NCBI RefSeq assembly: GCF_006715175.1
Contig: NZ_VFMQ01000001.1
Coordinates: 1,984,001-2,048,000 of the forward strand
DNA length: 64,000 bases
Direction of reading: 5' to 3'
Source of the DNA: Curtobacterium citreum
GTDB taxonomy: Bacteria; Actinomycetota; Actinomycetes; Actinomycetales; Microbacteriaceae
Shown here piece by piece: positions 1 through 64,000 of this stretch; position 1 is the first letter of the stretch; the number at the start of each line of letters is the position of its first letter. The notes beneath the pieces were generated by a model. It did not search any database. It was not told where the DNA came from and saw only the letters and a program-made list of their open reading frames with translations. The translations under genes and the position numbers were made by a program.

Positions 1-188
1 TGGTGCGCGATGCGCGCTCGCTGTGGTGTGGACCGGGTCGGACGACCCGGGGTGTTGTGGACGACTCCACGGCGAGTGCGCTCATCCAGTGTTGCACGGT
101 GCATCCGGATCGCGCGAGGGGGTTCGCCGAGAAACTCCTAGGAGCGCTCCAACGCAGTGCCCGTGCGGGCATTCCCGATCGGCCGGGA

Positions 189-1034
189 TCAGTTCTCGTT
201 CGTCACCGTGCCCTGCACGCCGCCGCCACGCAACGTCAGCGTCAGCGTCCCGCTCATCGACTGCGCGGACAGGGACACCGACCCGTGCAGTGCCTCCTCG
301 CGCGGGTAGCACGCGGTCGTCGACTCGAGCCGGTTCGCCGTCGCGACCAGGCAGATGGTCGAGCGGTCCGTCCCGATGCCGGCCCAGACGTTCCACGGCG
401 TCTCGAAGGCGCTCCCGTCGAGCGCCCGGTTCGTGAACACCAGTCGCGTCGTCCGCAGGCTCACCGGCGCCTCGACGGGGCCAGGCAGCTGGTCCGCGTA
501 CGTCTGCGGCATGTCGAGCAGCTCCTCGAGCGTGACCGTCCCCGGCGTCGGCGTGGTGCTCGGGCCGACGGCCGGCTGGTCGCGCGCGGTGCCGACGAGC
601 GTGCCGGCGGCGAACGCGACCGCGATGGTCGCCGCTGCGCCGACCGCGATCCAGACGCGCGGCCTGGCCGTCCACAGCAGCCCGGCGAGGCGGCTGCGGA
701 CCGTCTGCGGCGCACCGGCCTGGAGGTCCGCCCCACCGCCGTCCCGCGCCTCCGCTCGGTCCGTGGCCGCCTCCGGCGCGACTGTTGCCACGGCGGCGAC
801 CGGTGCGGCCGCGCGGTCGGGCACCGCGCCGGGGCCGGCCGCGCGGGGTGACCGGCTGTCAGGGGCGGCCGGCGGGGCGGGCGCGGGGCGTGCCTCCCGT
901 CCGTGGTCCGCGGTGCTGCTCGCCAGGGCCTGCAGGGCGAGCCGCGCCCGCGCAGCCTCGTCCGGCGGCGTCTCGGCACCCCACGCGAGTGCCTCGAGCC
1001 GCGCCCGTTCCGTCGCGACGTCGTCGTCGGCCAT
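189..1034 (-). CDS. Single-pass membrane protein, function unknown
   Basis: The product is 281 residues long and I do not recognise its family. The N-terminal 120 residues are predicted cytoplasmic: a short acidic helical part, then a long Ala/Pro/Arg-rich linker. One membrane segment lies at about residues 127-149. The roughly 130-residue external part begins with a Thr/Pro stalk and ends in a small, probably beta-rich domain with two cysteines (in LVATAN..TACY context) that could form a disulfide. The overall shape resembles an anti-sigma factor, but no sigma gene is adjacent and I see no zinc motif, so that role is not supported. The ATG start was chosen because the reading frame upstream of it is low-complexity and antisense to the next gene. 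Confidence 0.7.
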   Translation of the reverse strand: MADDDVATERARLEALAWGAETPPDEAARARLALQALASSTADHGREARPAPAPPAAPDSRSPRAAGPGAVPDRAAAPVAAVATVAPEAATDRAEARDGGGADLQAGAPQTVRSRLAGLLWTARPRVWIAVGAAATIAVAFAAGTLVGTARDQPAVGPSTTPTPGTVTLEELLDMPQTYADQLPGPVEAPVSLRTTRLVFTNRALDGSAFETPWNVWAGIGTDRSTICLVATANRLESTTACYPREEALHGSVSLSAQSMSGTLTLTLRGGGVQGTVTNEN

Positions 1035-1143
1035 GTGCGCTCCCGGTCCGGACGCACCGGACGACCGCCATGTTCCCACCGGAGCGCCCGGCGCGTCCGG
1101 ACGGGGCGGCCACTGTCCAGTCGGCGACGGGTAGACGGGACGC

Positions 1144-1398
1144 ATGACCGACCACCACGAGCACGACGACGAACGACCAGGGACCGAGCGCCACGACGCC
1201 GTCCGGCACGACGCGGACCCGGAGACCCTCGAGGCGCTGTCGCACGACACCCAGTCCGGCGAGGCCGACTACGTCGCGACGAGCCCCGGCGGCAGCGGAA
1301 CCGAGCGCCACGTCCCGACGGCCGACGAGGAGCAGGGCCGCGGGTCCGAGTACGACCCCGTCGACCAGGGCCCGCAGCAGGAGGGGCAGGGCGGCTAG
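1144..1398 (+). CDS. Small acidic hydrophilic protein, hypothetical
   Basis: This would encode an 84-residue protein rich in Asp, Glu, His, Gln and Gly, with no hydrophobic stretch, which suggests an intrinsically disordered cytosolic protein. There is no clear Shine-Dalgarno sequence; a TAGACG box lies 6 nt before the ATG, similar to the leaderless start layout seen elsewhere here. Its stop codon shares a CTAG with the stop of the convergent yidC-like gene. Composition is compatible with a real Microbacteriaceae small protein, but no domain is visible, so the call rests on frame, start layout and position only. Confidence 0.5.
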   Translation: MTDHHEHDDERPGTERHDAVRHDADPETLEALSHDTQSGEADYVATSPGGSGTERHVPTADEEQGRGSEYDPVDQGPQQEGQGG

Positions 1399-2135
1399 CG
1401 CAGCACCCGGCGCAGCACGGCGCGTTCGCCGAGCGTCCAGACCGCGCTCGTCACGACGTACAGCGTCGCGGCGAGCGGAGCGACCGCGGCGAACACCACG
1501 GAGACGAACGGTGCCCACCGGGCGACGGCCGTCCCCACGCGGACCGTGGCGGCCGGTGCGGTGCCGTCCTGCGTGACCGGGTTCCAGCGCAGGGCTGCGC
1601 GACGGGACGCCTCAACCACGACGGTCAGGACGGCGAGCAGGACGAGGACGACCCACGCGTGCGTCCAGAGCGGCCCGGCGAGGACGACGAGCAGCGAGTG
1701 CCCGAGCGGGATCCCGACGAGTGTGGCGTCGAGCAGCACGTTGACGGCGCCGTCGATCGTGGCGTGCGTGAACAGTGTGTACACGAGCGACAGCACCGGT
1801 GCCTGCGCGAGCACCGGCAGGCACCCGGCGAGCGGCGAGACCCGTTCGGACGTGTACAGCTCCTGGGCCGCACGCTGCAGGCGCTCGCGGTCGGATCCGT
1901 ACCGTCGCCGCAGGGCCGCGAGCTGTGGGGCGAGTCGGCGGCGGTCCCGTTCGGCCCGGACCTGCAGCACGGACAGGGGTACGAGCGCGACGCGGACGGC
2001 GAGCGTGAGCGCGACGACGGCCAGGGCGGCGGCGAACCCGCCGCCGACGGGGGTGAGGGCGCCGGTGAGCGCGGTGAGCAGGTCGGCGCCGCCGTGCAGC
2101 AGCGGGCCGACGACGGGCAGGGTGGTGGTGTCCAC
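1395..2135 (-). CDS. yidC: YidC/Oxa1 family membrane protein insertase (second-type paralogue)
   Basis: The protein inserts and folds membrane proteins in the cytoplasmic membrane. It has about five hydrophobic segments and the YidC pattern: a membrane helix with a buried arginine (Arg48, in LAVRVALVPL), then a positively charged cytoplasmic helical hairpin (about residues 60-95), then the remaining helices. It lacks the large external domain of Gram-negative YidC. At 246 residues it is shorter than the housekeeping actinobacterial YidC that usually sits beside rpmH-rnpA-jag, so this is probably an extra copy. I chose an internal GTG because the protein then starts MDTTTLPVVG, as related insertases do; a GTG 63 nt upstream is the alternative. 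The DUF6412 gene lies directly upstream on the same strand. Confidence 0.85.
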   Translation of the reverse strand: MDTTTLPVVGPLLHGGADLLTALTGALTPVGGGFAAALAVVALTLAVRVALVPLSVLQVRAERDRRRLAPQLAALRRRYGSDRERLQRAAQELYTSERVSPLAGCLPVLAQAPVLSLVYTLFTHATIDGAVNVLLDATLVGIPLGHSLLVVLAGPLWTHAWVVLVLLAVLTVVVEASRRAALRWNPVTQDGTAPAATVRVGTAVARWAPFVSVVFAAVAPLAATLYVVTSAVWTLGERAVLRRVLR

Positions 2136-2207
2136 GGGGTTCCGATCGGTGGGAGGGGCACGGGTGCATGCGGCCCGGTCACCGTCGGTGGTCGTCACCG
2201 TCCGGGA

Positions 2208-2498
2208 TCAGGCCGGGACGGGTGCTCCCGGTGCCCGACCGCGGACGTGTCCGTCGGCGTCGGGGTGGCTCCACGCGATCCGCGTCACGAGCTCCGCGGC
2301 CTCGGCAGCGGCCGGACCCGGGCGGGGGAGCCGTGCGGTGCCGAGGACGACCGCGAGCAGGTGCACGACGACGACACCGATCGCGACGGCCGTCAGCCCG
2401 AGGGCGGCCACCGCGAGCAGCGGGGCCGGTCCGACCGCGGGGTCGCCGAGGACGAGCGCCGCGACGATGCGCAGCAGTCCCTCGACGAGCGTGATCAC
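2208..2498 (-). CDS. DUF6412-like small membrane protein
   Basis: This is a 96-residue protein with two hydrophobic stretches separated by a short Pro/Ala-rich turn, then a soluble C-terminal tail carrying TRIAWSHPDADGHVRGRAPG. The layout and the tail resemble DUF6412 proteins found beside yidC-like genes in Microbacteriaceae. Function is unknown; the same-strand position just upstream of the insertase gene suggests one transcript. The GTG start was chosen because the upstream frame is Arg/Ser-rich low-complexity sequence. Confidence 0.65.
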   Translation of the reverse strand: MITLVEGLLRIVAALVLGDPAVGPAPLLAVAALGLTAVAIGVVVVHLLAVVLGTARLPRPGPAAAEAAELVTRIAWSHPDADGHVRGRAPGAPVPA

Positions 2499-2562
2499 CC
2501 GTTCAGCGTAACGCCCGCGCGCCGCAGCCGACCGGCAGGAGCGGACGGGCAGGATCGACGCC

Positions 2563-3048
2563 ATGACCGCAGGATCGCCGAGCACCCCAGCGACCCTCGC
2601 CCTCGAGCGGGCGGGGATCCCGTACACCCCGCACGTCTACGAGCACCACGAGACGGCGACGAACTTCGGCGAAGAAGCAGCGGCGGCGCTCGGGCTGCGC
2701 GAGGAGCAGGTCTTCAAGACCCTGGTGGTCTCGGTCGACGGCCAGCTCGCGGTCGCGGTCGTCCCGGTCGCGAACCGGCTCGACCTCAAGGCGATCGCCG
2801 CGGCCCTCGGCGGCAAGAAGGCCTCGCTGGCGCTGCCGGCCCTCGCCGAGAAGCGCACGGGGTACGTCGTCGGTGGGATCAGCCCGGTCGGCCAGAAGGC
2901 CCGGCTGCGGACGGTCGTCGACGAGTCGGCCCTGACGTACGCGAGCATCTTCGTCTCCGGCGGCCGCCGCGGGTTCGACATCGAGCTCGCGCCCACGGAC
3001 CTGATCACCGCCACGGACGCCCGGACCGCGGCGATCGCGCGGACCTGA
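2563..3048 (+). CDS. ybaK: Cys-tRNA(Pro)/Ala-tRNA deacylase, YbaK family
   Basis: A 161-residue single-domain protein of the YbaK/EbsC group, which hydrolyses Cys-tRNA(Pro) mischarged by prolyl-tRNA synthetase. Family hallmarks visible are the N-terminal TPATLALERAGIPYTPH block, the FKTLVV strand with the conserved lysine, the VPVANRLDLKAIAAALG segment, and the GGISPVGQK loop near the active site. Length matches the family. An AGGAGC-type ribosome binding site lies about 25 nt upstream, with GGCAGGATCG nearer the ATG. It is a stand-alone plus-strand gene divergent from the DUF6412-yidC pair. Confidence 0.93.
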   Translation: MTAGSPSTPATLALERAGIPYTPHVYEHHETATNFGEEAAAALGLREEQVFKTLVVSVDGQLAVAVVPVANRLDLKAIAAALGGKKASLALPALAEKRTGYVVGGISPVGQKARLRTVVDESALTYASIFVSGGRRGFDIELAPTDLITATDARTAAIART

Positions 3049-3078
3049 GTCGGGTCGCCGCAACTTTCTCCGACGAAC

Positions 3079-3105
3079 GGGAATGAGCCCGCTCCTCCTG
3101 CGTTG
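3079..3105 (+). promoter_or_regulatory. Candidate ECF (SigH/SigR-type) stress promoter
   Basis: GGGAAT is followed after 17 nt by GTT (GGAAT-N16-CGTT). This matches the promoter class recognised by the actinobacterial redox/heat sigma factors SigH and SigR. The predicted transcription start falls within the neighbouring HAIR palindrome. Confidence 0.6.
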
Positions 3106-3106
3106 C

Positions 3107-3127
3107 ATTGAGTCGAAGGCACTCAAG
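3107..3127 (+). promoter_or_regulatory. HAIR element (HspR operator)
   Basis: The sequence ATTGAGT-N7-ACTCAAG matches the HspR-associated inverted repeat CTTGAGT-N7-ACTCAAG at 13 of 14 arm positions. It sits between the candidate promoter and the ribosome binding site of the ClpC-like gene, where bound HspR would block transcription at normal temperature. Confidence 0.88.
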
Positions 3128-3143
3128 TTCCCAGGAGGTCCCG

Positions 3144-5726
<2,583 letters not shown>

Positions 5727-5733
5727 CCCTCGC

Positions 5734-5779
5734 CACACGACGGCCCGGTACCGCTTCGGTACCGGGCCGTCGTCGTGTG
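5734..5779 (+). terminator. Strong hairpin terminator of the clpC-like gene
   Basis: A 20-bp stem (CACACGACGGCCCGGTACCG and its complement, the latter with a 3-nt bulge) closed by a CTT loop starts 8 nt after the stop codon. No long T run follows, as is usual in very GC-rich genomes. Confidence 0.8.
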
Positions 5780-5824
5780 CGGAATGCGATCTGGAACTTC
5801 TTCCGGATTTCTTCGAGAAAAGGG

Positions 5825-5854
5825 TTGCGCTCGCATTCCCGGGATGGATAGTGT
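5825..5854 (+). promoter_or_regulatory. Candidate housekeeping promoter
   Basis: TTGCGC and TAGTGT are separated by 18 nt, preceded by an A/T-rich stretch (TTTCTTCGAGAAAAG) that is unusual in this genome. It would start a transcript near position 5861 with about 500 nt before the next recognisable gene. Confidence 0.5.
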
Positions 5855-5899
5855 TCACGAGCACCACCGGCTGAACGACGATGAAAGGGGGCCGACAAG

Positions 5900-5971
5900 A
5901 TGATGATCACCGCGATGAACCCGTTCCGTGGAGTCCGTGGGATCGGCGGCTCCCCGATCCGTCACCGCTGA
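5900..5971 (+). CDS. Possible 23-residue leader peptide or small protein
   Basis: An ATG-started frame of 23 codons follows AAAGGGGG by 9 nt and lies about 40 nt after a plausible promoter start. The peptide begins MMITAMNPFRGVRG and contains Arg, Gly and Pro with no membrane segment. It could be a leader peptide for the downstream small gene or a stand-alone small protein. I recognise no homologue; the call rests on the promoter-SD-ATG arrangement alone. Confidence 0.35.
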   Translation: MMITAMNPFRGVRGIGGSPIRHR

Positions 5972-6355
5972 CGCGGGACGTCCCCTCCAGCCCACCCGGC
6001 CGTGCCGAGGAGGCTGCGCTCAATCAGCTGCGCCCGAGGAGCTCGGCGCAACGCTGCTGATCCACGCGGCTGACGCGCTCGTCGGTTCCGCCCTGCGAGC
6101 CCGCCTTGCGGGCGCGCTCCGCGGGTCCTGTCCGGGGCGCGACCGCCCGTCGCAGATCCGGTCCTGACCGGACGCGCGCGGCGCGTCCCGTGGGCTGAGC
6201 GGACGACGTCCCCACGATCTTCCAGTGCCGCGTGCCGACATTCTCGGTCGCCGCGCGGAATGTCGTCGCGTGCATTTCCGGCGCGCTCCGGCACTGCATT
6301 CCTGCCCGCTCCTGCGGGTTGTTCCGTCCTGCCCTCCTGCCAGAAAGGCACCACC
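5972..6355 (+). other. Long untranslated stretch between small frame and next gene
   Basis: I find no convincing coding frame here. It holds several short GC hairpins, among them TCCGGTCCTGACCGGA near 6157-6172 and CCCGCTCCTGCGGG near 6303-6316. It may be a long 5' leader, a non-coding RNA, or sequence left by decayed genes. It contains no tRNA-like cloverleaf that I can see. Confidence 0.5.
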
Positions 6356-6589
6356 GTGTCGAACGACCTCGACGTCCGCCCTCCCAGTACCCGTGCGCCC
6401 CGGCGCCGGGTCTCCCTCGCCGACCGCATCGCCCTCCGGGTCGGCATGTCCCTGATCATCTGGAGCCGGCGCACCCACCACGTGCGGTACGCCGCCGACC
6501 ACGCCACCCGGCTGCGGCTCGACCGCGAGCGGCGCCAGCGCGAGGTGGACCTGCTCGTGCACGGCGCCGTCATGCGCATGTGGCGCTGA
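6356..6589 (+). CDS. Small basic conserved hypothetical protein
   Basis: A 77-residue, strongly basic protein. After a disordered start there is an amphipathic block LADRIALRVGMSLIIWSRR followed by an Arg/His-rich helical tail. Similar short proteins carrying an LADR-LxxG-LIxWSRR block occur in Microbacteriaceae, but I know of no assigned function; nucleic-acid or membrane-surface binding would fit the charge. The GTG start is supported by AGAAAGG 8 nt upstream. It may be on the long transcript from the promoter near 5.83 kb. Confidence 0.7.
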   Translation: MSNDLDVRPPSTRAPRRRVSLADRIALRVGMSLIIWSRRTHHVRYAADHATRLRLDRERRQREVDLLVHGAVMRMWR

Positions 6590-6642
6590 GCCCCGCGGTC
6601 ACGGCCGCCGGCCGCCGGCTGCCGTCGCTCCGAACCACGAAC

Positions 6643-6681
6643 GCGACGTCGAACCAGGCATCCCGCCTGGCTCGACGTCGC
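6643..6681. terminator. Hairpin between convergent genes
   Basis: Two 17-nt arms (GCGACGTCGAACCAGGC and its complement with one mismatch) are closed by a 5-nt loop. It lies between two convergent genes and could terminate both. Confidence 0.65.
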
Positions 6682-6714
6682 TTCGTCGGTTCGACGCGCG
6701 TCGAGCCGTCCGCG

Positions 6715-7734
6715 CTACCGCTTCCGGTTCGCCACGAGGGCGACCGCGTACGCCGGGAACCACGTCCCAGCCGCCGGTCCGCCGTTGCAGGTCCCGTCGC
6801 TGGCGCCGGGGGTCTTCACCCACAGCAGGGCGTCCAGCCGCGTGGTCCCGGCGGTGACCCGCGGCGACTGCCCGAGTCCGGCGCCCGTCGGGTTGCACCA
6901 CGTGCCGCGCCACCCGCGGCCGTTCCGTGACACGTCGATCACGTAGCGCGCGCCGCCGACCAGTGCGCTGAGACGGTCGGCGTAGGCGCGCTCCCCTTCG
7001 ACACCGTAGAAGTTCGCCACGTTCGTGTAGAAACCCCGTGCTCGGTCGATGCCCGCGCGCTGCAGCAGCGCCGCCTGCACGGCCGGCGGGTTCCAGTCCT
7101 CGTTCCCGCCGTCCAGGTAGGCGGGGACCCCGGCGTCGGCGAACGCACGGACCGCCGAGGCCACCAGTGCGGGACGGGTCGCGCTCTCGGACACGCACGA
7201 GGTCAGGTGGGACAGCGAGTCCGGTTCGACGAGGACGACGGCGCGGTGGCCGCGGAGCATCGTCGCGATCCGCTGGTTCCACACGGGGTACTCCGCTGCG
7301 CTGAGTCCGCCGGCCGAGTACCCACCGCAGTCCCGGTTCGGGATCGCGTAGGTCACGAACACCGGGGTCGTCCCGCTCTTCTCGGCCGCGGCGAGGTTGC
7401 GGGCCACGACGCGGTCCAGCTGGTCGCCGCGGAGCCAGTCGCCCAGCCAGGTGGCGATGGGCTGCGCGGCGATCGTCCGAGCGGCCGCCGCGTCGGCGGT
7501 CCTGCCCTGGGCGGCGAGTGCCGCGGCCGCGGCGGCGGGTTGGTTGTCCGGCTGCACGGTCAGTCCGCCGGCGAACACCGCACTCGCGGGTGCCGTCCTG
7601 ATGGTGCCCGCCGCGATCGGCGCGCGGGCCGTCCGTGTGGCAGCCGTCGCACTGCTCGGCGCGACCGACAGGCCGACGACCACGATCGCCGCCGTGAAGG
7701 CGGCGGTGGCCAGGGTGCTGACGCGGTGGTGCAC
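6715..7734 (-). CDS. Secreted glycoside hydrolase family 6 (cellulase-type)
   Basis: A 339-residue exported enzyme of GH6, the family of inverting endoglucanases and cellobiohydrolases that cleave beta-1,4-glucan. A Sec signal peptide covers about residues 1-31 (cleavage near SSATA-ATR). Family motifs are present: YAIPNRDCGG with the catalytic-region aspartate near residue 135, LVEPDSL with the proton-donor aspartate near residue 172, and WVKTPGASDG near the C-terminus. No carbohydrate-binding module or linker follows, so this is a compact single-domain enzyme. I chose the GTG start because GGGAGG lies 4 nt upstream. It is a lone gene, divergent from apt; no CebR-type palindrome is visible upstream. 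Confidence 0.9.
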   Translation of the reverse strand: MHHRVSTLATAAFTAAIVVVGLSVAPSSATAATRTARAPIAAGTIRTAPASAVFAGGLTVQPDNQPAAAAAALAAQGRTADAAAARTIAAQPIATWLGDWLRGDQLDRVVARNLAAAEKSGTTPVFVTYAIPNRDCGGYSAGGLSAAEYPVWNQRIATMLRGHRAVVLVEPDSLSHLTSCVSESATRPALVASAVRAFADAGVPAYLDGGNEDWNPPAVQAALLQRAGIDRARGFYTNVANFYGVEGERAYADRLSALVGGARYVIDVSRNGRGWRGTWCNPTGAGLGQSPRVTAGTTRLDALLWVKTPGASDGTCNGGPAAGTWFPAYAVALVANRKR

Positions 7735-7874
7735 GGTTCCTCCCGACCAGGAGGGCGCCCCGTGCACCCGGTCGACCGGTCCTCGTCCAATGGGAACCCC
7801 TCACCGGCCCGCGCGTCGAGCACCAGAACGAGGGGCAGGGACCGCCCTCGGCGTGGTCCGCCCACGCGGTCGAC

Positions 7875-7880
7875 TACCGT
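7875..7880 (+). promoter_or_regulatory. -10 box of apt (leaderless layout)
   Basis: TACCGT lies 6 nt before the GTG start and no Shine-Dalgarno sequence is present, suggesting that transcription starts at or next to the start codon. Confidence 0.45.
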
Positions 7881-7886
7881 TGTGCG

Positions 7887-8429
7887 GTGACCGAAACCGC
7901 TGCTGCCCTCGTCGAACGTCTCACCGCGATCGTGCCGGACTTCCCGAAGCCCGGCATCCTGTTCCGCGACGTGACCCCGGTGTTCTCCGACCCCGTCGCG
8001 TTCGGCCGCGTCTGCGAGGCCCTCGCCGCGCCGTTCGCCGTGGGCGCGGGGTTCCAGGCGGTCGCCGGCATCGAGGCCCGCGGGTTCGCCCTCGCCGGGG
8101 GGATCGCCGCGCAGCACCAGGTCGGCGTGCTGACCGTCCGCAAGGCGGGGAAGCTCCCCGGCGAGGTCCTCAGCGAGCAGTACGCGCTGGAGTACGGCGA
8201 GGCCGAGCTCGAGCTCCGCCCGGGCCAGCTGCCGCAGGGGACCCGGGTGCTCGTCGTCGACGACGTCCTCGCGACCGGCGGGACGGCGGCAGCCACCGTC
8301 ACGCTGCTCGAGCGCGCGGGCTACGAGGCGATCGGCTTCGCGTCGCTCCTCGAGCTCGACGGCCTGGCCGGGCGCGAGCGCCTCGAGCCGCGCCTGCCCG
8401 TCACGACGCTCGGGCGCGTGCCCGCCTGA
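7887..8429 (+). CDS. apt: Adenine phosphoribosyltransferase
   Basis: Converts adenine and PRPP to AMP in purine salvage. The 180-residue protein has the family's FPKPGILFRDVTP start, the GIEARGF loop, the RKAGKLPGE flexible loop and the PRPP-binding block VLVVDDVLATGGT (Asp125-Asp126). In many actinobacteria apt sits between secF and rel; here it precedes thrS and a rhodanese gene occupies that slot. A GTG start without Shine-Dalgarno is used. Confidence 0.95.
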   Translation: MTETAAALVERLTAIVPDFPKPGILFRDVTPVFSDPVAFGRVCEALAAPFAVGAGFQAVAGIEARGFALAGGIAAQHQVGVLTVRKAGKLPGEVLSEQYALEYGEAELELRPGQLPQGTRVLVVDDVLATGGTAAATVTLLERAGYEAIGFASLLELDGLAGRERLEPRLPVTTLGRVPA

Positions 8430-8447
8430 ACCGGCGTGACCGCGCAC

Positions 8448-8453
8448 TAGTCT
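8448..8453 (+). promoter_or_regulatory. Candidate -10 box upstream of thrS
   Basis: TAGTCT lies about 37 nt before the thrS start, leaving a short leader that contains a GAGGAGCAC ribosome binding site. Confidence 0.4.
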
Positions 8454-8490
8454 TGACCCACCCCAGAACCAACCGAGGAGCACCACGATC

Positions 8491-10512
8491 GTGACCGACG
8501 CAGTCGCACCCGAGCCCGCAGACCTGCCCCAGGCACCCGAGCCCCGCACCGCGACGACGGCCACGACGGGCACCGAGCTCTTCGACGGCGAGCGTGGCGT
8601 CGTCGCCATCCGCGTCGGCGGTGTCCTGAAGGACCTCGACGCGGCCGTGCAGGACGGCGAGACCGTCGAGGCGGTGACGCTGCAGGAGCAGGACGGCCTC
8701 GACATCCTCCGACACTCCGCCGCGCACGTGCTCGCACAGGCGGTCCAGCAGATCAACCCGGACGCCAAGCTCGGCATCGGCCCGCCCGTCACCGACGGCT
8801 ACTACTACGACTTCGACGTCGCCGAGCCGTTCACGCCCGAGGACCTCAAGGCGATCGAGAAGGGCATGGACCGGATCGTCCGCCAGGCCCAGCGCTTCCG
8901 GCGCGTCGTGGTCACCGACGACGAGGCCCGTGAGCGCATGGCGGGGGAGCCCTACAAGCAGGAGCTCATCGGCCTCAAGGGCGCCGCGGCCGACGGCGAC
9001 TCCGGCGAGAGCGTCGAGGTCGGCGCCGGCGAGCTCACCGTCTACGAGAACGTCGACCCGAAGTCGGGCGAGGTCGTCTGGCAGGACCTGTGCCGCGGCC
9101 CGCACGTCCCGCACACCCGCTGGATCGGCAACGCGTCGAAGCTCATGCGCGTGGCGGCGGCCTACTGGCGCGGTTCCGAGAAGAACCCGCAGCTGCAGCG
9201 CGTCTACGGCACGGCGTGGCCGGACAAGGAGCAGCTCAAGGCGTACCAGCTCCGGCTCGAAGAGGCAGCGAAGCGCGACCACCGCAAGCTCGGTGCCGAG
9301 CTCGACCTGTTCTCGTTCCCCGACGAGATCGGCTCGGGCCTGGCGATCTTCCACCCGAAGGGCGGCATCATCCGCCGCGAGATGGAGGACTACTCGCGCC
9401 GCCGACACGAACAAGAGGGCTACTCCTTCGTCTACACGCCGCACATCACCAAGGGCGACCTGTTCGAGCAGTCGGGCCACCTCGGCTGGTACAAGGACGG
9501 CATGTTCCCGGCCATGCACATGGACCAGGCGACCGACGAGGACGGCAACGTCACGCGGCAGGGGGCGGACTACTACCTCAAGCCGATGAACTGCCCGATG
9601 CACATCCTGGCGTACCGCTCGCAGGCCCGCTCCTACCGCGACCTGCCCCTGCGGATGTTCGAGTTCGGCACGGTCTACCGCAACGAGAAGTCCGGCGTCA
9701 TCCACGGCCTCACGCGCGTCCGCGGCATGACCCAGGACGACGCCCACATCTTCACCACGCAGGAGAAGATGAAGGAGGAGCTCACCACGACGCTCCAGTT
9801 CGTCCTCTCGCTCCTGCGCGACTACGGCCTCGACGACTTCTACCTCGAGCTCTCCACGAAGGACCCGGAGAAGTACGTCGGCGACGACGACGTGTGGGAG
9901 GTCGCGACGGACACCCTGCGCGAGGTCGCCGAGGAGTCCGGGCTCGAGCTCGTCCCGGACCCGGCGGGCGCGGCGTTCTACGGCCCGAAGATCTCGGTGC
10001 AGGCGCGTGACGCCATCGGCCGCACGTGGCAGATGTCGACCGTGCAGCTCGACTTCAACCTGCCGGAGCGCTTCGGCCTCGAGTACACGGCGCCGGACGG
10101 CTCGCGGCAGCGCCCGGTGATGATCCACCGCGCCCTGTTCGGCTCGATCGAGCGCTTCTTCGGCGTCCTCACCGAGCACTACGCGGGTGCGTTCCCGGCG
10201 TGGCTGTCCCCGGTCCAGGTCGTCGCGATCCCGGTCGCCGCCGAGTACGGCGACTACCTCGACGAGGTCGTCGCGAAGCTCCGTTCGCACGGTGTCCGCG
10301 CCGAGGTCGACCACTCGGACGACCGCATGCAGAAGAAGATCCGCACGCACACCAAGGCGAAGGTGCCGTTCCAGCTCATCGCCGGCGGCGACGACCGCGA
10401 CGCCGGTGCCGTGAGCTTCCGCTTCCGCGACGGCCGCCAGGACAACGGCGTGCCCGTGGACGAGGCGGTCGAGCGCATCCTCACCGCGATCCGCGACCGC
10501 ACGCAGGTCTGA
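8491..10512 (+). CDS. thrS: Threonyl-tRNA synthetase
   Basis: Charges tRNA-Thr. The 673-residue class II synthetase has the expected order: TGS domain (about residues 30-90), the HxxxH editing domain beginning around [15 protein letters not shown], the catalytic core with zinc-binding MNCPMH and motif 2 ([21 protein letters not shown]), and a C-terminal anticodon-binding domain. An extra Ala/Pro/Thr-rich extension of about 30 residues precedes the TGS domain. The GTG start follows GAGGAG. Its stop overlaps the ATG of the HIT gene (TGATG), so the two are translationally coupled. Confidence 0.97.
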
Positions 10513-11138
10513 TGGTCGCCGAGCAGCCGGGAGGCACGCCGTCGGTCCCCGGGACCGGTCACGTCGACGACGTGGTCGGTCCCGACCCGCTGGTCATCCG
10601 GGACGCCGCGACCGGCGCGGCCGTCCCGGACGCCTTCCAGCGGCTCTGGAACCCGCACCGGATGGCGTACATCGACGCCGGTCGAGAGGGGAAGGGCCGC
10701 GGGCACGAGGACGACTGCCCGTTCTGCGAGGCACCGCAGAAGTCCGACGAGGACGCCCTCATCGTCGCCCGCGGCGAGCACGCCTACGTCCTGCTCAACC
10801 TGTTCCCGTACAACAACGGCCACCTGCTCGTCTGCCCGTACCGGCACGTCCCGCTCTACGACGAGGCGACGCCGGACGAGACCCGCGAGATGGCGGAGCT
10901 GACCCAGACGGCGATGCGCGTGCTGCGTGCCGTGTCGCACTGCGACGGCTTCAACATCGGCATGAACCAGGGCGAGATCGCCGGCGCCGGGGTGGCCGGG
11001 CACCTGCACCAGCACGTCGTCCCGCGGTGGGCCTCGGACTCGAACTTCTTCCCGATCATCGCCCGGACGAAGTCGATGTCCCAGCTGCTGGGGGACACCC
11101 GCCGACTCGTCGCGGAAGGCTGGCCGACGGCGCACTAG
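10512..11138 (+). CDS. HIT family nucleotide-binding protein
   Basis: A 208-residue HIT-superfamily protein, probably a nucleoside phosphoramidate or dinucleoside polyphosphate hydrolase/phosphorylase. The catalytic histidine triad is seen as [10 protein letters not shown], and CPFC near residue 75 can form half of the zinc site found in the Fhit/GalT-like branch. The thrS-HIT pairing is conserved in Actinobacteria, which supports the frame. The ATG overlaps the thrS stop. The stop TAG is part of a TAGAGT box before pdxS. Confidence 0.9.
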
Positions 11139-11151
11139 AGTGGAGGGCATC

Positions 11152-12072
11152 ATGAGCGACAGCACCAGCACCTCGGGCACCAACGGCACCTCGATCACCG
11201 GCTCCGACCGCGTCAAGCGCGGTCTCGCCGAGATGCTCAAGGGCGGCGTGATCATGGACGTCGTCGACGCCGAGCAGGCCCGCATCGCGGAGGAAGCCGG
11301 CGCGACCGCCGTCATGGCCCTCGAGCGCGTCCCCGCCGACATCCGCGCGCAGGGCGGCGTCGCCCGCATGTCCGACCCGTCGATGATCGAGGAGATCATC
11401 GCCGCGGTGTCGATCCCCGTCATGGCGAAGGCCCGCATCGGCCACTTCGTCGAGGCCCAGGTGCTCCAGGAGCTCGGCGTCGACTACATCGACGAGTCCG
11501 AGGTCCTGTCGCCCGCCGACTACGTCAACCACATCGACAAGTGGAACTTCACCACGCCGTTCGTCTGCGGTGCCACCAACCTGGGCGAGGCGCTCCGTCG
11601 CATCACCGAGGGTGCCGCGATGATCCGCTCCAAGGGCGAGGCCGGCACCGGTGACGTCTCCGAGGCGACGAAGCACATCCGCACCATCTCGAAGGAGATC
11701 GCGGCGCTGCGGTACCTCAAGGAGGACGAGCTCTACGTCGCCGCGAAGGAGCTCCAGGCGCCGTTCGACGTCGTCAAGGAGGTCGCGCAGACCGGCAAGC
11801 TCCCGGTCGTGCTCTTCACCGCCGGTGGTGTCGCCACCCCGGCCGACGCCGCGATGATGATGCAGCTCGGTGCCGACGGCGTGTTCGTCGGGTCCGGCAT
11901 CTTCAAGTCCGGCGACCCCGCGAAGCGTGCCGCCGCGATCGTCAGGGCCGTCACCTTCCACGACGACCCCAAGGTCATCGCCGAGGTGTCCCGCGGGCTC
12001 GGCGAGGCCATGGTCGGCATCAACGTCGCCGACGTCCCCGCTCCGCACCGTCTCGCCGAGCGCGGCTGGTGA
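11152..12072 (+). CDS. pdxS: Pyridoxal 5'-phosphate synthase subunit PdxS
   Basis: Synthase subunit of the ribose-5-phosphate-dependent PLP pathway; it condenses pentose phosphate, glyceraldehyde 3-phosphate and ammonia from PdxT. The 306-residue TIM barrel is intact, with [20 protein letters not shown] (catalytic lysine Lys93) and the phosphate-binding [10 protein letters not shown] and [10 protein letters not shown] blocks. Residues 1-20 are a Ser/Thr/Gly-rich extension. The ATG is preceded by GGAGG at 5 nt. It overlaps pdxT by 4 nt (GTGA). Confidence 0.98.
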
Positions 12073-12662
12073 GCGCCCGGCCCCGCATCGGGGTCCTCGC
12101 GCTGCAGGGTGACTTCCGCGAGCACATCGCCTCGCTGACGGAGCTCGGCGCCGACGTCGTGCCGCTCCGCCGCCCGGAAGAGATCGACGCCCTCGACGGT
12201 GTCGTGATCCCGGGCGGCGAGTCGAGCGTCATGGACAAGCTCTCCCGGGCCTTCGGCGTGGCCGAGCCCCTGTCCGCGGCGATCCGCGGCGGGCTCCCGA
12301 CGTACGGCACCTGCGCGGGCATGATCATGCTCTCGTCGCGCATCGCCGCGGGGATCCCCGGGCAGCAGACCCTCGACGTGCTCGACACCACGGTGCGTCG
12401 CAACGCCTTCGGCAGCCAGAACGACTCCTTCGAGACCGACATCCCGATGCCGGCGCTCGGCGACGCCCCGGTGCACGCGGTGTTCATCCGTGCGCCCGTG
12501 GTGGAGCGGCACGGGGCCGGCGTCCAGGTCCTCGGCGCCCTCGCCGACGGGCAGGTCGTCGCCGTGCAGCAGGGCAACGTGCTCGCGAGTGCGTTCCACC
12601 CCGAGGTCGCCGGCGAGGACCGCTTCCACCGCCGCTTCCTGGCGATGGTCCGCTCCGGCTGA
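12069..12662 (+). CDS. pdxT: Pyridoxal 5'-phosphate synthase glutaminase subunit PdxT
   Basis: Hydrolyses glutamine and passes ammonia to PdxS. The 197-residue class I amidotransferase has the nucleophile Cys82 in YGTCAGM, the oxyanion strand PGGESSVM, and the His-Glu dyad in FHPEVAGE. Length and motifs are normal. The GTG start overlaps the pdxS stop codon, so the two subunits are coupled at translation. Confidence 0.97.
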
Positions 12663-12739
12663 AGCCCGACCCGGGTGCCGGGCGCGACCGGGCTGGGACG
12701 CGACCCGCGGGGCGGCGGCGATCCGATCCTCCCGGCCGG

Positions 12740-12745
12740 TAGACT
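12740..12745 (+). promoter_or_regulatory. Candidate -10 box upstream of yebC
   Basis: TAGACT lies 32 nt before the yebC start, in the 115-nt gap after pdxT. Transcription would start near 12752, leaving an AAGGAG ribosome binding site in the leader. Confidence 0.4.
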
Positions 12746-12777
12746 GGTCCGGATCTTCAGCGAGACCAAGGAGCACC

Positions 12778-13542
12778 GTGTCCGGGCATTCCAAGTGGGC
12801 AACGACCAAGCACAAGAAGGCGGTCATCGACCAGCGCCGCGCGAAGTCGTTCGCCAAGCTCATCAAGAACATCGAGGTCGCGGCCAAGATGGGCGGGGCC
12901 GACCTGTCGGGCAACCCGACCCTGGTCGACGCGGTCCAGAAGGCCAAGAAGACCTCGGTGCCGAACGACAACATCGACCGCGCCATCAAGCGCGGCGCCG
13001 GTCTGACCGGTGAGTCGATCGAGTACACGACGATCATGTACGAGGGCTACGGCCCGAACGGCGTCGCGATGCTCGTCGAGTGCCTCACCGACAACAAGAA
13101 CCGCGCCGCGGCCGAGGTCCGGACGGCGATGTCCCGCAACGGCGGCACCATGGCCGACCCGGGCAGCGTCGCCTACAACTTCTCCCGCAAGGGCGTCATC
13201 TCGGTGACGAAGGTCGACGGCCTCGACGAGGACACCGTCATGACGGCCGTGCTCGACGCGGGCGTCGAGGACGTCATCGACCAGGGCGGTGGCTTCGAGG
13301 TCATCACCGAGGCGACCGACCTCGTCGCTGCGCGCACCGCGCTGCAGGACGCCGGCATCGACTACGACTCCGCCGACGCCGAGTTCGTCCCCGGCGTCAA
13401 GGTCCCGGTCGACGCGGACACCGCGCGCAAGGTCTTCAAGCTGATCGACGCGCTCGAGGACTCGGACGACGTGCAGAACGTCTACGCGAACTTCGACATC
13501 CCCGCGGACGTCCAGGCCGAGCTCGACGAGGACGAGGACTAG
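12778..13542 (+). CDS. yebC: YebC/PmpR family protein (transcriptional regulator or translation factor)
   Basis: A 254-residue protein of the YebC/PmpR/TACO1 family. The family signature start [22 protein letters not shown] is intact, as are the NIDRAIKRG and [10 protein letters not shown] blocks. Members have been described as DNA-binding regulators and, more recently, as factors helping ribosomes through difficult proline stretches; the sequence cannot decide between these. The GTG start follows AAGGAG by 4 nt. It is next to ruvC, a neighbourhood conserved across Actinobacteria. Confidence 0.95.
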
Positions 13543-13546
13543 TCCG

Positions 13547-14215
13547 ATGCTCCGGGTGCTCGGGGTCGACCCCGGGCTCACCCGGTGCGGCGTCGGCGTG
13601 GTCGAGGTCGCACCGAACCGGCGTGCCCGGCTCGTGCACGTCACCGTCGTGCGCACGCCGGCCGACATGGCGCTCGAACAGCGCCTACTCCGCATCGCGG
13701 ACGGCATCGCCGCCGAGATCGACGAGCACCGTCCGGACGCCGTCGCCGTCGAGCGCGTCTTCGCGCAGGCGAACGTCCGGACGGTGATGGGCACGGCCCA
13801 GGCCGCCGGACTCGCGCTGCACGCCGCGGCGGCGCGCGGTCTGCCCGTCGGACTGCACACGCCGTCCGAGGTCAAGGCCGCCGTCACCGGCTACGGCAAC
13901 GCCGACAAGCGGCAGGTGCAGACCATGATCGCTCGGGTGCTCGGACTCGACGAGGCCCCGAAGCCGGCGGACGCCGCGGACGCGCTCGCGCTGGCCGTGT
14001 GCCATGCCTGGAGGCTCGGATCACCCGACCGGGTCGGCCCCGGTCCGGCGACGCTCACCCCGGCACAGCGCGCCTGGCGGGACGCGCAGGCCGGCACCGC
14101 GGACTCCCCGCTCGCCCGCGCGGCCGCCGCGGCGCGTCCGGGCGGTGGCGCACCGTTCGCTCGCGGCCGGGGCGGTGCCGCGCGGCGGGCCGGCTCCGTC
14201 GGTGGGCAGCCCTAG
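13547..14215 (+). CDS. ruvC: Holliday junction resolvase RuvC
   Basis: Nicks Holliday junctions held by RuvAB. The acidic catalytic site is present: Asp8 (GVDPG), Glu69 (AVERVF) and the aspartates of [13 protein letters not shown]. At 222 residues it is longer than typical RuvC (about 170-190): after the fold ends there is an Ala/Arg/Gly-rich tail of about 40 residues that looks disordered. Its TAG stop forms the start of the TAGGCT box in front of ruvA. Confidence 0.96.
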
Positions 14216-14218
14216 GCT
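14213..14218 (+). promoter_or_regulatory. -10 box of ruvA overlapping the ruvC stop codon
   Basis: TAGGCT includes the ruvC stop codon and ends 6 nt before the ruvA ATG. Together with the weak Shine-Dalgarno sequence this suggests an internal, leaderless promoter that lets ruvAB be expressed separately from ruvC. Confidence 0.5.
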
Positions 14219-14224
14219 CGGAGC

Positions 14225-14848
14225 ATGATCGCGAGCCTCCGGGGAACCTGCATCGACATCGCCGGATCGGCCGTGGTGGTCGAGGTCGGGGGAGTCGGGT
14301 ACGCCGTGACCGTCACCCCGGCGCACGCGCTGACGATGCGCCACGGGTCCGAGGTGTTCCTGCGCACGCGGATGATCGTGCGCGAGGACGAGCACCAGCT
14401 GTTCGGCTTCGAGTCGGCCGAGGCGCTGCAGGTCTTCGACTTCCTGCGCAGCGTGTCGGGCGTCGGCCCGAAGTCCGCGATGGGGGTGCTCGCACACCTC
14501 GACCCTGCCCAGGTCGCGAACGCCGTGGCCGCCGAGGACGACGCCGTCTTCCGCAAGGTCTCCGGCATCGGCCCGAAGACCGCCAAGCTCATCACGGTCG
14601 CGCTCTCCGGCAAGCTCCTCGCCTTCGAGCAGGCACCCGCCGGCGCCACGGTCGCGGGTGCCGCCGGGGGACACCCCGCCGCGATCGACGTCGTCTCGGC
14701 GCTCGTCGGCCTCGGGTGGCGCGAGGACGCCGCGCAGTCCGCCGTCGACTCGGTCGTCGCCACCGACCCGGGCGCCGCCGCCATGGGCACGCAGTCGCTC
14801 CTCCGCGCCGCGCTCGGGACCCTCCGTCCCGCGGGGGCCGGACGGTGA
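14225..14848 (+). CDS. ruvA: Holliday junction branch migration protein RuvA
   Basis: The DNA-binding subunit that loads RuvB on Holliday junctions. In 207 residues it shows the N-terminal OB fold, two helix-hairpin-helix motifs ([10 protein letters not shown] and [10 protein letters not shown]) and the C-terminal RuvB-binding domain after a Gly/Ala linker. Length is normal. It overlaps ruvB by 4 nt (GTGA). Confidence 0.97.
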
Positions 14849-15876
14849 GCGGCATCACCTCCGCCGGCGCCGAGTCGCAGGAAGAACTGGCGTTCGAGGG
14901 CGCGCTCCGCCCGAAGTCCCTGGACGAGTTCGTCGGCCAGCGCAAGGTCCGCGGGCAGCTCGACCTGCTGCTCAAGGCCGCCGCGATGCAGGAACGCACG
15001 CCGGACCACATCCTGATGGCCGGGCCGCCCGGTCTCGGCAAGACGACGCTCGCGATGATCGTCGCGCACGAGTCCGGCCGTCCGCTGCGGATGTCGAGCG
15101 GGCCGGCGATCCAGCACGCCGGTGACCTCGCGGCGGTGCTCTCGTCGCTCGTCCCGGGCGAGGTCCTCTTCATCGACGAGATCCACCGCATGGCGCGCTC
15201 CGCAGAGGAGATGCTCTACCTCGCGATGGAGGACTTCCGCATCGACGTCATGGTCGGCAAGGGTGCTGGCGCGACGAGCATCCCGCTCGACCTCGCGCCG
15301 TTCACGCTCGTCGGAGCGACCACCCGCGCGGGCCTCCTCCCGAACCCCCTGCGCGACCGCTTCGGCTTCACGGCACACCTCGAGTTCTACGAGAAGGACG
15401 AGCTCGAACAGGTCCTGATCCGCGCCGCCCACCTGCTCGACCTGCGCATCGACCGCTCGGCGCTCCGCGAGATCGCCGGGCGCTCCCGAGGGACCCCACG
15501 CATCGCGAACCGTCTGCTCCGCCGGGTCCGGGACTACGCGCTCGTGCACGGCACCGCCGACGGCATGACGGCCGTCCAGGGGGCGCTCGACCTGTACGAC
15601 GTCGACGAACTCGGTCTCGACCGCCTCGACCGCGCAGTCGTCGAGACGATGCTCACGCGCTTCGACGGGGGTCCGGTCGGCCTGAACACCCTCGCGGTGT
15701 CCGTCGGCGAGGAGTCCGAGACCATCGAGTCCGTCGTGGAGCCGTTCCTCGTGCGGGTCGGCCTCGTCACGCGGACGCCGCGCGGTCGGATCGCCACCCC
15801 GCAGGCCTGGCGCCACTTCGGCCTGACGCCGGGCGCCGCCACCGGGATGCAGCCGGACCTGTTCGACGACGAATAG
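14845..15876 (+). CDS. ruvB: Holliday junction branch migration ATPase RuvB
   Basis: The hexameric AAA+ motor for branch migration. The 343-residue protein has Walker [10 protein letters not shown], Walker B FIDEIH, the sensor-1 region GATTRAG, the arginine finger region RDRFG, and the C-terminal winged helix ending in [15 protein letters not shown]. The GTG start overlaps the ruvA stop. Typical length. Confidence 0.98.
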
Positions 15877-16003
15877 CGGCATGCGGTATTCTGCATCCTG
15901 AGTCGTGCGCCGGGTGCAGCACCCCGCGCGACCGGACGGGTGCAGACCCGTGCCCTAGACTGCTACGGCCCGAAGCCGAGCAACCAGAGAAGGCAACGCC
16001 ATC

Positions 16004-16414
16004 ATGGATCAATCCATCTTCCTCATCGTCATCATCGTCGCGTTCGCCGCCTTCATGTTCTACAGCAGCCGGAAGCGCAAGAAGCAGCAGGCCGAGCTGC
16101 AGACGAAGATGCAGCCGGGCGCCCGCGTCATGCTCTCCTTCGGCCTCTACGGCACGCTGCTCTCCGTCGACGACGAGAAGGTCACCGCCGACGTCGAGAT
16201 CGCCCCGGGCACCGTCGTGACGGTCCACCGTCAGACGCTCTCCCGCGTGGTCGACGACAACGCCTCCGACGTCGACGAGACCGTGACCACGGACGACGCA
16301 GCCGCGGCTCCGGTCCTGGACCTCGGCAAGGACGACCGTCGCGACGAGCCGGAGTTCGGGCAGCGCGTCGAGCCGACCGAGTCCGACGCGGCGAAGCGCA
16401 AGACCGAAGACTGA
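16004..16414 (+). CDS. yajC: Preprotein translocase accessory subunit YajC
   Basis: A small single-span membrane protein that associates with SecDF. Residues 5-22 form the membrane helix, followed by the basic SRKRKKQQ stop-transfer and the family block MQPGARVMLSFGLYGTLLSVDDEKVTADVEIAPGT. The C-terminal 50 residues are acidic and probably disordered. At 136 residues it is slightly long for the family. It opens the yajC-secD-secF-rhodanese cluster; a TAGACT box lies about 40 nt upstream. Confidence 0.95.
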   Translation: MDQSIFLIVIIVAFAAFMFYSSRKRKKQQAELQTKMQPGARVMLSFGLYGTLLSVDDEKVTADVEIAPGTVVTVHRQTLSRVVDDNASDVDETVTTDDAAAAPVLDLGKDDRRDEPEFGQRVEPTESDAAKRKTED

Positions 16415-16422
16415 CACCCCCG

Positions 16423-16451
16423 GGCCACCGGGTCCTCGTGACCCGGTGGCC
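16423..16451 (+). terminator. Perfect hairpin between yajC and secD
   Basis: GGCCACCGGGTC and its exact complement are separated by a 5-nt loop. There is no T run, so it may be an attenuator or mRNA-processing/stability element setting the yajC-to-secD ratio rather than a full terminator. Confidence 0.5.
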
Positions 16452-16505
16452 TCACTCCTGCCGCCGGCGTCGCCGTCGGTCCTGAACAGAAAGACGAGAC
16501 GACCG

Positions 16506-18260
16506 GTGGCACGATCGACACCCGTCAAGAAGGCGTTGCGCTCGCTCACCTGGTTGGTGATCATCATGGCCGCACTCGCGGGCCTGAACACCGCCGCATC
16601 GGTGCTGGCAGCGAACACCAAGGACGACACCGGCAAGTGGTTCGCCGGCGCGAGCTGGGTGCCGGAACTGGCGCTCGACCTGCAGGGCGGCACGCAGCTG
16701 ACGCTCGCGGCGCAGAACACGCAGGGCGGCTCGGTGACGTCCCAGCAGCTCAACCAGGCGGTCAACATCATCCGCCAGCGCATCAACGCCACGGGTGTCT
16801 CCGAGTCGCAGATCAACACGCAGGGCACGAACAACATCGTCGTGTCCATCCCGGGCAAGCCCGACAAGGCGACCATCGACCGCATCGAGGCCGCGGCCAA
16901 GCTCACCTTCCGCCCGGTGCTCTACACCGAGGCCGCGACGAGCACTTCGGTCGGGGGTGCGAACGGCTCCTCCGCGTCGCCGACGCCGTACACCCCGCCA
17001 GCGTCGCTCGAGGCCACGCCGTCCGCGAAGGCGACGAACGGCAGCGACCTCTCGCAGGTCACGCCCGCGCTGCAGGACCTGTACACGAACTACAACTGCA
17101 AGGCCCCGGACGACGTCACGACGGCGCCCGACGACCAGCCCCTCGTCACCTGCGACCAGGACGGCGCCGCGAAGTACATCCTCGGCCCGGTCGAGGTCTC
17201 CGGCTCCGGCATCAGCAACGCGACCTCCGGACTCGCGACCGACTCGCAGGGCGCGACGACCGGTCAGTGGGCCGTCAACCTGACCTTCAAGGGCAAGGCG
17301 TCGGACGACTTCCGCGAGGTCACCAGCCGCCTGGTCAAGCTCCAGCCGCCGCAGAACCAGTTCGCCATCGTCCTCGACGGCACGGTCATCACCGCGCCGG
17401 CGTCGAACGCGGCGATCACCAACGGCAAGGCGCAGATCACCGGCAACTTCACCGCGGAGACCTCGAAGACCCTGGCGGACCAGCTGAAGTACGGCGCGCT
17501 GCCGATCAACTTCCAGGTGCAGTCGAACGAGAACATCTCGGCGACGCTCGGCACCGCGCAGCTCGTCGGCGGCCTCGTCGCCGGTCTGATCGGTCTGATC
17601 CTCGTCGTGATCTACTCGATCATCCAGTACCGCGCGCTGGCGTTCGTCACGGTCCTGTCGCTCGGCGTCGCCGCGGTGATCACCTACCTGGTCATCGCGA
17701 TCATGTCGTGGCGCGTCGACTACCGGCTCTCGCTCGCGGGCGTCGCGGGCCTGATCGTGGCCATCGGCATCACGGCGGACTCGTTCATCGTCTACTTCGA
17801 GCGCATCCGTGACGAGCTCCGGGACGGCCGCGGACTCGAGAGCGCGGTGGAGTCCGGTTGGAAGCGGGCGCTCCGCACGATCCTGGCGTCCGACTCGATC
17901 AACTTCCTCGCCGCCGTGGTGCTCTACATCCTCGCGGTCAGCGACGTGAAGGGCTTCGCGTTCACGCTGCTCCTCACCACGCTCATCGACGTCGTCGTCG
18001 TCGTGCTCTTCACGCACCCGATGATGCAGCTCATCGCCCGCAGCCGGTTCTTCGGCGAGGGCCACCGGTTCAGCGGACTCGACCCGTCCGCCCTCGGCGC
18101 GGTCTACCGCGGTCGCGCGCAGTTCCGCGCTCCCGTGGTCGACGGCAAGCGCCAGCGCAGCGCGGGCGAGGCCCAGCGCCGCCAGACGATCGCGGAGCGG
18201 AAGGCCCAGCAGGCCTCCGGCGCGCAGGACGGCACGACGCCGGACGGGAAGGACGACTGA
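16506..18260 (+). CDS. secD: Protein translocase subunit SecD
   Basis: With SecF it uses the proton gradient to pull exported proteins through SecYEG. The 584-residue protein has an N-terminal membrane helix, the external domain opening with LALDLQGGTQLTL, a Ser/Thr/Ala/Pro-rich insert near residues 155-185, and five C-terminal helices with the conserved GITADSFIVYFERIRDE segment. A basic tail of about 60 residues follows the last helix. The GTG start gives the usual short cytoplasmic N-terminus. Its stop overlaps the secF ATG. Confidence 0.96.
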   Translation: MARSTPVKKALRSLTWLVIIMAALAGLNTAASVLAANTKDDTGKWFAGASWVPELALDLQGGTQLTLAAQNTQGGSVTSQQLNQAVNIIRQRINATGVSESQINTQGTNNIVVSIPGKPDKATIDRIEAAAKLTFRPVLYTEAATSTSVGGANGSSASPTPYTPPASLEATPSAKATNGSDLSQVTPALQDLYTNYNCKAPDDVTTAPDDQPLVTCDQDGAAKYILGPVEVSGSGISNATSGLATDSQGATTGQWAVNLTFKGKASDDFREVTSRLVKLQPPQNQFAIVLDGTVITAPASNAAITNGKAQITGNFTAETSKTLADQLKYGALPINFQVQSNENISATLGTAQLVGGLVAGLIGLILVVIYSIIQYRALAFVTVLSLGVAAVITYLVIAIMSWRVDYRLSLAGVAGLIVAIGITADSFIVYFERIRDELRDGRGLESAVESGWKRALRTILASDSINFLAAVVLYILAVSDVKGFAFTLLLTTLIDVVVVVLFTHPMMQLIARSRFFGEGHRFSGLDPSALGAVYRGRAQFRAPVVDGKRQRSAGEAQRRQTIAERKAQQASGAQDGTTPDGKDD

Positions 18261-19264
18261 TGGCCAGCTTCAGCCAGTTCGGCAACGACCTCTACACGGG
18301 CAAGCGCTCGTACGACATCGTCGGCCGACGCAAGACGTGGTACCTCGTCGCGATCATCGCGATCGTGGTGTCCCTCGCCGTGCCGTGGCTCCGCGGCGGG
18401 TACCAGCTCGGCATCGAGTTCACCGGCGGCTCCGAGTTCACGATCTCGAACGCCGGCTCGACCGACCAGTCGATCGCGACGCGTACCGTCGAGTCGATCG
18501 TGCCCGAGGGCATCCCGCGCGTCTCGCAGGTCGGCCAGGACGGCATCCGCGTCCAGACCGAGCAGCTGACCGACCGCGAGACCACCCAGGTGCAGGACGC
18601 CCTCGCGAAGGCGTACGACGTCTCCGATGACCAGGTCGCCTCGACGTACATCGGTGCGACGTGGGGTGCCGACGTGCTCGCCCAGGCGATCCGCGGACTC
18701 GTGATCTTCCTCGTGCTCGCCGCCGTCGTCATGGCGCTGTACTTCCGCACCTGGAAGATGTCCGTCTCCGCCATGGTGGCGCTGCTGCACGACCTGCTCA
18801 TCACGGCGGGCGTGTACGGCATCGTCGGGCTCGAGGTCACGCCAGCAGCGGTCATCGGCTTCCTGACGATCCTCGGGTACTCGCTGTACGACACCGTCGT
18901 GGTGTTCGACAAGGTGCGTGAGAACACGAGCCAGGAGTCGCACCGGACCTTCGTCCAGTCGGTGAACCTCGCGGTGAACCAGACCCTCGTCCGGTCGATC
19001 AACACCTCGGTCGTGGCCCTGCTGCCCGTCGCGGCGATCCTGTTCATCGGCTCCTACGTGCTCGGCGCCGGCACGCTGCGGGACATCTCGCTCGCGCTGT
19101 TCATCGGCATCATCGTGGGCACGTACTCGACGATCTTCATCGCGTCGCCGATGTACGCCCACCTGCGCGAGAACGAGCCGAAGATCAAGCAGGCCGACGC
19201 CAAGAAGCGCCAGGCGGCCGAGAAACGGCAGCGCGAGGTCGACGCGACCGCCGAGGCCGTCTGA
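18260..19264 (+). CDS. secF: Protein translocase subunit SecF
   Basis: Partner of SecD. The 334-residue protein shows the first membrane helix, the GIEFTGGSEF block of the external domain, and helices carrying GYSLYDTVVVFDKVREN and SINTSVVALLPV. A charged Lys/Arg/Ala tail ends the protein. Start and stop codons overlap both neighbours (ATGA type), so secD, secF and the rhodanese gene form one translationally coupled unit. Confidence 0.96.
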   Translation: MASFSQFGNDLYTGKRSYDIVGRRKTWYLVAIIAIVVSLAVPWLRGGYQLGIEFTGGSEFTISNAGSTDQSIATRTVESIVPEGIPRVSQVGQDGIRVQTEQLTDRETTQVQDALAKAYDVSDDQVASTYIGATWGADVLAQAIRGLVIFLVLAAVVMALYFRTWKMSVSAMVALLHDLLITAGVYGIVGLEVTPAAVIGFLTILGYSLYDTVVVFDKVRENTSQESHRTFVQSVNLAVNQTLVRSINTSVVALLPVAAILFIGSYVLGAGTLRDISLALFIGIIVGTYSTIFIASPMYAHLRENEPKIKQADAKKRQAAEKRQREVDATAEAV

Positions 19265-19629
19265 TGGCGGTCGAGGTGCACGACGTCGACGTCGCCGAGG
19301 CCCGTCGCCGTATCGACGCCGGTGCGCGGCTGTTCGACGTCCGCGAGCAGGGGGAGTGGGACGAGGTCCACGCTCCCGAGGCGACGCTCGTGCCCATGTC
19401 GGAGCTCGTCGCCCGCTGGCAGGAGATCGACGGGGGCGACCAGCCCGCGATCGTCGTCTGCCACTCCGGCGGCCGGTCCGCCCGGGTCGTCGCCGCGCTC
19501 GAGCAGTCCGGTGTCCCCGCGGTGAACCTCGTCGGCGGGATGACGGCATGGGAGCAGGCCGGCGAGCCGGTCGTCCGCGCGGGTGCCACCGCCGAGGACG
19601 CCCAGGGCGAACCGCGTCACGAGCACTGA
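19264..19629 (+). CDS. Single-domain rhodanese-like sulfurtransferase
   Basis: A 121-residue cytosolic rhodanese domain with the active-site loop CHSGGRSA, whose cysteine can carry persulfide sulfur; LFDVREQGEWDEVH and NLVGGMTAWEQAG are the other family blocks. It overlaps the secF stop codon and precedes rel by 57 nt. In many other actinobacteria apt holds the position between secF and rel, so this gene looks like a lineage-specific replacement; a role in protein export is not implied by the sequence. Confidence 0.9.
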   Translation: MAVEVHDVDVAEARRRIDAGARLFDVREQGEWDEVHAPEATLVPMSELVARWQEIDGGDQPAIVVCHSGGRSARVVAALEQSGVPAVNLVGGMTAWEQAGEPVVRAGATAEDAQGEPRHEH

Positions 19630-19640
19630 CCGGACGCGCG

Positions 19641-19646
19641 TAGGCT
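19641..19646 (+). promoter_or_regulatory. Candidate -10 box upstream of rel
   Basis: TAGGCT lies 40 nt before the rel start, leaving a short leader with a GGAGG ribosome binding site. Confidence 0.4.
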
Positions 19647-19686
19647 TGCTGGACCGTACCCGGACACCGGTCGTTGGAGGCGCACC

Positions 19687-22026
19687 ATGACGGACACCCG
19701 TGAGTCCACGCCCCAGGGTGCGACCGAGCCCGGTGCGAGCCGTCCCGGCTCCGCACCGCGGCCGACGAGTCCGCTCGGTCCGAACACGACCGGGAACATC
19801 GGGTCGCTCCGGTCCCTGCTGCCGCGGCTCTTCTCGCGGGCGCAGCCGGCCGGCGCCGTCGACACGTTGATCCGGACGGTGCGGTCGCACCACCCGAAGG
19901 CCGACGTGACGCTCATCGAGCGGGCGTACTCGGTCGCGGAGCGCGCGCACGACGGGCAGAAGCGCAAGTCGGGCGAGCCGTACATCACGCACCCGGTGGC
20001 GGTCGCGCAGATCCTCGCCGACCTGGGGATCGGCACGATCACGATCGCCGCAGCGCTGCTGCACGACACCGTCGAGGACACGGACTACCAGCTCGACGAG
20101 CTCCGCGCAGAGTTCGGCGACGAGATCGCGATGCTCGTCGACGGTGTCACGAAGCTCGACAAGGTCAAGTACGGCGACAGCGCCCAGGCCGAGACCGTCC
20201 GCAAGATGGTCATCGCGATGTCGAAGGACATCCGCGTGCTCGTCATCAAGCTCGCGGACCGTCTGCACAACGCCCGCACGTGGGGCTTCGTCGAGTCCGC
20301 CTCCGCCACGCGCAAGGCGAAGGAGACGCTCGAGATCTACGCGCCCCTGGCGCATCGGCTCGGCATCCAGATGATCAAGCTGGAGCTCGAGGACCTGTCG
20401 TTCGCAGTCCTGCACCCGAAGCTCTACGTCGAGATCGACAGCCTGGTCAAGGAGCGGCAGCCGAAGCGCGAGCAGTTCGTGCAGAACGTGATCGGCACGC
20501 TCAAGAAGGACCTGAAGGCGTCGAAGATCCGCGGCGACGTGATGGGCCGACCGAAGCAGTACTACTCGATCTACCAGAAGATGATCGTCCGCGGGCGCGA
20601 GTTCGACGAGATCTACGACCTGGTCGGGATCCGCGTGCTCGTCCCCACCGTGCGCGACTGCTACGCCATGCTCGGCTCGGTGCACGCCCGCTGGACCCCG
20701 CTGCCCGGGCGCTTCAAGGACTACATCGCGACCCCGAAGTTCAACCTGTACCAGTCGCTCCACACCACGGTGCTCGGACCCCAGGGCCGTGCGGTCGAGA
20801 TCCAGATCCGCACGCACGAGATGCACCAGCGCGCCGAGTTCGGGGTCGCGGCGCACTGGAAGTACAAGCAGCGCGCCCAGGGCCGTGACGTCGACACGAC
20901 GACCACCGACGACCAGGACATGGCGTGGCTCGCCCACATCACCGACTGGCAAGCGGAGACGAGCGACCCGGGGGAGTTCCTCGACTCGCTCCGGTACGAG
21001 ATCGGCGCGAAGGAGACCTACGTCTTCACGCCGCAGGGCAAGGTCATCGGTCTGCCCGCCGGTGCGACCCCGGTCGACTTCGCCTACGCCGTGCACACCG
21101 AGATCGGGCACCGCACCATGGGTGCCAAGGTCAACGGTCGCCTGGTGCCGCTCGAGAGCCAGCTGTCCAGCGGCGACGTCGTCGAGATCTTCACGTCGAA
21201 GAACCCCGACTCGGGCCCGAGCCAGGACTGGCTGACGTTCGTCCGCAGTCCGCGCGCCCGGAACAAGATCAAGCAGTGGTTCACCAAGGAGCGCCGCGAA
21301 GAGGCGATCGAGCAGGGTCGCGACGCCATCGCGCGGGCGATGCGCAAGCAGAACCTGCCGCTCCAGCGCATCATGAGCCAGGACTCCATCTCCGAGGTGG
21401 CCTCGGCGATGCGGTACGAGGACGTCTCCGCGCTCTACGCGGCGATCGGCGAGGGACACGTCTCCACGCAGTCGGTCATCGAGAAGGTGCTCGCGGGCGT
21501 CCAGACCGAAGCCGAGACCGACGAGCCCGAGCTCGCGTTCCCGCGGCAGGTGACGAGCCGACAGCTCCGCAACAGCGACAGCGGGGTGCTCGTGCGCGGG
21601 GCGCCCGACATCCTCGTCAAGCTCGCCAAGTGCTGCACCCCGGTGCCCGGCGACCAGATCGTCGGCTTCATCACCCGCGGCCAGGGCGTCTCGGTGCACC
21701 AGGCCTCGTGCACGAACGTGAAGTCGCTCATGAACGAGCCCGACCGCATGATCGAGGTCGAGTGGGCACCGTCGTCGAAGTCGGTGTTCCTCGTGCAGAT
21801 CCAGATCGAGGCGCTCGACCGCTCCGGCCTGCTCAGCGACGTCACGCGGGTCCTGACCGACCACCACGTCAACATCCTGTCCGCCACCGTCTCGACCTCG
21901 TCGGACCGCCTGGCGCTGAGCCGCTTCGTGTTCGAGATGGGCGACACGACCCACCTGGACCGGGTGCTCAACGCGGTGCGGCGCATCGACGCGGTCTACG
22001 ACGTCTACCGCGTCAGCGCCGGCTGA
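19687..22026 (+). CDS. rel: Bifunctional (p)ppGpp synthetase/hydrolase, Rel
   Basis: Makes and degrades the stringent-response alarmone. The 779-residue long-form RSH protein has the HD hydrolase (His126-Asp127 in LLHDTVEDT), the synthetase domain, TGS, a helical region, a conserved-cysteine/zinc-finger-like domain (KCCTPVPGD) and a C-terminal ACT domain. The synthetase carries RFKD (in GRFKDYIATPKFN), the charged form associated with bifunctional Rel rather than synthetase-only RelA, and the intact HD site agrees. A Pro/Ser/Gly-rich N-terminal extension of about 50 residues precedes the HD domain. Confidence 0.97.
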   Translation: MTDTRESTPQGATEPGASRPGSAPRPTSPLGPNTTGNIGSLRSLLPRLFSRAQPAGAVDTLIRTVRSHHPKADVTLIERAYSVAERAHDGQKRKSGEPYITHPVAVAQILADLGIGTITIAAALLHDTVEDTDYQLDELRAEFGDEIAMLVDGVTKLDKVKYGDSAQAETVRKMVIAMSKDIRVLVIKLADRLHNARTWGFVESASATRKAKETLEIYAPLAHRLGIQMIKLELEDLSFAVLHPKLYVEIDSLVKERQPKREQFVQNVIGTLKKDLKASKIRGDVMGRPKQYYSIYQKMIVRGREFDEIYDLVGIRVLVPTVRDCYAMLGSVHARWTPLPGRFKDYIATPKFNLYQSLHTTVLGPQGRAVEIQIRTHEMHQRAEFGVAAHWKYKQRAQGRDVDTTTTDDQDMAWLAHITDWQAETSDPGEFLDSLRYEIGAKETYVFTPQGKVIGLPAGATPVDFAYAVHTEIGHRTMGAKVNGRLVPLESQLSSGDVVEIFTSKNPDSGPSQDWLTFVRSPRARNKIKQWFTKERREEAIEQGRDAIARAMRKQNLPLQRIMSQDSISEVASAMRYEDVSALYAAIGEGHVSTQSVIEKVLAGVQTEAETDEPELAFPRQVTSRQLRNSDSGVLVRGAPDILVKLAKCCTPVPGDQIVGFITRGQGVSVHQASCTNVKSLMNEPDRMIEVEWAPSSKSVFLVQIQIEALDRSGLLSDVTRVLTDHHVNILSATVSTSSDRLALSRFVFEMGDTTHLDRVLNAVRRIDAVYDVYRVSAG

Positions 22027-22041
22027 CGTGGGACCAGCCGA

Positions 22042-22584
22042 TCACGCCCCGAGGAGTGCGTCGAGCCGCCTCGCGGCCTGACGGACCATCGGGACGGTCC
22101 CGAGTGCGTCCAGTGCGACCCGGACCGCCTCGGGCTCGGTCGCACGCACCGCGAAGACCCCCCGCACGGCGTCCGCGGCGTCGGGGTCGAGGTTCCCGGT
22201 GGCGCGGAGCAGGTCGACGACCGTGCGGACCGGTGTCGTCACGCGCACGCCGTCGAGCGTCACGGTGTCCTCTGGCCCGATGCGTACCTGCCGCACGCGC
22301 ACGGTCGTCACGTCGGCGACTCGGACGCCGAGGGGTGCGGCCGCCTCCGCCGGCTCCGGAGCAGACGACCGACCGCCCCAGATCCACGCCGCACTGCCCC
22401 CGCACGCGACGAGCCGACGTTCTGGCACGTCGACCGCCCAGGCTTCGGCACGGAGCGACGGCACCTGAGGCTCGGCGACGGAGGCCCAGCAGGACCCCAC
22501 CGGCACGAGCTCGCCGGCGAGCACGGCGGCGCGGAGCTCCGCCTCCGGCCAGTCCGCACTGGTCAGGAGTCGGGACGACGGCAC
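22042..22584 (-). CDS. AbiEi-like / DUF559-type hypothetical protein, orphan
   Basis: A 180-residue protein that begins with a short winged-helix-like part (SSRLLTSADWPEAELRAAVLAGELVPV) and contains the block VRVTTPVRTVVDLLRA. Both features resemble actinobacterial AbiEi-type antitoxin/DUF559 proteins. No AbiEii nucleotidyltransferase toxin gene is next to it, so a toxin-antitoxin function is not supported. It lacks the C-terminal nuclease-like domain of longer relatives. Convergent with rel, with only 15 nt between stops. Confidence 0.6.
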   Translation of the reverse strand: MPSSRLLTSADWPEAELRAAVLAGELVPVGSCWASVAEPQVPSLRAEAWAVDVPERRLVACGGSAAWIWGGRSSAPEPAEAAAPLGVRVADVTTVRVRQVRIGPEDTVTLDGVRVTTPVRTVVDLLRATGNLDPDAADAVRGVFAVRATEPEAVRVALDALGTVPMVRQAARRLDALLGA

Positions 22585-22672
22585 CCGGCCATCCTGCCGG
22601 AGCGTGCACCGGCAGGACAGCCACTGTGGACAACCGCAGGCGCCGTCGGCGCACGACGGCAGCCGCAGGACC

Positions 22673-23623
22673 TCAGCGCAGGACGTCGGCGCGGTGCACG
22701 AGCGCGGCGGCGCCGATCAGCGGTCCGTCCTGCGACAGCCCCGTCGGCACGATGCGCACCTTCGTCACGAAGCCGAACTCCACCCGCTCGGCGACGGCCT
22801 GGCGGGCGTACTCGAACAGGTCGGGGGAGACGTGGGAGAACCCGCCGCCGATGGCGACGACCTCGAGGTCGACCAGACTGGTCGCCGCGGCGATCGCCTG
22901 CCCGAGCGCGCGGCCGCTGCGCTTGACGGCGGCCACCGCGACCTCGTCGCCGGCGGCGTAGGCGGCCGCGAGCTCCTCGCCGGTGGTCCCCGTGAACCCC
23001 TGGCGCTGCGCCCAGGCGACCGTCTTCGGGCCGCTCGCGACGGCTTCGAGGCAGCCGGTGCCGCCGCACGCGCACGGGTCGTCGAACCCGCCGCACTCGA
23101 CGTGTCCGACGTGGCCGGCGTTGCCGGTCGGGCCGCTGACGGTCCTGCCGTGCAGGATGAGTCCGCCGCCGACCCCGGTCGAGACGATCATGCCCATCAC
23201 GTGGTCGTGTCCCTGCGCGGCGCCCACCCAGTGCTCGGCGAGCGTGATCGCGAGGCCGTCCATGCGCAGGGTCACCGGGACGTCGGCGGAGACGTGGGCA
23301 GCGACGCGGTCGCGGAGCGGGTACCCGCGCCACACCGGCATGTTCAGCGGCGAGACGAGTCCGTGCTGCTCGTCCACGGGACCTGCGGAGCCGACGCCGA
23401 CACCGACGAGCAGGCCGTCCGCCGGCAGTGCGGCGAGGGCGCTCGTCACGACCTCGTCGACGGCCGCCTGCAGTTCCTCGGACGTGCGTCCCGGCCCGGT
23501 GGGGCTGCGGAAGCGCGTGGCCGGGAGGACGACGCCGGCGTCGGTCACGAGGGCTGCTTCGACCTTCGTGCCGCCGAGGTCGACGGCCAGGGCGAGGGGG
23601 ACGAGGACGGTGCTGTCGGTCAT
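22673..23623 (-). CDS. ROK family sugar kinase (glucokinase or related)
   Basis: A 316-residue ROK kinase. The ATP-binding phosphate loop LAVDLGGTKVEAALV opens the protein, and the ROK zinc site is complete in GHVGHVECGGFDDPCACGGTGCLE (read as adjacent blocks), with the catalytic aspartate region RMDGLAITLAEHW. No helix-turn-helix domain precedes the kinase, so this is an enzyme, not a ROK repressor. Glucose, N-acetylglucosamine or N-acetylmannosamine are possible substrates; the sequence alone does not settle this. It lies 137 nt downstream of deoC on the same strand. Confidence 0.85.
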   Translation of the reverse strand: MTDSTVLVPLALAVDLGGTKVEAALVTDAGVVLPATRFRSPTGPGRTSEELQAAVDEVVTSALAALPADGLLVGVGVGSAGPVDEQHGLVSPLNMPVWRGYPLRDRVAAHVSADVPVTLRMDGLAITLAEHWVGAAQGHDHVMGMIVSTGVGGGLILHGRTVSGPTGNAGHVGHVECGGFDDPCACGGTGCLEAVASGPKTVAWAQRQGFTGTTGEELAAAYAAGDEVAVAAVKRSGRALGQAIAAATSLVDLEVVAIGGGFSHVSPDLFEYARQAVAERVEFGFVTKVRIVPTGLSQDGPLIGAAALVHRADVLR

Positions 23624-23760
23624 GCGCGCTCCGATGCGGCGGACGGGAGGCTCGGGGCGGCCGGTCGACGCATCGTCGCGCCCGGTACGACCCGGCCCGG
23701 TGCGGGTCGGTCAGGTGGTGCGGTCCCGGCCGCGGGTGCGGTCGGGACGGGTGGATCTGC

Positions 23761-24522
23761 TCAGTAGGACGAGGAGTCGTCGCCGAGCGACGACGCGGCA
23801 CCGGTCTGTGCGCGGTGCGCGACCTCGTCGAGGATGCGCGCGGAGGCGCTCGTCCCGATGCGGTCGGCTCCGGCCTCGACCATCTCGAGCAGCGTGTCGA
23901 GCCCGCGCACACCGCCGGAGGCCTTCACCCCGGTGCCCGCGCCGACGGTCTCGCGCATGAGCCGGATGTGCGGGGCGGTCGCACCGTCGCCGGCGAACCC
24001 GGTCGACGTCTTCACGAACGCGGCACCCGCTGCCTGGGCGGCACGCGAGGCCGCGACGATCTCGTCGTCGGTCAGGAACGCGGTCTCGAGGATGACCTTC
24101 ACGACGGTGTTCCCGGCGGCCTGGACGACCGCGCGGACGTCGTCCTCGACGCGCTGCCAGTCGCCGGACCTCGCGGCACCGATGTTCTGCACCATGTCGA
24201 GCTCGAACGCACCGTCGGCCAGGGCCTGCAGCGACTCGGCGACCTTGGCGCCGGCCGAGGTGGTGCCGTGCGGGAAGCCGATGACCGTCCCGACGCCCAC
24301 CCCGGTGCCGGTCAGGCGCTCCACGGCGTGCGCGACGTCGCTCGGGCGGACGCACACGCTGAAGACCCGGTACGCCGCGGCCTCGTCGAGCTGGGCGTCG
24401 ACGTCGGCGCGGGTGAGCTCGGGCTTCAGGATCGCGTGGTCGATGAGGGCCCGCACGGCGTCGGCGTCGATCGCGTGCGGTTCGGCTGCGTGCGGGTCAT
24501 CGGGGAGCGCTGCGTTGTCCAC
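23761..24522 (-). CDS. deoC: Deoxyribose-phosphate aldolase
   Basis: Cleaves 2-deoxyribose 5-phosphate to acetaldehyde and glyceraldehyde 3-phosphate in deoxynucleoside catabolism. The 253-residue class I aldolase has the Schiff-base lysine in FVKTSTGFAG, the second active-site lysine in VKASGGVR, and the GTVIGFPHGT block. A 20-residue N-terminal and a Ser/Asp-rich C-terminal extension flank the barrel. GTG start with a leaderless-type -10 box. Confidence 0.96.
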   Translation of the reverse strand: MDNAALPDDPHAAEPHAIDADAVRALIDHAILKPELTRADVDAQLDEAAAYRVFSVCVRPSDVAHAVERLTGTGVGVGTVIGFPHGTTSAGAKVAESLQALADGAFELDMVQNIGAARSGDWQRVEDDVRAVVQAAGNTVVKVILETAFLTDDEIVAASRAAQAAGAAFVKTSTGFAGDGATAPHIRLMRETVGAGTGVKASGGVRGLDTLLEMVEAGADRIGTSASARILDEVAHRAQTGAASSLGDDSSSY

Positions 24523-24528
24523 CCGGCA

Positions 24529-24534
24529 AGCCTA
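24529..24534 (-). promoter_or_regulatory. -10 box of deoC (leaderless layout)
   Basis: Read on the minus strand, TAGGCT ends 6 nt before the deoC GTG, with no ribosome binding site between. Confidence 0.5.
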
Positions 24535-24551
24535 CCCGGAGGCGACCGGCG

Positions 24552-24557
24552 TACCGT
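24552..24557 (+). promoter_or_regulatory. -10 box of the NAD(P)-binding SDR gene (leaderless layout)
   Basis: TACCGT ends 7 nt before the ATG. With the deoC box it makes a back-to-back pair of leaderless promoters only about 20 nt apart. Confidence 0.45.
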
Positions 24558-24564
24558 GCCCCGC

Positions 24565-26097
24565 ATGCACGTCCTCGTCACCGGCGCCACCGGGTACATC
24601 GGCGGCCGACTCGTCCCCCGTCTCCTCGAGGCCGGACACCAGGTCCGGGTGTTCGTGCGGACCCCCCGGAAACTCCAGGACGTCCCCTGGCACGACGACG
24701 TCGAGGTGGCGCAGGGTGACCTGCAGGACGCCGTCGCCGTCCGGTCCGCCGTCGACGGCGTCGAGGCGGTCTACTACCTCGCGCACGCGATGGGGGCCGA
24801 CGGCGACTTCGAGCAGGCCGAGCGCCAGGCCGTCGAGACGATGGCGCGCGAGGCGAAGTCCGCCGGGGTCCGGCGCTTCGTGTACCTCGGCGGGCTGCAC
24901 CCCGACGGCGAGCTGTCGAAGCACCTGCGGAGCCGGAAGGAGGTCGGGGACGTGCTGCTCGCCTCCGGCGTCCCCACGATCGCGTACCAGGCCGGCGTCG
25001 TGATCGGGTCCGGAAGCACCTCGTTCGAGATGATCCGGCACGTCACCGACGTGCTGCCGTGGATGCCGGCGCCGCGGTGGGTCCGCAACCGGATCCAGCC
25101 GATCGCCGTCCGGGACGTCCTGTACTACCTCGTCGCCGCGCTCGACATCCCGGCCGACGTCAACCGCACGTTCGACATCGGCGGCCCGGACGTCCTGAAG
25201 TACGGGCAGATGCTCAACGGCTACGCGGTCGAGGCGAAGCTGCCGCAGCGTCGGTTCACGGTGCTCCCGGTGCTCACGCCCGGGCTCTCCGCGCACTGGT
25301 TCAACATCGTGACGCCCATCCCGCGGAAGCTCGCGACGCCGATCATCGAGTCGCTGCAGTTCGAGTGCATCCAGCGCGAGCACGACATCGACGACGTGGT
25401 GCCGCGTCCCGAGGGCGGGCTGACGTCCTACCGACGAGCGGTCCGGCTCGCGCTCGCCCGGATGCGGAAGGGCGAGGTCGAGACGAGCTGGCGCAGCGCC
25501 ACGCTCGCGGCGACCCCCGCGGACCCGCTGCCGAGCGACCCGGACTGGGCCGGGCACACCGTCTACGTCGACGACCGCCGCCGACACACCTCCGCCTCAG
25601 CCGAGGACGTCTGGCGCGTCGTCGAGGGCATCGGCGGTGACAACGGGTGGTACTCGTTCCCGCTCGCCTGGGTCGCCAGGGGCTGGATGGACAAGCTCGC
25701 CGGCGGGGTGGGACTGAGCCGCGGCCGCCGCGACCCCAGGCGGCTGGAGCAGGGCGACGCCCTGGACTGGTGGCGGGTCGAGCGCCTCGAGCGTGGGCGG
25801 TACCTGCGCCTGCGCGCCGAGTTCAAGTCGCCGGGTCGCGCCTGGCTCGAGATGACCGTCACACCGAGCGACGGCGGTGGGAGCGACTACCACCAGCGGG
25901 CGATCTACTTCCCGCAGGGGCTGTCCGGACGGCTCTACTGGTACTCGATACTGCCGTTCCACGGGGTGATCTTCCCCGGGATGGTGGAACGCATCACGGC
26001 CGCCGCCGAGCGCGAGTCCGAGCACACGGAGTCGACGGGGCGCAACTGGACCCAGCACAATGGGTCCGAGGCACCCGTCCACGAGGAGGCAGCATGA
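24565..26097 (+). CDS. NAD(P)-binding SDR protein fused to a DUF2867-type domain
   Basis: A 510-residue two-part protein. Residues 1-300 are an extended/atypical SDR of the NmrA/YwnB type: VTGATGYIGGRLVPRLL is the dinucleotide-binding start, and no canonical Tyr-x-x-x-Lys active site stands out. From about residue 330 a second domain (GHTVYVDDRRRHTSASAEDVWRVVEGIGG onward, rich in Trp and Arg) matches the DUF2867 type seen fused to such SDRs. Enzymatic activity is unknown; an oxidoreductase or redox-sensing role is the family guess. It overlaps the SGNH hydrolase gene by 4 nt. Confidence 0.85.
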   Translation: MHVLVTGATGYIGGRLVPRLLEAGHQVRVFVRTPRKLQDVPWHDDVEVAQGDLQDAVAVRSAVDGVEAVYYLAHAMGADGDFEQAERQAVETMAREAKSAGVRRFVYLGGLHPDGELSKHLRSRKEVGDVLLASGVPTIAYQAGVVIGSGSTSFEMIRHVTDVLPWMPAPRWVRNRIQPIAVRDVLYYLVAALDIPADVNRTFDIGGPDVLKYGQMLNGYAVEAKLPQRRFTVLPVLTPGLSAHWFNIVTPIPRKLATPIIESLQFECIQREHDIDDVVPRPEGGLTSYRRAVRLALARMRKGEVETSWRSATLAATPADPLPSDPDWAGHTVYVDDRRRHTSASAEDVWRVVEGIGGDNGWYSFPLAWVARGWMDKLAGGVGLSRGRRDPRRLEQGDALDWWRVERLERGRYLRLRAEFKSPGRAWLEMTVTPSDGGGSDYHQRAIYFPQGLSGRLYWYSILPFHGVIFPGMVERITAAAERESEHTESTGRNWTQHNGSEAPVHEEAA

Positions 26098-26696
26098 CCG
26101 ATCGGCCAGCCACGACCGAGGGACACGGACCGCTCCTGTTCCTGGGTGACAGCATCACCGAGCAGGGCTCCTGGGACGCCTGGCTCCCGGGCGAGCACGT
26201 CGTCAACCAGGGCATCGGCGGGGACACCACCGACGGCGTCCTCGAGCGTCTGGACGCCGTCGTCGCCGAGCAGCCGGAGGCGATCGTCCTGCTCATCGGC
26301 ACCAACGACTTCGGCAACCACCGCGCGAGCGTCGAGCACGTCGTCCGCGGGGTCGAGTCCGTCCTCGTGACCCTCCGACGCGAACTGCCGGGTGTCCGCC
26401 TGCTCCTCGTGTCGATCCTGCCCCGACAGGCCGAGTGGGCGGCGAAGATCGACGCGGCCAACCGGCACCTGCGCCAGTTCGTCGCCACCTGCCACGCGCA
26501 GTACCTCGACCTCTGGCCCGCCCTCGCCGACGGCGACCACCTCGACGAGCGGTACACCGACGACGGCCTGCACCTGACCGAGGACGGCTACCGCGCCGTC
26601 GTCGCGGAGCTCGAACCCGCCCTCGAGCGGCTCCGTGGGCTCCCGCCGATGTCGCGCCCGATCCAGGCGATCGACCTCGAGGAGGCCGGCGCCTGA
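26094..26696 (+). CDS. SGNH/GDSL-type hydrolase
   Basis: A 200-residue cytosolic SGNH hydrolase (esterase/acetylhydrolase type). The four consensus blocks are present: block I FLGDSITEQ with the nucleophile serine, block II glycine in GIGGDTT, block III asparagine in IGTNDFG, and block V DGLHLTEDGY with the Asp-His pair. No signal peptide. It is coupled by 4-nt overlap to the upstream SDR gene and overlaps the following membrane-protein gene by 1 nt, so the three probably share a process; substrate unknown. Confidence 0.9.
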   Translation: MTDRPATTEGHGPLLFLGDSITEQGSWDAWLPGEHVVNQGIGGDTTDGVLERLDAVVAEQPEAIVLLIGTNDFGNHRASVEHVVRGVESVLVTLRRELPGVRLLLVSILPRQAEWAAKIDAANRHLRQFVATCHAQYLDLWPALADGDHLDERYTDDGLHLTEDGYRAVVAELEPALERLRGLPPMSRPIQAIDLEEAGA

Positions 26697-27136
26697 TGGC
26701 ACGGAAGGGTCGGCCCCCGGCGGGGTCGTCGCTCACCGGCGTGCCCTCGTCGCGACCGGGCACCGCCGGCCGCGGGGCGACCACCGCGAAGACCACCCCG
26801 CCGTTCACCCGGCCCGCCCTCGCGCCGTCGCTCATCGCGGCGATGCTCCTGCTGGCGTTCGTGGCGATCATCGACTCATCGGCGTTCGTGTTCGTCCGGT
26901 GGGGCGTGACCGTGCTCGCGCTCATCGTGCTCGTCTTCGCGGTGCGGGGACGCACGTGGTGGGCCGCCGTGGCGATGGCGGCCGTCGCGGTCTGCTGGAA
27001 CCCGGTCGTCGTCGTGCCGATCCCGGGGCAGGTCTGGGCCGCCCTGCAACTCGTCGTGGCCGCGCTGTTCGTCGCTGTCGGGATCCTCGTCAAGGTGCCA
27101 CGTCAGGCGGACGCGAGCAGCGCCTCCAGGCCGTAG
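26696..27136 (+). CDS. DUF6804-like small membrane protein
   Basis: A 146-residue protein with a 45-residue basic/Pro-rich N-terminus and four predicted membrane helices. The WNPVVVVPIPGQVWAALQLV segment near the C-terminus, with an Asn-Pro between helices, resembles DUF6804 proteins. No function is known. Starting inside the stop of the SGNH gene, it ends the SDR-SGNH-membrane operon. Confidence 0.7.
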   Translation: MARKGRPPAGSSLTGVPSSRPGTAGRGATTAKTTPPFTRPALAPSLIAAMLLLAFVAIIDSSAFVFVRWGVTVLALIVLVFAVRGRTWWAAVAMAAVAVCWNPVVVVPIPGQVWAALQLVVAALFVAVGILVKVPRQADASSASRP

Positions 27137-27190
27137 CGCACCACGTCGTCGGCGCGAGCCGACCCGCCGACCGGGGTGACCGCCGGACGG

Positions 27191-27196
27191 TAGGAT
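27191..27196 (+). promoter_or_regulatory. Candidate -10 box of the Stealth gene
   Basis: TAGGAT lies 47 nt before the gene's ATG; the leader contains CCGAAGGGC as ribosome binding site. Confidence 0.4.
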
Positions 27197-27243
27197 CACA
27201 GGAGCCGGGCGCAGGGCCCGGCGACACGATCCGAAGGGCATGG

Positions 27244-28797
27244 ATGAGCCACGAGACCGAGCCGGCGACCGAGAGTCCTCTGCTGAACCCTCGACCGTCC
27301 TCGGGCGGTCTCGACCGTCCCGACGTCGTCGTCCGCAAGGGACGGCTGACCCTGGTCAACGGGCACCTGACGCCCCAGCAGTCGATGATCGAGGACCTCC
27401 TGTTCCTCGACGACGCGCTCACCGCCGGCGACGTCGACCACCTGCTCATCCGCGGCAACGACCAGCGACCCGTGATCGCGGTCGACGAGCGAGACCGCCA
27501 GCGGGCCGAGAGCGCCGTGATGGCCGCCTCGGCGAACGAGCCGTTCTACGCCAAGCCGCCGGGCAAGCCCGCGGTGCTCGTCATCGACGACGGGCTCGGT
27601 CCGGTCGAGGAGCCGGTCCTGCGGGTGTTCCGCCCCCGCCTCGAGCCGCTCGGGCGCTTGCGCTACGGGGCGGAGACGAGCGTCCAGCTCGAGTTCTGGC
27701 GCGTGACCGACACCGAGGTGCTCGCGCCGAAGGAGAACGCCCTCATGCGGCGTTCCCTGCCCGTCGAGGAGTTCGTCGTCGTGGACATCGAGCGGTACGG
27801 CCGCACATGGCGCACCGTCGAGCACATGTTCGAGGACCACGTGTCGGACATCCGCTTCCCGGTCGACATCGTCTTCTCGTGGGTCGACGGCAACGCGATC
27901 GAGTACCAGCGCGCCCGCCAGGCCGCGCAGGCGAACGCCGTGCTGGGGGAGGGCGACGACGCCCCCGCCCGCTTCCGGCAGATCGACGAGCTGAAGTACG
28001 CGCTCCGATCGGTGCACACCTTCGCCCCGTGGATCCGGCAGATCTACATCGCCACCGACTCGCCGGCGCCGCACTGGCTGGCCGACCACCCGAAGGTGCG
28101 GATCGTCCGGAGCGAGGAGTTCTTCGCGGACCCCTCCGTGCTGCCCACGCACAACTCGCAGGCCGTCGAATCGCAGCTGCACCACATCCCGGGCATCAGC
28201 GAGCACTTCATCTACTCGAACGACGACATGTTCTTCGGTCGCTCGGTCGACCCGTCGGTGTTCTTCAGCCCGGGGTCGGTGACGAAGTTCATCCTCGCGA
28301 CGACCCGGATCGGGCTCGGCTCGAACAACCCGGCACGCAGCGGGTTCGAGAACTCCGCCCGGGTGAACCGTCGCCTGCTCCAGCAGCGCTTCGGCGCGGT
28401 GACCACGAGGCACCTCGAGCACGCGCCCACGCCGCTCCGGGCGTCGATCATGACCGAGATGGAGCACGAGTTCGCGGACGAGTTCCGCGCCACCGCGGCG
28501 TCGCGCTTCCGGGCCGCCGACAACATCTCGGTGACGAACTCGCTCTACCACTACTACGCACTGCTGACCGGTCGCGCGATCATGCAGGAGAACGCCACCG
28601 TCCGGTACGTCGACACGACGATGCAGTCCGGGCTCAAGGCGCTCGACGACCTGCTCAAGAAGCGGAACGTCGACTTCTTCTGCCTGAACGACGGCAGCTT
28701 CCCCGAGGTCTCGGACGAGGAGCGGACAGCGCGCGTCACGGAGTTCCTGGAGCGGTACTTCCCGTTCCCGGCGCCGTGGGAGCGTACCGCGGAGTAG
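27244..28797 (+). CDS. Stealth family sugar-phosphate transferase
   Basis: A 517-residue enzyme of the Stealth family, which transfers hexose-1-phosphate units in the synthesis of phosphate-linked surface polysaccharides. The conserved regions are visible in order: CR1 FPVDIVFSWVDGN, CR2 from ELKYALRSVHTFAPWIRQIY, CR3 with HNSQAVESQLHHIPGI and FIYSNDDMFFGR, and CR4 at the C-terminus near RYFPFPAPWE. The N-terminal 200 residues are a less conserved extension. The protein has no signal peptide or membrane span, as usual. No other capsule gene is adjacent, so it is isolated from a polysaccharide cluster. ATG chosen because AAGGG precedes it. Confidence 0.9.
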   Translation: MSHETEPATESPLLNPRPSSGGLDRPDVVVRKGRLTLVNGHLTPQQSMIEDLLFLDDALTAGDVDHLLIRGNDQRPVIAVDERDRQRAESAVMAASANEPFYAKPPGKPAVLVIDDGLGPVEEPVLRVFRPRLEPLGRLRYGAETSVQLEFWRVTDTEVLAPKENALMRRSLPVEEFVVVDIERYGRTWRTVEHMFEDHVSDIRFPVDIVFSWVDGNAIEYQRARQAAQANAVLGEGDDAPARFRQIDELKYALRSVHTFAPWIRQIYIATDSPAPHWLADHPKVRIVRSEEFFADPSVLPTHNSQAVESQLHHIPGISEHFIYSNDDMFFGRSVDPSVFFSPGSVTKFILATTRIGLGSNNPARSGFENSARVNRRLLQQRFGAVTTRHLEHAPTPLRASIMTEMEHEFADEFRATAASRFRAADNISVTNSLYHYYALLTGRAIMQENATVRYVDTTMQSGLKALDDLLKKRNVDFFCLNDGSFPEVSDEERTARVTEFLERYFPFPAPWERTAE

Positions 28798-28808
28798 CGC
28801 TGGCGCCC

Positions 28809-28905
28809 GGCGCCGAGCGTGCCGGATCTGGGACGCTCGGCGCCGTCAACCGACGTCCTGTGCACGCTCGGCGACGCGCTCACGGGGTGTCGTGCGTGTT
28901 CGGCG
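28809..28905. repeat. Intergenic repeat B, copy 1 (palindrome plus conserved flank)
   Basis: A near-perfect palindrome (GGCGCCGAGCGTGCC, GATCT centre, GGGACGCTCGGCGCC) is followed by about 60 nt that align without gaps to the second copy at 61.9 kb, with about two thirds identical positions. It lies between two convergent genes, so its palindrome may also terminate both. Confidence 0.7.
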
Positions 28906-28978
28906 CGCACCGACGCGGGCAACGCGAGGCCGCAGCACCGCGATGACGCAGCGCTGCGACTCCGCGTCGCCGCGCTCG

Positions 28979-29938
28979 TCAGCGGCGGACGGGGCTGGTA
29001 GGGACCGCGTCGAGCGTGAACACCGGGATGCTCGCCGTGACCGGGGCCGGCTCGACCGCGGCCGGGATGGACACCCCCGCGGCCGCGAGACGTGCTTCGG
29101 TCTCCGTCGCGGAGACGGGCTGCCCGACGGTCGAGTAGTGCCCGACCGGGACCACCGAGTGCACGACGTTGTTGCCGTAGACGTGCACGAGGTTGAACGA
29201 CTGCGCGCCGTCCTGTCCCCGGGTTCCGCCCTGGTACTCCGTCAGGTCCTGCGTGTAACACGTGGCGCTGGCGACCGAGACCGGGATGCCGGCGAACACC
29301 GCGCTCGTGGAGTAGTGGAGGTGACCGGCGATGATCGCGATGACGTCGGAGCCCTCGACGACCTCGGCCAGGGCCGCCTGGTCACGGAGCTCGACGAGGA
29401 CGGCGAGGTCCTGGACGCTCGGCACGGGCGGGTGGTGCATCGCGAGGATCGTGCCGTGCGGCGCTGCCTCGGAGAGGACCTCGGCGAGCCAGTCGAGCTG
29501 CGCGGGGGAGACCTCGCCGTGGTGCTGGCCCGGGACGCTCGTGTCGAGGGTGATCACGCGCAGTCCGTTCACGTCGTACACGAAGTCGACGGGGCGGTCG
29601 GTGGGCTGCAGGCCGAAGAGCTCCTGGCGGAAGGCGCCGCGCTCGTCGTGGTTGCCCATGGCCCAGATGACCTGCGCGCCGATCCGGGCCGCGGCCGGCT
29701 CGACGATGTCGCGGACCCGGGCGTAGGCGCCGGGCTCACCCTTGTCGGCCACGTCGCCGGTGACGACGATCGCCTCGGGGTGGGTCCCGGAGGCCTCGAT
29801 GTCGGCGATGATCGCCTGCAGCCGCGCTGCGGAGTCGACGTCTCCGTAGAGGTCGCCGTCACCCGCCACGAGGTGGGTGTCGCTGAGGTGGAGGAGGAAG
29901 TGGTTCGGCCTGGGGTGTTCGGCCGTCCGGCTGTCCAT
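28979..29938 (-). CDS. Calcineurin-type metallophosphoesterase (CpdA-like)
   Basis: A 319-residue two-metal phosphoesterase. All metal-binding blocks are present in order: [30 protein letters not shown] and AGHLHYS. This matches the class III cyclic-nucleotide phosphodiesterase/CpdA-like group, but related enzymes act on other phosphodiesters, so the substrate is open. There is no signal peptide, and the Ala/Val/Pro-rich C-terminal tail looks disordered. The ATG start is supported by GGAACGAGA a few nt upstream and by the family-like [10 protein letters not shown] beginning. Confidence 0.88.
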
Positions 29939-30058
29939 CGGTGTCTCGTTCCGTTGGCGGATGCGTGGTGCAACACAGTGCCACACCGTTCTCCACGAGT
30001 CCACCACTCGTTCTTGAATCCGAGGTGAACCGGAAGCGTGTTTCTCTGAAATTGAGGC

Positions 30059-30107
30059 GAACGAACGAGCCCCCCGACCACGAAGTGGACGAGGGGCTCG
30101 TTCGTTC
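30059..30107 (-). terminator. Rho-independent-like terminator of ctaE-qcrCAB
   Basis: Two exact 15-nt arms (GAACGAACGAGCCCC / GGGGCTCGTTCGTTC) enclose a loop that itself contains a small CCAC-GAA-GTGG hairpin. It lies 24 nt beyond the qcrB stop and is followed on that strand by an A/T-richer stretch. Confidence 0.85.
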
Positions 30108-30130
30108 TTGCCGAGAAGTGTAGCTGGGTG

Positions 30131-31819
30131 TCAGTGGTTCCCGGCACCGACCGCGGGGGCCGGGGTGGTGCTGTCGATCTCCGGACCGTGGTGAGCGGCG
30201 TGCGCGGCCTCGAGCTCGGACTTCGTGACCGGAGCGATGCGGTCCTCGAAGAAGAAGCGGGAGAGGCGTGCACGGGTCTTCTGCACCGCGGTGATCCGAC
30301 CCTTGGCGTCCGGACGGATCATGAGGGGCTTGTACTCGTTGAACTGCAGGAGCTTCCAGCGCTCGTACTCGTCGAGCTGCTCGTGCACCTCGATGTACTC
30401 GCCGTGCGGCAGGCGGACGATGCGGCCCGACTCGTAGCCGTGCAGGACGATCTCGCGGTCCTTCTTCTGCAGCGCGAGGCAGACGCGCTTCGTGATCCAG
30501 AAGGCGACGAACGGGCCGAGGACCGTCGTGGCCTGGATGACGTGGATCACGTGCTCGATCGACACCATGAAGTGCGTGGCGATGATGTCGGACGAGGCAG
30601 CCGCCCAGAGCGAGGCGTACAGCGTGATGCCCGCGGCACCGAAGGCGGTGCGGGTCGGGGCGTTGCGCGGACGGTCGGCCAGGTGGTGCTCGCGCTTGTC
30701 ACCGGTCACCCACGCCTCGATGAAGGGGTAGATGAACATCGCGATGATGAGGAACATCAGGACCGCGATCGGCACGAGGATGTTGAACGACACCGTGTAG
30801 CCGAACCACACGACCTCCCAGTGCGGCGGCACCAGACGGAGCGCGCCGTCGGCGAAGCCGATGTACCAGTCGGGCTGGGTACCGGCGGACACCGGGGACG
30901 GGTCGTACGGGCCGTAGTTCCAGATCGGGTTGATCGTGAACAGCGACGCGATGAGGGCCAGGATGCCCGCGACGATGAAGAAGAAGCCACCGGCCTTCGC
31001 GGCGAACGCCGGGAGGATCGGGACACCGACGACGTTCTCGTTCGTCTTGCCCGGACCCGCGAACTGCGTGTGCTTGTTGATGACGACCAGCACGAGGTGG
31101 ACGCCGAGCACCGCGACGAGGATCGCCGGGAGCAGCAGGATGTGCAGCGTGTACAGGCGGCCGACGATGTCTGTGCCCGGGAATTCGCCGCCGAACAGCA
31201 GGTAGGCGATCCAGACGCCGATGACCGGGACGCCCTCGATCATGCCGACGATGATGCGGAGACCGTTGCCGGAGAGCAGATCGTCGGGGAGCGAGTAGCC
31301 CGTGAAGCCCTCGGCCATGGCCAGGATCCACAGCACGAAGCCGAAGACCCAGTTGAGCTCACGCGGCTTGCGGAAGGCACCCGTGAAGAACACGCGGGCC
31401 ATGTGCAGCATGATCGAGGCCACGAACAGCAGGGCCGCCCAGTGGTGGATCTGCCGGACGAAGAGTCCGCCGCGGATGTCGAACGAGATGTTCAGCGTGG
31501 ACTGCAGGGCGGTCGACATCTCGACGCCCTTCAGCGGCACGTACGAGCCGTTGTAGACGACCTCGGTCATCGACGCCTGGAAGAAGAACGTCAGGAACGT
31601 CCCGGAGAGCAGTACGACGACGAAGCTGTACAGCGCGACCTCGCCGAGCATGAAGCTCCAGTGGTCGGGGAAGATCTTCCGCCCGACCTCCTTCACGAGG
31701 CCCGAGATGCTGGTGCGCTCGTCGATGTAGTTCGCGACCCCGCCGATGATGCGGGATCCGCGCTCCGGCGCCGGCTTCGTGGCCGTCGACGAAGGGGTGG
31801 TGGTTGTGGTGCTGGTCAT
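30131..31819 (-). CDS. qcrB: Cytochrome bc1 complex cytochrome b subunit QcrB
   Basis: The quinol-oxidising membrane subunit of the actinobacterial bcc complex. At 562 residues it has the eight-helix cytochrome b core plus the C-terminal extension typical of Actinobacteria. The Q-site motif corresponding to PEWY appears as PDWY (TQPDWYIGFADG), the usual actinobacterial form. Heme histidines lie in RQIHHWAALLFVASIMLHMARVF-type segments and in helix D. The start codon overlaps the qcrA stop (ATGA), and a strong terminator follows. Confidence 0.98.
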   Translation of the reverse strand: MTSTTTTTPSSTATKPAPERGSRIIGGVANYIDERTSISGLVKEVGRKIFPDHWSFMLGEVALYSFVVVLLSGTFLTFFFQASMTEVVYNGSYVPLKGVEMSTALQSTLNISFDIRGGLFVRQIHHWAALLFVASIMLHMARVFFTGAFRKPRELNWVFGFVLWILAMAEGFTGYSLPDDLLSGNGLRIIVGMIEGVPVIGVWIAYLLFGGEFPGTDIVGRLYTLHILLLPAILVAVLGVHLVLVVINKHTQFAGPGKTNENVVGVPILPAFAAKAGGFFFIVAGILALIASLFTINPIWNYGPYDPSPVSAGTQPDWYIGFADGALRLVPPHWEVVWFGYTVSFNILVPIAVLMFLIIAMFIYPFIEAWVTGDKREHHLADRPRNAPTRTAFGAAGITLYASLWAAASSDIIATHFMVSIEHVIHVIQATTVLGPFVAFWITKRVCLALQKKDREIVLHGYESGRIVRLPHGEYIEVHEQLDEYERWKLLQFNEYKPLMIRPDAKGRITAVQKTRARLSRFFFEDRIAPVTKSELEAAHAAHHGPEIDSTTPAPAVGAGNH

Positions 31820-32886
31820 CAGCGTTCACGCTCCCAGAAGGACGGTCCGACCGGCTCGTGGAAGTCGCTCTGGGCGACCAGGTAGCCGTCGTCGTCGATC
31901 GCGATCGGAAGTTGGGGGAGGGGACGTGCGGCCGGGCCGAAGATGACCTCGCAGTTGTTCGAGACGTCGAACGTCGACTGGTGGCACGGGCACAGCAGGT
32001 GGTGCGTCTGCTGCTCGTAGAGCGCGACCGGGCACCCGACGTGGGTGCAGATCTTGGAGTAGGCGACGATGCCGTCGTAGCCCCAGTCCTCGTGCCCCTT
32101 GGCGGGGTTGAGGTCCTTCGGGTCGAGGCGCATGAGGAGGACGGAGGCCTTGGCCTTCTCCTCGAGCATGTGCTCCGAGTCCAGCATGCCGTCCGGGATC
32201 ACGTGGAAGACCGAACCGATGGTGACGTCGGAGGCCCGGATGGGGAGGCCCGTCGGGTCCTTCGTCAGGCGCATGCCCGACTTCCAGAACGTGTGACGGA
32301 GCAGCTCGTTCGGGTCCTCTGCCGGGGCGAGGTCACGGACGAGGACGATGCCGGGCAGCGGGAACGCGGCCAGGGCGCCGATCATCGAGTTGCGGATCAG
32401 CTTGCGGCGGCTGAACCCGGACTCCTTGTCGGCGAGCTGGAACGCCTCGACCGCCTTGGCGCGGGTCGCGTCGGTCCCACGGGTGGGGTGGCGCATCTCG
32501 GAGATCTCGCGGTCGACGACGAGCGTCTTCGACCAGTAGACGGCGCCGAGGCCCAGGGCGATGAGCGCGAGGGCGATGGCCAGGCCGAGCCAGAGGTTGC
32601 CAGCGCGGACGGTGCCGAAGTTCTCTGGGTCGATCGGGAACGCGACGTAGGCCGCGATCGCCAGGACGCTGCCCACGATGGACAGGTAGAAGAACGTGGC
32701 GACCTGACGCTCGGCCAGGCGCTGCTTCTTCGGGTCGACGTCGGTGCGGCGCGCGCGGTGCGGCGGCTCGCCCGGGTTCTCGAACGGGTCGGCGGGAACG
32801 ACCGCCGTGCCTGCCGGGGTACTGGTCGTGCCGTGCTTCTCGACAGCCGAGGACGAGCTCAGTGCCTCGTCGTCGTGCTCTGCCAT
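31819..32886 (-). CDS. qcrA: Cytochrome bc1 complex Rieske iron-sulfur subunit QcrA
   Basis: Carries the 2Fe-2S centre between quinol and cytochrome c. The 355-residue protein has three predicted membrane helices, as expected for actinobacterial QcrA, and the cluster-binding boxes CTHVGC and CPCHQSTFD. The residues before the third helix (FSRRKLIRN) match a twin-arginine-like signal, consistent with Tat involvement for the Rieske domain. ATG chosen because GAAGGGA precedes it; an upstream ATG 27 nt earlier is less likely. Confidence 0.97.
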   Translation of the reverse strand: MAEHDDEALSSSSAVEKHGTTSTPAGTAVVPADPFENPGEPPHRARRTDVDPKKQRLAERQVATFFYLSIVGSVLAIAAYVAFPIDPENFGTVRAGNLWLGLAIALALIALGLGAVYWSKTLVVDREISEMRHPTRGTDATRAKAVEAFQLADKESGFSRRKLIRNSMIGALAAFPLPGIVLVRDLAPAEDPNELLRHTFWKSGMRLTKDPTGLPIRASDVTIGSVFHVIPDGMLDSEHMLEEKAKASVLLMRLDPKDLNPAKGHEDWGYDGIVAYSKICTHVGCPVALYEQQTHHLLCPCHQSTFDVSNNCEVIFGPAARPLPQLPIAIDDDGYLVAQSDFHEPVGPSFWERER

Positions 32887-32919
32887 GGTGTTCCCTTCAG
32901 TGTCGTTCGACACGGACGA

Positions 32920-33723
32920 TCAGTTGGTCTTCGCGGTCAGCCACACGGTCATCGCGACGACCGCACCGAGACCGAAGATCCAGATGAACAGACCCTCTGC
33001 CACCGGGCCGAGGGAGCCGAGGGCGAAGCCGCCAGGCGACTTGTTGTCCTGCACGTACTTGAGGTACGTGATGATGTCGGCCTTCTGCTCGGGCGTGAGG
33101 TTCAGGTCGTTGAAGACCGGCATGTTCTGCGGGCCGGTGGCCATGGCCTCGTAGATGTGCTTGCCGGAGACCGTCTGCAGGTTCGGCGCGTACTTGCCCT
33201 CGGTCAGCGCACCACCGGCACCGGCCACGTTGTGGCACATCGCGCAGTTGATGCGGAAGAGCTCGGCGCCCTCGGCGGCGTCGCCCTTGCCGTCGGTCAG
33301 CGACGTGGAGGGGACGGCCGGGCCGGGGCCGAGCGAGGCGACGTAGGCACCCATCGCGTCGATCTGCTCGTCCGTGAACTGGGCGGGCTTCTCCTCGGCC
33401 TGCGGGCCCTGGGCAGCCATCGGCATGCGACCGGTGCCGACCTGGAAGTCGACCGACGCGGCGCCGACACCGATGAGGGACGGGCCCTCGCTCGTGCCCT
33501 GCGCGTCGAGACCGTGGCAGGTCGCGCAGTTCGAGGCGAAGAGCTTCTGGCCCTCGTTCACCTTCGACTGGCTCGAGGCCACGGTGGTCGTGCTGTCGTC
33601 GGCGTTGGCCGTCGAGCTGAACAGCGCGTACGCACCGCCGGTGGTCATGAGACCCACGACGATGAGCGACACGGTCGCCATCGGGGAACGGCGGCCCTTC
33701 TTGGACTTGGTTCTGTTGAACAT
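32920..33723 (-). CDS. qcrC: Diheme cytochrome c subunit QcrC
   Basis: Passes electrons directly from the bcc complex to the aa3 oxidase, replacing a soluble cytochrome c. The 267-residue protein has an N-terminal membrane anchor, two cytochrome c folds with heme sites at Cys66-Cys69-His70 and Cys160-Cys163-His164, and a C-terminal membrane helix. It sits between ctaE and qcrA as in other Actinobacteria. Confidence 0.97.
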   Translation of the reverse strand: MFNRTKSKKGRRSPMATVSLIVVGLMTTGGAYALFSSTANADDSTTTVASSQSKVNEGQKLFASNCATCHGLDAQGTSEGPSLIGVGAASVDFQVGTGRMPMAAQGPQAEEKPAQFTDEQIDAMGAYVASLGPGPAVPSTSLTDGKGDAAEGAELFRINCAMCHNVAGAGGALTEGKYAPNLQTVSGKHIYEAMATGPQNMPVFNDLNLTPEQKADIITYLKYVQDNKSPGGFALGSLGPVAEGLFIWIFGLGAVVAMTVWLTAKTN

Positions 33724-33744
33724 GCTGTGCGGGGTGTCCAGTTC

Positions 33745-34374
33745 CTACTTGAGAAGGTAGATGACGGCGAAGAGACCGATCCAGACCACGTCGACGAAGT
33801 GCCAGTAGTACGACACGACGATCGCGGTGGTCGCCTCCTTGTGCCCGAAGTTCTTGGCGGCGAAGCCACGACCCAGGGTGAGGAGGAACGCGATGAGACC
33901 GCCCGTGACGTGCAGGCCGTGGAAGCCGGTGGTCATGTAGAACGCGGAGCCATAGGCGCTCGAGGAGAGCGTGACGCCCTCATGCCAGAGGTTGGCGTAC
34001 TCGAAGATCTGGCCGCAGACGAAGATCGCGCCCATGCAGTACGTGACGAAGAACCACTCCGTCATGCCCCAGTCCTTCGGGTTCCAGCTCGTGCGGTGCA
34101 CCTGGAAGCGTTCGGCGGCGAAGACCGCGAACTGGCAGGCGAAGCTGGACAGCACCAGGATGATCGTGTTCACGGAGGCGAAGGGCACCTCGAGCTTGGA
34201 CGTCTCGGTCGCCCAGAGCTCGGGCGAGGTGCTGCGCAGCGTGAAGTAGATCGCGAACAGGCCGGCGAAGAACATGACCTCGCTGCCCAGCCACACGATC
34301 GTCCCCACGGCAACGGCGTTCGGCCTGTTCAGGACCGGACCGCTGGCGGATCTGGAGAGAGGGGTGCTAGTCAC
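33745..34374 (-). CDS. ctaE: Cytochrome c oxidase subunit III CtaE
   Basis: Subunit III of the aa3 oxidase; heads the ctaE-qcrC-qcrA-qcrB operon. The protein has about five membrane helices and the family blocks [29 protein letters not shown] and [15 protein letters not shown] start is chosen because the product then begins TSTPLSRS, as in relatives, and because CATAAT lies 7 nt upstream in the leaderless layout; an ATG 9 nt further upstream is the alternative, giving 212 residues. The subunit I and II genes are not in the window. Confidence 0.95.
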
Positions 34375-34381
34375 GTCCACC

Positions 34382-34387
34382 ATTATG
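34382..34387 (-). promoter_or_regulatory. -10 box of ctaE-qcrCAB (leaderless layout)
   Basis: CATAAT on the minus strand ends 7 nt before the chosen GTG, the same geometry as for other genes here. It would fall over the start if the upstream ATG were used, which argues for the GTG. Confidence 0.5.
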
Positions 34388-34441
34388 GCCGAAACCTGTG
34401 ACAGTGTTTTCGCAGCAGACTGGCGGGTCTCTCGAACTCAC

Positions 34442-34447
34442 TACGAT
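34442..34447 (+). promoter_or_regulatory. -10 box of trpD (leaderless layout)
   Basis: TACGAT ends 6 nt before the trpD ATG, leaving no room for a leader. No trp attenuator or leader peptide is visible. Confidence 0.5.
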
Positions 34448-34453
34448 CAAGGC

Positions 34454-35509
34454 ATGTCGCTCTCACTCTCCTGGCCTGCGGTGATCAGCGCGCTCATGGC
34501 GCGCGAGGACCTCTCGATCAGGCAGTCCACATGGGCCATGGAGGAGATCGTCCAGGGGCGTGCGACAGCAGCACAGATCGCCGCGTTCGCCGTGGCCCTG
34601 CGTGCGAAGGGCGAGACCGTCGACGAGGTCGTCGGGTTCCGCGACGCCATCCTCGATGCCGCTGTCCCACTGGACGTGGACCCGATGGCGCTCGACATCG
34701 TCGGCACCGGCGGCGACGTCGTGGGTACCGTGAACGTCTCGACGATGGCCGCGATCGTGATCTCCGCCTCGGGCGTGCCGGTCGTCAAGCACGGCAACCG
34801 CGCGAGCTCGTCGAAGTCCGGATCGAGCGACGTGCTCGCCGCCCTCGGGCTCGACCTGACGATGGACGCGGTGCGGGTAGCGGACACGTTCCGGCGTGTC
34901 GGTCTGACCTTCGCCTTCGCGAGCGCGTTCCACCCCGGCTTCGCGCACGCGGCTCCGGTGCGCCGCGAGATCGGCGTGCCGACCGTCTTCAACTTCCTCG
35001 GCCCGCTCGTCAATCCCGCCCGGTGCGAGGCGAACGCGGTCGGTGTGGCCCAGCTCGAGCTCGTGCCGATCATCACGGGCGTGTTCCAGACCCGCGGCGC
35101 CACGGCACTTGTGTTCCGCGGTGACGACGGCCTCGACGAGCTCACCACGACCGGGCACTCGCACATCTGGGAGGTCACCGGTGGCCGCGTGATCGAGCAC
35201 GACCTCGACCCGCGGGACCTCGGGATCGCCCGCGCGCGTACCGAGGACCTGCTCGGCGGTGACCCGGAGCACAACGCCGCCGTGGTCCACCGGGTGCTGG
35301 CGGGGGAGACCGGCCCGGTCCGGGACATCGTCCTGCTGAACGCCGCCGCGGGACTGGTGTCCTTCCGGCTCGCCGAGGACCCCGACCAGGCCGATCGGCC
35401 GATCCTGCAGCGCTTCCGCGAGCAGCTCGTCGTGGCCGCCGAGGCGATCGACTCCGGCGCAGCGGCGCAGAAGCTCGCCGACTGGGTCGGCGCGGCCCCC
35501 GCGGCCTGA
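34454..35509 (+). CDS. trpD: Anthranilate phosphoribosyltransferase
   Basis: Second enzyme of tryptophan synthesis: joins anthranilate to PRPP. The 351-residue protein has the PRPP-binding GTGGDVVGTVNVST loop, the KHGNRASSSKSGSSDVLAALG block, the magnesium-binding DE pair in GDDGLDELTT, and the NFLGPLVNP segment. The gene is alone here, divergent from ctaE, as commonly found in Actinobacteria; no other trp gene is in the window. Confidence 0.96.
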   Translation: MSLSLSWPAVISALMAREDLSIRQSTWAMEEIVQGRATAAQIAAFAVALRAKGETVDEVVGFRDAILDAAVPLDVDPMALDIVGTGGDVVGTVNVSTMAAIVISASGVPVVKHGNRASSSKSGSSDVLAALGLDLTMDAVRVADTFRRVGLTFAFASAFHPGFAHAAPVRREIGVPTVFNFLGPLVNPARCEANAVGVAQLELVPIITGVFQTRGATALVFRGDDGLDELTTTGHSHIWEVTGGRVIEHDLDPRDLGIARARTEDLLGGDPEHNAAVVHRVLAGETGPVRDIVLLNAAAGLVSFRLAEDPDQADRPILQRFREQLVVAAEAIDSGAAAQKLADWVGAAPAA

Positions 35510-35571
35510 CCCGGCGACGCCGCGGCGTCGAGCGGCGACCCAGCCGAACCTCCGAGACACCGCCGAACCGC

Positions 35572-35601
35572 CGAGACGCCCCCGGATCCGGGGGCGTCTC
35601 G
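35572..35601 (+). terminator. Perfect 30-nt palindrome downstream of trpD
   Basis: Two 15-nt arms (CGAGACGCCCCCGGA and its complement) meet without a loop at GGATCC. Neighbouring partial repeats of CGAGACRCCGCC (near 35552 and 35611) surround it. It probably terminates trpD. Confidence 0.7.
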
Positions 35602-35659
35602 CCGTCGTGGCGGCGTCTCGCGAGCAGGCGCACCAGCGGACGCACCAGCAGGCCACGCA

Positions 35660-35704
35660 CTGGAGGCGCGGTGCCGGTCCGTCGGACCGGCACCGCGCCT
35701 CCAG
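35660..35704. repeat. Palindromic repeat A, copy 1 (between trpD and glpK)
   Basis: A perfect 21-bp hairpin with a 3-nt loop, arm CTGGAGGCGCGGTGCCGGTCC. It shares the GGAGGCGCGGTGCCGG core with the copy near 61.8 kb and lies between convergent genes, so it may act as a bidirectional terminator as well as a repeat. Confidence 0.8.
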
Positions 35705-35724
35705 GCGGTCACCTCACACGCGGG

Positions 35725-37236
35725 TCAGCGCACGTCCTCGTCGACCCAGTCGAAGGTCTTCGTGACGGCCTTCTTCCAGAGGCGGAGCTGACGGTCGCGC
35801 TCGGCGTCGTCGAGCTGGGGCTCCCAGCGCTTGTCCTCCTGCCAGTTGGCGCGCAGCTCGTCCAGGTTCGCCCAGAACCCGACGGCCAGACCGGCGGCGT
35901 AGGCGGCACCGAGGGCGGTGGTCTCCGCGACGACCGGTCGGACGACCGGCACGTTGAGGATGTCCGCCTGGAACTGCATGAGGGCGTCGTTGGCGGTCAT
36001 GCCGCCGTCGACCTTGAGCTCCGTCAGCTCGACACCGGAGTCGGCGTTGACCGCGTCCAGGACCTCTCGGGTCTGGAGCGCCGTCGCCTCGAGCGCGGCG
36101 CGGGCGATGTGGCCCTTGTTGACGTAGCGCGTCAGGCCGACGAGGGCACCGCGGGCGTCCGGACGCCAGTACGGCGCGAACAGACCCGAGAACGCCGGGA
36201 CGAAGTAGACGCCGCCGTTGTCCTCGACGGTCTTGGCGAGTGCCTCGACCTCGGGGGCGCTGCCGATGATGCCGAGGTTGTCGCGGAGCCACTGGATGAG
36301 CGAACCCGTGACGGCGATCGAGCCCTCGAGCGCGTAGTGCGTCTCCTGGTCGCCGAGCTTGTAGCCGACGGTGGTGAGCAGCCCGTTCTCGGAGCGGACG
36401 ATCTCGGTACCGGTGTTGAAGATCAGGAAGTTGCCGGTGCCGTAGGTGTTCTTCGACTCGCCCTGGTCGAACGCCGCCTGGCCGAAGGTCGCGGCCTGCT
36501 GGTCGCCGAGGATGCCGGCGATCGGGACCTCGCGGAGCAGGTTGGACGACTCGACGTGGCCGTAGACCTCGGAGGAACTGACGATCTCGGGGAGCATCGA
36601 CTTCGGCACGCCGAAGTCGGCGAGGATGTCGTCGCGCCAGGACAGCGTCTCGAGGTCCATGAACAGCGTGCGGGACGCGTTCGTGACGTCGGTCTTGTGC
36701 ACGCCGCCGTCGGTGCCGCCGGTCAGGTTCCAGAGGACCCAGGTGTCGGTGGTGCCGAAGAGCAGGTCGCCGGCCTCGGCCTTCTCGCGCGCACCCTCGA
36801 CGTTCTCGAGGATCCAGGCGATCTTGGTGCCGGAGAAGTACGTGGCGAGGGGCAGGCCGACGATCGACTTGTAGCGGTCGGTGTCGCCGTCCGCGAGCTC
36901 GTCGACGATCGCCTGCGTGCGGGTGTCCTGCCAGACGATGGCGTTGTACACGGCCTTGCCGGTGGTCTTGTCCCAGACCACTGCGGTCTCGCGCTGGTTG
37001 GTGATGCCGACCGCGGCGACGTCGTGGCGGGTGATGTCCGCGCGGGACAGCGCCTGGCCGATGACCTCGCGCGTGTTGTCCCAGATCTCCGCGGGGTCAT
37101 GCTCGACCCACCCGGCGCGCGGGAAGATCTGCTCGTGCTCCTTCTGTCCGACGGAGACGATCGAACCGGAGTGGTCGAAGACGATCGCTCGGGTCGAGGT
37201 GGTGCCCTGGTCGATGGCGACGATGTAGTCGGCCAT
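35725..37236 (-). CDS. glpK: Glycerol kinase
   Basis: Phosphorylates glycerol with ATP. The 503-residue FGGY kinase has the nucleotide-binding start [16 protein letters not shown], the substrate-binding region around [10 protein letters not shown], and the conserved [19 protein letters not shown] block. Length and motifs are normal. It follows glpF by 92 nt on the same strand. Confidence 0.98.
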
Positions 37237-37292
37237 TGGTGCTCCTTTGCGGGTGTGTTCGGTGCGTCGGTCGGCGCGGGGCGTCGACCGGG

Positions 37293-37314
37293 GCCGGCCC
37301 CGGGTGGGGCCGGC
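37293..37314 (-). terminator. GC hairpin between glpF and glpK
   Basis: Two exact 9-nt arms (GCCGGCCCC / GGGGCCGGC) enclose a 4-nt loop in the glpF-glpK gap. Without a T run it may be a processing or attenuation element. Confidence 0.4.
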
Positions 37315-37328
37315 CGGTGCGGGAGGGG

Positions 37329-38051
37329 TCAGACGAGGGGGAGGAGGGCCTTCGACAGCACGGCTGCGAGCGCGCCACCGACGAGCGGTCCGACGACCGG
37401 GACCCAGGCGTATGACCAGTCGCTGGAGCCCTTGCCCTTGATCGGCAGGAGGGCGTGGGCGATGCGCGGACCGAGGTCACGGGCGGGGTTGATGGCGTAG
37501 CCGGTCGGGCCACCGAGCGAGACACCGATCGCGATCACGAGGAAGGCGACGGGGATCGCGCCGAGCTCGGCCGGGGTCTTGCCGTTGGTGAAGGCGATGA
37601 CGACGAAGACGAGGACGAAGGTGCCGATGATCTCGGTCACGACGTTCCAGCCGTAGGAGCGGATCGCCGGGCCGGTCGAGAAGACGCCGAGCTTCGCTGC
37701 TGCGTCCGGCTCCTCGTCGAAGTGCTGCTTGTAGGCGAGCCAGACGATGACCGCACCGATGATCGCGCCGATGAGCTGCGCGATCCAGTACAGGAACATC
37801 TGGCCGATGGTGATGTTGCCGAGGATCGCCTGCGCGAGGCTGACCGCGGGGTTGAGCTGGCCGCCGGACTTGTACGAAACGGTGACACCGGCGAAGACCG
37901 CGAAGCCCCAGCCGATCGTGACCATGAGGAAGCCCGCACCGAAGCCCTTCGACTTCGTGAGGGAGACTGCGGCGACGACACCGCCACCGAGGATGATGAG
38001 CATCGCCGTACCGACGAGCTCCGAGAGGAAATTGACGCCGATGCCGTCCAT
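37329..38051 (-). CDS. glpF: Glycerol uptake facilitator (aquaglyceroporin)
   Basis: A 240-residue MIP-family channel for glycerol. Both pore motifs are present: NPA at 67-69 and NPA at 188-190, the latter followed by Arg191-Asp192, the aspartate typical of glycerol-conducting members. Six membrane helices are predicted. The ATG is preceded by AGGAGGT at good spacing. First gene of glpFK, divergent from dhaKLM. Confidence 0.96.
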
Positions 38052-38127
38052 CGGTGACCTCCTGTGCGTAGGGGTCGGGGGTCCGGTGGTGCTGCGTCCG
38101 GCACTCCCCGTTGAGTGATTGGGGCCG

Positions 38128-38133
38128 AGCATA
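38128..38133 (-). promoter_or_regulatory. Candidate -10 box of glpFK
   Basis: TATGCT on the minus strand, about 77 nt upstream of the glpF start. No clear -35 box is visible, which would fit an activator- or operator-controlled promoter. Confidence 0.35.
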
Positions 38134-38184
38134 GTGACGCGGATCGCCGCTGCGCGATGCGCCACCGAGGGAAGTTCGCGAAAG

Positions 38185-38198
38185 TGCACGAACGTGCA
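38185..38198. promoter_or_regulatory. Operator 1 in the glpF-dhaK divergent region
   Basis: A perfect 14-nt palindrome TGCACGAACGTGCA, upstream of the candidate glpFK promoter. The same 14 nt recur 65 bp away, which is strong evidence for a dimeric regulator. The CACGAACGTG core resembles DeoR-family sites in Actinobacteria. Confidence 0.7.
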
Positions 38199-38249
38199 TG
38201 CCCGGTGTGCGGTTGCCCATCAGGAGCCGTCGCCACGCGCGCATCGTGC

Positions 38250-38263
38250 TGCACGAACGTGCA
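38250..38263. promoter_or_regulatory. Operator 2 in the glpF-dhaK divergent region
   Basis: Second exact copy of TGCACGAACGTGCA. It abuts the candidate -35 region of dhaKLM (TGGACC at 38266), a position suited to repression. Confidence 0.7.
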
Positions 38264-38287
38264 CATGGACCGAACAGGTGGCCGCTG

Positions 38288-38293
38288 TAGGGT
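38288..38293 (+). promoter_or_regulatory. Candidate -10 box of dhaKLM
   Basis: TAGGGT lies 16 nt after TGGACC and about 68 nt before the dhaK start. Confidence 0.4.
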
Positions 38294-38361
38294 GAACGCA
38301 CTCCGGTCGACGACGGCGGTGTGGCCCCGTCGCGAGCGGCCCCGCCACCGTGGAGGACAGC

Positions 38362-39363
38362 ATGAAGAAGCTCATCAACGATCCGCAGGCCGTCGTCACC
38401 GAGACCGTGCGCGGTTTCGCCCGGGCGCACGCCGACCACGTCGTCCTCGTCGAGGACCCGATCCACCTGCACCGCGCGGACGCTCCCGTCGCCGGCAAGG
38501 TCGGGATCGTGAGCGGCGGCGGCAGCGGGCACGAGCCCCTGCACGCCGGGTTCGTCGGGTACGGCATGCTCGACGCCGCCGTCCCCGGCCCGGTGTTCAC
38601 GAGCCCGACCCCGGACCCGATCGTCGCCGCGACGAAGGCCGTCGACGGGGGAGCCGGGGTGCTCCACATCGTCAAGAACTACACCGGCGACGTGCTCAAC
38701 TTCGAGACCGCCGCCGAGCTCGCCGGCATGGAGGACGTCCGGGTCGAGAGCGTCGTGGTCGACGACGACGTCGCGGTGCAGGACTCGCTCTACACGGCCG
38801 GACGCCGCGGGGTCGCCGGCACGGTCGTCGTCGAGAAGTGCGCGGGTGCCGCCGCCGAGCGGGGCGACGACCTGGACGCCGTGGCCGCCGTCGCGCGGCA
38901 CGTCAACGACGTCACCCGCTCGATGGGACTCGCGCTGTCCTCCGGCACCGTCCCGCACGCGGGGGAGCCGTCCTTCACGCTCGCCGACGACGAGGTCGAG
39001 CTGGGCATCGGCATCCACGGCGAGCCCGGGCGGGAGCGGATCCCCATGGCACCGGCCGACCAGCTCGTCGACCGGGTGCTCGAACCGATCCTCACGGACC
39101 TCGACGCGCCGGCCGGGTCGGACCTGCTCCTGCTCGTCAACGGCATGGGCGGCACGCCGCTCGCCGAGCTCTACATCCTCTACCGCCGCGCGGCCGAGGT
39201 GCTCACGGACCGTGGCCACCACGTCACGCGTAGCTTGGTCGGGGACTACGTCACGTCCCTCGAGATGCAGGGGTTCTCGCTCACCGTCACGGTTCTCGAC
39301 GACGAACTCACCGCCCTCTGGGACGCCCCGGTGGAGACCCCGGCCCTGCGCTGGGGCCGCTGA
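38362..39363 (+). CDS. dhaK: PEP-dependent dihydroxyacetone kinase, substrate-binding subunit DhaK
   Basis: Binds dihydroxyacetone covalently for phosphorylation by DhaL. The 333-residue protein has the [19 protein letters not shown] block, and the substrate-binding histidine His219 in [10 protein letters not shown]. The ATG start is supported by GGAGG 5 nt upstream. First gene of dhaK-dhaL-dhaM. Confidence 0.97.
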
Positions 39364-39393
39364 CACCGCCCACCCTCCAGGAAGGAACACGAA

Positions 39394-40020
39394 TTGGCGC
39401 TCGACACCGCATGGGCCCTCGACTGGGTGCGTCGCACCGCGTCGACCATCGACGACCACCGGGCGGAGCTCGTCACGCTCGACCGTGAGATCGGCGACGG
39501 CGACCACGGCGAGAACCTCGACCGCGGGTTCCGCGCGGTCGTCGAGGCGCTCGACTCCGGCTCCTTCGACTCGCCCGGAGCGGTGTTCAAGGTCGTCGCG
39601 ACGAAGCTCATCTCGACGGTCGGCGGCGCCGCCGGCCCGCTCTTCGGCACCGCGTACCTCAAGGCCGCGCAGGCCGCCGGTGACGCGTCGGAGCTCGACG
39701 CGGACACGCTCGTCGCCGTGCTCACCGCGGCGCGCGACGGGGTCGTGTCGCGCGGCAAGGCCGAGGTCGGCGACAAGACCATGGTCGACGCGTGGACGCC
39801 CGCCGTCGACGCCGCCGCGACCGCCGCGACCGCCGGCGAGGCCCCCGAGCGTGTGCTCGAGGCCGCCGCAGACGCCGCGGCCACCGGTGCCGAGTCGACC
39901 GACCCGCTCGTCGCCCGCAAGGGCCGCGCGAGCTACCTGGGGGAGCGCGCCGTCGGGCACCGCGACCCGGGCGCGCAGTCGACGGCGTACATCCTGCGCG
40001 CGGCGGTGGACGCCGCGTGA
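39394..40020 (+). CDS. dhaL: PEP-dependent dihydroxyacetone kinase, nucleotide-binding subunit DhaL
   Basis: Holds tightly bound ADP that is rephosphorylated by DhaM and passes phosphate to dihydroxyacetone on DhaK. In 208 residues the magnesium/nucleotide site appears as DREIGDGDHG (Asp30, Asp35, Asp37), with the GGAAGPLFGT and KAEVGDKTMVDAW blocks. A TTG start is assigned from AGGAAGGAA upstream and the absence of any in-frame ATG nearby. Its stop overlaps the dhaM GTG. Confidence 0.95.
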   Translation: MALDTAWALDWVRRTASTIDDHRAELVTLDREIGDGDHGENLDRGFRAVVEALDSGSFDSPGAVFKVVATKLISTVGGAAGPLFGTAYLKAAQAAGDASELDADTLVAVLTAARDGVVSRGKAEVGDKTMVDAWTPAVDAAATAATAGEAPERVLEAAADAAATGAESTDPLVARKGRASYLGERAVGHRDPGAQSTAYILRAAVDAA

Positions 40021-40739
40021 CGGTCGGCATCCTGGTCGTCTCGCACAGCGCGGCGATCGCGACCGGCACCGTCGAGCTTGCACGCCAGATGGCCGCCGAC
40101 GTCCCGATGTTCGCGGCCGGCGGGACCGAGGACGGCGGGATCGGGACCTCCTTCGAGGCGATCACCGCAGGGTTCGAGGAGCTCGGCGCGGCCGACGCGG
40201 TCGTCGTCCTCTGCGACCTCGGGTCCGCCTACCTGACGACGGACACCGCGCTCGACTTCCTCGACGACGACGCGCGGGCACGCGTGTTCGTCTCGCAGGC
40301 GCCCCTGGTCGAGGGCACGGTGGCCGCCGCCGTCGCCGCCCAGACGGGCGGCGACGTCGACGCGGTGCTCGCTGCCGCGGCGACCGCCGCAGCCTCCGAG
40401 GCGGAGGCGAGCAGTGCCTCCCGTGCGGACGGCGACCAGCCTGGAGGCGCGGGGCCGGGTGTCGGGGCCGCCAGCGTCGACGACGTGGCCGCGTCCTCGA
40501 CCGTCGAGTTGGTGAACGAGAGCGGCCTGCACGCGCGACCGGCCGCGGAGTTCGTGAAGACCGCCACGAAGCACGAGGCGACCGTCCGCGTGAACGGCGT
40601 GGACGCGAAGAGCCTGCTCGCGATCATGGCGCTCGCCCTGCCGAAGGGCGCGACCGTGACCATCGAGGCGACCGGCGCCGACGCGCAGGACGCCGTCGAC
40701 GCGCTGACCGCGCTGGTCCGGTCCGGCTTCAGCGAGTGA
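40017..40739 (+). CDS. dhaM: DhaM phosphotransferase, EIIA-like domain fused to HPr
   Basis: Feeds phosphate from the PTS to DhaL. The 240-residue protein is a two-domain fusion: an EIIA-mannose-like domain with phosphorylatable His10 (VVSHSA) and GGTEDGGIGTS, then an HPr domain with His172 in SGLHARPAAEFV. The Enzyme I-like third domain of E. coli DhaM is absent. The linker (about residues 130-158) is Ala/Ser/Gly-rich, and its DNA contains both arms of palindromic repeat A. GTG start overlapping dhaL. Confidence 0.95.
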   Translation: MTVGILVVSHSAAIATGTVELARQMAADVPMFAAGGTEDGGIGTSFEAITAGFEELGAADAVVVLCDLGSAYLTTDTALDFLDDDARARVFVSQAPLVEGTVAAAVAAQTGGDVDAVLAAAATAAASEAEASSASRADGDQPGGAGPGVGAASVDDVAASSTVELVNESGLHARPAAEFVKTATKHEATVRVNGVDAKSLLAIMALALPKGATVTIEATGADAQDAVDALTALVRSGFSE

Positions 40740-40754
40740 CCGCACGCTGACCGT

Positions 40755-40791
40755 CCCGCGTCCGTCCGCGCACGCGCCGGACGGACGCGGG
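40755..40791. terminator. Bidirectional terminator between dhaM and tetR
   Basis: Two exact 14-nt arms (CCCGCGTCCGTCCG / CGGACGGACGCGGG) with a 9-nt loop fill the gap between the convergent genes. Confidence 0.8.
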
Positions 40792-40792
40792 G

Positions 40793-41410
40793 TCAACCGG
40801 TGACCGAGACGGTCCCGGCGAGGTCGATGTCCGACGGCCCGCCGGTCACCCCGGCGTCGGCGAGGAGCGTCGCGCCGAACACCGCGCTCCAGAACGTCCG
40901 GGCGTCCCGGGCGACGCCGTTCGGGCTCCGCCAGCCGTGCTCGGTGACGACCCGGTCGAGGTACCGCTCGGACTGCCGGAAGAGCAGGGCGAGCAGCAGC
41001 CGCACGCGCTCGCGCAGCGCCGGGTCGCCGCCGGTGGTCGCGAGGGCGCGGACGACGAGCGGGGTGGACGGCATGGCGAGGGCCGTGCGGGCGAGGACGC
41101 TGCGGAATCCCTCCGGCGTGCGGGAGCGGCGTCCGGCGGCCTGCAACCGCGATGTGTCACGGAGGAACAGTGTGAAGGCGGCGTCGAGGACGAGCCGGTC
41201 CTTCGACCCGTAGTGGTGCGTGATCTGGTTCGGGTAGACGCCCGCGGCGCGGGCGATCTCGCTGACGGTGACGGGTGCGGTGGTCGCCGGGTCCTCGTCC
41301 GTCGCCGCGTTGGCTGCCTGGACGTCGCGGAGCAGCGCCGCGGTCGCCTCGAGGATGCGTGCGCGGGTCGCCGCGCCGCGCGCGGTGCCGCCGTCCGTCG
41401 TGGTTGCCAC
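40793..41410 (-). CDS. TetR family transcriptional regulator
   Basis: A 205-residue TetR-type repressor. The N-terminal helix-turn-helix is seen as VTVSEIARAAGVYPNQITHHYGSKDRLVLDAA, read as the usual A-G-V...Y-x-H-F/Y-G-x-K pattern; the ligand-binding part has no recognisable signature. A 20-residue insert (AANAATDEDPATTAP) interrupts the usual spacing between helix 1 and the HTH. It is divergent from a ketosynthase gene across duplicated operators, so it very likely controls that gene and itself. GTG start, leaderless layout. Confidence 0.9.
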   Translation of the reverse strand: MATTTDGGTARGAATRARILEATAALLRDVQAANAATDEDPATTAPVTVSEIARAAGVYPNQITHHYGSKDRLVLDAAFTLFLRDTSRLQAAGRRSRTPEGFRSVLARTALAMPSTPLVVRALATTGGDPALRERVRLLLALLFRQSERYLDRVVTEHGWRSPNGVARDARTFWSAVFGATLLADAGVTGGPSDIDLAGTVSVTG

Positions 41411-41416
41411 GTTCCG

Positions 41417-41422
41417 ATTGTA
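41417..41422 (-). promoter_or_regulatory. -10 box of tetR (leaderless layout)
   Basis: TACAAT on the minus strand ends 6 nt before the tetR GTG and lies within operator O1, consistent with autoregulation. Confidence 0.55.
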
Positions 41423-41432
41423 CGTGGTACAA
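41418..41432. promoter_or_regulatory. TetR operator O1
   Basis: Palindrome TTGTAC-GTG-GTACAA, exact in both arms. It overlaps the tetR -10 box and a TACAAC box facing the ketosynthase gene. Confidence 0.8.
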
Positions 41433-41438
41433 CTCCAC

Positions 41439-41453
41439 TTGTCTGCTGTACAA
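41439..41453. promoter_or_regulatory. TetR operator O2
   Basis: TTGTCT-GCT-GTACAA, a one-arm-degenerate copy of O1 with centre-to-centre distance 21 bp (two helical turns). It covers the predicted transcription start of the ketosynthase gene. Confidence 0.7.
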
Positions 41454-41466
41454 GAAGGAGTTCCCC

Positions 41467-42687
41467 GTGCACCTCTCCGTCTCCGGCCTCGGCGCCGTCT
41501 CCCCGTTCGGTCACGGCGTCGACCCGCTCTGGGACGCCGTCGTCGGCGGACGGTCCGGCGTCACGCGGCTCGACCGCGACGGCGGGTTGTGGGACGCCGT
41601 GCCGATCCGGATCGGGGCCCCGGCGGCGCTCGACGCCGACGCCGCACTCGGCCGCGTCCGCGCGAACCGGCTCGACCGGAGCCAGCAGCTCGCGCTCGTG
41701 GCGGCCGCCGAGGCCTGGGCGGACGCCGGCTCACCGGAGGTCGACGGCGACCGGTTGGCCGTCGTCGTCGGGACCGGCATCGGGGGAGTGGAGACCCTGC
41801 TCGACGCCCACGACGTGCTCGGGACGGGTGGGGCGCGTCGGGTGTCACCCCGGACGGTGCCGATGCTCATGGCGAACGCCGCCGCCGCGCAGATCAGCAT
41901 CGAGCGCGGGGCCCGCGGCGGCGCGTACACGACGGTGTCGGCGTGCGCGTCCGGTGCCGAAGCGATCGCGGTCGCCGCACGGCTCATCGTGACGGGGGAG
42001 GCCGACGTCGTGATCGCCGGAGGGACCGAGGCCGCGGTGACACCGGTCACGATGGCGTCCTTCGCGCAGTCGCAGGCGCTCGCGAAGCCCGGCGACGACG
42101 ACCCGGCGACGCTGTCCCGCCCGTTCGACGTCGACCGGCGCGGGTTCGTGCTCGGCGAGGGCGCCGGGTTCGTCGTCCTGGAACGGGCCGAGCACGCCGC
42201 CGGCAGACGGCACCGGTCCCGGGCGGTCCTGGCCGGCTGGGGCGTCACTTCGGACGCGCACCACGTCACCGCACCGCTCGCGGACGGCAGCGAGCAGGAG
42301 CGCGCGATGACCGCGGCGATCCGGATGGCCGGACTGACGGGCGCGGACGTCGACCACGTCAACGCGCACGCGACGAGCACACCAGTCGGGGACGTCGGCG
42401 AGGCGGCTGCGATCCGGCGGGCAGTGGGGGAGCACGCCCTCGTCACGGCGCCGAAGGGGGCGATCGGGCACATGTTCGGTGCGGCCGGGGCGGTCGAGAC
42501 GATCCTGACCGTGCGGGCCCTGGAGACCGGGACGGTGCCGCCGACGCGCAACCTCGAGCACCTCGACCCGGCGGTCGAGCTCGACGTCGTGGCGGAGGCT
42601 GCGCGGCGGGCGCCGCTGCGGGCGGCGCTCAACAACTCGTTCGGGTTCGGCGGGCAGAACGCGTCGCTGGTACTGACGGCGGCGTGA
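41467..42687 (+). CDS. Stand-alone beta-ketoacyl-ACP synthase (FabF/KAS II-like)
   Basis: A 406-residue thiolase-fold ketosynthase. The complete KAS II triad is present: Cys160 (VSACASGAEA), His301 (NAHATSTPVGD) and His335 (IGHMFGAAG), with Lys330. It is not in a fab operon and has no ACP, ketoreductase or dehydratase gene nearby; instead it is divergent from a TetR regulator. This suggests an inducible or specialised condensing enzyme rather than the housekeeping FabF. The GTG start follows AAGGAG at 6 nt. The short N-terminus (HLSVSGLGAVSPFGHG) is normal. Confidence 0.9.
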   Translation: MHLSVSGLGAVSPFGHGVDPLWDAVVGGRSGVTRLDRDGGLWDAVPIRIGAPAALDADAALGRVRANRLDRSQQLALVAAAEAWADAGSPEVDGDRLAVVVGTGIGGVETLLDAHDVLGTGGARRVSPRTVPMLMANAAAAQISIERGARGGAYTTVSACASGAEAIAVAARLIVTGEADVVIAGGTEAAVTPVTMASFAQSQALAKPGDDDPATLSRPFDVDRRGFVLGEGAGFVVLERAEHAAGRRHRSRAVLAGWGVTSDAHHVTAPLADGSEQERAMTAAIRMAGLTGADVDHVNAHATSTPVGDVGEAAAIRRAVGEHALVTAPKGAIGHMFGAAGAVETILTVRALETGTVPPTRNLEHLDPAVELDVVAEAARRAPLRAALNNSFGFGGQNASLVLTAA

Positions 42688-42774
42688 CCGCGGCGCGGTG
42701 GGGCGTCCGACCGTCCGGCGGTCCGTCTGTCCGTCCGTCCGTGTGTCGGTCTGCCCTTCTGTCAGGATGAGCGC

Positions 42775-43812
42775 GTGCGCGCAGTCCAGTACGAGCAGTT
42801 CGGTACCCGCCCCGTCATCGTCGACCTGCCGACGCCGACCCCGCCCTCCGACGGCGTCGTCGTCCGCGTCGCGGCGACCGGCGTCTGCCGGAGCGACTGG
42901 CACGCCTGGAAGGGCCACGACGACTCGGTCCGGCTCCCGCACGTGCCGGGTCACGAGTTCGCCGGCGTCGTCGACGCGGTCGGCCCCGGGGTCACCCGCT
43001 TCACCGTCGGCCAGCGCGTCACGGCACCGTTCGTCTTCGCGTGCGGCACGTGCGACCAGTGCCGTGACGGCGCCACCCAGGTCTGCACGCGCCAGGAGCA
43101 GCCCGGGTTCACGCTGCCCGGCTCCTACGCCGAGGCCGTCGTCGTCCCGCACGCCGACGTCAACCTCGTGGCGCTGCCCGACGAGGTCGGGTTCGCCGAG
43201 GCCGCCGGGCTCGGCTGCCGGTTCGGCACGGCGTACCACGCCCTGCACACCCGCGGACGCGTCGCTGCAGGGGAGTGGGTCGTCGTCTTCGGCTGCGGCG
43301 GGGTGGGGATCTCGACGGTCATCGTCGCCCTCGGGGCTGGTGCGCGGGTCGTCGCGGTGGACGTCTCGGCCGCTGCACTCGAGCGTGCGGCCGGACTCGG
43401 GGCCGCCACGGTCACGATGGGCGACGGCGCGGTCCGGACGGTCCGGGAGCTCACGAGTGGCGGCGCGCACGTGTCCGTCGACGCGTACGGCAGCCGTGCG
43501 ACCTCGGTCGCCGCGGTGGCCTCGCTCCGGCCGCGGGGGCGACACGTGCAGGTCGGCCTGCTGCTCGACGACGAGGCGATCCCGGCGATCCCGATGGGCC
43601 GCGTGATCGGTGACGAACTGGAGCTGCTCGGCAGCCACGGGATCGCGGTCGGCGAGTACGTCGCGATGCTCGAGGAGGTCGTCGCCGGGCGACTCCGGCC
43701 GGCGGAGTCGATCGGCCGGACGGTCGGGTTCGCGGACCTGCCGGACGAGCTCGTCGCGATGGACGGGCCGCCGACGTCTGCGGGCATGACCGTCGCGGTC
43801 TTCGAGCGGTAG
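42775..43812 (+). CDS. Zinc-dependent alcohol dehydrogenase (medium-chain)
   Basis: A 345-residue MDR enzyme. The catalytic zinc region has GVCRSDWHAWKGHD and GHEFAGVV; the structural zinc loop has CGTCDQCRDGATQVC with all four cysteines; the nucleotide fold has GCGGVGIS. The Asp after the second strand (VVAVDVS) favours NAD over NADP. Substrate is unknown. It follows the ketosynthase gene by 87 nt, in a gap with a short GTCC-type tandem stretch, so co-transcription is possible but not shown. Confidence 0.9.
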   Translation: MRAVQYEQFGTRPVIVDLPTPTPPSDGVVVRVAATGVCRSDWHAWKGHDDSVRLPHVPGHEFAGVVDAVGPGVTRFTVGQRVTAPFVFACGTCDQCRDGATQVCTRQEQPGFTLPGSYAEAVVVPHADVNLVALPDEVGFAEAAGLGCRFGTAYHALHTRGRVAAGEWVVVFGCGGVGISTVIVALGAGARVVAVDVSAAALERAAGLGAATVTMGDGAVRTVRELTSGGAHVSVDAYGSRATSVAAVASLRPRGRHVQVGLLLDDEAIPAIPMGRVIGDELELLGSHGIAVGEYVAMLEEVVAGRLRPAESIGRTVGFADLPDELVAMDGPPTSAGMTVAVFER

Positions 43813-43863
43813 GGCAGCGGCGACAGCCCACCCTCGGACCATGCCGCGTCGACCTGAGTTGAC

Positions 43864-43877
43864 ATAATATGCATTAT
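43864..43877. promoter_or_regulatory. Orphan A/T-rich inverted repeat
   Basis: ATAAT-ATGC-ATTAT, overlapping a TTGACA. The base composition is far from the surrounding DNA and resembles a MarR/PadR operator, yet no gene starts on either side. Confidence 0.4.
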
Positions 43878-43916
43878 CGGCGCTTGCTCGCGGCGTGGTC
43901 CGTTCGACTCCAGGAT

Positions 43917-43959
43917 GCAGGACACGCCACCCACGGTCACCGTGGGCGGCGTGTCCTGC
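43917..43959. terminator. Hairpin terminator between convergent genes
   Basis: GCAGGACACGCC pairs exactly with GGCGTGTCCTGC, extended inwards by CCCACGGT/ACCGTGGG. It separates the dehydrogenase gene from the small acidic protein gene. Confidence 0.8.
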
Positions 43960-43966
43960 GTCGTCG

Positions 43967-44131
43967 TCAGTGCTCGGGCGTCTCGTCGCCCGTGGGCACG
44001 TCCTCGCTGTCGATCTCGAGCGCGGCCTGCTCCTCGCCGTGCTCCTCGAGGTCCGAGCGGTCCGTGTCGGGCTGCTCGGGTGCCTCTGCCTGCGTGGTCT
44101 CTTCTGCCGGGTCCGGCTGGCTGTACGTCAT
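43967..44131 (-). CDS. Small acidic protein, hypothetical
   Basis: A 54-residue protein made mostly of Glu, Asp, Gln, Pro and Thr, ending DVPTGDETPEH, with no hydrophobic segment. Short acidic proteins of this kind are common in Actinobacteria and usually lack a known function. ATG chosen because the upstream frame is Arg/Ala low complexity. A terminator follows directly, supporting a real transcript. Confidence 0.5.
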   Translation of the reverse strand: MTYSQPDPAEETTQAEAPEQPDTDRSDLEEHGEEQAALEIDSEDVPTGDETPEH

Positions 44132-44209
44132 GCGGCGCACGCTACTCGTCGCGGCCTGGCGGGGTCCCGCGGGTGCGGTCGCGCAGTGCGCAGCCCGGCC
44201 ACGGACGGG

Positions 44210-44247
44210 ACGGGAGGCACGTGGCGACGCCGCCACGTGCCTCCCGT
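44210..44247. repeat. Palindromic repeat A, copy 2
   Basis: A perfect 17-bp hairpin with a 4-nt loop, arm ACGGGAGGCACGTGGCG. It lies 13 nt past the stop of the DUF4190 gene, where it would terminate that transcript. Confidence 0.8.
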
Positions 44248-44259
44248 TCGGAGTCGTCG

Positions 44260-44568
44260 TCAGTTGTTGAGCATCTGTGTCGCGAGCACGGCACCGAGGA
44301 TCATGAAGATGATCGCGACGACGATCGCGATGGCGCTGAGGACGATGCCCGCGAGCACCATGCCACGGCTGAGGCCGCGGCGACGGGCGATGATGCCGAG
44401 CACCAGGCCCACGATGCCGGCGACGAGGCCGACGATCGAGACCAGGAACGCGAAGACGACGCCGACGATGCCGAGGACCAGCGAGCCGACGGCGAGGCCG
44501 TTGCCGCCGCTGCGGACCGGGGCTCCACCGGGGGCGTTCGGGGCCGGCGGGTAACCGTTCGTGGACAT
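44260..44568 (-). CDS. DUF4190 domain membrane protein
   Basis: A 102-residue protein with a Pro/Gly/Asn-rich N-terminus and two hydrophobic helices separated by a short basic loop (IIARRRGLSRG), the usual DUF4190 pattern (GLAVGSLVLGIVG...GLVLGIIARRR). Function unknown. ATG follows AAGGAG at 6 nt. Confidence 0.85.
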   Translation of the reverse strand: MSTNGYPPAPNAPGGAPVRSGGNGLAVGSLVLGIVGVVFAFLVSIVGLVAGIVGLVLGIIARRRGLSRGMVLAGIVLSAIAIVVAIIFMILGAVLATQMLNN

Positions 44569-44682
44569 GGGAGCTCCTTGGATCAGGGGCCGGTGGTGCG
44601 GGCGCACCCGGCCGTCACCGCACACGGTATGCGTTCCGTGCGCGTTCGGTTCAGGTTGCCCGTGCGTTCGCTGCCGGTTGCT

Positions 44683-47067
<2,385 letters not shown>

Positions 47068-47107
47068 GCGACGACGGTAGCGGTCCGGCGGGCGCCGGGA
47101 CAGCCCC

Positions 47108-47563
47108 TCAGCGGCGGCTGTGGAGACGGACGAGGCCCGGGAGCTCGGCCGGTTCGAACGGCTCGTCGGTGGCGTCCAGCTCGTCGGCCGTCCACCACCG
47201 CGCGTCGAGGATGTCGACCTGCTCGTCCTCGGTCCACCCGGCGTCGGACAGGGTGAAACCCGGCGTGCGCACGACGTAGAACTCGCTGTGGCCGCGGTCG
47301 TGGTCGGCGAGGTCCCACTCGACGGTGAAGTCCCAGGTCCACACGGGCTCACCCGGGTCGTCGACGACGATGCCGGTCTCCTCGCGCAGCTCGCGCACCG
47401 CGGCGTCCCGGTGCGACTCCCCCGGGTCGACGCCGCCGGCCGGCGTGATCCAGCGGTGCGCGCCGTCGGACGACGGCGACCGCGTGTCCATCAGGAACAC
47501 GCGGTCGTCCGGGTCGAGCAGGATGATCCGGGAGGTGCGGCGCAGGCCGGGCTTGGCGGTCAC
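47108..47563 (-). CDS. Nudix hydrolase
   Basis: A 151-residue Nudix protein. The 23-residue Nudix box is complete (GGVDPGESHRDAAVRELREETGI read as GX5EX7REUXEEXGU). Substrate cannot be assigned; this type often cleaves nucleoside diphosphate derivatives. GTG start. It lies 40 nt upstream of the UvrA-like gene on the same strand and 10 nt past the SDR gene, so all three may be one transcript. Confidence 0.9.
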   Translation of the reverse strand: MTAKPGLRRTSRIILLDPDDRVFLMDTRSPSSDGAHRWITPAGGVDPGESHRDAAVRELREETGIVVDDPGEPVWTWDFTVEWDLADHDRGHSEFYVVRTPGFTLSDAGWTEDEQVDILDARWWTADELDATDEPFEPAELPGLVRLHSRR

Positions 47564-47573
47564 CCGGACGACG

Positions 47574-48335
47574 TTACTGCGTGAAGCCGCTGACGTCGCC
47601 GACGAGCTTGGTGTGGTCGGCGGGGATCGGCTCGACGGCGGCGAGGGCGATCTCGGCCGCGAACTCGGAGACGCTGTAGAGCTTCCCGACCTCCTGCCGA
47701 CGACCCTCGATCGCGCCCGGGTTCAGGCGGTTGAGGAGCGTCGCGGTGATGGTGCCCTCGATCATGTCGCCGGAGACGACGACGAACTCGATGCCGGCGG
47801 CGTCGAGCTGCGGGATCAGCTCACGGAGCGCGAGCTCCCCCGCTCGCTTGCTCTTCGCGACGGGGACGTACTCGTCCATCGTCTCGGCGGTCTCGACGAA
47901 GTGGGCCTGGTGGCTCGTGACGAAGACGACGCGCGAGCCGGCCGGCATGTGCGGCACGGCGGTCTGCAGCATGTCGACCTGCGCGTCGCGGTTCAGGCGG
48001 AGCGCGTAGTCCTCGCCCAGGTCGGCCTCCATGCCGCCGGAGGCGTTCAGGACGAGGAGGTCGATGCCGCCCCACTCCGACACGACCGTGTCGACCATCG
48101 CCTGCACGGAGTCGTGGTCGGTCAGGTCCGCGGCGACGGCGAGGGCCGAACCACCCGCGGTGACGACCTTCTCGGCGATCTGCTCGGCACGACGTGCCTT
48201 GTTGCGGTAGTTGACGACGACCTTCGCGCCGGCCTCCGCCAGGTAGCCGACGGTGTCGGCGCCGATGCCGCGCGAGGACCCGGTGACGAGGGCGCGCTTG
48301 TCGGCGAGGGATCCGGGGGCGAGGGGGTTCGTCAC
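47574..48335 (-). CDS. Short-chain dehydrogenase/reductase
   Basis: A 253-residue SDR with cofactor-binding TGSSRGIG and LVLNASGG (in place of NNAG). At the active site, the usual Tyr-x-x-x-Lys appears as EYVPVAKSKRAGE, that is Tyr with Lys at +5 rather than +4, so the canonical catalytic spacing is altered. It may act on an unusual substrate or be a non-standard member. GTG start with AGGAGA upstream. Confidence 0.85.
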   Translation of the reverse strand: MTNPLAPGSLADKRALVTGSSRGIGADTVGYLAEAGAKVVVNYRNKARRAEQIAEKVVTAGGSALAVAADLTDHDSVQAMVDTVVSEWGGIDLLVLNASGGMEADLGEDYALRLNRDAQVDMLQTAVPHMPAGSRVVFVTSHQAHFVETAETMDEYVPVAKSKRAGELALRELIPQLDAAGIEFVVVSGDMIEGTITATLLNRLNPGAIEGRRQEVGKLYSVSEFAAEIALAAVEPIPADHTKLVGDVSGFTQ

Positions 48336-48507
48336 AGTGTTCTCCTGGTCGCGTATTCCGGCCGGTCGGCCGCCGACGAGCCTACCAACCGGTCCCGGCC
48401 GCGCCGCCCGCGCTCGTCCCCGGGTCAGGGGCGGACGGTAGGTTGGAGGGAAGTACCGGCAGTCGCGACGCTGCACGCCGGCGTGCGCGACGAGGGAGGG
48501 AGTCCGC

Positions 48508-48978
48508 GTGAACACCGACTGGATCCAGACCATCGTCTGGATCGGACTGACACTGCTGCTCGGGGTGGTCGAGATCTTCACCCTCGACTTCATCTTCCTG
48601 ATGCTCGCGGCGGGGGCGGCCGGGGGGTTGATCGCGGCGCTGCTCGGCGCACCGTGGTGGCTCGCGGCCATCGTCGCCGCCGGCGTCGCGCTGCTGCTGC
48701 TCTCGCTCGTCCGCCCGCGGCTCCTCGCGGCCCTGGGCCGGAGCGCCGATCCGCACCGCACCAACATCGAGGGATTGATCGGCCTGCGCGGCACGGTCGC
48801 CGTCGCGTTCACGTCATCGACGCCGGGCCAGGTCCGGCTCGCGAACGGCGAGACGTGGAGCGCCCAGCTCGCCGCCGACTCCCCCGAGCGCACACCACCG
48901 CTCGGCGCCCCCGTGGTCGTCGAGTCGATCGAGGGGTCGACCGCGGTCGTCCGCCTCGGAGAAAGGGCCACCTCGTGA
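48508..48978 (+). CDS. NfeD family membrane protein
   Basis: A 156-residue short NfeD: two to three hydrophobic helices (about residues 10-70) followed by a cytoplasmic OB-fold domain (from IEGLIGLRGTV). Such proteins accompany SPFH proteins and influence membrane microdomains. GTG start. It overlaps the SPFH gene by 4 nt, the standard NfeD-SPFH pair. Confidence 0.9.
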   Translation: MNTDWIQTIVWIGLTLLLGVVEIFTLDFIFLMLAAGAAGGLIAALLGAPWWLAAIVAAGVALLLLSLVRPRLLAALGRSADPHRTNIEGLIGLRGTVAVAFTSSTPGQVRLANGETWSAQLAADSPERTPPLGAPVVVESIEGSTAVVRLGERATS

Positions 48979-50132
48979 CCATCTCAGCCGGGACGATCGC
49001 TCTGCTCGTCCTCGTCCTCGTCGTCGTGATCTTCGTGATCGTCGTCCTGTCCCGCGCGATCCGGATCGTGCCGCAGGCCACCGCCGGCATCGTCGAACGA
49101 CTCGGGAAGTACCACAAGACGCTCAACCCGGGACTCAACATCCTGGTGCCGTTCATCGACCGGCTCCGGCCGCTCATCGACATGCGCGAGCAGGTCGTCT
49201 CGTTCCCGCCGCAGCCCGTGATCACCGAGGACAACCTCGTGGTCTCGATCGACACGGTCGTCTACTTCCAGGTGACGGACGCCCGAGCGGCAACGTACGA
49301 GATCGCGAACTACCTCGGGGCCGTCGAGCAGCTCACGACCACCACCCTCCGCAACGTGGTCGGTGGCCTGAACCTCGAAGAGGCCCTGACCAGCCGCGAC
49401 AACATCAACGGCCAGCTCCGGGTCGTCCTCGACGAGGCCACCGGCAAGTGGGGCATCCGCGTCGGCCGCGTCGAGCTCAAGGCGATCGAGCCGCCCGTGT
49501 CGATCCAGGACGCCATGGAGCAGCAGCTGCGTGCCGAGCGGAACCGTCGTGCGGCGATCCTGCAGGCCGAGGGCACGAAGCAGTCCCAGATCCTCGAGGC
49601 CGAGGGCCAGCGACAGGCCGCCATCCTGCAGGCCGAGGGTGACGCGAAGGCCCAGGTCCTGCGCGCCGAGGGCGAGGCGCAGGCGATCGCGACCGTGTTC
49701 GACGCCATCCACACGGGCGACCCGGACGAGAAGCTGCTGTCGTACCAGTACCTGCAGACGCTGCCGAAGATCGCCGAAGGAACGTCGAACAAGCTCTGGA
49801 TGATCCCGAGCGAGTTCACCGAGGCGCTCTCCGGCATCGCGAAGGGCTTCACGGCGAGCCGCTCCGGCTCCGGCCCGGTCGCGGGTGCCGGCGGTGGCAC
49901 GGACTTCCTGGCGAAGATCTCGGAGCTCGCGAACAAGAGCCTCGCCGACACCGCCACGGTCGACGGTGCCGCCGCGTCGAACCCCCGACCGGACGCGACG
50001 GCCGCCGACATCGTCCCGGACGCGGCGCTCGACGAGCGGCTCGCGGAGTCCGACCGGAGTGTCGATGCGCACCTCGCGGCCGCGGACGACGCGACGAAGG
50101 ACGTCCTCGGGGACGAGCGGCCGCAGGCATAG
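48975..50132 (+). CDS. SPFH/Band 7 (stomatin-like) protein
   Basis: A 385-residue membrane-anchored scaffold protein. An N-terminal membrane helix (residues 3-25) precedes the Band 7 domain (RIVPQATAGIVERLGKYHKTL onward) and an amphipathic coiled region with repeated AILQAEG/ILEAEG/VLRAEG units (about residues 190-235). The last 90 residues are acidic and low complexity. Stomatin-like proteins of this type oligomerise at the membrane with NfeD; exact role in Actinobacteria is unclear. Confidence 0.93.
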   Translation: MTISAGTIALLVLVLVVVIFVIVVLSRAIRIVPQATAGIVERLGKYHKTLNPGLNILVPFIDRLRPLIDMREQVVSFPPQPVITEDNLVVSIDTVVYFQVTDARAATYEIANYLGAVEQLTTTTLRNVVGGLNLEEALTSRDNINGQLRVVLDEATGKWGIRVGRVELKAIEPPVSIQDAMEQQLRAERNRRAAILQAEGTKQSQILEAEGQRQAAILQAEGDAKAQVLRAEGEAQAIATVFDAIHTGDPDEKLLSYQYLQTLPKIAEGTSNKLWMIPSEFTEALSGIAKGFTASRSGSGPVAGAGGGTDFLAKISELANKSLADTATVDGAAASNPRPDATAADIVPDAALDERLAESDRSVDAHLAAADDATKDVLGDERPQA

Positions 50133-50165
50133 CCACACCCGGGCTGGCACACGCACGGCCGCACG

Positions 50166-50206
50166 CGACGACGCCCGTCCCGGAAGATCCGGGACGGGCG
50201 TCGTCG
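50166..50206. terminator. Bidirectional terminator between SPFH and rbpA genes
   Basis: Two exact 19-nt arms (CGACGACGCCCGTCCCGGA and complement) closed by a 3-nt loop lie between convergent genes. Confidence 0.85.
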
Positions 50207-50268
50207 TGTCGGCGGCAGGGACAGCCGCGCGGGAACGGACCCAGGCGCGCGGTCCTAGGTGGCGCGGC

Positions 50269-50619
50269 TCATGCGCCGCGTCGGGCGCGCAGGACCGCCA
50301 GGCGTTCCTCGAGCAGCTCCTCGAGCTCTTCGCGGGACCGCCGCTCGAGCAGCATGTCCCAGTGGGTCCTCGGTGCCTTGACGTCCTCTGCAGCGACCTC
50401 GACGGGGATGCCGTCGTCGCCGAGCAGACGACCCTCGCGACCGGTCCGGGGCTCGGACCACGTCTGGGGGACCTCGGCATCGGCCGAGAAGACGACGTCG
50501 AAGGTCTCCCCCGAGGTCGTCTGGTAGACCGCACGCTTCCGGTCGGAGAGCTCGACGCCCTCCTCGCTCTGGAGACTCTGACTTCCGAGCCGCATGCCGC
50601 GGAGACTCCGATCAGCCAT
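50269..50619 (-). CDS. rbpA: RNA polymerase-binding protein RbpA
   Basis: A 116-residue actinobacterial factor that binds RNA polymerase and the primary sigma factor and stabilises the open complex. Family blocks are the MADRSLRGMRLGSQSLQ start, the core around YQTTSGETFDVVFSADAEVPQTW, and the sigma-interacting C-terminal helix pair THWDMLLERRSREELEELLEERL. The zinc-binding cysteines of Streptomyces RbpA are absent (replaced by Thr, Ser and Gly positions), as in the zinc-free group. ATG follows AGAGGAG. Confidence 0.95.
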   Translation of the reverse strand: MADRSLRGMRLGSQSLQSEEGVELSDRKRAVYQTTSGETFDVVFSADAEVPQTWSEPRTGREGRLLGDDGIPVEVAAEDVKAPRTHWDMLLERRSREELEELLEERLAVLRARRGA

Positions 50620-50723
50620 GGTTGTGCTCCTCTCGCTCGTCTGCAGTCCCCAACACTGTCCCACGCGGCATCCATCCCGGTGAGGCGCATTCACAGACCG
50701 TTCCCAGAGGGAGGTGGCGGGGT

Positions 50724-52355
50724 TCAGCCTCGGGCAGCGGTGGAGCGCCGTCGACCCCACGGCGCGCAGGCGAGGAGCGCGAGGAGCGACCCGAGCGCGA
50801 CGACGAGCGTGACCGACCCGGACGCGACGGTCGCCGGGGTCGTCCCCGTACCGAGCGGCACGTCGGTGATCATCGACGTCGCCGTGTACGCCGGCACCCG
50901 GTCGATCGTCCGACCGGTCGGGTCGATGACCTGTGAGGCCCCGACCGTGGAGATGTTGACGAGCGAGCGACCGGTCTCGACCGCCCGGAGCCGCGCGATC
51001 TCGAGCTGCTGCAGGTTCTCGTCGGTGCCGTCGAAGTCGGCGTTGTTCGTCTGGGCGAGGATCACCTGCGCTCCCCCGCGGGCCATGTCGGTCGTGAGCC
51101 CGTCGTCGACGATGTCGAAGCAGATCGCGATGCCGGCCTTGATGCCCGCGACGTCGAGGACGTTCGGCTTGGTGCCGGGCGTGTAGTCGCGCTGGAGCAG
51201 GCCGATGAGGGACGGTGCGAGCTTCGAGAAGAACCAGCGGTCCGGGACGTACTCGCCGAACGGCACGGGACGCTTCTTGTCGTACGAGGACTGCCACCCG
51301 TCGGCGGTCCACACGAAGGACGTGTTGTGCAGCACGCCCGAGGCCGTCTGCGTGATCGCTCCGGCGACGATCGGGGCCCCGACGGATTCGACGACGGTGT
51401 CCAGGGCGTCGGCGATCACCGGCTGGACCCGCGGGTCGTACTCCGCGGAGGCCTCGGGCCACACCACGAGGTCGACGCCCTTCGCGCCGACCTCGGTCGC
51501 AGCCACCTGGGCGTTCAGGACCTCGCCCGGCTGTGCACCGTCGAAGTACCCGGCGGGTCCGTTGCCCTGCACGGCCTCGATGCGGATGGTGCCGTCGGTC
51601 GGGGTCGGCCACGCGGGCACGGCGAGGACCGCGGCGACCAGGAGCCCCGCGGTCGCGACGCGGATCGGTGCACGGAGCACCGCACCGGGGTCCTCGGGCA
51701 CGACGAGGACGAGCGAGAGCGCCACGGCGACGCAGTACACGACGACGAAGGTCACGCCGAGCACGCCGACGTACGCGGCGAGGTGCGTGAACGGTCCCTG
51801 CGACTGGGACAGGCCGACGCGCCCCCAGGCGAAGCCCTCGTACGGCCAGCTGCCGGAGAACCACTCGCGCCCCGTCCAGAGGCCCGCGACGACCGCCGGC
51901 AGCACCCACACCCGCCAGGCGACCGACCGGGACACCCGGCCCACCCACCGGTAGGCGAGCGCGATCGCGACGGCGCCGAGGGCGAAGTACGCCGCCTCGA
52001 ACAGGGCGAGCGCGAGCCAAGGCACCGGGCCGAGGTAGCGACCGGCCCACGAGATCGCCGGGAGCCAGAACGCGGCACCGGCGACGTACCCGAGCCACGC
52101 GGCGCGACGGGCGCGCTGTCCCATCGCGGCGAGGAGCATGCAGGCCATCGCCGGGTAGGCGAGGAACCACCACCCGGGGGACGGGAACGAGAGCGCGAAG
52201 AGCAGGCCGCCGATCACCGCGAGCGGCAGCGCCGTCCGGAGCGGCAGGGCCGCGAACGCGTCCCGCACGGGTGCGCTCGACGACGGCCGGACGTCACCGG
52301 AACGCTGCCGGACGCCACCACCCTGCGGGCGCACCGCGCTGCCGAGGACCGCCAT
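50724..52355 (-). CDS. lnt: Apolipoprotein N-acyltransferase
   Basis: Adds the third acyl chain to lipoproteins at the outer face of the membrane. The 543-residue protein has about seven membrane helices and an external nitrilase-like domain with the Glu-Lys-Cys triad visible in VWPEAS, YDKKRPVPFGEYVP and IAICFD. The final membrane helix is followed by a short basic tail. ATG follows AGGAGG. It lies 11 nt downstream of the helicase gene. Confidence 0.95.
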   Translation of the reverse strand: MAVLGSAVRPQGGGVRQRSGDVRPSSSAPVRDAFAALPLRTALPLAVIGGLLFALSFPSPGWWFLAYPAMACMLLAAMGQRARRAAWLGYVAGAAFWLPAISWAGRYLGPVPWLALALFEAAYFALGAVAIALAYRWVGRVSRSVAWRVWVLPAVVAGLWTGREWFSGSWPYEGFAWGRVGLSQSQGPFTHLAAYVGVLGVTFVVVYCVAVALSLVLVVPEDPGAVLRAPIRVATAGLLVAAVLAVPAWPTPTDGTIRIEAVQGNGPAGYFDGAQPGEVLNAQVAATEVGAKGVDLVVWPEASAEYDPRVQPVIADALDTVVESVGAPIVAGAITQTASGVLHNTSFVWTADGWQSSYDKKRPVPFGEYVPDRWFFSKLAPSLIGLLQRDYTPGTKPNVLDVAGIKAGIAICFDIVDDGLTTDMARGGAQVILAQTNNADFDGTDENLQQLEIARLRAVETGRSLVNISTVGASQVIDPTGRTIDRVPAYTATSMITDVPLGTGTTPATVASGSVTLVVALGSLLALLACAPWGRRRSTAARG

Positions 52356-52366
52356 GGCGCCTCCTG

Positions 52367-54808
52367 TCAGACCGTCGCGTAGGCGACGATGCCGCGGCGC
52401 ACCGCGTCCGTCGCGCGCCGCGCGGTCGTGGACAGGTCGTCGTCGCCCGCGTTCTTCACCTGGTCGAGCAGGTCGATGACCTGCTTCGACCAGCGCACGA
52501 AGTCCCCGGCGGGCAGGTCGAGCGTGCGGAGCACATCGTCGAGCGCGGATCCCGAGGCCCAGCGGAACATGCCGACCGCCATCGCCGGGGTGGGCGGCTG
52601 CGACCCGGCGAGCCGTGCGTCCCGCTCGACGTCGTCGAGTCGCGCCCAGATCGTGAGGGTCTCGTCGAGCGCCGGCCGGAACGCGCCGCGGGGCAGGGCG
52701 TGCTCGGTGCCCGGGGCGTCCTCGCGCCGCGGCTGGTAGACGATCGTGGCGGCCATCGCGGCGAGCTGCGCCGGGGTGAGGTCCTTCCAGACCCCCGCCT
52801 CGAGGCACTCGGCGACGAGCAGGTCCCGCTCGCCGTAGATCCGCTGCAGGCGTCGGCCGCCGGGCGCGACGGTCGCCTCGCCGTCACCGGTCGGAACCAG
52901 GTAGCCGAGCTGCAGGAGCACGTCCGTCACCCTGTCGAACGTCGTCGCGACGGCGCCCGTGCGGGAGCGGATCTGCTGCACGAGCTTGTCGTTGGCGCGC
53001 TTGAGCTTGTACCAGCGCTCGGCCCAGCGGGCGTGCGCCTCGCGGTCCGGGCAGGCGTGGCAGGGATGCCGCTGCATCTGCCGACGGACCTCGGTGATCG
53101 CCGCCTGCCGGTCGCGCTTGGCGCCGTGCGACGCCTCGCGGCCGCCGGGCACGTTCGTCCGTTCGAGGTCGGAGAGCTGCCGACGGAGCGCCGCGTACTC
53201 GGTGAAGTCACCGAGGTGGCACTGCATGGCCTGCTGGTACCCGTCGAGCGACTCCTGCTGCGACCGCACCTTGCGGGCGAGGTCGACGACCGAGCGGTCC
53301 GCCTGGAACTGTGCGAACGAGGTCTCGAGGACCTCGCGCGTGCGCTGCCGCCCGAACTGGTCGATCAGGTTGACCGCCATGTTGTAGGTCGGCTTGAACG
53401 ACGAGTTGAGCGGGTACGTGCGCCGGCTCGCGAGGGACGCCACGGCCTGCGGGTCGAGCCCGTCGGACCACTGGATGACCGAGTGCCCCTCGACGTCGAT
53501 GCCCCGTCGGCCCGCGCGACCGGTGAGCTGCGTGTACTCCCCCGGGGTGATCGGCACACGGGCTTCGCCGTTGAACTTCTCGAGCTTCTCGAGCACCACG
53601 GTCCGCGCCGGCATGTTCACCCCGAGCGCGAGCGTCTCGGTCGCGAACACGACCTTGAGCAGCTTGCGGCGGAAGAGGTCCTCGACGACCTCCTTGAACG
53701 CGGGCAGGAGTCCGGCGTGGTGGGCCGCCACGCCGCGCTCGAGCCCCTCGAGCCACTCCCAGTACCCGAGGACGGCGAGGTCCTCGTCGAGGAGCGTACG
53801 GCAGTGGTACTCGGCGGTCTCGCGGATCTCGCGCCGCTCCTGCGCGGTCGTGAACGACACCCCGGAGCGGAGCACCTGGCGGACGCCCTGGTCGCAGCCG
53901 TTCCGGCTGAACACGAAGAAGATCGCGGGGAGCAGCATGCGCTCGTCGAGGACGCGGGCGATCTGCTCGCGGAACATCTTCTCGGTGCGCGGTCCGCGGT
54001 GCTCCGGGTACCCGCCGCGTCCACGGCGCCCGCGGTGTCCGCCGCCGTGCCGCTCGCTGCGGGACGCGCCGCCGACGAGCCGGAGGAGCTCCGGGTTGAC
54101 GCGGTTCGTCGCCGCGGCACCGCTGGAGTCGAACAGGTCGACCATCTTCGAGCCGACGAGCACGTGCTGCTCGAGCGGCACCGGACGGTCCTCGGACACG
54201 ATGACGTCGGTGTCGCCGCGGACGGTCTGCAGCCAGTCGCCGAACTCCTCGGCGTTGGAGACCGTCGCGCTCAGCGAGACCAGTCGGACCTCGGTCGGCA
54301 GGTGCAGGATGACCTCTTCCCAGACCGCGCCGCGGAACCGGTCGGCCAGGTAGTGCACCTCGTCGAGGACGACCCACGCGAGGTCGTCGAGCAGGTCGGA
54401 TCCCGCGTAGATCATGTTCCGCAGGACCTCGGTCGTCATCACGACGACCCGGGCGCGGGGGTTGACGTTGGTGTCGCCGGTGAGCAGCCCGACCTCGGAC
54501 TCGCCGTAGGCCTGCACGAGCTCGGCGTACTTCTGGTTGCTCAGCGCCTTCATCGGCGTCGTGTAGAACACCTTCGGCGTGGGCTGGCGCATCGCGAGCC
54601 AGATCGCGAACTCGGCGACGATCGTCTTGCCCGCACCGGTCGGCGCGGCGACCAGGACGCTGCGGCCCTGGTCGAGGGCGTCGCACGCGGCGGTCTGGAA
54701 CGGGTCGAGGTCGAAGCGCAGGTCGGTGCGGAACAGCTCGAGGTTGCGCGAACGGTTCCGGACCTTCGCCGCCCGGTACCGCTCGGCGGGGCTGAGTTCC
54801 GTGGTCAT
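52367..54808 (-). CDS. Ski2-like DEAD/DEAH-box RNA helicase (HelY type)
   Basis: An 813-residue superfamily 2 helicase. Motifs: Walker A AAPTGAGKT, DEVH box in VVLDEVHYLADR, SLSATVSNAEEF (motif III), ATETLALGVNMPART and QLTGRAGRRGID (motifs V and VI). A Gly/Arg/His-rich insert (about residues 265-295) and a CHACPDREAH motif in the C-terminal half may bind RNA. Related to actinobacterial HelY and yeast Ski2/Mtr4; RNA processing is the likely role. Its ATG overlaps the tatC stop codon. Confidence 0.93.
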   Translation of the reverse strand: MTTELSPAERYRAAKVRNRSRNLELFRTDLRFDLDPFQTAACDALDQGRSVLVAAPTGAGKTIVAEFAIWLAMRQPTPKVFYTTPMKALSNQKYAELVQAYGESEVGLLTGDTNVNPRARVVVMTTEVLRNMIYAGSDLLDDLAWVVLDEVHYLADRFRGAVWEEVILHLPTEVRLVSLSATVSNAEEFGDWLQTVRGDTDVIVSEDRPVPLEQHVLVGSKMVDLFDSSGAAATNRVNPELLRLVGGASRSERHGGGHRGRRGRGGYPEHRGPRTEKMFREQIARVLDERMLLPAIFFVFSRNGCDQGVRQVLRSGVSFTTAQERREIRETAEYHCRTLLDEDLAVLGYWEWLEGLERGVAAHHAGLLPAFKEVVEDLFRRKLLKVVFATETLALGVNMPARTVVLEKLEKFNGEARVPITPGEYTQLTGRAGRRGIDVEGHSVIQWSDGLDPQAVASLASRRTYPLNSSFKPTYNMAVNLIDQFGRQRTREVLETSFAQFQADRSVVDLARKVRSQQESLDGYQQAMQCHLGDFTEYAALRRQLSDLERTNVPGGREASHGAKRDRQAAITEVRRQMQRHPCHACPDREAHARWAERWYKLKRANDKLVQQIRSRTGAVATTFDRVTDVLLQLGYLVPTGDGEATVAPGGRRLQRIYGERDLLVAECLEAGVWKDLTPAQLAAMAATIVYQPRREDAPGTEHALPRGAFRPALDETLTIWARLDDVERDARLAGSQPPTPAMAVGMFRWASGSALDDVLRTLDLPAGDFVRWSKQVIDLLDQVKNAGDDDLSTTARRATDAVRRGIVAYATV

Positions 54809-55629
54809 CAGGCTCCGTACTCCGCGTCGAGCTTCGCCTGGCGCCTGGCCGCCCGACGGTCGTGGATCCACGTCACCGCGCAGGCCGCGACGTACAGCAC
54901 GACCATCGGTACGGCGAGCAGGAACATCGAGATGACGTCGGCGGACGGCGTGACGATCGCGCAGAACACCAGGATGCACAGGATCGCGACGCGCCAGGCC
55001 TTGATGATCGAGGCGGCCGACAGCACGCCGACGAAGTTCAGCAGCACGAGGAACACCGGCAGGACGAACGCGATGCCGACGGCGACGATGAGCTTGATGA
55101 CGAAGTCGTAGTAGGCCTTGGCGTCGACGATCGACGTGTCCTGCGCGGAGACGAAGCTGCCGAGGATGCCGACGACGTGCGGCAAGATGTACCACCCGAA
55201 CCAGCACCCGGCGAAGAACAGCGGGATGGCGGTGCCGAGGAACCCGAAGACGTACTGCTTCTCGCGGCGCACGAGCGCGGGGACGATGAACGCCCACACC
55301 TGGTACAGCCAGACCGGGCTCGAGATGACGATGCCGATCGTGATCGCGATCTGCAGCTTGAGGTCGAAGGCCCCGGTGATCATCGGGAAGTTCAGTTCGG
55401 CGGTGTGGCCGCCGACCTCGGCCAGCTGCGTGACCGGCGCGCGCAGCGCGTCGAGCACGAACGGCGTGAGGAACCAGCCGCCGATCGCGCAGACCGCGAC
55501 CGCGACGACGGCCTTGAACAGCCGGTTCCGCAGCTCGATGAGGTGCTGCCCGAGCGACATGCGGCCCTCGGTGTCCTTCTTCGGACGCCCGGGCCGCTCC
55601 GCTCGCCCGCTCGCGGTCGTCGAAGCCAT
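54808..55629 (-). CDS. tatC: Twin-arginine translocase subunit TatC
   Basis: The receptor subunit of the Tat pathway for folded proteins. The 273-residue protein has six membrane helices and family blocks MSLGQHLIELRNRL and PVWLYQVWAFIVPALVRREKQY, and IVTPSADVISMFLLAVPM near the C-terminus. A basic N-terminal extension of about 23 residues precedes the conserved start. No tatA gene lies between pafC and tatC, which is its usual place. Confidence 0.96.
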   Translation of the reverse strand: MASTTASGRAERPGRPKKDTEGRMSLGQHLIELRNRLFKAVVAVAVCAIGGWFLTPFVLDALRAPVTQLAEVGGHTAELNFPMITGAFDLKLQIAITIGIVISSPVWLYQVWAFIVPALVRREKQYVFGFLGTAIPLFFAGCWFGWYILPHVVGILGSFVSAQDTSIVDAKAYYDFVIKLIVAVGIAFVLPVFLVLLNFVGVLSAASIIKAWRVAILCILVFCAIVTPSADVISMFLLAVPMVVLYVAACAVTWIHDRRAARRQAKLDAEYGA

Positions 55630-55698
55630 GCGGTCGATCCTACGGGACCGGCACCGACAAGTCGGTCGCCCGGGCGCGACGCACAGGCCGCGTCGAGG

Positions 55699-55742
55699 CG
55701 GACGGGAGGCACGGTGCGGGCCGGCCCCGTGCCCCCCGTCCG
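55699..55742. repeat. Palindromic repeat A, copy 3 (imperfect, in the pafC-tatC gap)
   Basis: CGGACGGGAGGCACGGTG faces CCGTGCCCCCCGTCCG with two mismatches. It fills much of the 167-nt gap between pafC and tatC, where tatA is found in relatives. Confidence 0.7.
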
Positions 55743-55796
55743 TACCGGGGTCGCGTCGCGCACGACGTGACGCGCGCGCGGCCCGGCAGGCGCCCG

Positions 55797-56768
55797 CTAC
55801 TCGGCGGCCAGGGCCGCCTCGGCGAACGACCGGACGGCCGTGCGCGCCGCCGGCGGGTCGAGGACGACGGCGCGACCCGGCAGCCCGGCGACCAGCCGCA
55901 CCACGCCGTCGAAGCCGTTCGACGCGGCGAGACGGATGCGGACGCGGCCGTCGGCGTCCTCGGCGTCGGCCGTGTCGGCGAGGAAGTCCGCGACGAGCGG
56001 CAGCGCCGAGCAGTCGAGCTCGACCGTGACGATGACGTCCTGGCCGGACTGTTGGAAGAGCGTGTCTGGGATGACCACGTCTGCGGTGGACCGCTCAGCA
56101 GCGCGGTCGTCGACGGCCACGGCGGACATCCGGTCGAGGCGGAACGTCCGGAGCGCATCGCGGTCCAGGTCCCAGGCGCGGAGGTACCAGTCGGTGTCGA
56201 TCGACTCCACCCGGAGCGGATCGACGCGGCGGGTGCTGCCGCGGGTGCGCGGGCCGGCGTAGTCGAACACGAGCCCGCGGCCGTCCGCCATCGCGCGCCG
56301 GATCGTCGCGAGCGTGGCGTCGTGCAGGTCCTGGCCGACGGCGACGTTCGACGCCGCTCCCCCGGCGCCGCGCGACAGCTTGGCCATCAGGTCGTGGATG
56401 GCCTGGCGGTCGGCGGCCTCGGGCAGGGCGGACAGGTACTGGAGCCCGGCGATCAGCGCCGAGGCCTCGCGCGCGGAGAGCCGGGGCGCGTCGTCGATCG
56501 CGACGAGGTTCGTCAGCACGATCATGTCGTTCTGCTCGAAGTCGTCCCACGCGATGTCGAACAGGTCGCCGTGCTGGTACTGCATGGTCTCGCCGGGGAC
56601 GCCGGACACCGCGATGAGCTCGACGGCCCGGCGGATGCGCTGCTCGGTGACGCCGAAGTGCCGTGCGGCGTCGGCGACCGAGACGCGCTCGTGGTCGATC
56701 AGGTACGGGACGAGGACGAGCAGGAACGCGAGCTTGTCCTGCGCCTGGAGCGGTTGCTGGTCAGCCAC
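55797..56768 (-). CDS. pafC: WYL-domain regulator PafC
   Basis: With PafB it forms the PafBC transcription activator that drives the LexA/RecA-independent DNA damage response in mycobacteria. The 323-residue protein begins with a winged helix (VSVADAARHFGVTEQRIRRAVELI) and contains a WYL domain (the motif region around WYLRAWDLDRDALRTFRLDRM). The GTG start follows AGGAGA, and the gene overlaps pafB by 8 nt. Confidence 0.93.
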   Translation of the reverse strand: MADQQPLQAQDKLAFLLVLVPYLIDHERVSVADAARHFGVTEQRIRRAVELIAVSGVPGETMQYQHGDLFDIAWDDFEQNDMIVLTNLVAIDDAPRLSAREASALIAGLQYLSALPEAADRQAIHDLMAKLSRGAGGAASNVAVGQDLHDATLATIRRAMADGRGLVFDYAGPRTRGSTRRVDPLRVESIDTDWYLRAWDLDRDALRTFRLDRMSAVAVDDRAAERSTADVVIPDTLFQQSGQDVIVTVELDCSALPLVADFLADTADAEDADGRVRIRLAASNGFDGVVRLVAGLPGRAVVLDPPAARTAVRSFAEAALAAE

Positions 56769-57816
56769 GCGCGGTCTCCTCGGGGTCCGTGTGGTCGGCG
56801 ACCAGGCCGCGGAGCCGGGCCGCCACCTGCTCGCGCAGTGCGGCGGGCTCGAGCACGCGGACCTCCGGGCCGAACGCGGCGAGTTCCTCGGCCAGGATCT
56901 GCGGGTCGACGTGGTGCACGACGAGCACGCCGCCGCCGTCGACCTCGGTCCCCCGACGGCGCTGCAGCCGCCGCTCGGCGTCCGAGCCGGGCTGCACGGC
57001 GATGCGCGCGGTCCGCTCGGCCCAGATCCGGTCGAGCTCGGCGAGGGCGCGCTCGCCGGCACCGGCCGGTGCGGGGTGCTGTCCGGGGTGGTGGGTGGTC
57101 ACCGGACCGACGATCCGGGAGAGCAGGTAGTTCTTCGTCCCGCCCGTCGAGAACTCGTGCGCGCAGAGCATCCACCGGCCGCCGTGCTGGACGAGCGCGA
57201 GCGGTGCGACGTCGCGCTGCCGGGGCTCGTGCTCGCCCGGGGTGATGTAGTCGAAGCGCACGGCCGCTGCCCGGTCGAGCGCGGACCGCAGGGGTTCGAA
57301 CGCCGCGTCGCGGGTCCGGAGCCGTGGAGCGTAGGCGGCCATGCCGCGGGGGTCCTCGACGTCGTCGGCGCCGGTGTCGTCGGCGGCGGAGTCGTCCGTG
57401 CCGGCCGAACGGACCTTGAGGAGGGCCCGGCGGGAGTCGGCGGACAGCGCGCCCTCGCGCCAGGCCATCGCGGCGAGCGACAGCAGCGCGGACTCGTCGG
57501 GCGTGAACCGGACGTCGAGCGGCAGGTCGTACTCGCCCTTCGGGATCCGGTAGCGGAGCGTCTGATTGTTGCCCGCCGCCCCCGGGGTCTCGATCGTCTC
57601 GAGCGGGATGCCGAGCTCGCGGACGTCGTCCTTGTCGCGTTCGAACTGCCGCTCGAGCGACGCGTTGTCGCCGCCGGGGGTGAAGCGCTGCCGGTAGCCC
57701 TGCACGTTCGCGAGGATCTCGGCCTTCGTCAGCCCGGACTCCGTCGAGAGCAGCGCCAGCACGAGGCTGAAGAGCCGCTCCTCTGCGGGCACACGGGGAG
57801 CTCGGGTCGCTGGCAC
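56761..57816 (-). CDS. pafB: WYL-domain regulator PafB
   Basis: The 351-residue partner of PafC. Its winged-helix N-terminus is GLTKAEILANVQGYRQRF, and the WYL domain includes VQHGGRWMLCAHEFSTGGTKNYLLSRI. An acidic insert of about 20 residues (TDDSAADDTGADDVEDP) separates the HTH half from the WYL domain. PafBC is retained although the proteasome-ligase genes it is named after are not in the window. GTG start with a leaderless-type -10 box. Confidence 0.93.
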   Translation of the reverse strand: MPATRAPRVPAEERLFSLVLALLSTESGLTKAEILANVQGYRQRFTPGGDNASLERQFERDKDDVRELGIPLETIETPGAAGNNQTLRYRIPKGEYDLPLDVRFTPDESALLSLAAMAWREGALSADSRRALLKVRSAGTDDSAADDTGADDVEDPRGMAAYAPRLRTRDAAFEPLRSALDRAAAVRFDYITPGEHEPRQRDVAPLALVQHGGRWMLCAHEFSTGGTKNYLLSRIVGPVTTHHPGQHPAPAGAGERALAELDRIWAERTARIAVQPGSDAERRLQRRRGTEVDGGGVLVVHHVDPQILAEELAAFGPEVRVLEPAALREQVAARLRGLVADHTDPEETARG

Positions 57817-57823
57817 GAGCCCG

Positions 57824-57829
57824 ATCCTA
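57824..57829 (-). promoter_or_regulatory. -10 box of pafBC (leaderless layout)
   Basis: TAGGAT on the minus strand ends 7 nt before the pafB GTG, without Shine-Dalgarno sequence. Confidence 0.5.
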
Positions 57830-57918
57830 CGACAGCGCGGGTGCACCGGAGTGCACCCGCGCGTCGGTCGGTGGACGGCTCGACGCGGTGCGCGGGGGCC
57901 GGTCCGGGAGGGACTCGA

Positions 57919-58842
57919 TCAGGACGGCATGACGCCGAGGACGTCGATGACGTACGCAGTCGCCGAACCGCCCTGGTGCACGATCGCCAGGACCTGGTCG
58001 CCGACGTGACGGCCGATCACGGCCTTGCGCACGCCGTCGATGACCTGGCCCTCGGCGAGCGGCAGCGTCTGCGCGCCCGAGCCGTCGGTCCAGTTCGACC
58101 CGGTGACGTTCGAGTCGGCGGTCGAGTCGCCCCAGGTCACGGCCGTGTACTTGAAGACGGCGGTGTCCTTGTCGGTGAGCTCGGCGCCGCTGCCCTTGCG
58201 GAGCAGGTGGTACTCGTCGCTCGTCGGCGCGCTCCACGAGGGGATCGTGATGCCGGGGGCGCCGGACGGTGCGAGGACGACCGCGGGCATCTCGTCGCCG
58301 GCGAGCTGCGGGGTCCCGGTCGCGCGGGCGTCGTAGGCGCGGCGCACGTCCACCACGGCGACGACGGCGTCCTCGGTCTTCGAGGACTCGGTGGAGGTGC
58401 TCGCCCCGGCGGTCAGGGCGCTCTTGGGGAGCGCGACGGCCAGGCGGTCGCCGACGTTCGAGCACTCGAGCGCGGCACCGAGGGCGCCGAACTTGTCCGC
58501 GCCCGCCGTGAGCAGCGCGCTCTGGCCGGAGTAGCCGCTCGTCTCGACGACCTTCCCGGTGGCACCGTCGACGAGCGTGTACTCGACGAGGACCGGCGTG
58601 CCCTGCTCGACCGCACGACCGTCACCGGAACGGAGCACCGAGACCTGCGTGCCCTTCGTGGTGAGCCCGGCCGGGACGTTCACCTTCGGCTCCTTGCCGA
58701 ACGCACCGCTCGCGGTGACCGCCTGCGACGCTGCCCCGGGGGCGGCGCAGCGGGGCGGCGTCGTGCCGGCACCGCTGGCGGAGCAGCCGGTGAGGGCGGC
58801 GGCGAGGCCGATGGTGACCAGGAGTGCGGGGATGGTGCGCAC
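57919..58842 (-). CDS. Lipoprotein with FKBP-type peptidyl-prolyl isomerase domain
   Basis: A 307-residue exported lipoprotein. The signal peptide ends with the lipobox LTGC (lipidated Cys20). The C-terminal third (from LRKGSGAELTDKDTAVFKYTAVTWGDS to the end) is an FKBP fold with LAEGQVIDGVRKAVIGRHVGDQVLAIV. A degenerate FKBP-like repeat precedes it (around GTPVLVEYTLVDGATGKVVETS). Likely folds envelope proteins. GTG start supported by AAAGAGGG upstream. Its own lipid maturation could involve the Lnt encoded nearby. Confidence 0.9.
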   Translation of the reverse strand: MRTIPALLVTIGLAAALTGCSASGAGTTPPRCAAPGAASQAVTASGAFGKEPKVNVPAGLTTKGTQVSVLRSGDGRAVEQGTPVLVEYTLVDGATGKVVETSGYSGQSALLTAGADKFGALGAALECSNVGDRLAVALPKSALTAGASTSTESSKTEDAVVAVVDVRRAYDARATGTPQLAGDEMPAVVLAPSGAPGITIPSWSAPTSDEYHLLRKGSGAELTDKDTAVFKYTAVTWGDSTADSNVTGSNWTDGSGAQTLPLAEGQVIDGVRKAVIGRHVGDQVLAIVHQGGSATAYVIDVLGVMPS

Positions 58843-58885
58843 GGACCCTCTTTCCGTTCGATGCAGGACGGGCACGGTCGGTACT

Positions 58886-60708
<1,823 letters not shown>

Positions 60709-60716
60709 GGGCGACG

Positions 60717-60722
60717 AGTCTA
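60717..60722 (-). promoter_or_regulatory. -10 box of the HAD-trmI pair (leaderless layout)
   Basis: TAGACT on the minus strand ends 8 nt before the HAD GTG start. Confidence 0.45.
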
Positions 60723-60853
60723 GCGGTCGGGGTTCCGCTGCACGCGGACGCCGCCACGCCCCGACGAGCGCCGGGCCTATCCTGGGGTACTCGTACCGTG
60801 TCCGGCCGCGCGCGTGCAGCGCGTGCCCCGCTCCACCACCAGGAGGCCCCTCC

Positions 60854-61780
60854 GTGCCACAGCACTCCCCCTTCAGCGACGGCCGACTGCTCGTCGTCGC
60901 GTTCGAGGGCTGGAACGACGCCGGCGAGGCGGCCAGCGGTCTCGCTCGGCGCATCGTCGACGCCCTGGGGCTCGACGAACTGCGCGAGATCGACGGTGAG
61001 CGGTACGTCGACTACCAGTTCAACCGGCCAGAGGTCGGGACCTCGGAGGACGGCTCGCGCGGCATCACCTGGCCCCGGATCGTGCTGTACGGCCCCGGCC
61101 AGGACGGTCGACCGGTCGTCGGAGCGACGGGTGCCGAGTCCGAGCGCGAGGTCTTCGTGCTCGTCGGCCCCGAGCCCTCGCGGACGTGGCGCGGCTTCTG
61201 CGCCGAGGTGATCGACCTCGCCGACGTGTACTCGATCGACGCCGTGGTGTTCGTCGGGGCGATGCTCGCCGACGTGCCGCACACCCGACCGATCTCGGTG
61301 TTCGTCTCGAGCGAGGACGCCGGGGTGCGCTCGGCCTTCGACGTCGACCGCTCCACGTACGAGGGCCCGACGGGCATCCTCGGCGTGCTGTCCGACGCGA
61401 TGGACACCGCGGGCCTGACGACCCTGTCGCTCTGGGCCTCGGTCCCGCACTACGTGCACAACTCCCCCTCGCCGAAGGCCACCCTGTCGCTCCTCGACAA
61501 GATGGAGGAGCTCACCGACGTCACCGTGCCGCGCGGCACCCTGCTCGACGAGGCCACGGAGTGGGAGGAGGGCATCGACGCCCTCGCCGCCGACGACGAG
61601 GACATGGCGAGCTACATCGGGCAGCTCGAGCAGGCCCGGGACACCGTCGACTCCCCCGAGGCGTCCGGGGACGCCATCGCGCAGGAGTTCGAGCAGTACC
61701 TCCGGCGGCGGGAGCGCAAGGACGGCAAGGACGGCGGCACCGCGGGTGGCGAGGGTCCCTGGCGGCCGCCCCAGCAGTAG
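60854..61780 (+). CDS. PAC2 family protein
   Basis: A 308-residue protein of the PAC2 (proteasome assembly chaperone 2-like) family, conserved in Actinobacteria with or without a proteasome. Family blocks: VAFEGWNDAGEAAS at the N-terminus, VFVGAMLADVPHTRPI, YEGPTGILGVL and SLWASVPHYVHNSPSPKATL. The C-terminal 80 residues are acidic and Gly/Lys-rich. Function is unknown. GTG start with a perfect AGGAGG 7 nt upstream; a TATCCT box lies about 70 nt further up. Confidence 0.92.
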   Translation: MPQHSPFSDGRLLVVAFEGWNDAGEAASGLARRIVDALGLDELREIDGERYVDYQFNRPEVGTSEDGSRGITWPRIVLYGPGQDGRPVVGATGAESEREVFVLVGPEPSRTWRGFCAEVIDLADVYSIDAVVFVGAMLADVPHTRPISVFVSSEDAGVRSAFDVDRSTYEGPTGILGVLSDAMDTAGLTTLSLWASVPHYVHNSPSPKATLSLLDKMEELTDVTVPRGTLLDEATEWEEGIDALAADDEDMASYIGQLEQARDTVDSPEASGDAIAQEFEQYLRRRERKDGKDGGTAGGEGPWRPPQQ

Positions 61781-61788
61781 ACGCACCA

Positions 61789-61840
61789 CAGACGGACGGG
61801 AGGCGCGGTGCCGGCTGGCACCGCGCCTCCCGTCCGTCTG
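61789..61840. repeat. Palindromic repeat A, copy 4 (longest, perfect)
   Basis: Two exact 24-nt arms containing GGACGGGAGGCGCGGTGCC are separated by a 4-nt loop, just past the PAC2 gene and facing the convergent mshC gene. Likely doubles as terminator. Confidence 0.85.
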
Positions 61841-61894
61841 CGGGCACGTCCGCCAGCCGCCAGCCGCGTCGCGGCGGGCCGCCCCCCCCCGCTC

Positions 61895-61993
61895 GGCGCG
61901 CCGAGCGCGCCAGATCTGGCCCGTTCGGCGCCGTCCGCCGACGAGACGTGCCCGCCCAGCGGCACACGCGCGGCGTGTCGTGCACGCTCGACC
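61895..61993. repeat. Intergenic repeat B, copy 2
   Basis: GGCGCGCCGAGCGCGCC, AGATCT centre, GGCCCGTTCGGCGCC, then about 60 nt matching copy 1 (shared blocks CCGACG, GTGC, GTGTCGTGC). It lies next to repeat A copy 4, after a run of nine C. Confidence 0.7.
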
Positions 61994-62009
61994 GGCGCGG
62001 GCCGACCTG

Positions 62010-63254
62010 TCAGCCGAGGCGGATGCCGAGCAGGGCGTCGACGAGGTCGACGAGCTCCGGCGTGACGGCCGTGCCGCCCGCAATCGCGGTGTCCACCGCG
62101 GCGACCGCTCCGGGCGTGTCGAGGTCGTCGGCGACCCGTGCGCGGATGCGCGCGGCGACGTCGGCGGCGTCGTCTGCGTGTCCGGCCGGCTCGCCGGCGG
62201 CCCAGGCGTCCCAGGTCGCGAGGCGTGCCGTGGCGCTCGAGAGCTCGCCGTCGAACCACTCCCAGTCGTCGGAGTACTTGTGCGACAGCAGGGCGAGGCG
62301 GATCGCGCGCGGGTCGGCGCCGTCGTCGAGCAGTCCGCGGACGGTGACGAGGTTGCCGAGCGACTTCGAGATCTTCTCGCCCTGGTAGGCGATCATCCCG
62401 GTGTGCACGAACGCGTTCGCGAGGGGTTGGTGCGCGAGAGCCGCCGCGTGACCGGCGCTCATCTCGTGGTGCGGGAAGACGAGGTCGCTGCCGCCGCCCT
62501 GCACGCTGATCGGCAGGCCGAGGCGGTCGCCCGCGATGACGCTGCACTCGATGTGCCAGCCCGGACGTCCCGGACCGACGACGGTGTCCCACGACGGCTC
62601 CCCCGTGCGCGCGGCGCGCCAGAGCAGTGGGTCGAGCGGATCGCGCTTGCCGGCACGGTCGGGGTCGCCGCCGCGCTCGGCCGACAGGCGCGTCATCGTC
62701 TCGCGGTCCAGTCGGCTCTCGTCCCCGAGCGTCCACGCCTCGGTGGGGCGGTTCACGTCGAAGTAGAGGTCGTCGCCCTCGGACTCCGCCGTCGGGACCG
62801 CGTAGGCGTAGCCGGTCTCCTGCAGGAAGGCGACGGCCTCGGCGACGCGCTCGACCTCGTCCGTGACGGCGACGTACTCGTCCGGCGGCAGGACGCGGAG
62901 CGCCTCCATGTCGCGACGGAACAGGTCGATCTGCGAGGCGGCGAGCTCGCGCCAGTCCACGCCGTCACGGGCGGCTCGCTCGAGCAGCGGGTCGTCGACG
63001 TCGGTCGTGTTCTGCGCGTACTCGACCAGGAGCCCGGCGTCCCGCCATGCCCGGCCGAGGGTGTCGAACGCCAGGTAGGTCGCGGCATGGCCGAGGTGCG
63101 TCGCGTCGTACGGCGTGATGCCGCAGACGTAGAGCGCGGCGCGGTCCTCGCCGCGCGTCGGGTCCACCGGGTGCCCGGACGCCGTGTCGTGCACGACGGG
63201 ACGAGGGCCCTCCCCGGGGACGTCGGGGACGGATGGGGCCTCCCAGGCCCTCAC
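62010..63254 (-). CDS. mshC: Cysteine:GlcN-Ins ligase MshC (mycothiol synthesis)
   Basis: Joins cysteine to glucosaminyl-inositol in mycothiol synthesis. The 414-residue protein is a cysteinyl-tRNA synthetase homologue with zinc-site CGITPYDATHLGHA (HIGH-equivalent), KISKS in GEKISKSLGN, and the zinc-binding GWHIECSVIA. It lacks the anticodon-binding C-terminus of CysS and matches MshC length, and its place beside uppP is the conserved mshC neighbourhood. The GTG start overlaps the uppP stop by 4 nt. Confidence 0.93.
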   Translation of the reverse strand: MRAWEAPSVPDVPGEGPRPVVHDTASGHPVDPTRGEDRAALYVCGITPYDATHLGHAATYLAFDTLGRAWRDAGLLVEYAQNTTDVDDPLLERAARDGVDWRELAASQIDLFRRDMEALRVLPPDEYVAVTDEVERVAEAVAFLQETGYAYAVPTAESEGDDLYFDVNRPTEAWTLGDESRLDRETMTRLSAERGGDPDRAGKRDPLDPLLWRAARTGEPSWDTVVGPGRPGWHIECSVIAGDRLGLPISVQGGGSDLVFPHHEMSAGHAAALAHQPLANAFVHTGMIAYQGEKISKSLGNLVTVRGLLDDGADPRAIRLALLSHKYSDDWEWFDGELSSATARLATWDAWAAGEPAGHADDAADVAARIRARVADDLDTPGAVAAVDTAIAGGTAVTPELVDLVDALLGIRLG

Positions 63255-64000
63255 GGCTGGACCACTCCGAGCGACAGCAACACGATGAGCACGATACCGA
63301 GTGCGATCCGGTAGACCACGAAGGGCAGGAAGCTCCGCTTCGAGATGTAGTTCATGAACGCGGCGATCACGACGAAGCCGACGAGGAACGCGACCACCGT
63401 GGCGACGAGCGTGTCGACGAGTCCGAAGGGCGCGCCGGTGTCCCCGAGGCTCGTCGCGGCCTCGTAGAAGCCGGACAGGAACACCGCCGGGATCGCGAGC
63501 AGGAACGCGAACCGCGCCGCGGCCGGACGGGTGTAGCCGAGCGCGAGGCCCATCGAGACGGTCGCACCGGAGCGCGAGACACCCGGCACCAGGGCGAGCA
63601 CCTGCGCGAGACCGATGAGCAGGCCGCTCCGGAACGTCATGTGCTCGATGCGGCGCACCTTGCGACCGACGACGTCGAGCACGCCGAGCACGATGCCGAA
63701 CACGATGAGGACGATCGCGACGATCCACAGGGACCGGAAGGTGGTCTCGATCGAGTCCTTGAGCAGCAGCCCCGCGACCCCGATCGGGATCGTCCCGAGG
63801 ATCACCAGCCAGCCCAGCCGGACGTCGGGGTCGCCCTTCGGGATGTCCCGCCGGAGGACCGAGCGGAACCACCGCCCGACGATCCGCGTGATGTCCTTCC
63901 AGAAGTAGATGAGCACCGCGGTCTCGGTGCCGAGCTGCGTCACCGCCGTGAAGGCCGCGCCGGGGTCCTTCGCGTCGGGCAGGAACAGGCCCACGATGCG
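63251..64000 (-). CDS. uppP: Undecaprenyl-diphosphatase UppP/BacA, 5' end outside window
   Basis: Regenerates undecaprenyl phosphate, the lipid carrier for peptidoglycan and other envelope polymers. At least 249 residues of the C-terminal part are present; the start lies beyond the window edge (the frame continues as RIVGLFLPDAKDPGAAF, a conserved UppP segment). The second conserved catalytic region is seen as VPGVSRSGATVSMGLALG. Six or more membrane helices are predicted. It is co-transcribed with mshC. Confidence 0.96.
   Translation of the reverse strand, partial: RIVGLFLPDAKDPGAAFTAVTQLGTETAVLIYFWKDITRIVGRWFRSVLRRDIPKGDPDVRLGWLVILGTIPIGVAGLLLKDSIETTFRSLWIVAIVLIVFGIVLGVLDVVGRKVRRIEHMTFRSGLLIGLAQVLALVPGVSRSGATVSMGLALGYTRPAAARFAFLLAIPAVFLSGFYEAATSLGDTGAPFGLVDTLVATVVAFLVGFVVIAAFMNYISKRSFLPFVVYRIALGIVLIVLLSLGVVQP

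Follow-up and report, generated by a model that had tools for sequence, protein, structure and literature searches.

The window analysed here, a stretch of 64,000 nucleotides from Curtobacterium citreum, carries a gene that is likely to encode a second, stress-reserved ClpC-type unfoldase, controlled jointly by SigH and HspR and feeding ClpP1P2. Heat signals (through HspR) and thiol-oxidation signals (through SigH) appear to converge on an unfolding motor that likely feeds ClpP, while the normal ClpC is left out. It is already in print that HspR and SigH together control clpB, that clpC has SigH sites and that HspR controls proteases; what appears to be new is a ClpP-loop Hsp100 paralogue, separate from the canonical clpC, as a fixed target shared by HspR and SigH. 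A literature search, chiefly of papers outside the subscription journals, found no paper tying HspR to ClpC in the Micrococcales and, within the same scope, no second ClpC-type gene described as such a shared target apart from the canonical clpC.

The features of the transcription unit and its surroundings are collected in Table 1. The predicted promoter, read directly from the letters of the forward strand, consists of GGGAAT (3079-3084), a spacer of 17 nucleotides and GTT (3102-3104), and is separated by a 3-nucleotide linker from the HAIR, in which the half-sites TTGAGT (3108-3113) and ACTCAA (3121-3126) enclose seven nucleotides and, with one outer letter on each side (ATTGAGT...ACTCAAG), extend over 3107-3127. 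All 12 letters agree with the HspR operator in print, TTGAGY-N7-ACTCAA (PMC2687793), and the promoter spacer is one nucleotide below the GGGAAT-N18-GTT implied by the SigR/SigH consensus of S. coelicolor and M. tuberculosis quoted in PMC3489674. An AGGAGG stands ahead of the TTG at 3144-3146. An earlier, sequence-only reading of this DNA had these elements right to the base, and its proposal that a ClpC-like gene whose product has a UVR motif and an LGF loop is preceded by a SigH-type promoter and an HspR operator is supported by the comparisons described here. The TTG is a credible start codon, since TTG (46 loci), ATG (21) or GTG (9) opens the matched stretch in 76 of the 80 orthologous loci, the match starting within the gene in the other four, and since the AGGAGG is kept at its distance in every locus counted (Table 1). 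The hairpin directly after the stop codon suggests a transcript of this one gene only; a terminator scan demanding a T run gave no match. A glycosyl hydrolase family 6 gene (window 6715-7767, reverse strand) lies downstream of the Clp gene.

Table 1. Predicted features at and around the ClpC-type gene (positions in the window)
Feature	Position	Strand	Basis or remark
ybaK-type neighbour (Cys-tRNA(Pro) deacylase), outside the unit	2563..3048	+	only beside the gene in the Curtobacterium group
SigH/SigR-type ECF promoter, predicted	3079..3104	+	GGAA[TC]-N16-18-GTT kept beside HAIR in 79/80 loci; SigH_actino gene in genome
HAIR operator for HspR, predicted, perfect	3108..3126	+	strong conservation of both half-sites across 46 loci outside Curtobacterium; hspR in genome
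Ribosome-binding site AGGAGG, 5 nt ahead of the start codon	3133..3138	+	letters; 33/33 loci counted (L028-L060)
ClpC paralogue with a predicted role in stress; 860 aa, read from TTG	3144..5726	+	N-terminal extension, Clp_N, AAA, UVR, AAA_2, D2-small, LGF ClpP-docking loop
Strong hairpin just 3' of the stop codon, lacking a U tract; the transcript may end here	5730..5782	+	-46.5 kcal/mol, z -8.0

The arrangement of promoter and operator was examined in 80 orthologous loci, 34 from the Curtobacterium group (33 so named and one, L038, labelled Microbacteriaceae bacterium) and 46 from others, including Leifsonia, Agreia, Mycetocola, Cryobacterium, Arthrobacter and Brevibacterium. GGAA[TC]-N16-18-GTT beside a HAIR of at least 10 of 12 letters (hereafter referred to as the loose composite) was found in 79 of them (34/34 and 45/46, respectively), and the palindrome is thus conserved in relatives, which the earlier reading had made a condition of its proposal. 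Among these 79 loci the HAIR score is 12/12 in 59, 11/12 in 18 and 10/12 in two, the gap between promoter and HAIR is three nucleotides in 61, four in nine and two in three, with an overlap of two in six, and the promoter spacer is 17 nucleotides in 70 and 18 in nine. In the 46 non-Curtobacterium loci the columns of the promoter and the operator are conserved and most letters between -35 and -10 have diverged. In the only miss, Paenarthrobacter sp. DKR-5 (L101), the HAIR is perfect and GGAATA is present, with no GTT in place. Elsewhere in the same 80 loci the loose composite does not occur in 716,593 bp searched on both strands, and it is also present in all of 26 further Microbacteriaceae loci (24 + 2; some species are in both sets).

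The ybaK neighbour adjoins the gene in 34/34 Curtobacterium-group loci and in 0/46 others within the flanks covered; the promoter therefore travels with the gene and not with its neighbourhood, and membership of the window gene in a ybaK operon is ruled out. Outside the family, none of the 19 class-wide members has a HAIR or an ECF site within 300 bp upstream, and among the relatives carried on plasmids in Streptomyces, Tsukamurella and Nonomuraea (identity 51.5-53.2%) the loci contain no HAIR of at least 10/12, and a search of 600 bp for an ECF site gave none. Thus, the circuit is not common to the whole clade.

The frequency of the motifs was also examined in the window, in the genome and in related genomes. 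The HAIR is the sole match at up to two mismatches in the window, shuffled versions of which gave a mean of 0.22 such matches and at least one match in 19 of 100 shuffles. Two perfect HAIRs are present in the 3.61-Mb genome, at the window gene and at hsp20, and three with one mismatch, at dnaK, at clpB and at 3,088,437. As the genome contains 20 copies of GGGAAT-N15-18-GTT and the spacer in the window is one nucleotide short, the promoter motif alone is weaker evidence than the HAIR. The ECF promoter and HAIR with a short gap occur together once in this genome, its own clpB having a second, overlapping form outside the gapped pattern. For a whole-genome survey, the strongest of the tests against chance, the gapped pattern GGAAT-N16-18-GTT-N2-5-TTGAGY-N7-ACTCAA, which excludes the overlapping form seen at clpB, was searched in 80 Microbacteriaceae genomes representing 79 genera. 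Of these, 25 contain the gene (protein match of at least 1000 bits); the pattern was found at 20 sites, one per genome in 20 genomes, all directly upstream of a window-gene orthologue when positions were compared with the protein matches. The other five gene-holding genomes carry variants outside the pattern, and no site was found in the 55 genomes without a protein match of at least 1000 bits, so that across the 80 genomes the gapped motif marked window-gene orthologues and nothing else. The strict composite (0 mismatches) matched only the window's own genome among 246 class genomes; the HAIRs of three other gene holders of the same family in that set (G094, G117 and G138) agree at 10 or 11 of 12 letters and hence fall outside a pattern without mismatches. 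A chance palindrome is ruled out by the window shuffles, the 79 of 80 orthologous loci and the 20 of 20 whole-genome placements, and the predicted combination of promoter and HAIR upstream of the window gene is, on these counts, not a product of chance.

The two AAA modules, Clp_N and UVR motif by which a ClpC unfoldase is recognised are all present among the Pfam matches of the window protein (Table 1; the last domain being ClpB_D2-small), and its best PDB matches are ClpC. Against the NCBIfam ClpB equivalog it scored 950.5 bits (cut-off 1232.1, a value not reached, at 1161, by the genome's own ClpB either, which has no N domain) and against ClpK and ClpG 798.5 and 785.9 bits, respectively (cut-off 1900); neither the window protein nor the canonical ClpC reaches the NCBIfam cut-offs for ClpB, ClpA, ClpK and ClpG. 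A protein search of the genome identified two other large Clp ATPases, a canonical ClpC of 839 residues and a ClpB of 722 residues (L008 571-2739), the latter lacking the N domain, with an NCBIfam match that begins at profile position 148. Over residues 119-849 the window protein and the canonical ClpC are 51% identical. A tree of 50 proteins groups 25 members, including the window's, in a clade (support 0.96) that adjoins 19 members found in other parts of the class, the five canonical ClpC proteins standing apart. A pattern for the N-terminal stretch around a ten-residue sequence is matched in 71 of the 81 close members, 16 of the 21 class-wide members and none of the five canonical ClpC proteins. 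That the window gene is the canonical clpC is ruled out by the separate clade and by the canonical clpC elsewhere in the genome; on its domains and phylogeny, the gene is a second ClpC-type paralogue and not the cell's main ClpC. Within the class, 23 of 148 genomes hold the gene (E below 1e-235). One Microbacteriaceae genome encodes, besides the paralogue, ClpC and ClpB, a further Clp ATPase (G261:C1:991113-993581; 845 bits, 55% identity), which lies under the 1000-bit line and so outside the count of 25.

The ClpP-docking loop reads LGF in 67 of the 81 close members, MGF in eight, IGF in five and TGF in one, giving [LMI]GF in 80 of 81, and VGF in all five canonical ClpC proteins; no such loop is present in the one ClpB examined, the genome's own. 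The single TGF belongs to L101, also the sole locus without the promoter GTT. Five of the 21 class-wide members (L162-L166) lack the loop, an observation that suggests a non-proteolytic branch. The loop of the window protein is, as read from its sequence, a mark of the capacity to engage ClpP and not of its use. Because [LMI]GF is retained so widely and two ClpP genes are present in the genome, it is plausible that stress would raise degradation through the window gene.

The canonical clpC and clpB genes were compared with the paralogue for the same sites. Upstream of the canonical clpC, no HAIR was found in any of 20 genomes in which the paralogue is present too, or in any of six examined separately, and a SigH-like site was found in one of the 20, at a distance of 373 nucleotides. 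Within 300 bp upstream, a ClgR-like site is present at 15 of 21 canonical clpC genes (13 of these between -75 and -110) and at none of the 80 paralogue genes, a contrast that was chosen after looking and that uses a second pattern with its first base relaxed; scores for the motif in the form published for bifidobacterial ClgR did not distinguish clpC from the paralogue. The clpC site in this genome also fits, on the opposite strand, the ClgR motif GTTCGC-N5-GCG quoted in PMC9775585. The ordinary clpC is probably under ClgR.

The genome's own clpB carries a HAIR of 11/12 overlapped by GGAAT-N18-GTT. In clpB stretches sampled from 20 Microbacteriaceae genomes, 16 with and four without the paralogue (L188-L207), a HAIR of at least 10/12 is present in 20/20 and the composite in 9/20, always in the overlapping form. 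Fourteen of the 20 stretches show the clpB start, and in these it is short, like that of the 722-residue ClpB. Since both sites occur at clpB and at the paralogue and not at clpC, clpB and the paralogue are predicted to share control in this genome, with clpC outside it. The sequence-only reading had placed the double control on a ClpC-like gene rather than on ClpB, and this part of it fails: the check it had proposed for another ClpB-encoding gene revealed the 722-residue ClpB-type gene under the same two predicted sites, and a transfer of control from clpB to clpC is thereby ruled out. Its term 'ClpC-like' stands in so far as the protein is a ClpC-type unfoldase, but the gene is a paralogue, and a separate canonical clpC without a HAIR exists.

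The control apparently shared with clpB in this genome would also suit a stress disaggregase like ClpB, ClpG or ClpK, working without ClpP. The loop missing from some class-wide members and altered to TGF in L101 is consistent with such a protein, as are the top NCBIfam scores, to ClpB and ClpK, which nevertheless lie under every cut-off, as they do for the canonical ClpC. The near-invariant [LMI]GF loop of the close members, the UVR motif and the best PDB matches to ClpC argue for a protein that works with ClpP, and a disaggregase is regarded as unlikely, though deserving of some weight.

Both regulators that the earlier reading had proposed to look for are encoded in the genome. hspR, whose absence would have told against the earlier reading, is present (NF047375, 132.4 bits against an NCBIfam cut-off of 105), behind genes that by eye read as dnaK, grpE and dnaJ, and a sigma factor of the SigH_actino family scores 300.2 bits (TIGR02947; cut-off 251.55), with GGGAAT-N18-GTT about 300 nucleotides ahead of sigH itself. 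Beside sigH lies a gene for a small, anti-sigma-like protein with HMESCEDC and a zf-HC2 match of 23.9 bits (cut-off 22.2), which we take to be what is expected of an RsrA-type anti-sigma factor. Two further observations concern the heat-shock genes. Just upstream of the first HAIR at dnaK (L003) there is by eye a second, degenerate one, TTGCGT-N7-ACTCAG. The hsp20 gene (L010 3092-3577, reverse strand; G000:C1:258058-258115) is preceded by a perfect HAIR and a CIRCE of 17/18, the only CIRCE in the genome at up to two mismatches, predicting joint control by HspR and HrcA.

The assignment of the promoter to SigH was weighed against the other occurrences of the motif. Seven of 17 other GGGAAT-N15-18-GTT sites examined have redox-looking genes behind them, picked by eye and not blind; Pfam, run on these seven genes, gave domains of FMN reductase, DSBA, FMN oxidoreductase (two genes), flavin reductase, glutaredoxin and F420 oxidoreductase. 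No gene was picked as redox-like behind the remaining ten, so that the motif alone is an unreliable mark of SigH. This, together with the 20 genomic occurrences of the motif, the spacer of 17 instead of 18 and an overlapping TAAAGT in the clpB genes of relatives that by eye could be a housekeeping -10, would fit a gene under HspR control alone, started by a housekeeping sigma factor, with GGGAAT-GTT as a chance or decayed match. That GGAA[TC]-N16-18-GTT is held at a nearly fixed distance from the HAIR in 79 of 80 loci while the spacer has largely diverged, and that no sigma-70-type promoter match was found in 2500-6400 of the window, tell against this explanation and render it improbable. With 12 Pfam matches to sigma region 2 in the genome, the promoter could also be read by an ECF sigma factor other than SigH. 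The possibility that the palindrome acts as a leader RNA hairpin rather than as a DNA operator is very remote and was rejected: a 6-bp stem with a 7-nucleotide loop could form, but the half-sites vary without compensation (TTGAGC with ACTCAA, a C-A mismatch, in 10 of 79 loci), the letters fit the published DNA operator one for one and recur at dnaK, clpB and hsp20, and a transcript starting inside the palindrome, as expected, would hold only half of it.

Under joint control by SigH and HspR, transcription would be initiated at GGGAAT-N17-GTT by RNA polymerase carrying SigH, a SigR-type sigma factor presumably held by the zinc anti-sigma factor. The start at a SigR-type promoter is expected a few bases past the GTT, so that the HAIR would span it and bound HspR would block the polymerase. 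HspR, probably with DnaK, would occupy the HAIR until heat or misfolded protein pulls both DnaK and HspR off, and full output would require the sigma factor to be present and the repressor to be gone, in the manner of an AND gate. The protein would then pass substrates to ClpP1P2 via the conserved LGF loop; clpB would be driven by the same pair of signals and the ordinary clpC would remain outside the circuit. A broader model, offered tentatively and with slightly less than even confidence, is that labour is divided between two ClpC motors in the Micrococcales. One would serve housekeeping under ClgR; the other, for stress, would have been drawn a single time into a joint SigH-HspR AND gate, and only heat or thiol damage heavy enough to titrate DnaK would then raise proteolysis together with disaggregation by ClpB. 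ClpC1 is described in abstracts as an antibiotic target in mycobacteria, and a stress-induced second ClpC in other actinobacteria would bear on the action of ClpC1-targeting compounds there.

Among known systems, the canonical ClpC of the same genome resembles the window protein in its two AAA modules and its ClpP loop, and differs from it in clade, in sequence over much of its length, in the lack of a HAIR and in its ClgR-like site. In C. glutamicum, a study by Engels in 2004 reportedly, to go by its title, links ClgR, HspR and SigH to clpC and clpP1P2. PMC2687793 mentions clpP1/P2 in connection with the HspR/SigH-Clp protease link of that species. HspR and SigH have thus already been tied to Clp protease genes, as proposed here; the C. 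glutamicum network, however, includes ClgR, whereas none of the 80 paralogue genes examined had a ClgR-like site upstream. The HspR regulon of Streptomyces comprises dnaK, clpB and lon, the last repressed via the same operator (PMC2687793), and HspR control of the proteases lon and ftsH is in print (PMC9775585); as described in the available portions of these sources, the Streptomyces regulon holds no ClpC-type gene, in which it differs from the circuit predicted here. A second ClpC is known from Streptomyces, ClpC2 (S. hawaiiensis CEB94_33910), which works with ClpP1P2 in vitro (PMC9765437); the likeness to the window protein is one of description.

HspR with DnaK as co-repressor is released from DNA on heat in other actinobacteria (PMC8223512). 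In M. tuberculosis, the HspR site at clpB overlaps the SigH promoter, both heat and oxidative stress raise the expression of SigH, SigH was missed at clpB by ChIP-seq, which the authors attribute to the repressor, and clpC1 has a SigH-bound site (PMC4803200). The likeness is that the same two regulators would meet at a single, overlapping site in front of an Hsp100 gene, and the same logic, applied to the window gene, predicts an output that needs both signals. The difference lies in the target, which is clpB in M. tuberculosis and here would be, in addition to clpB, a ClpC-type paralogue with a ClpP loop.
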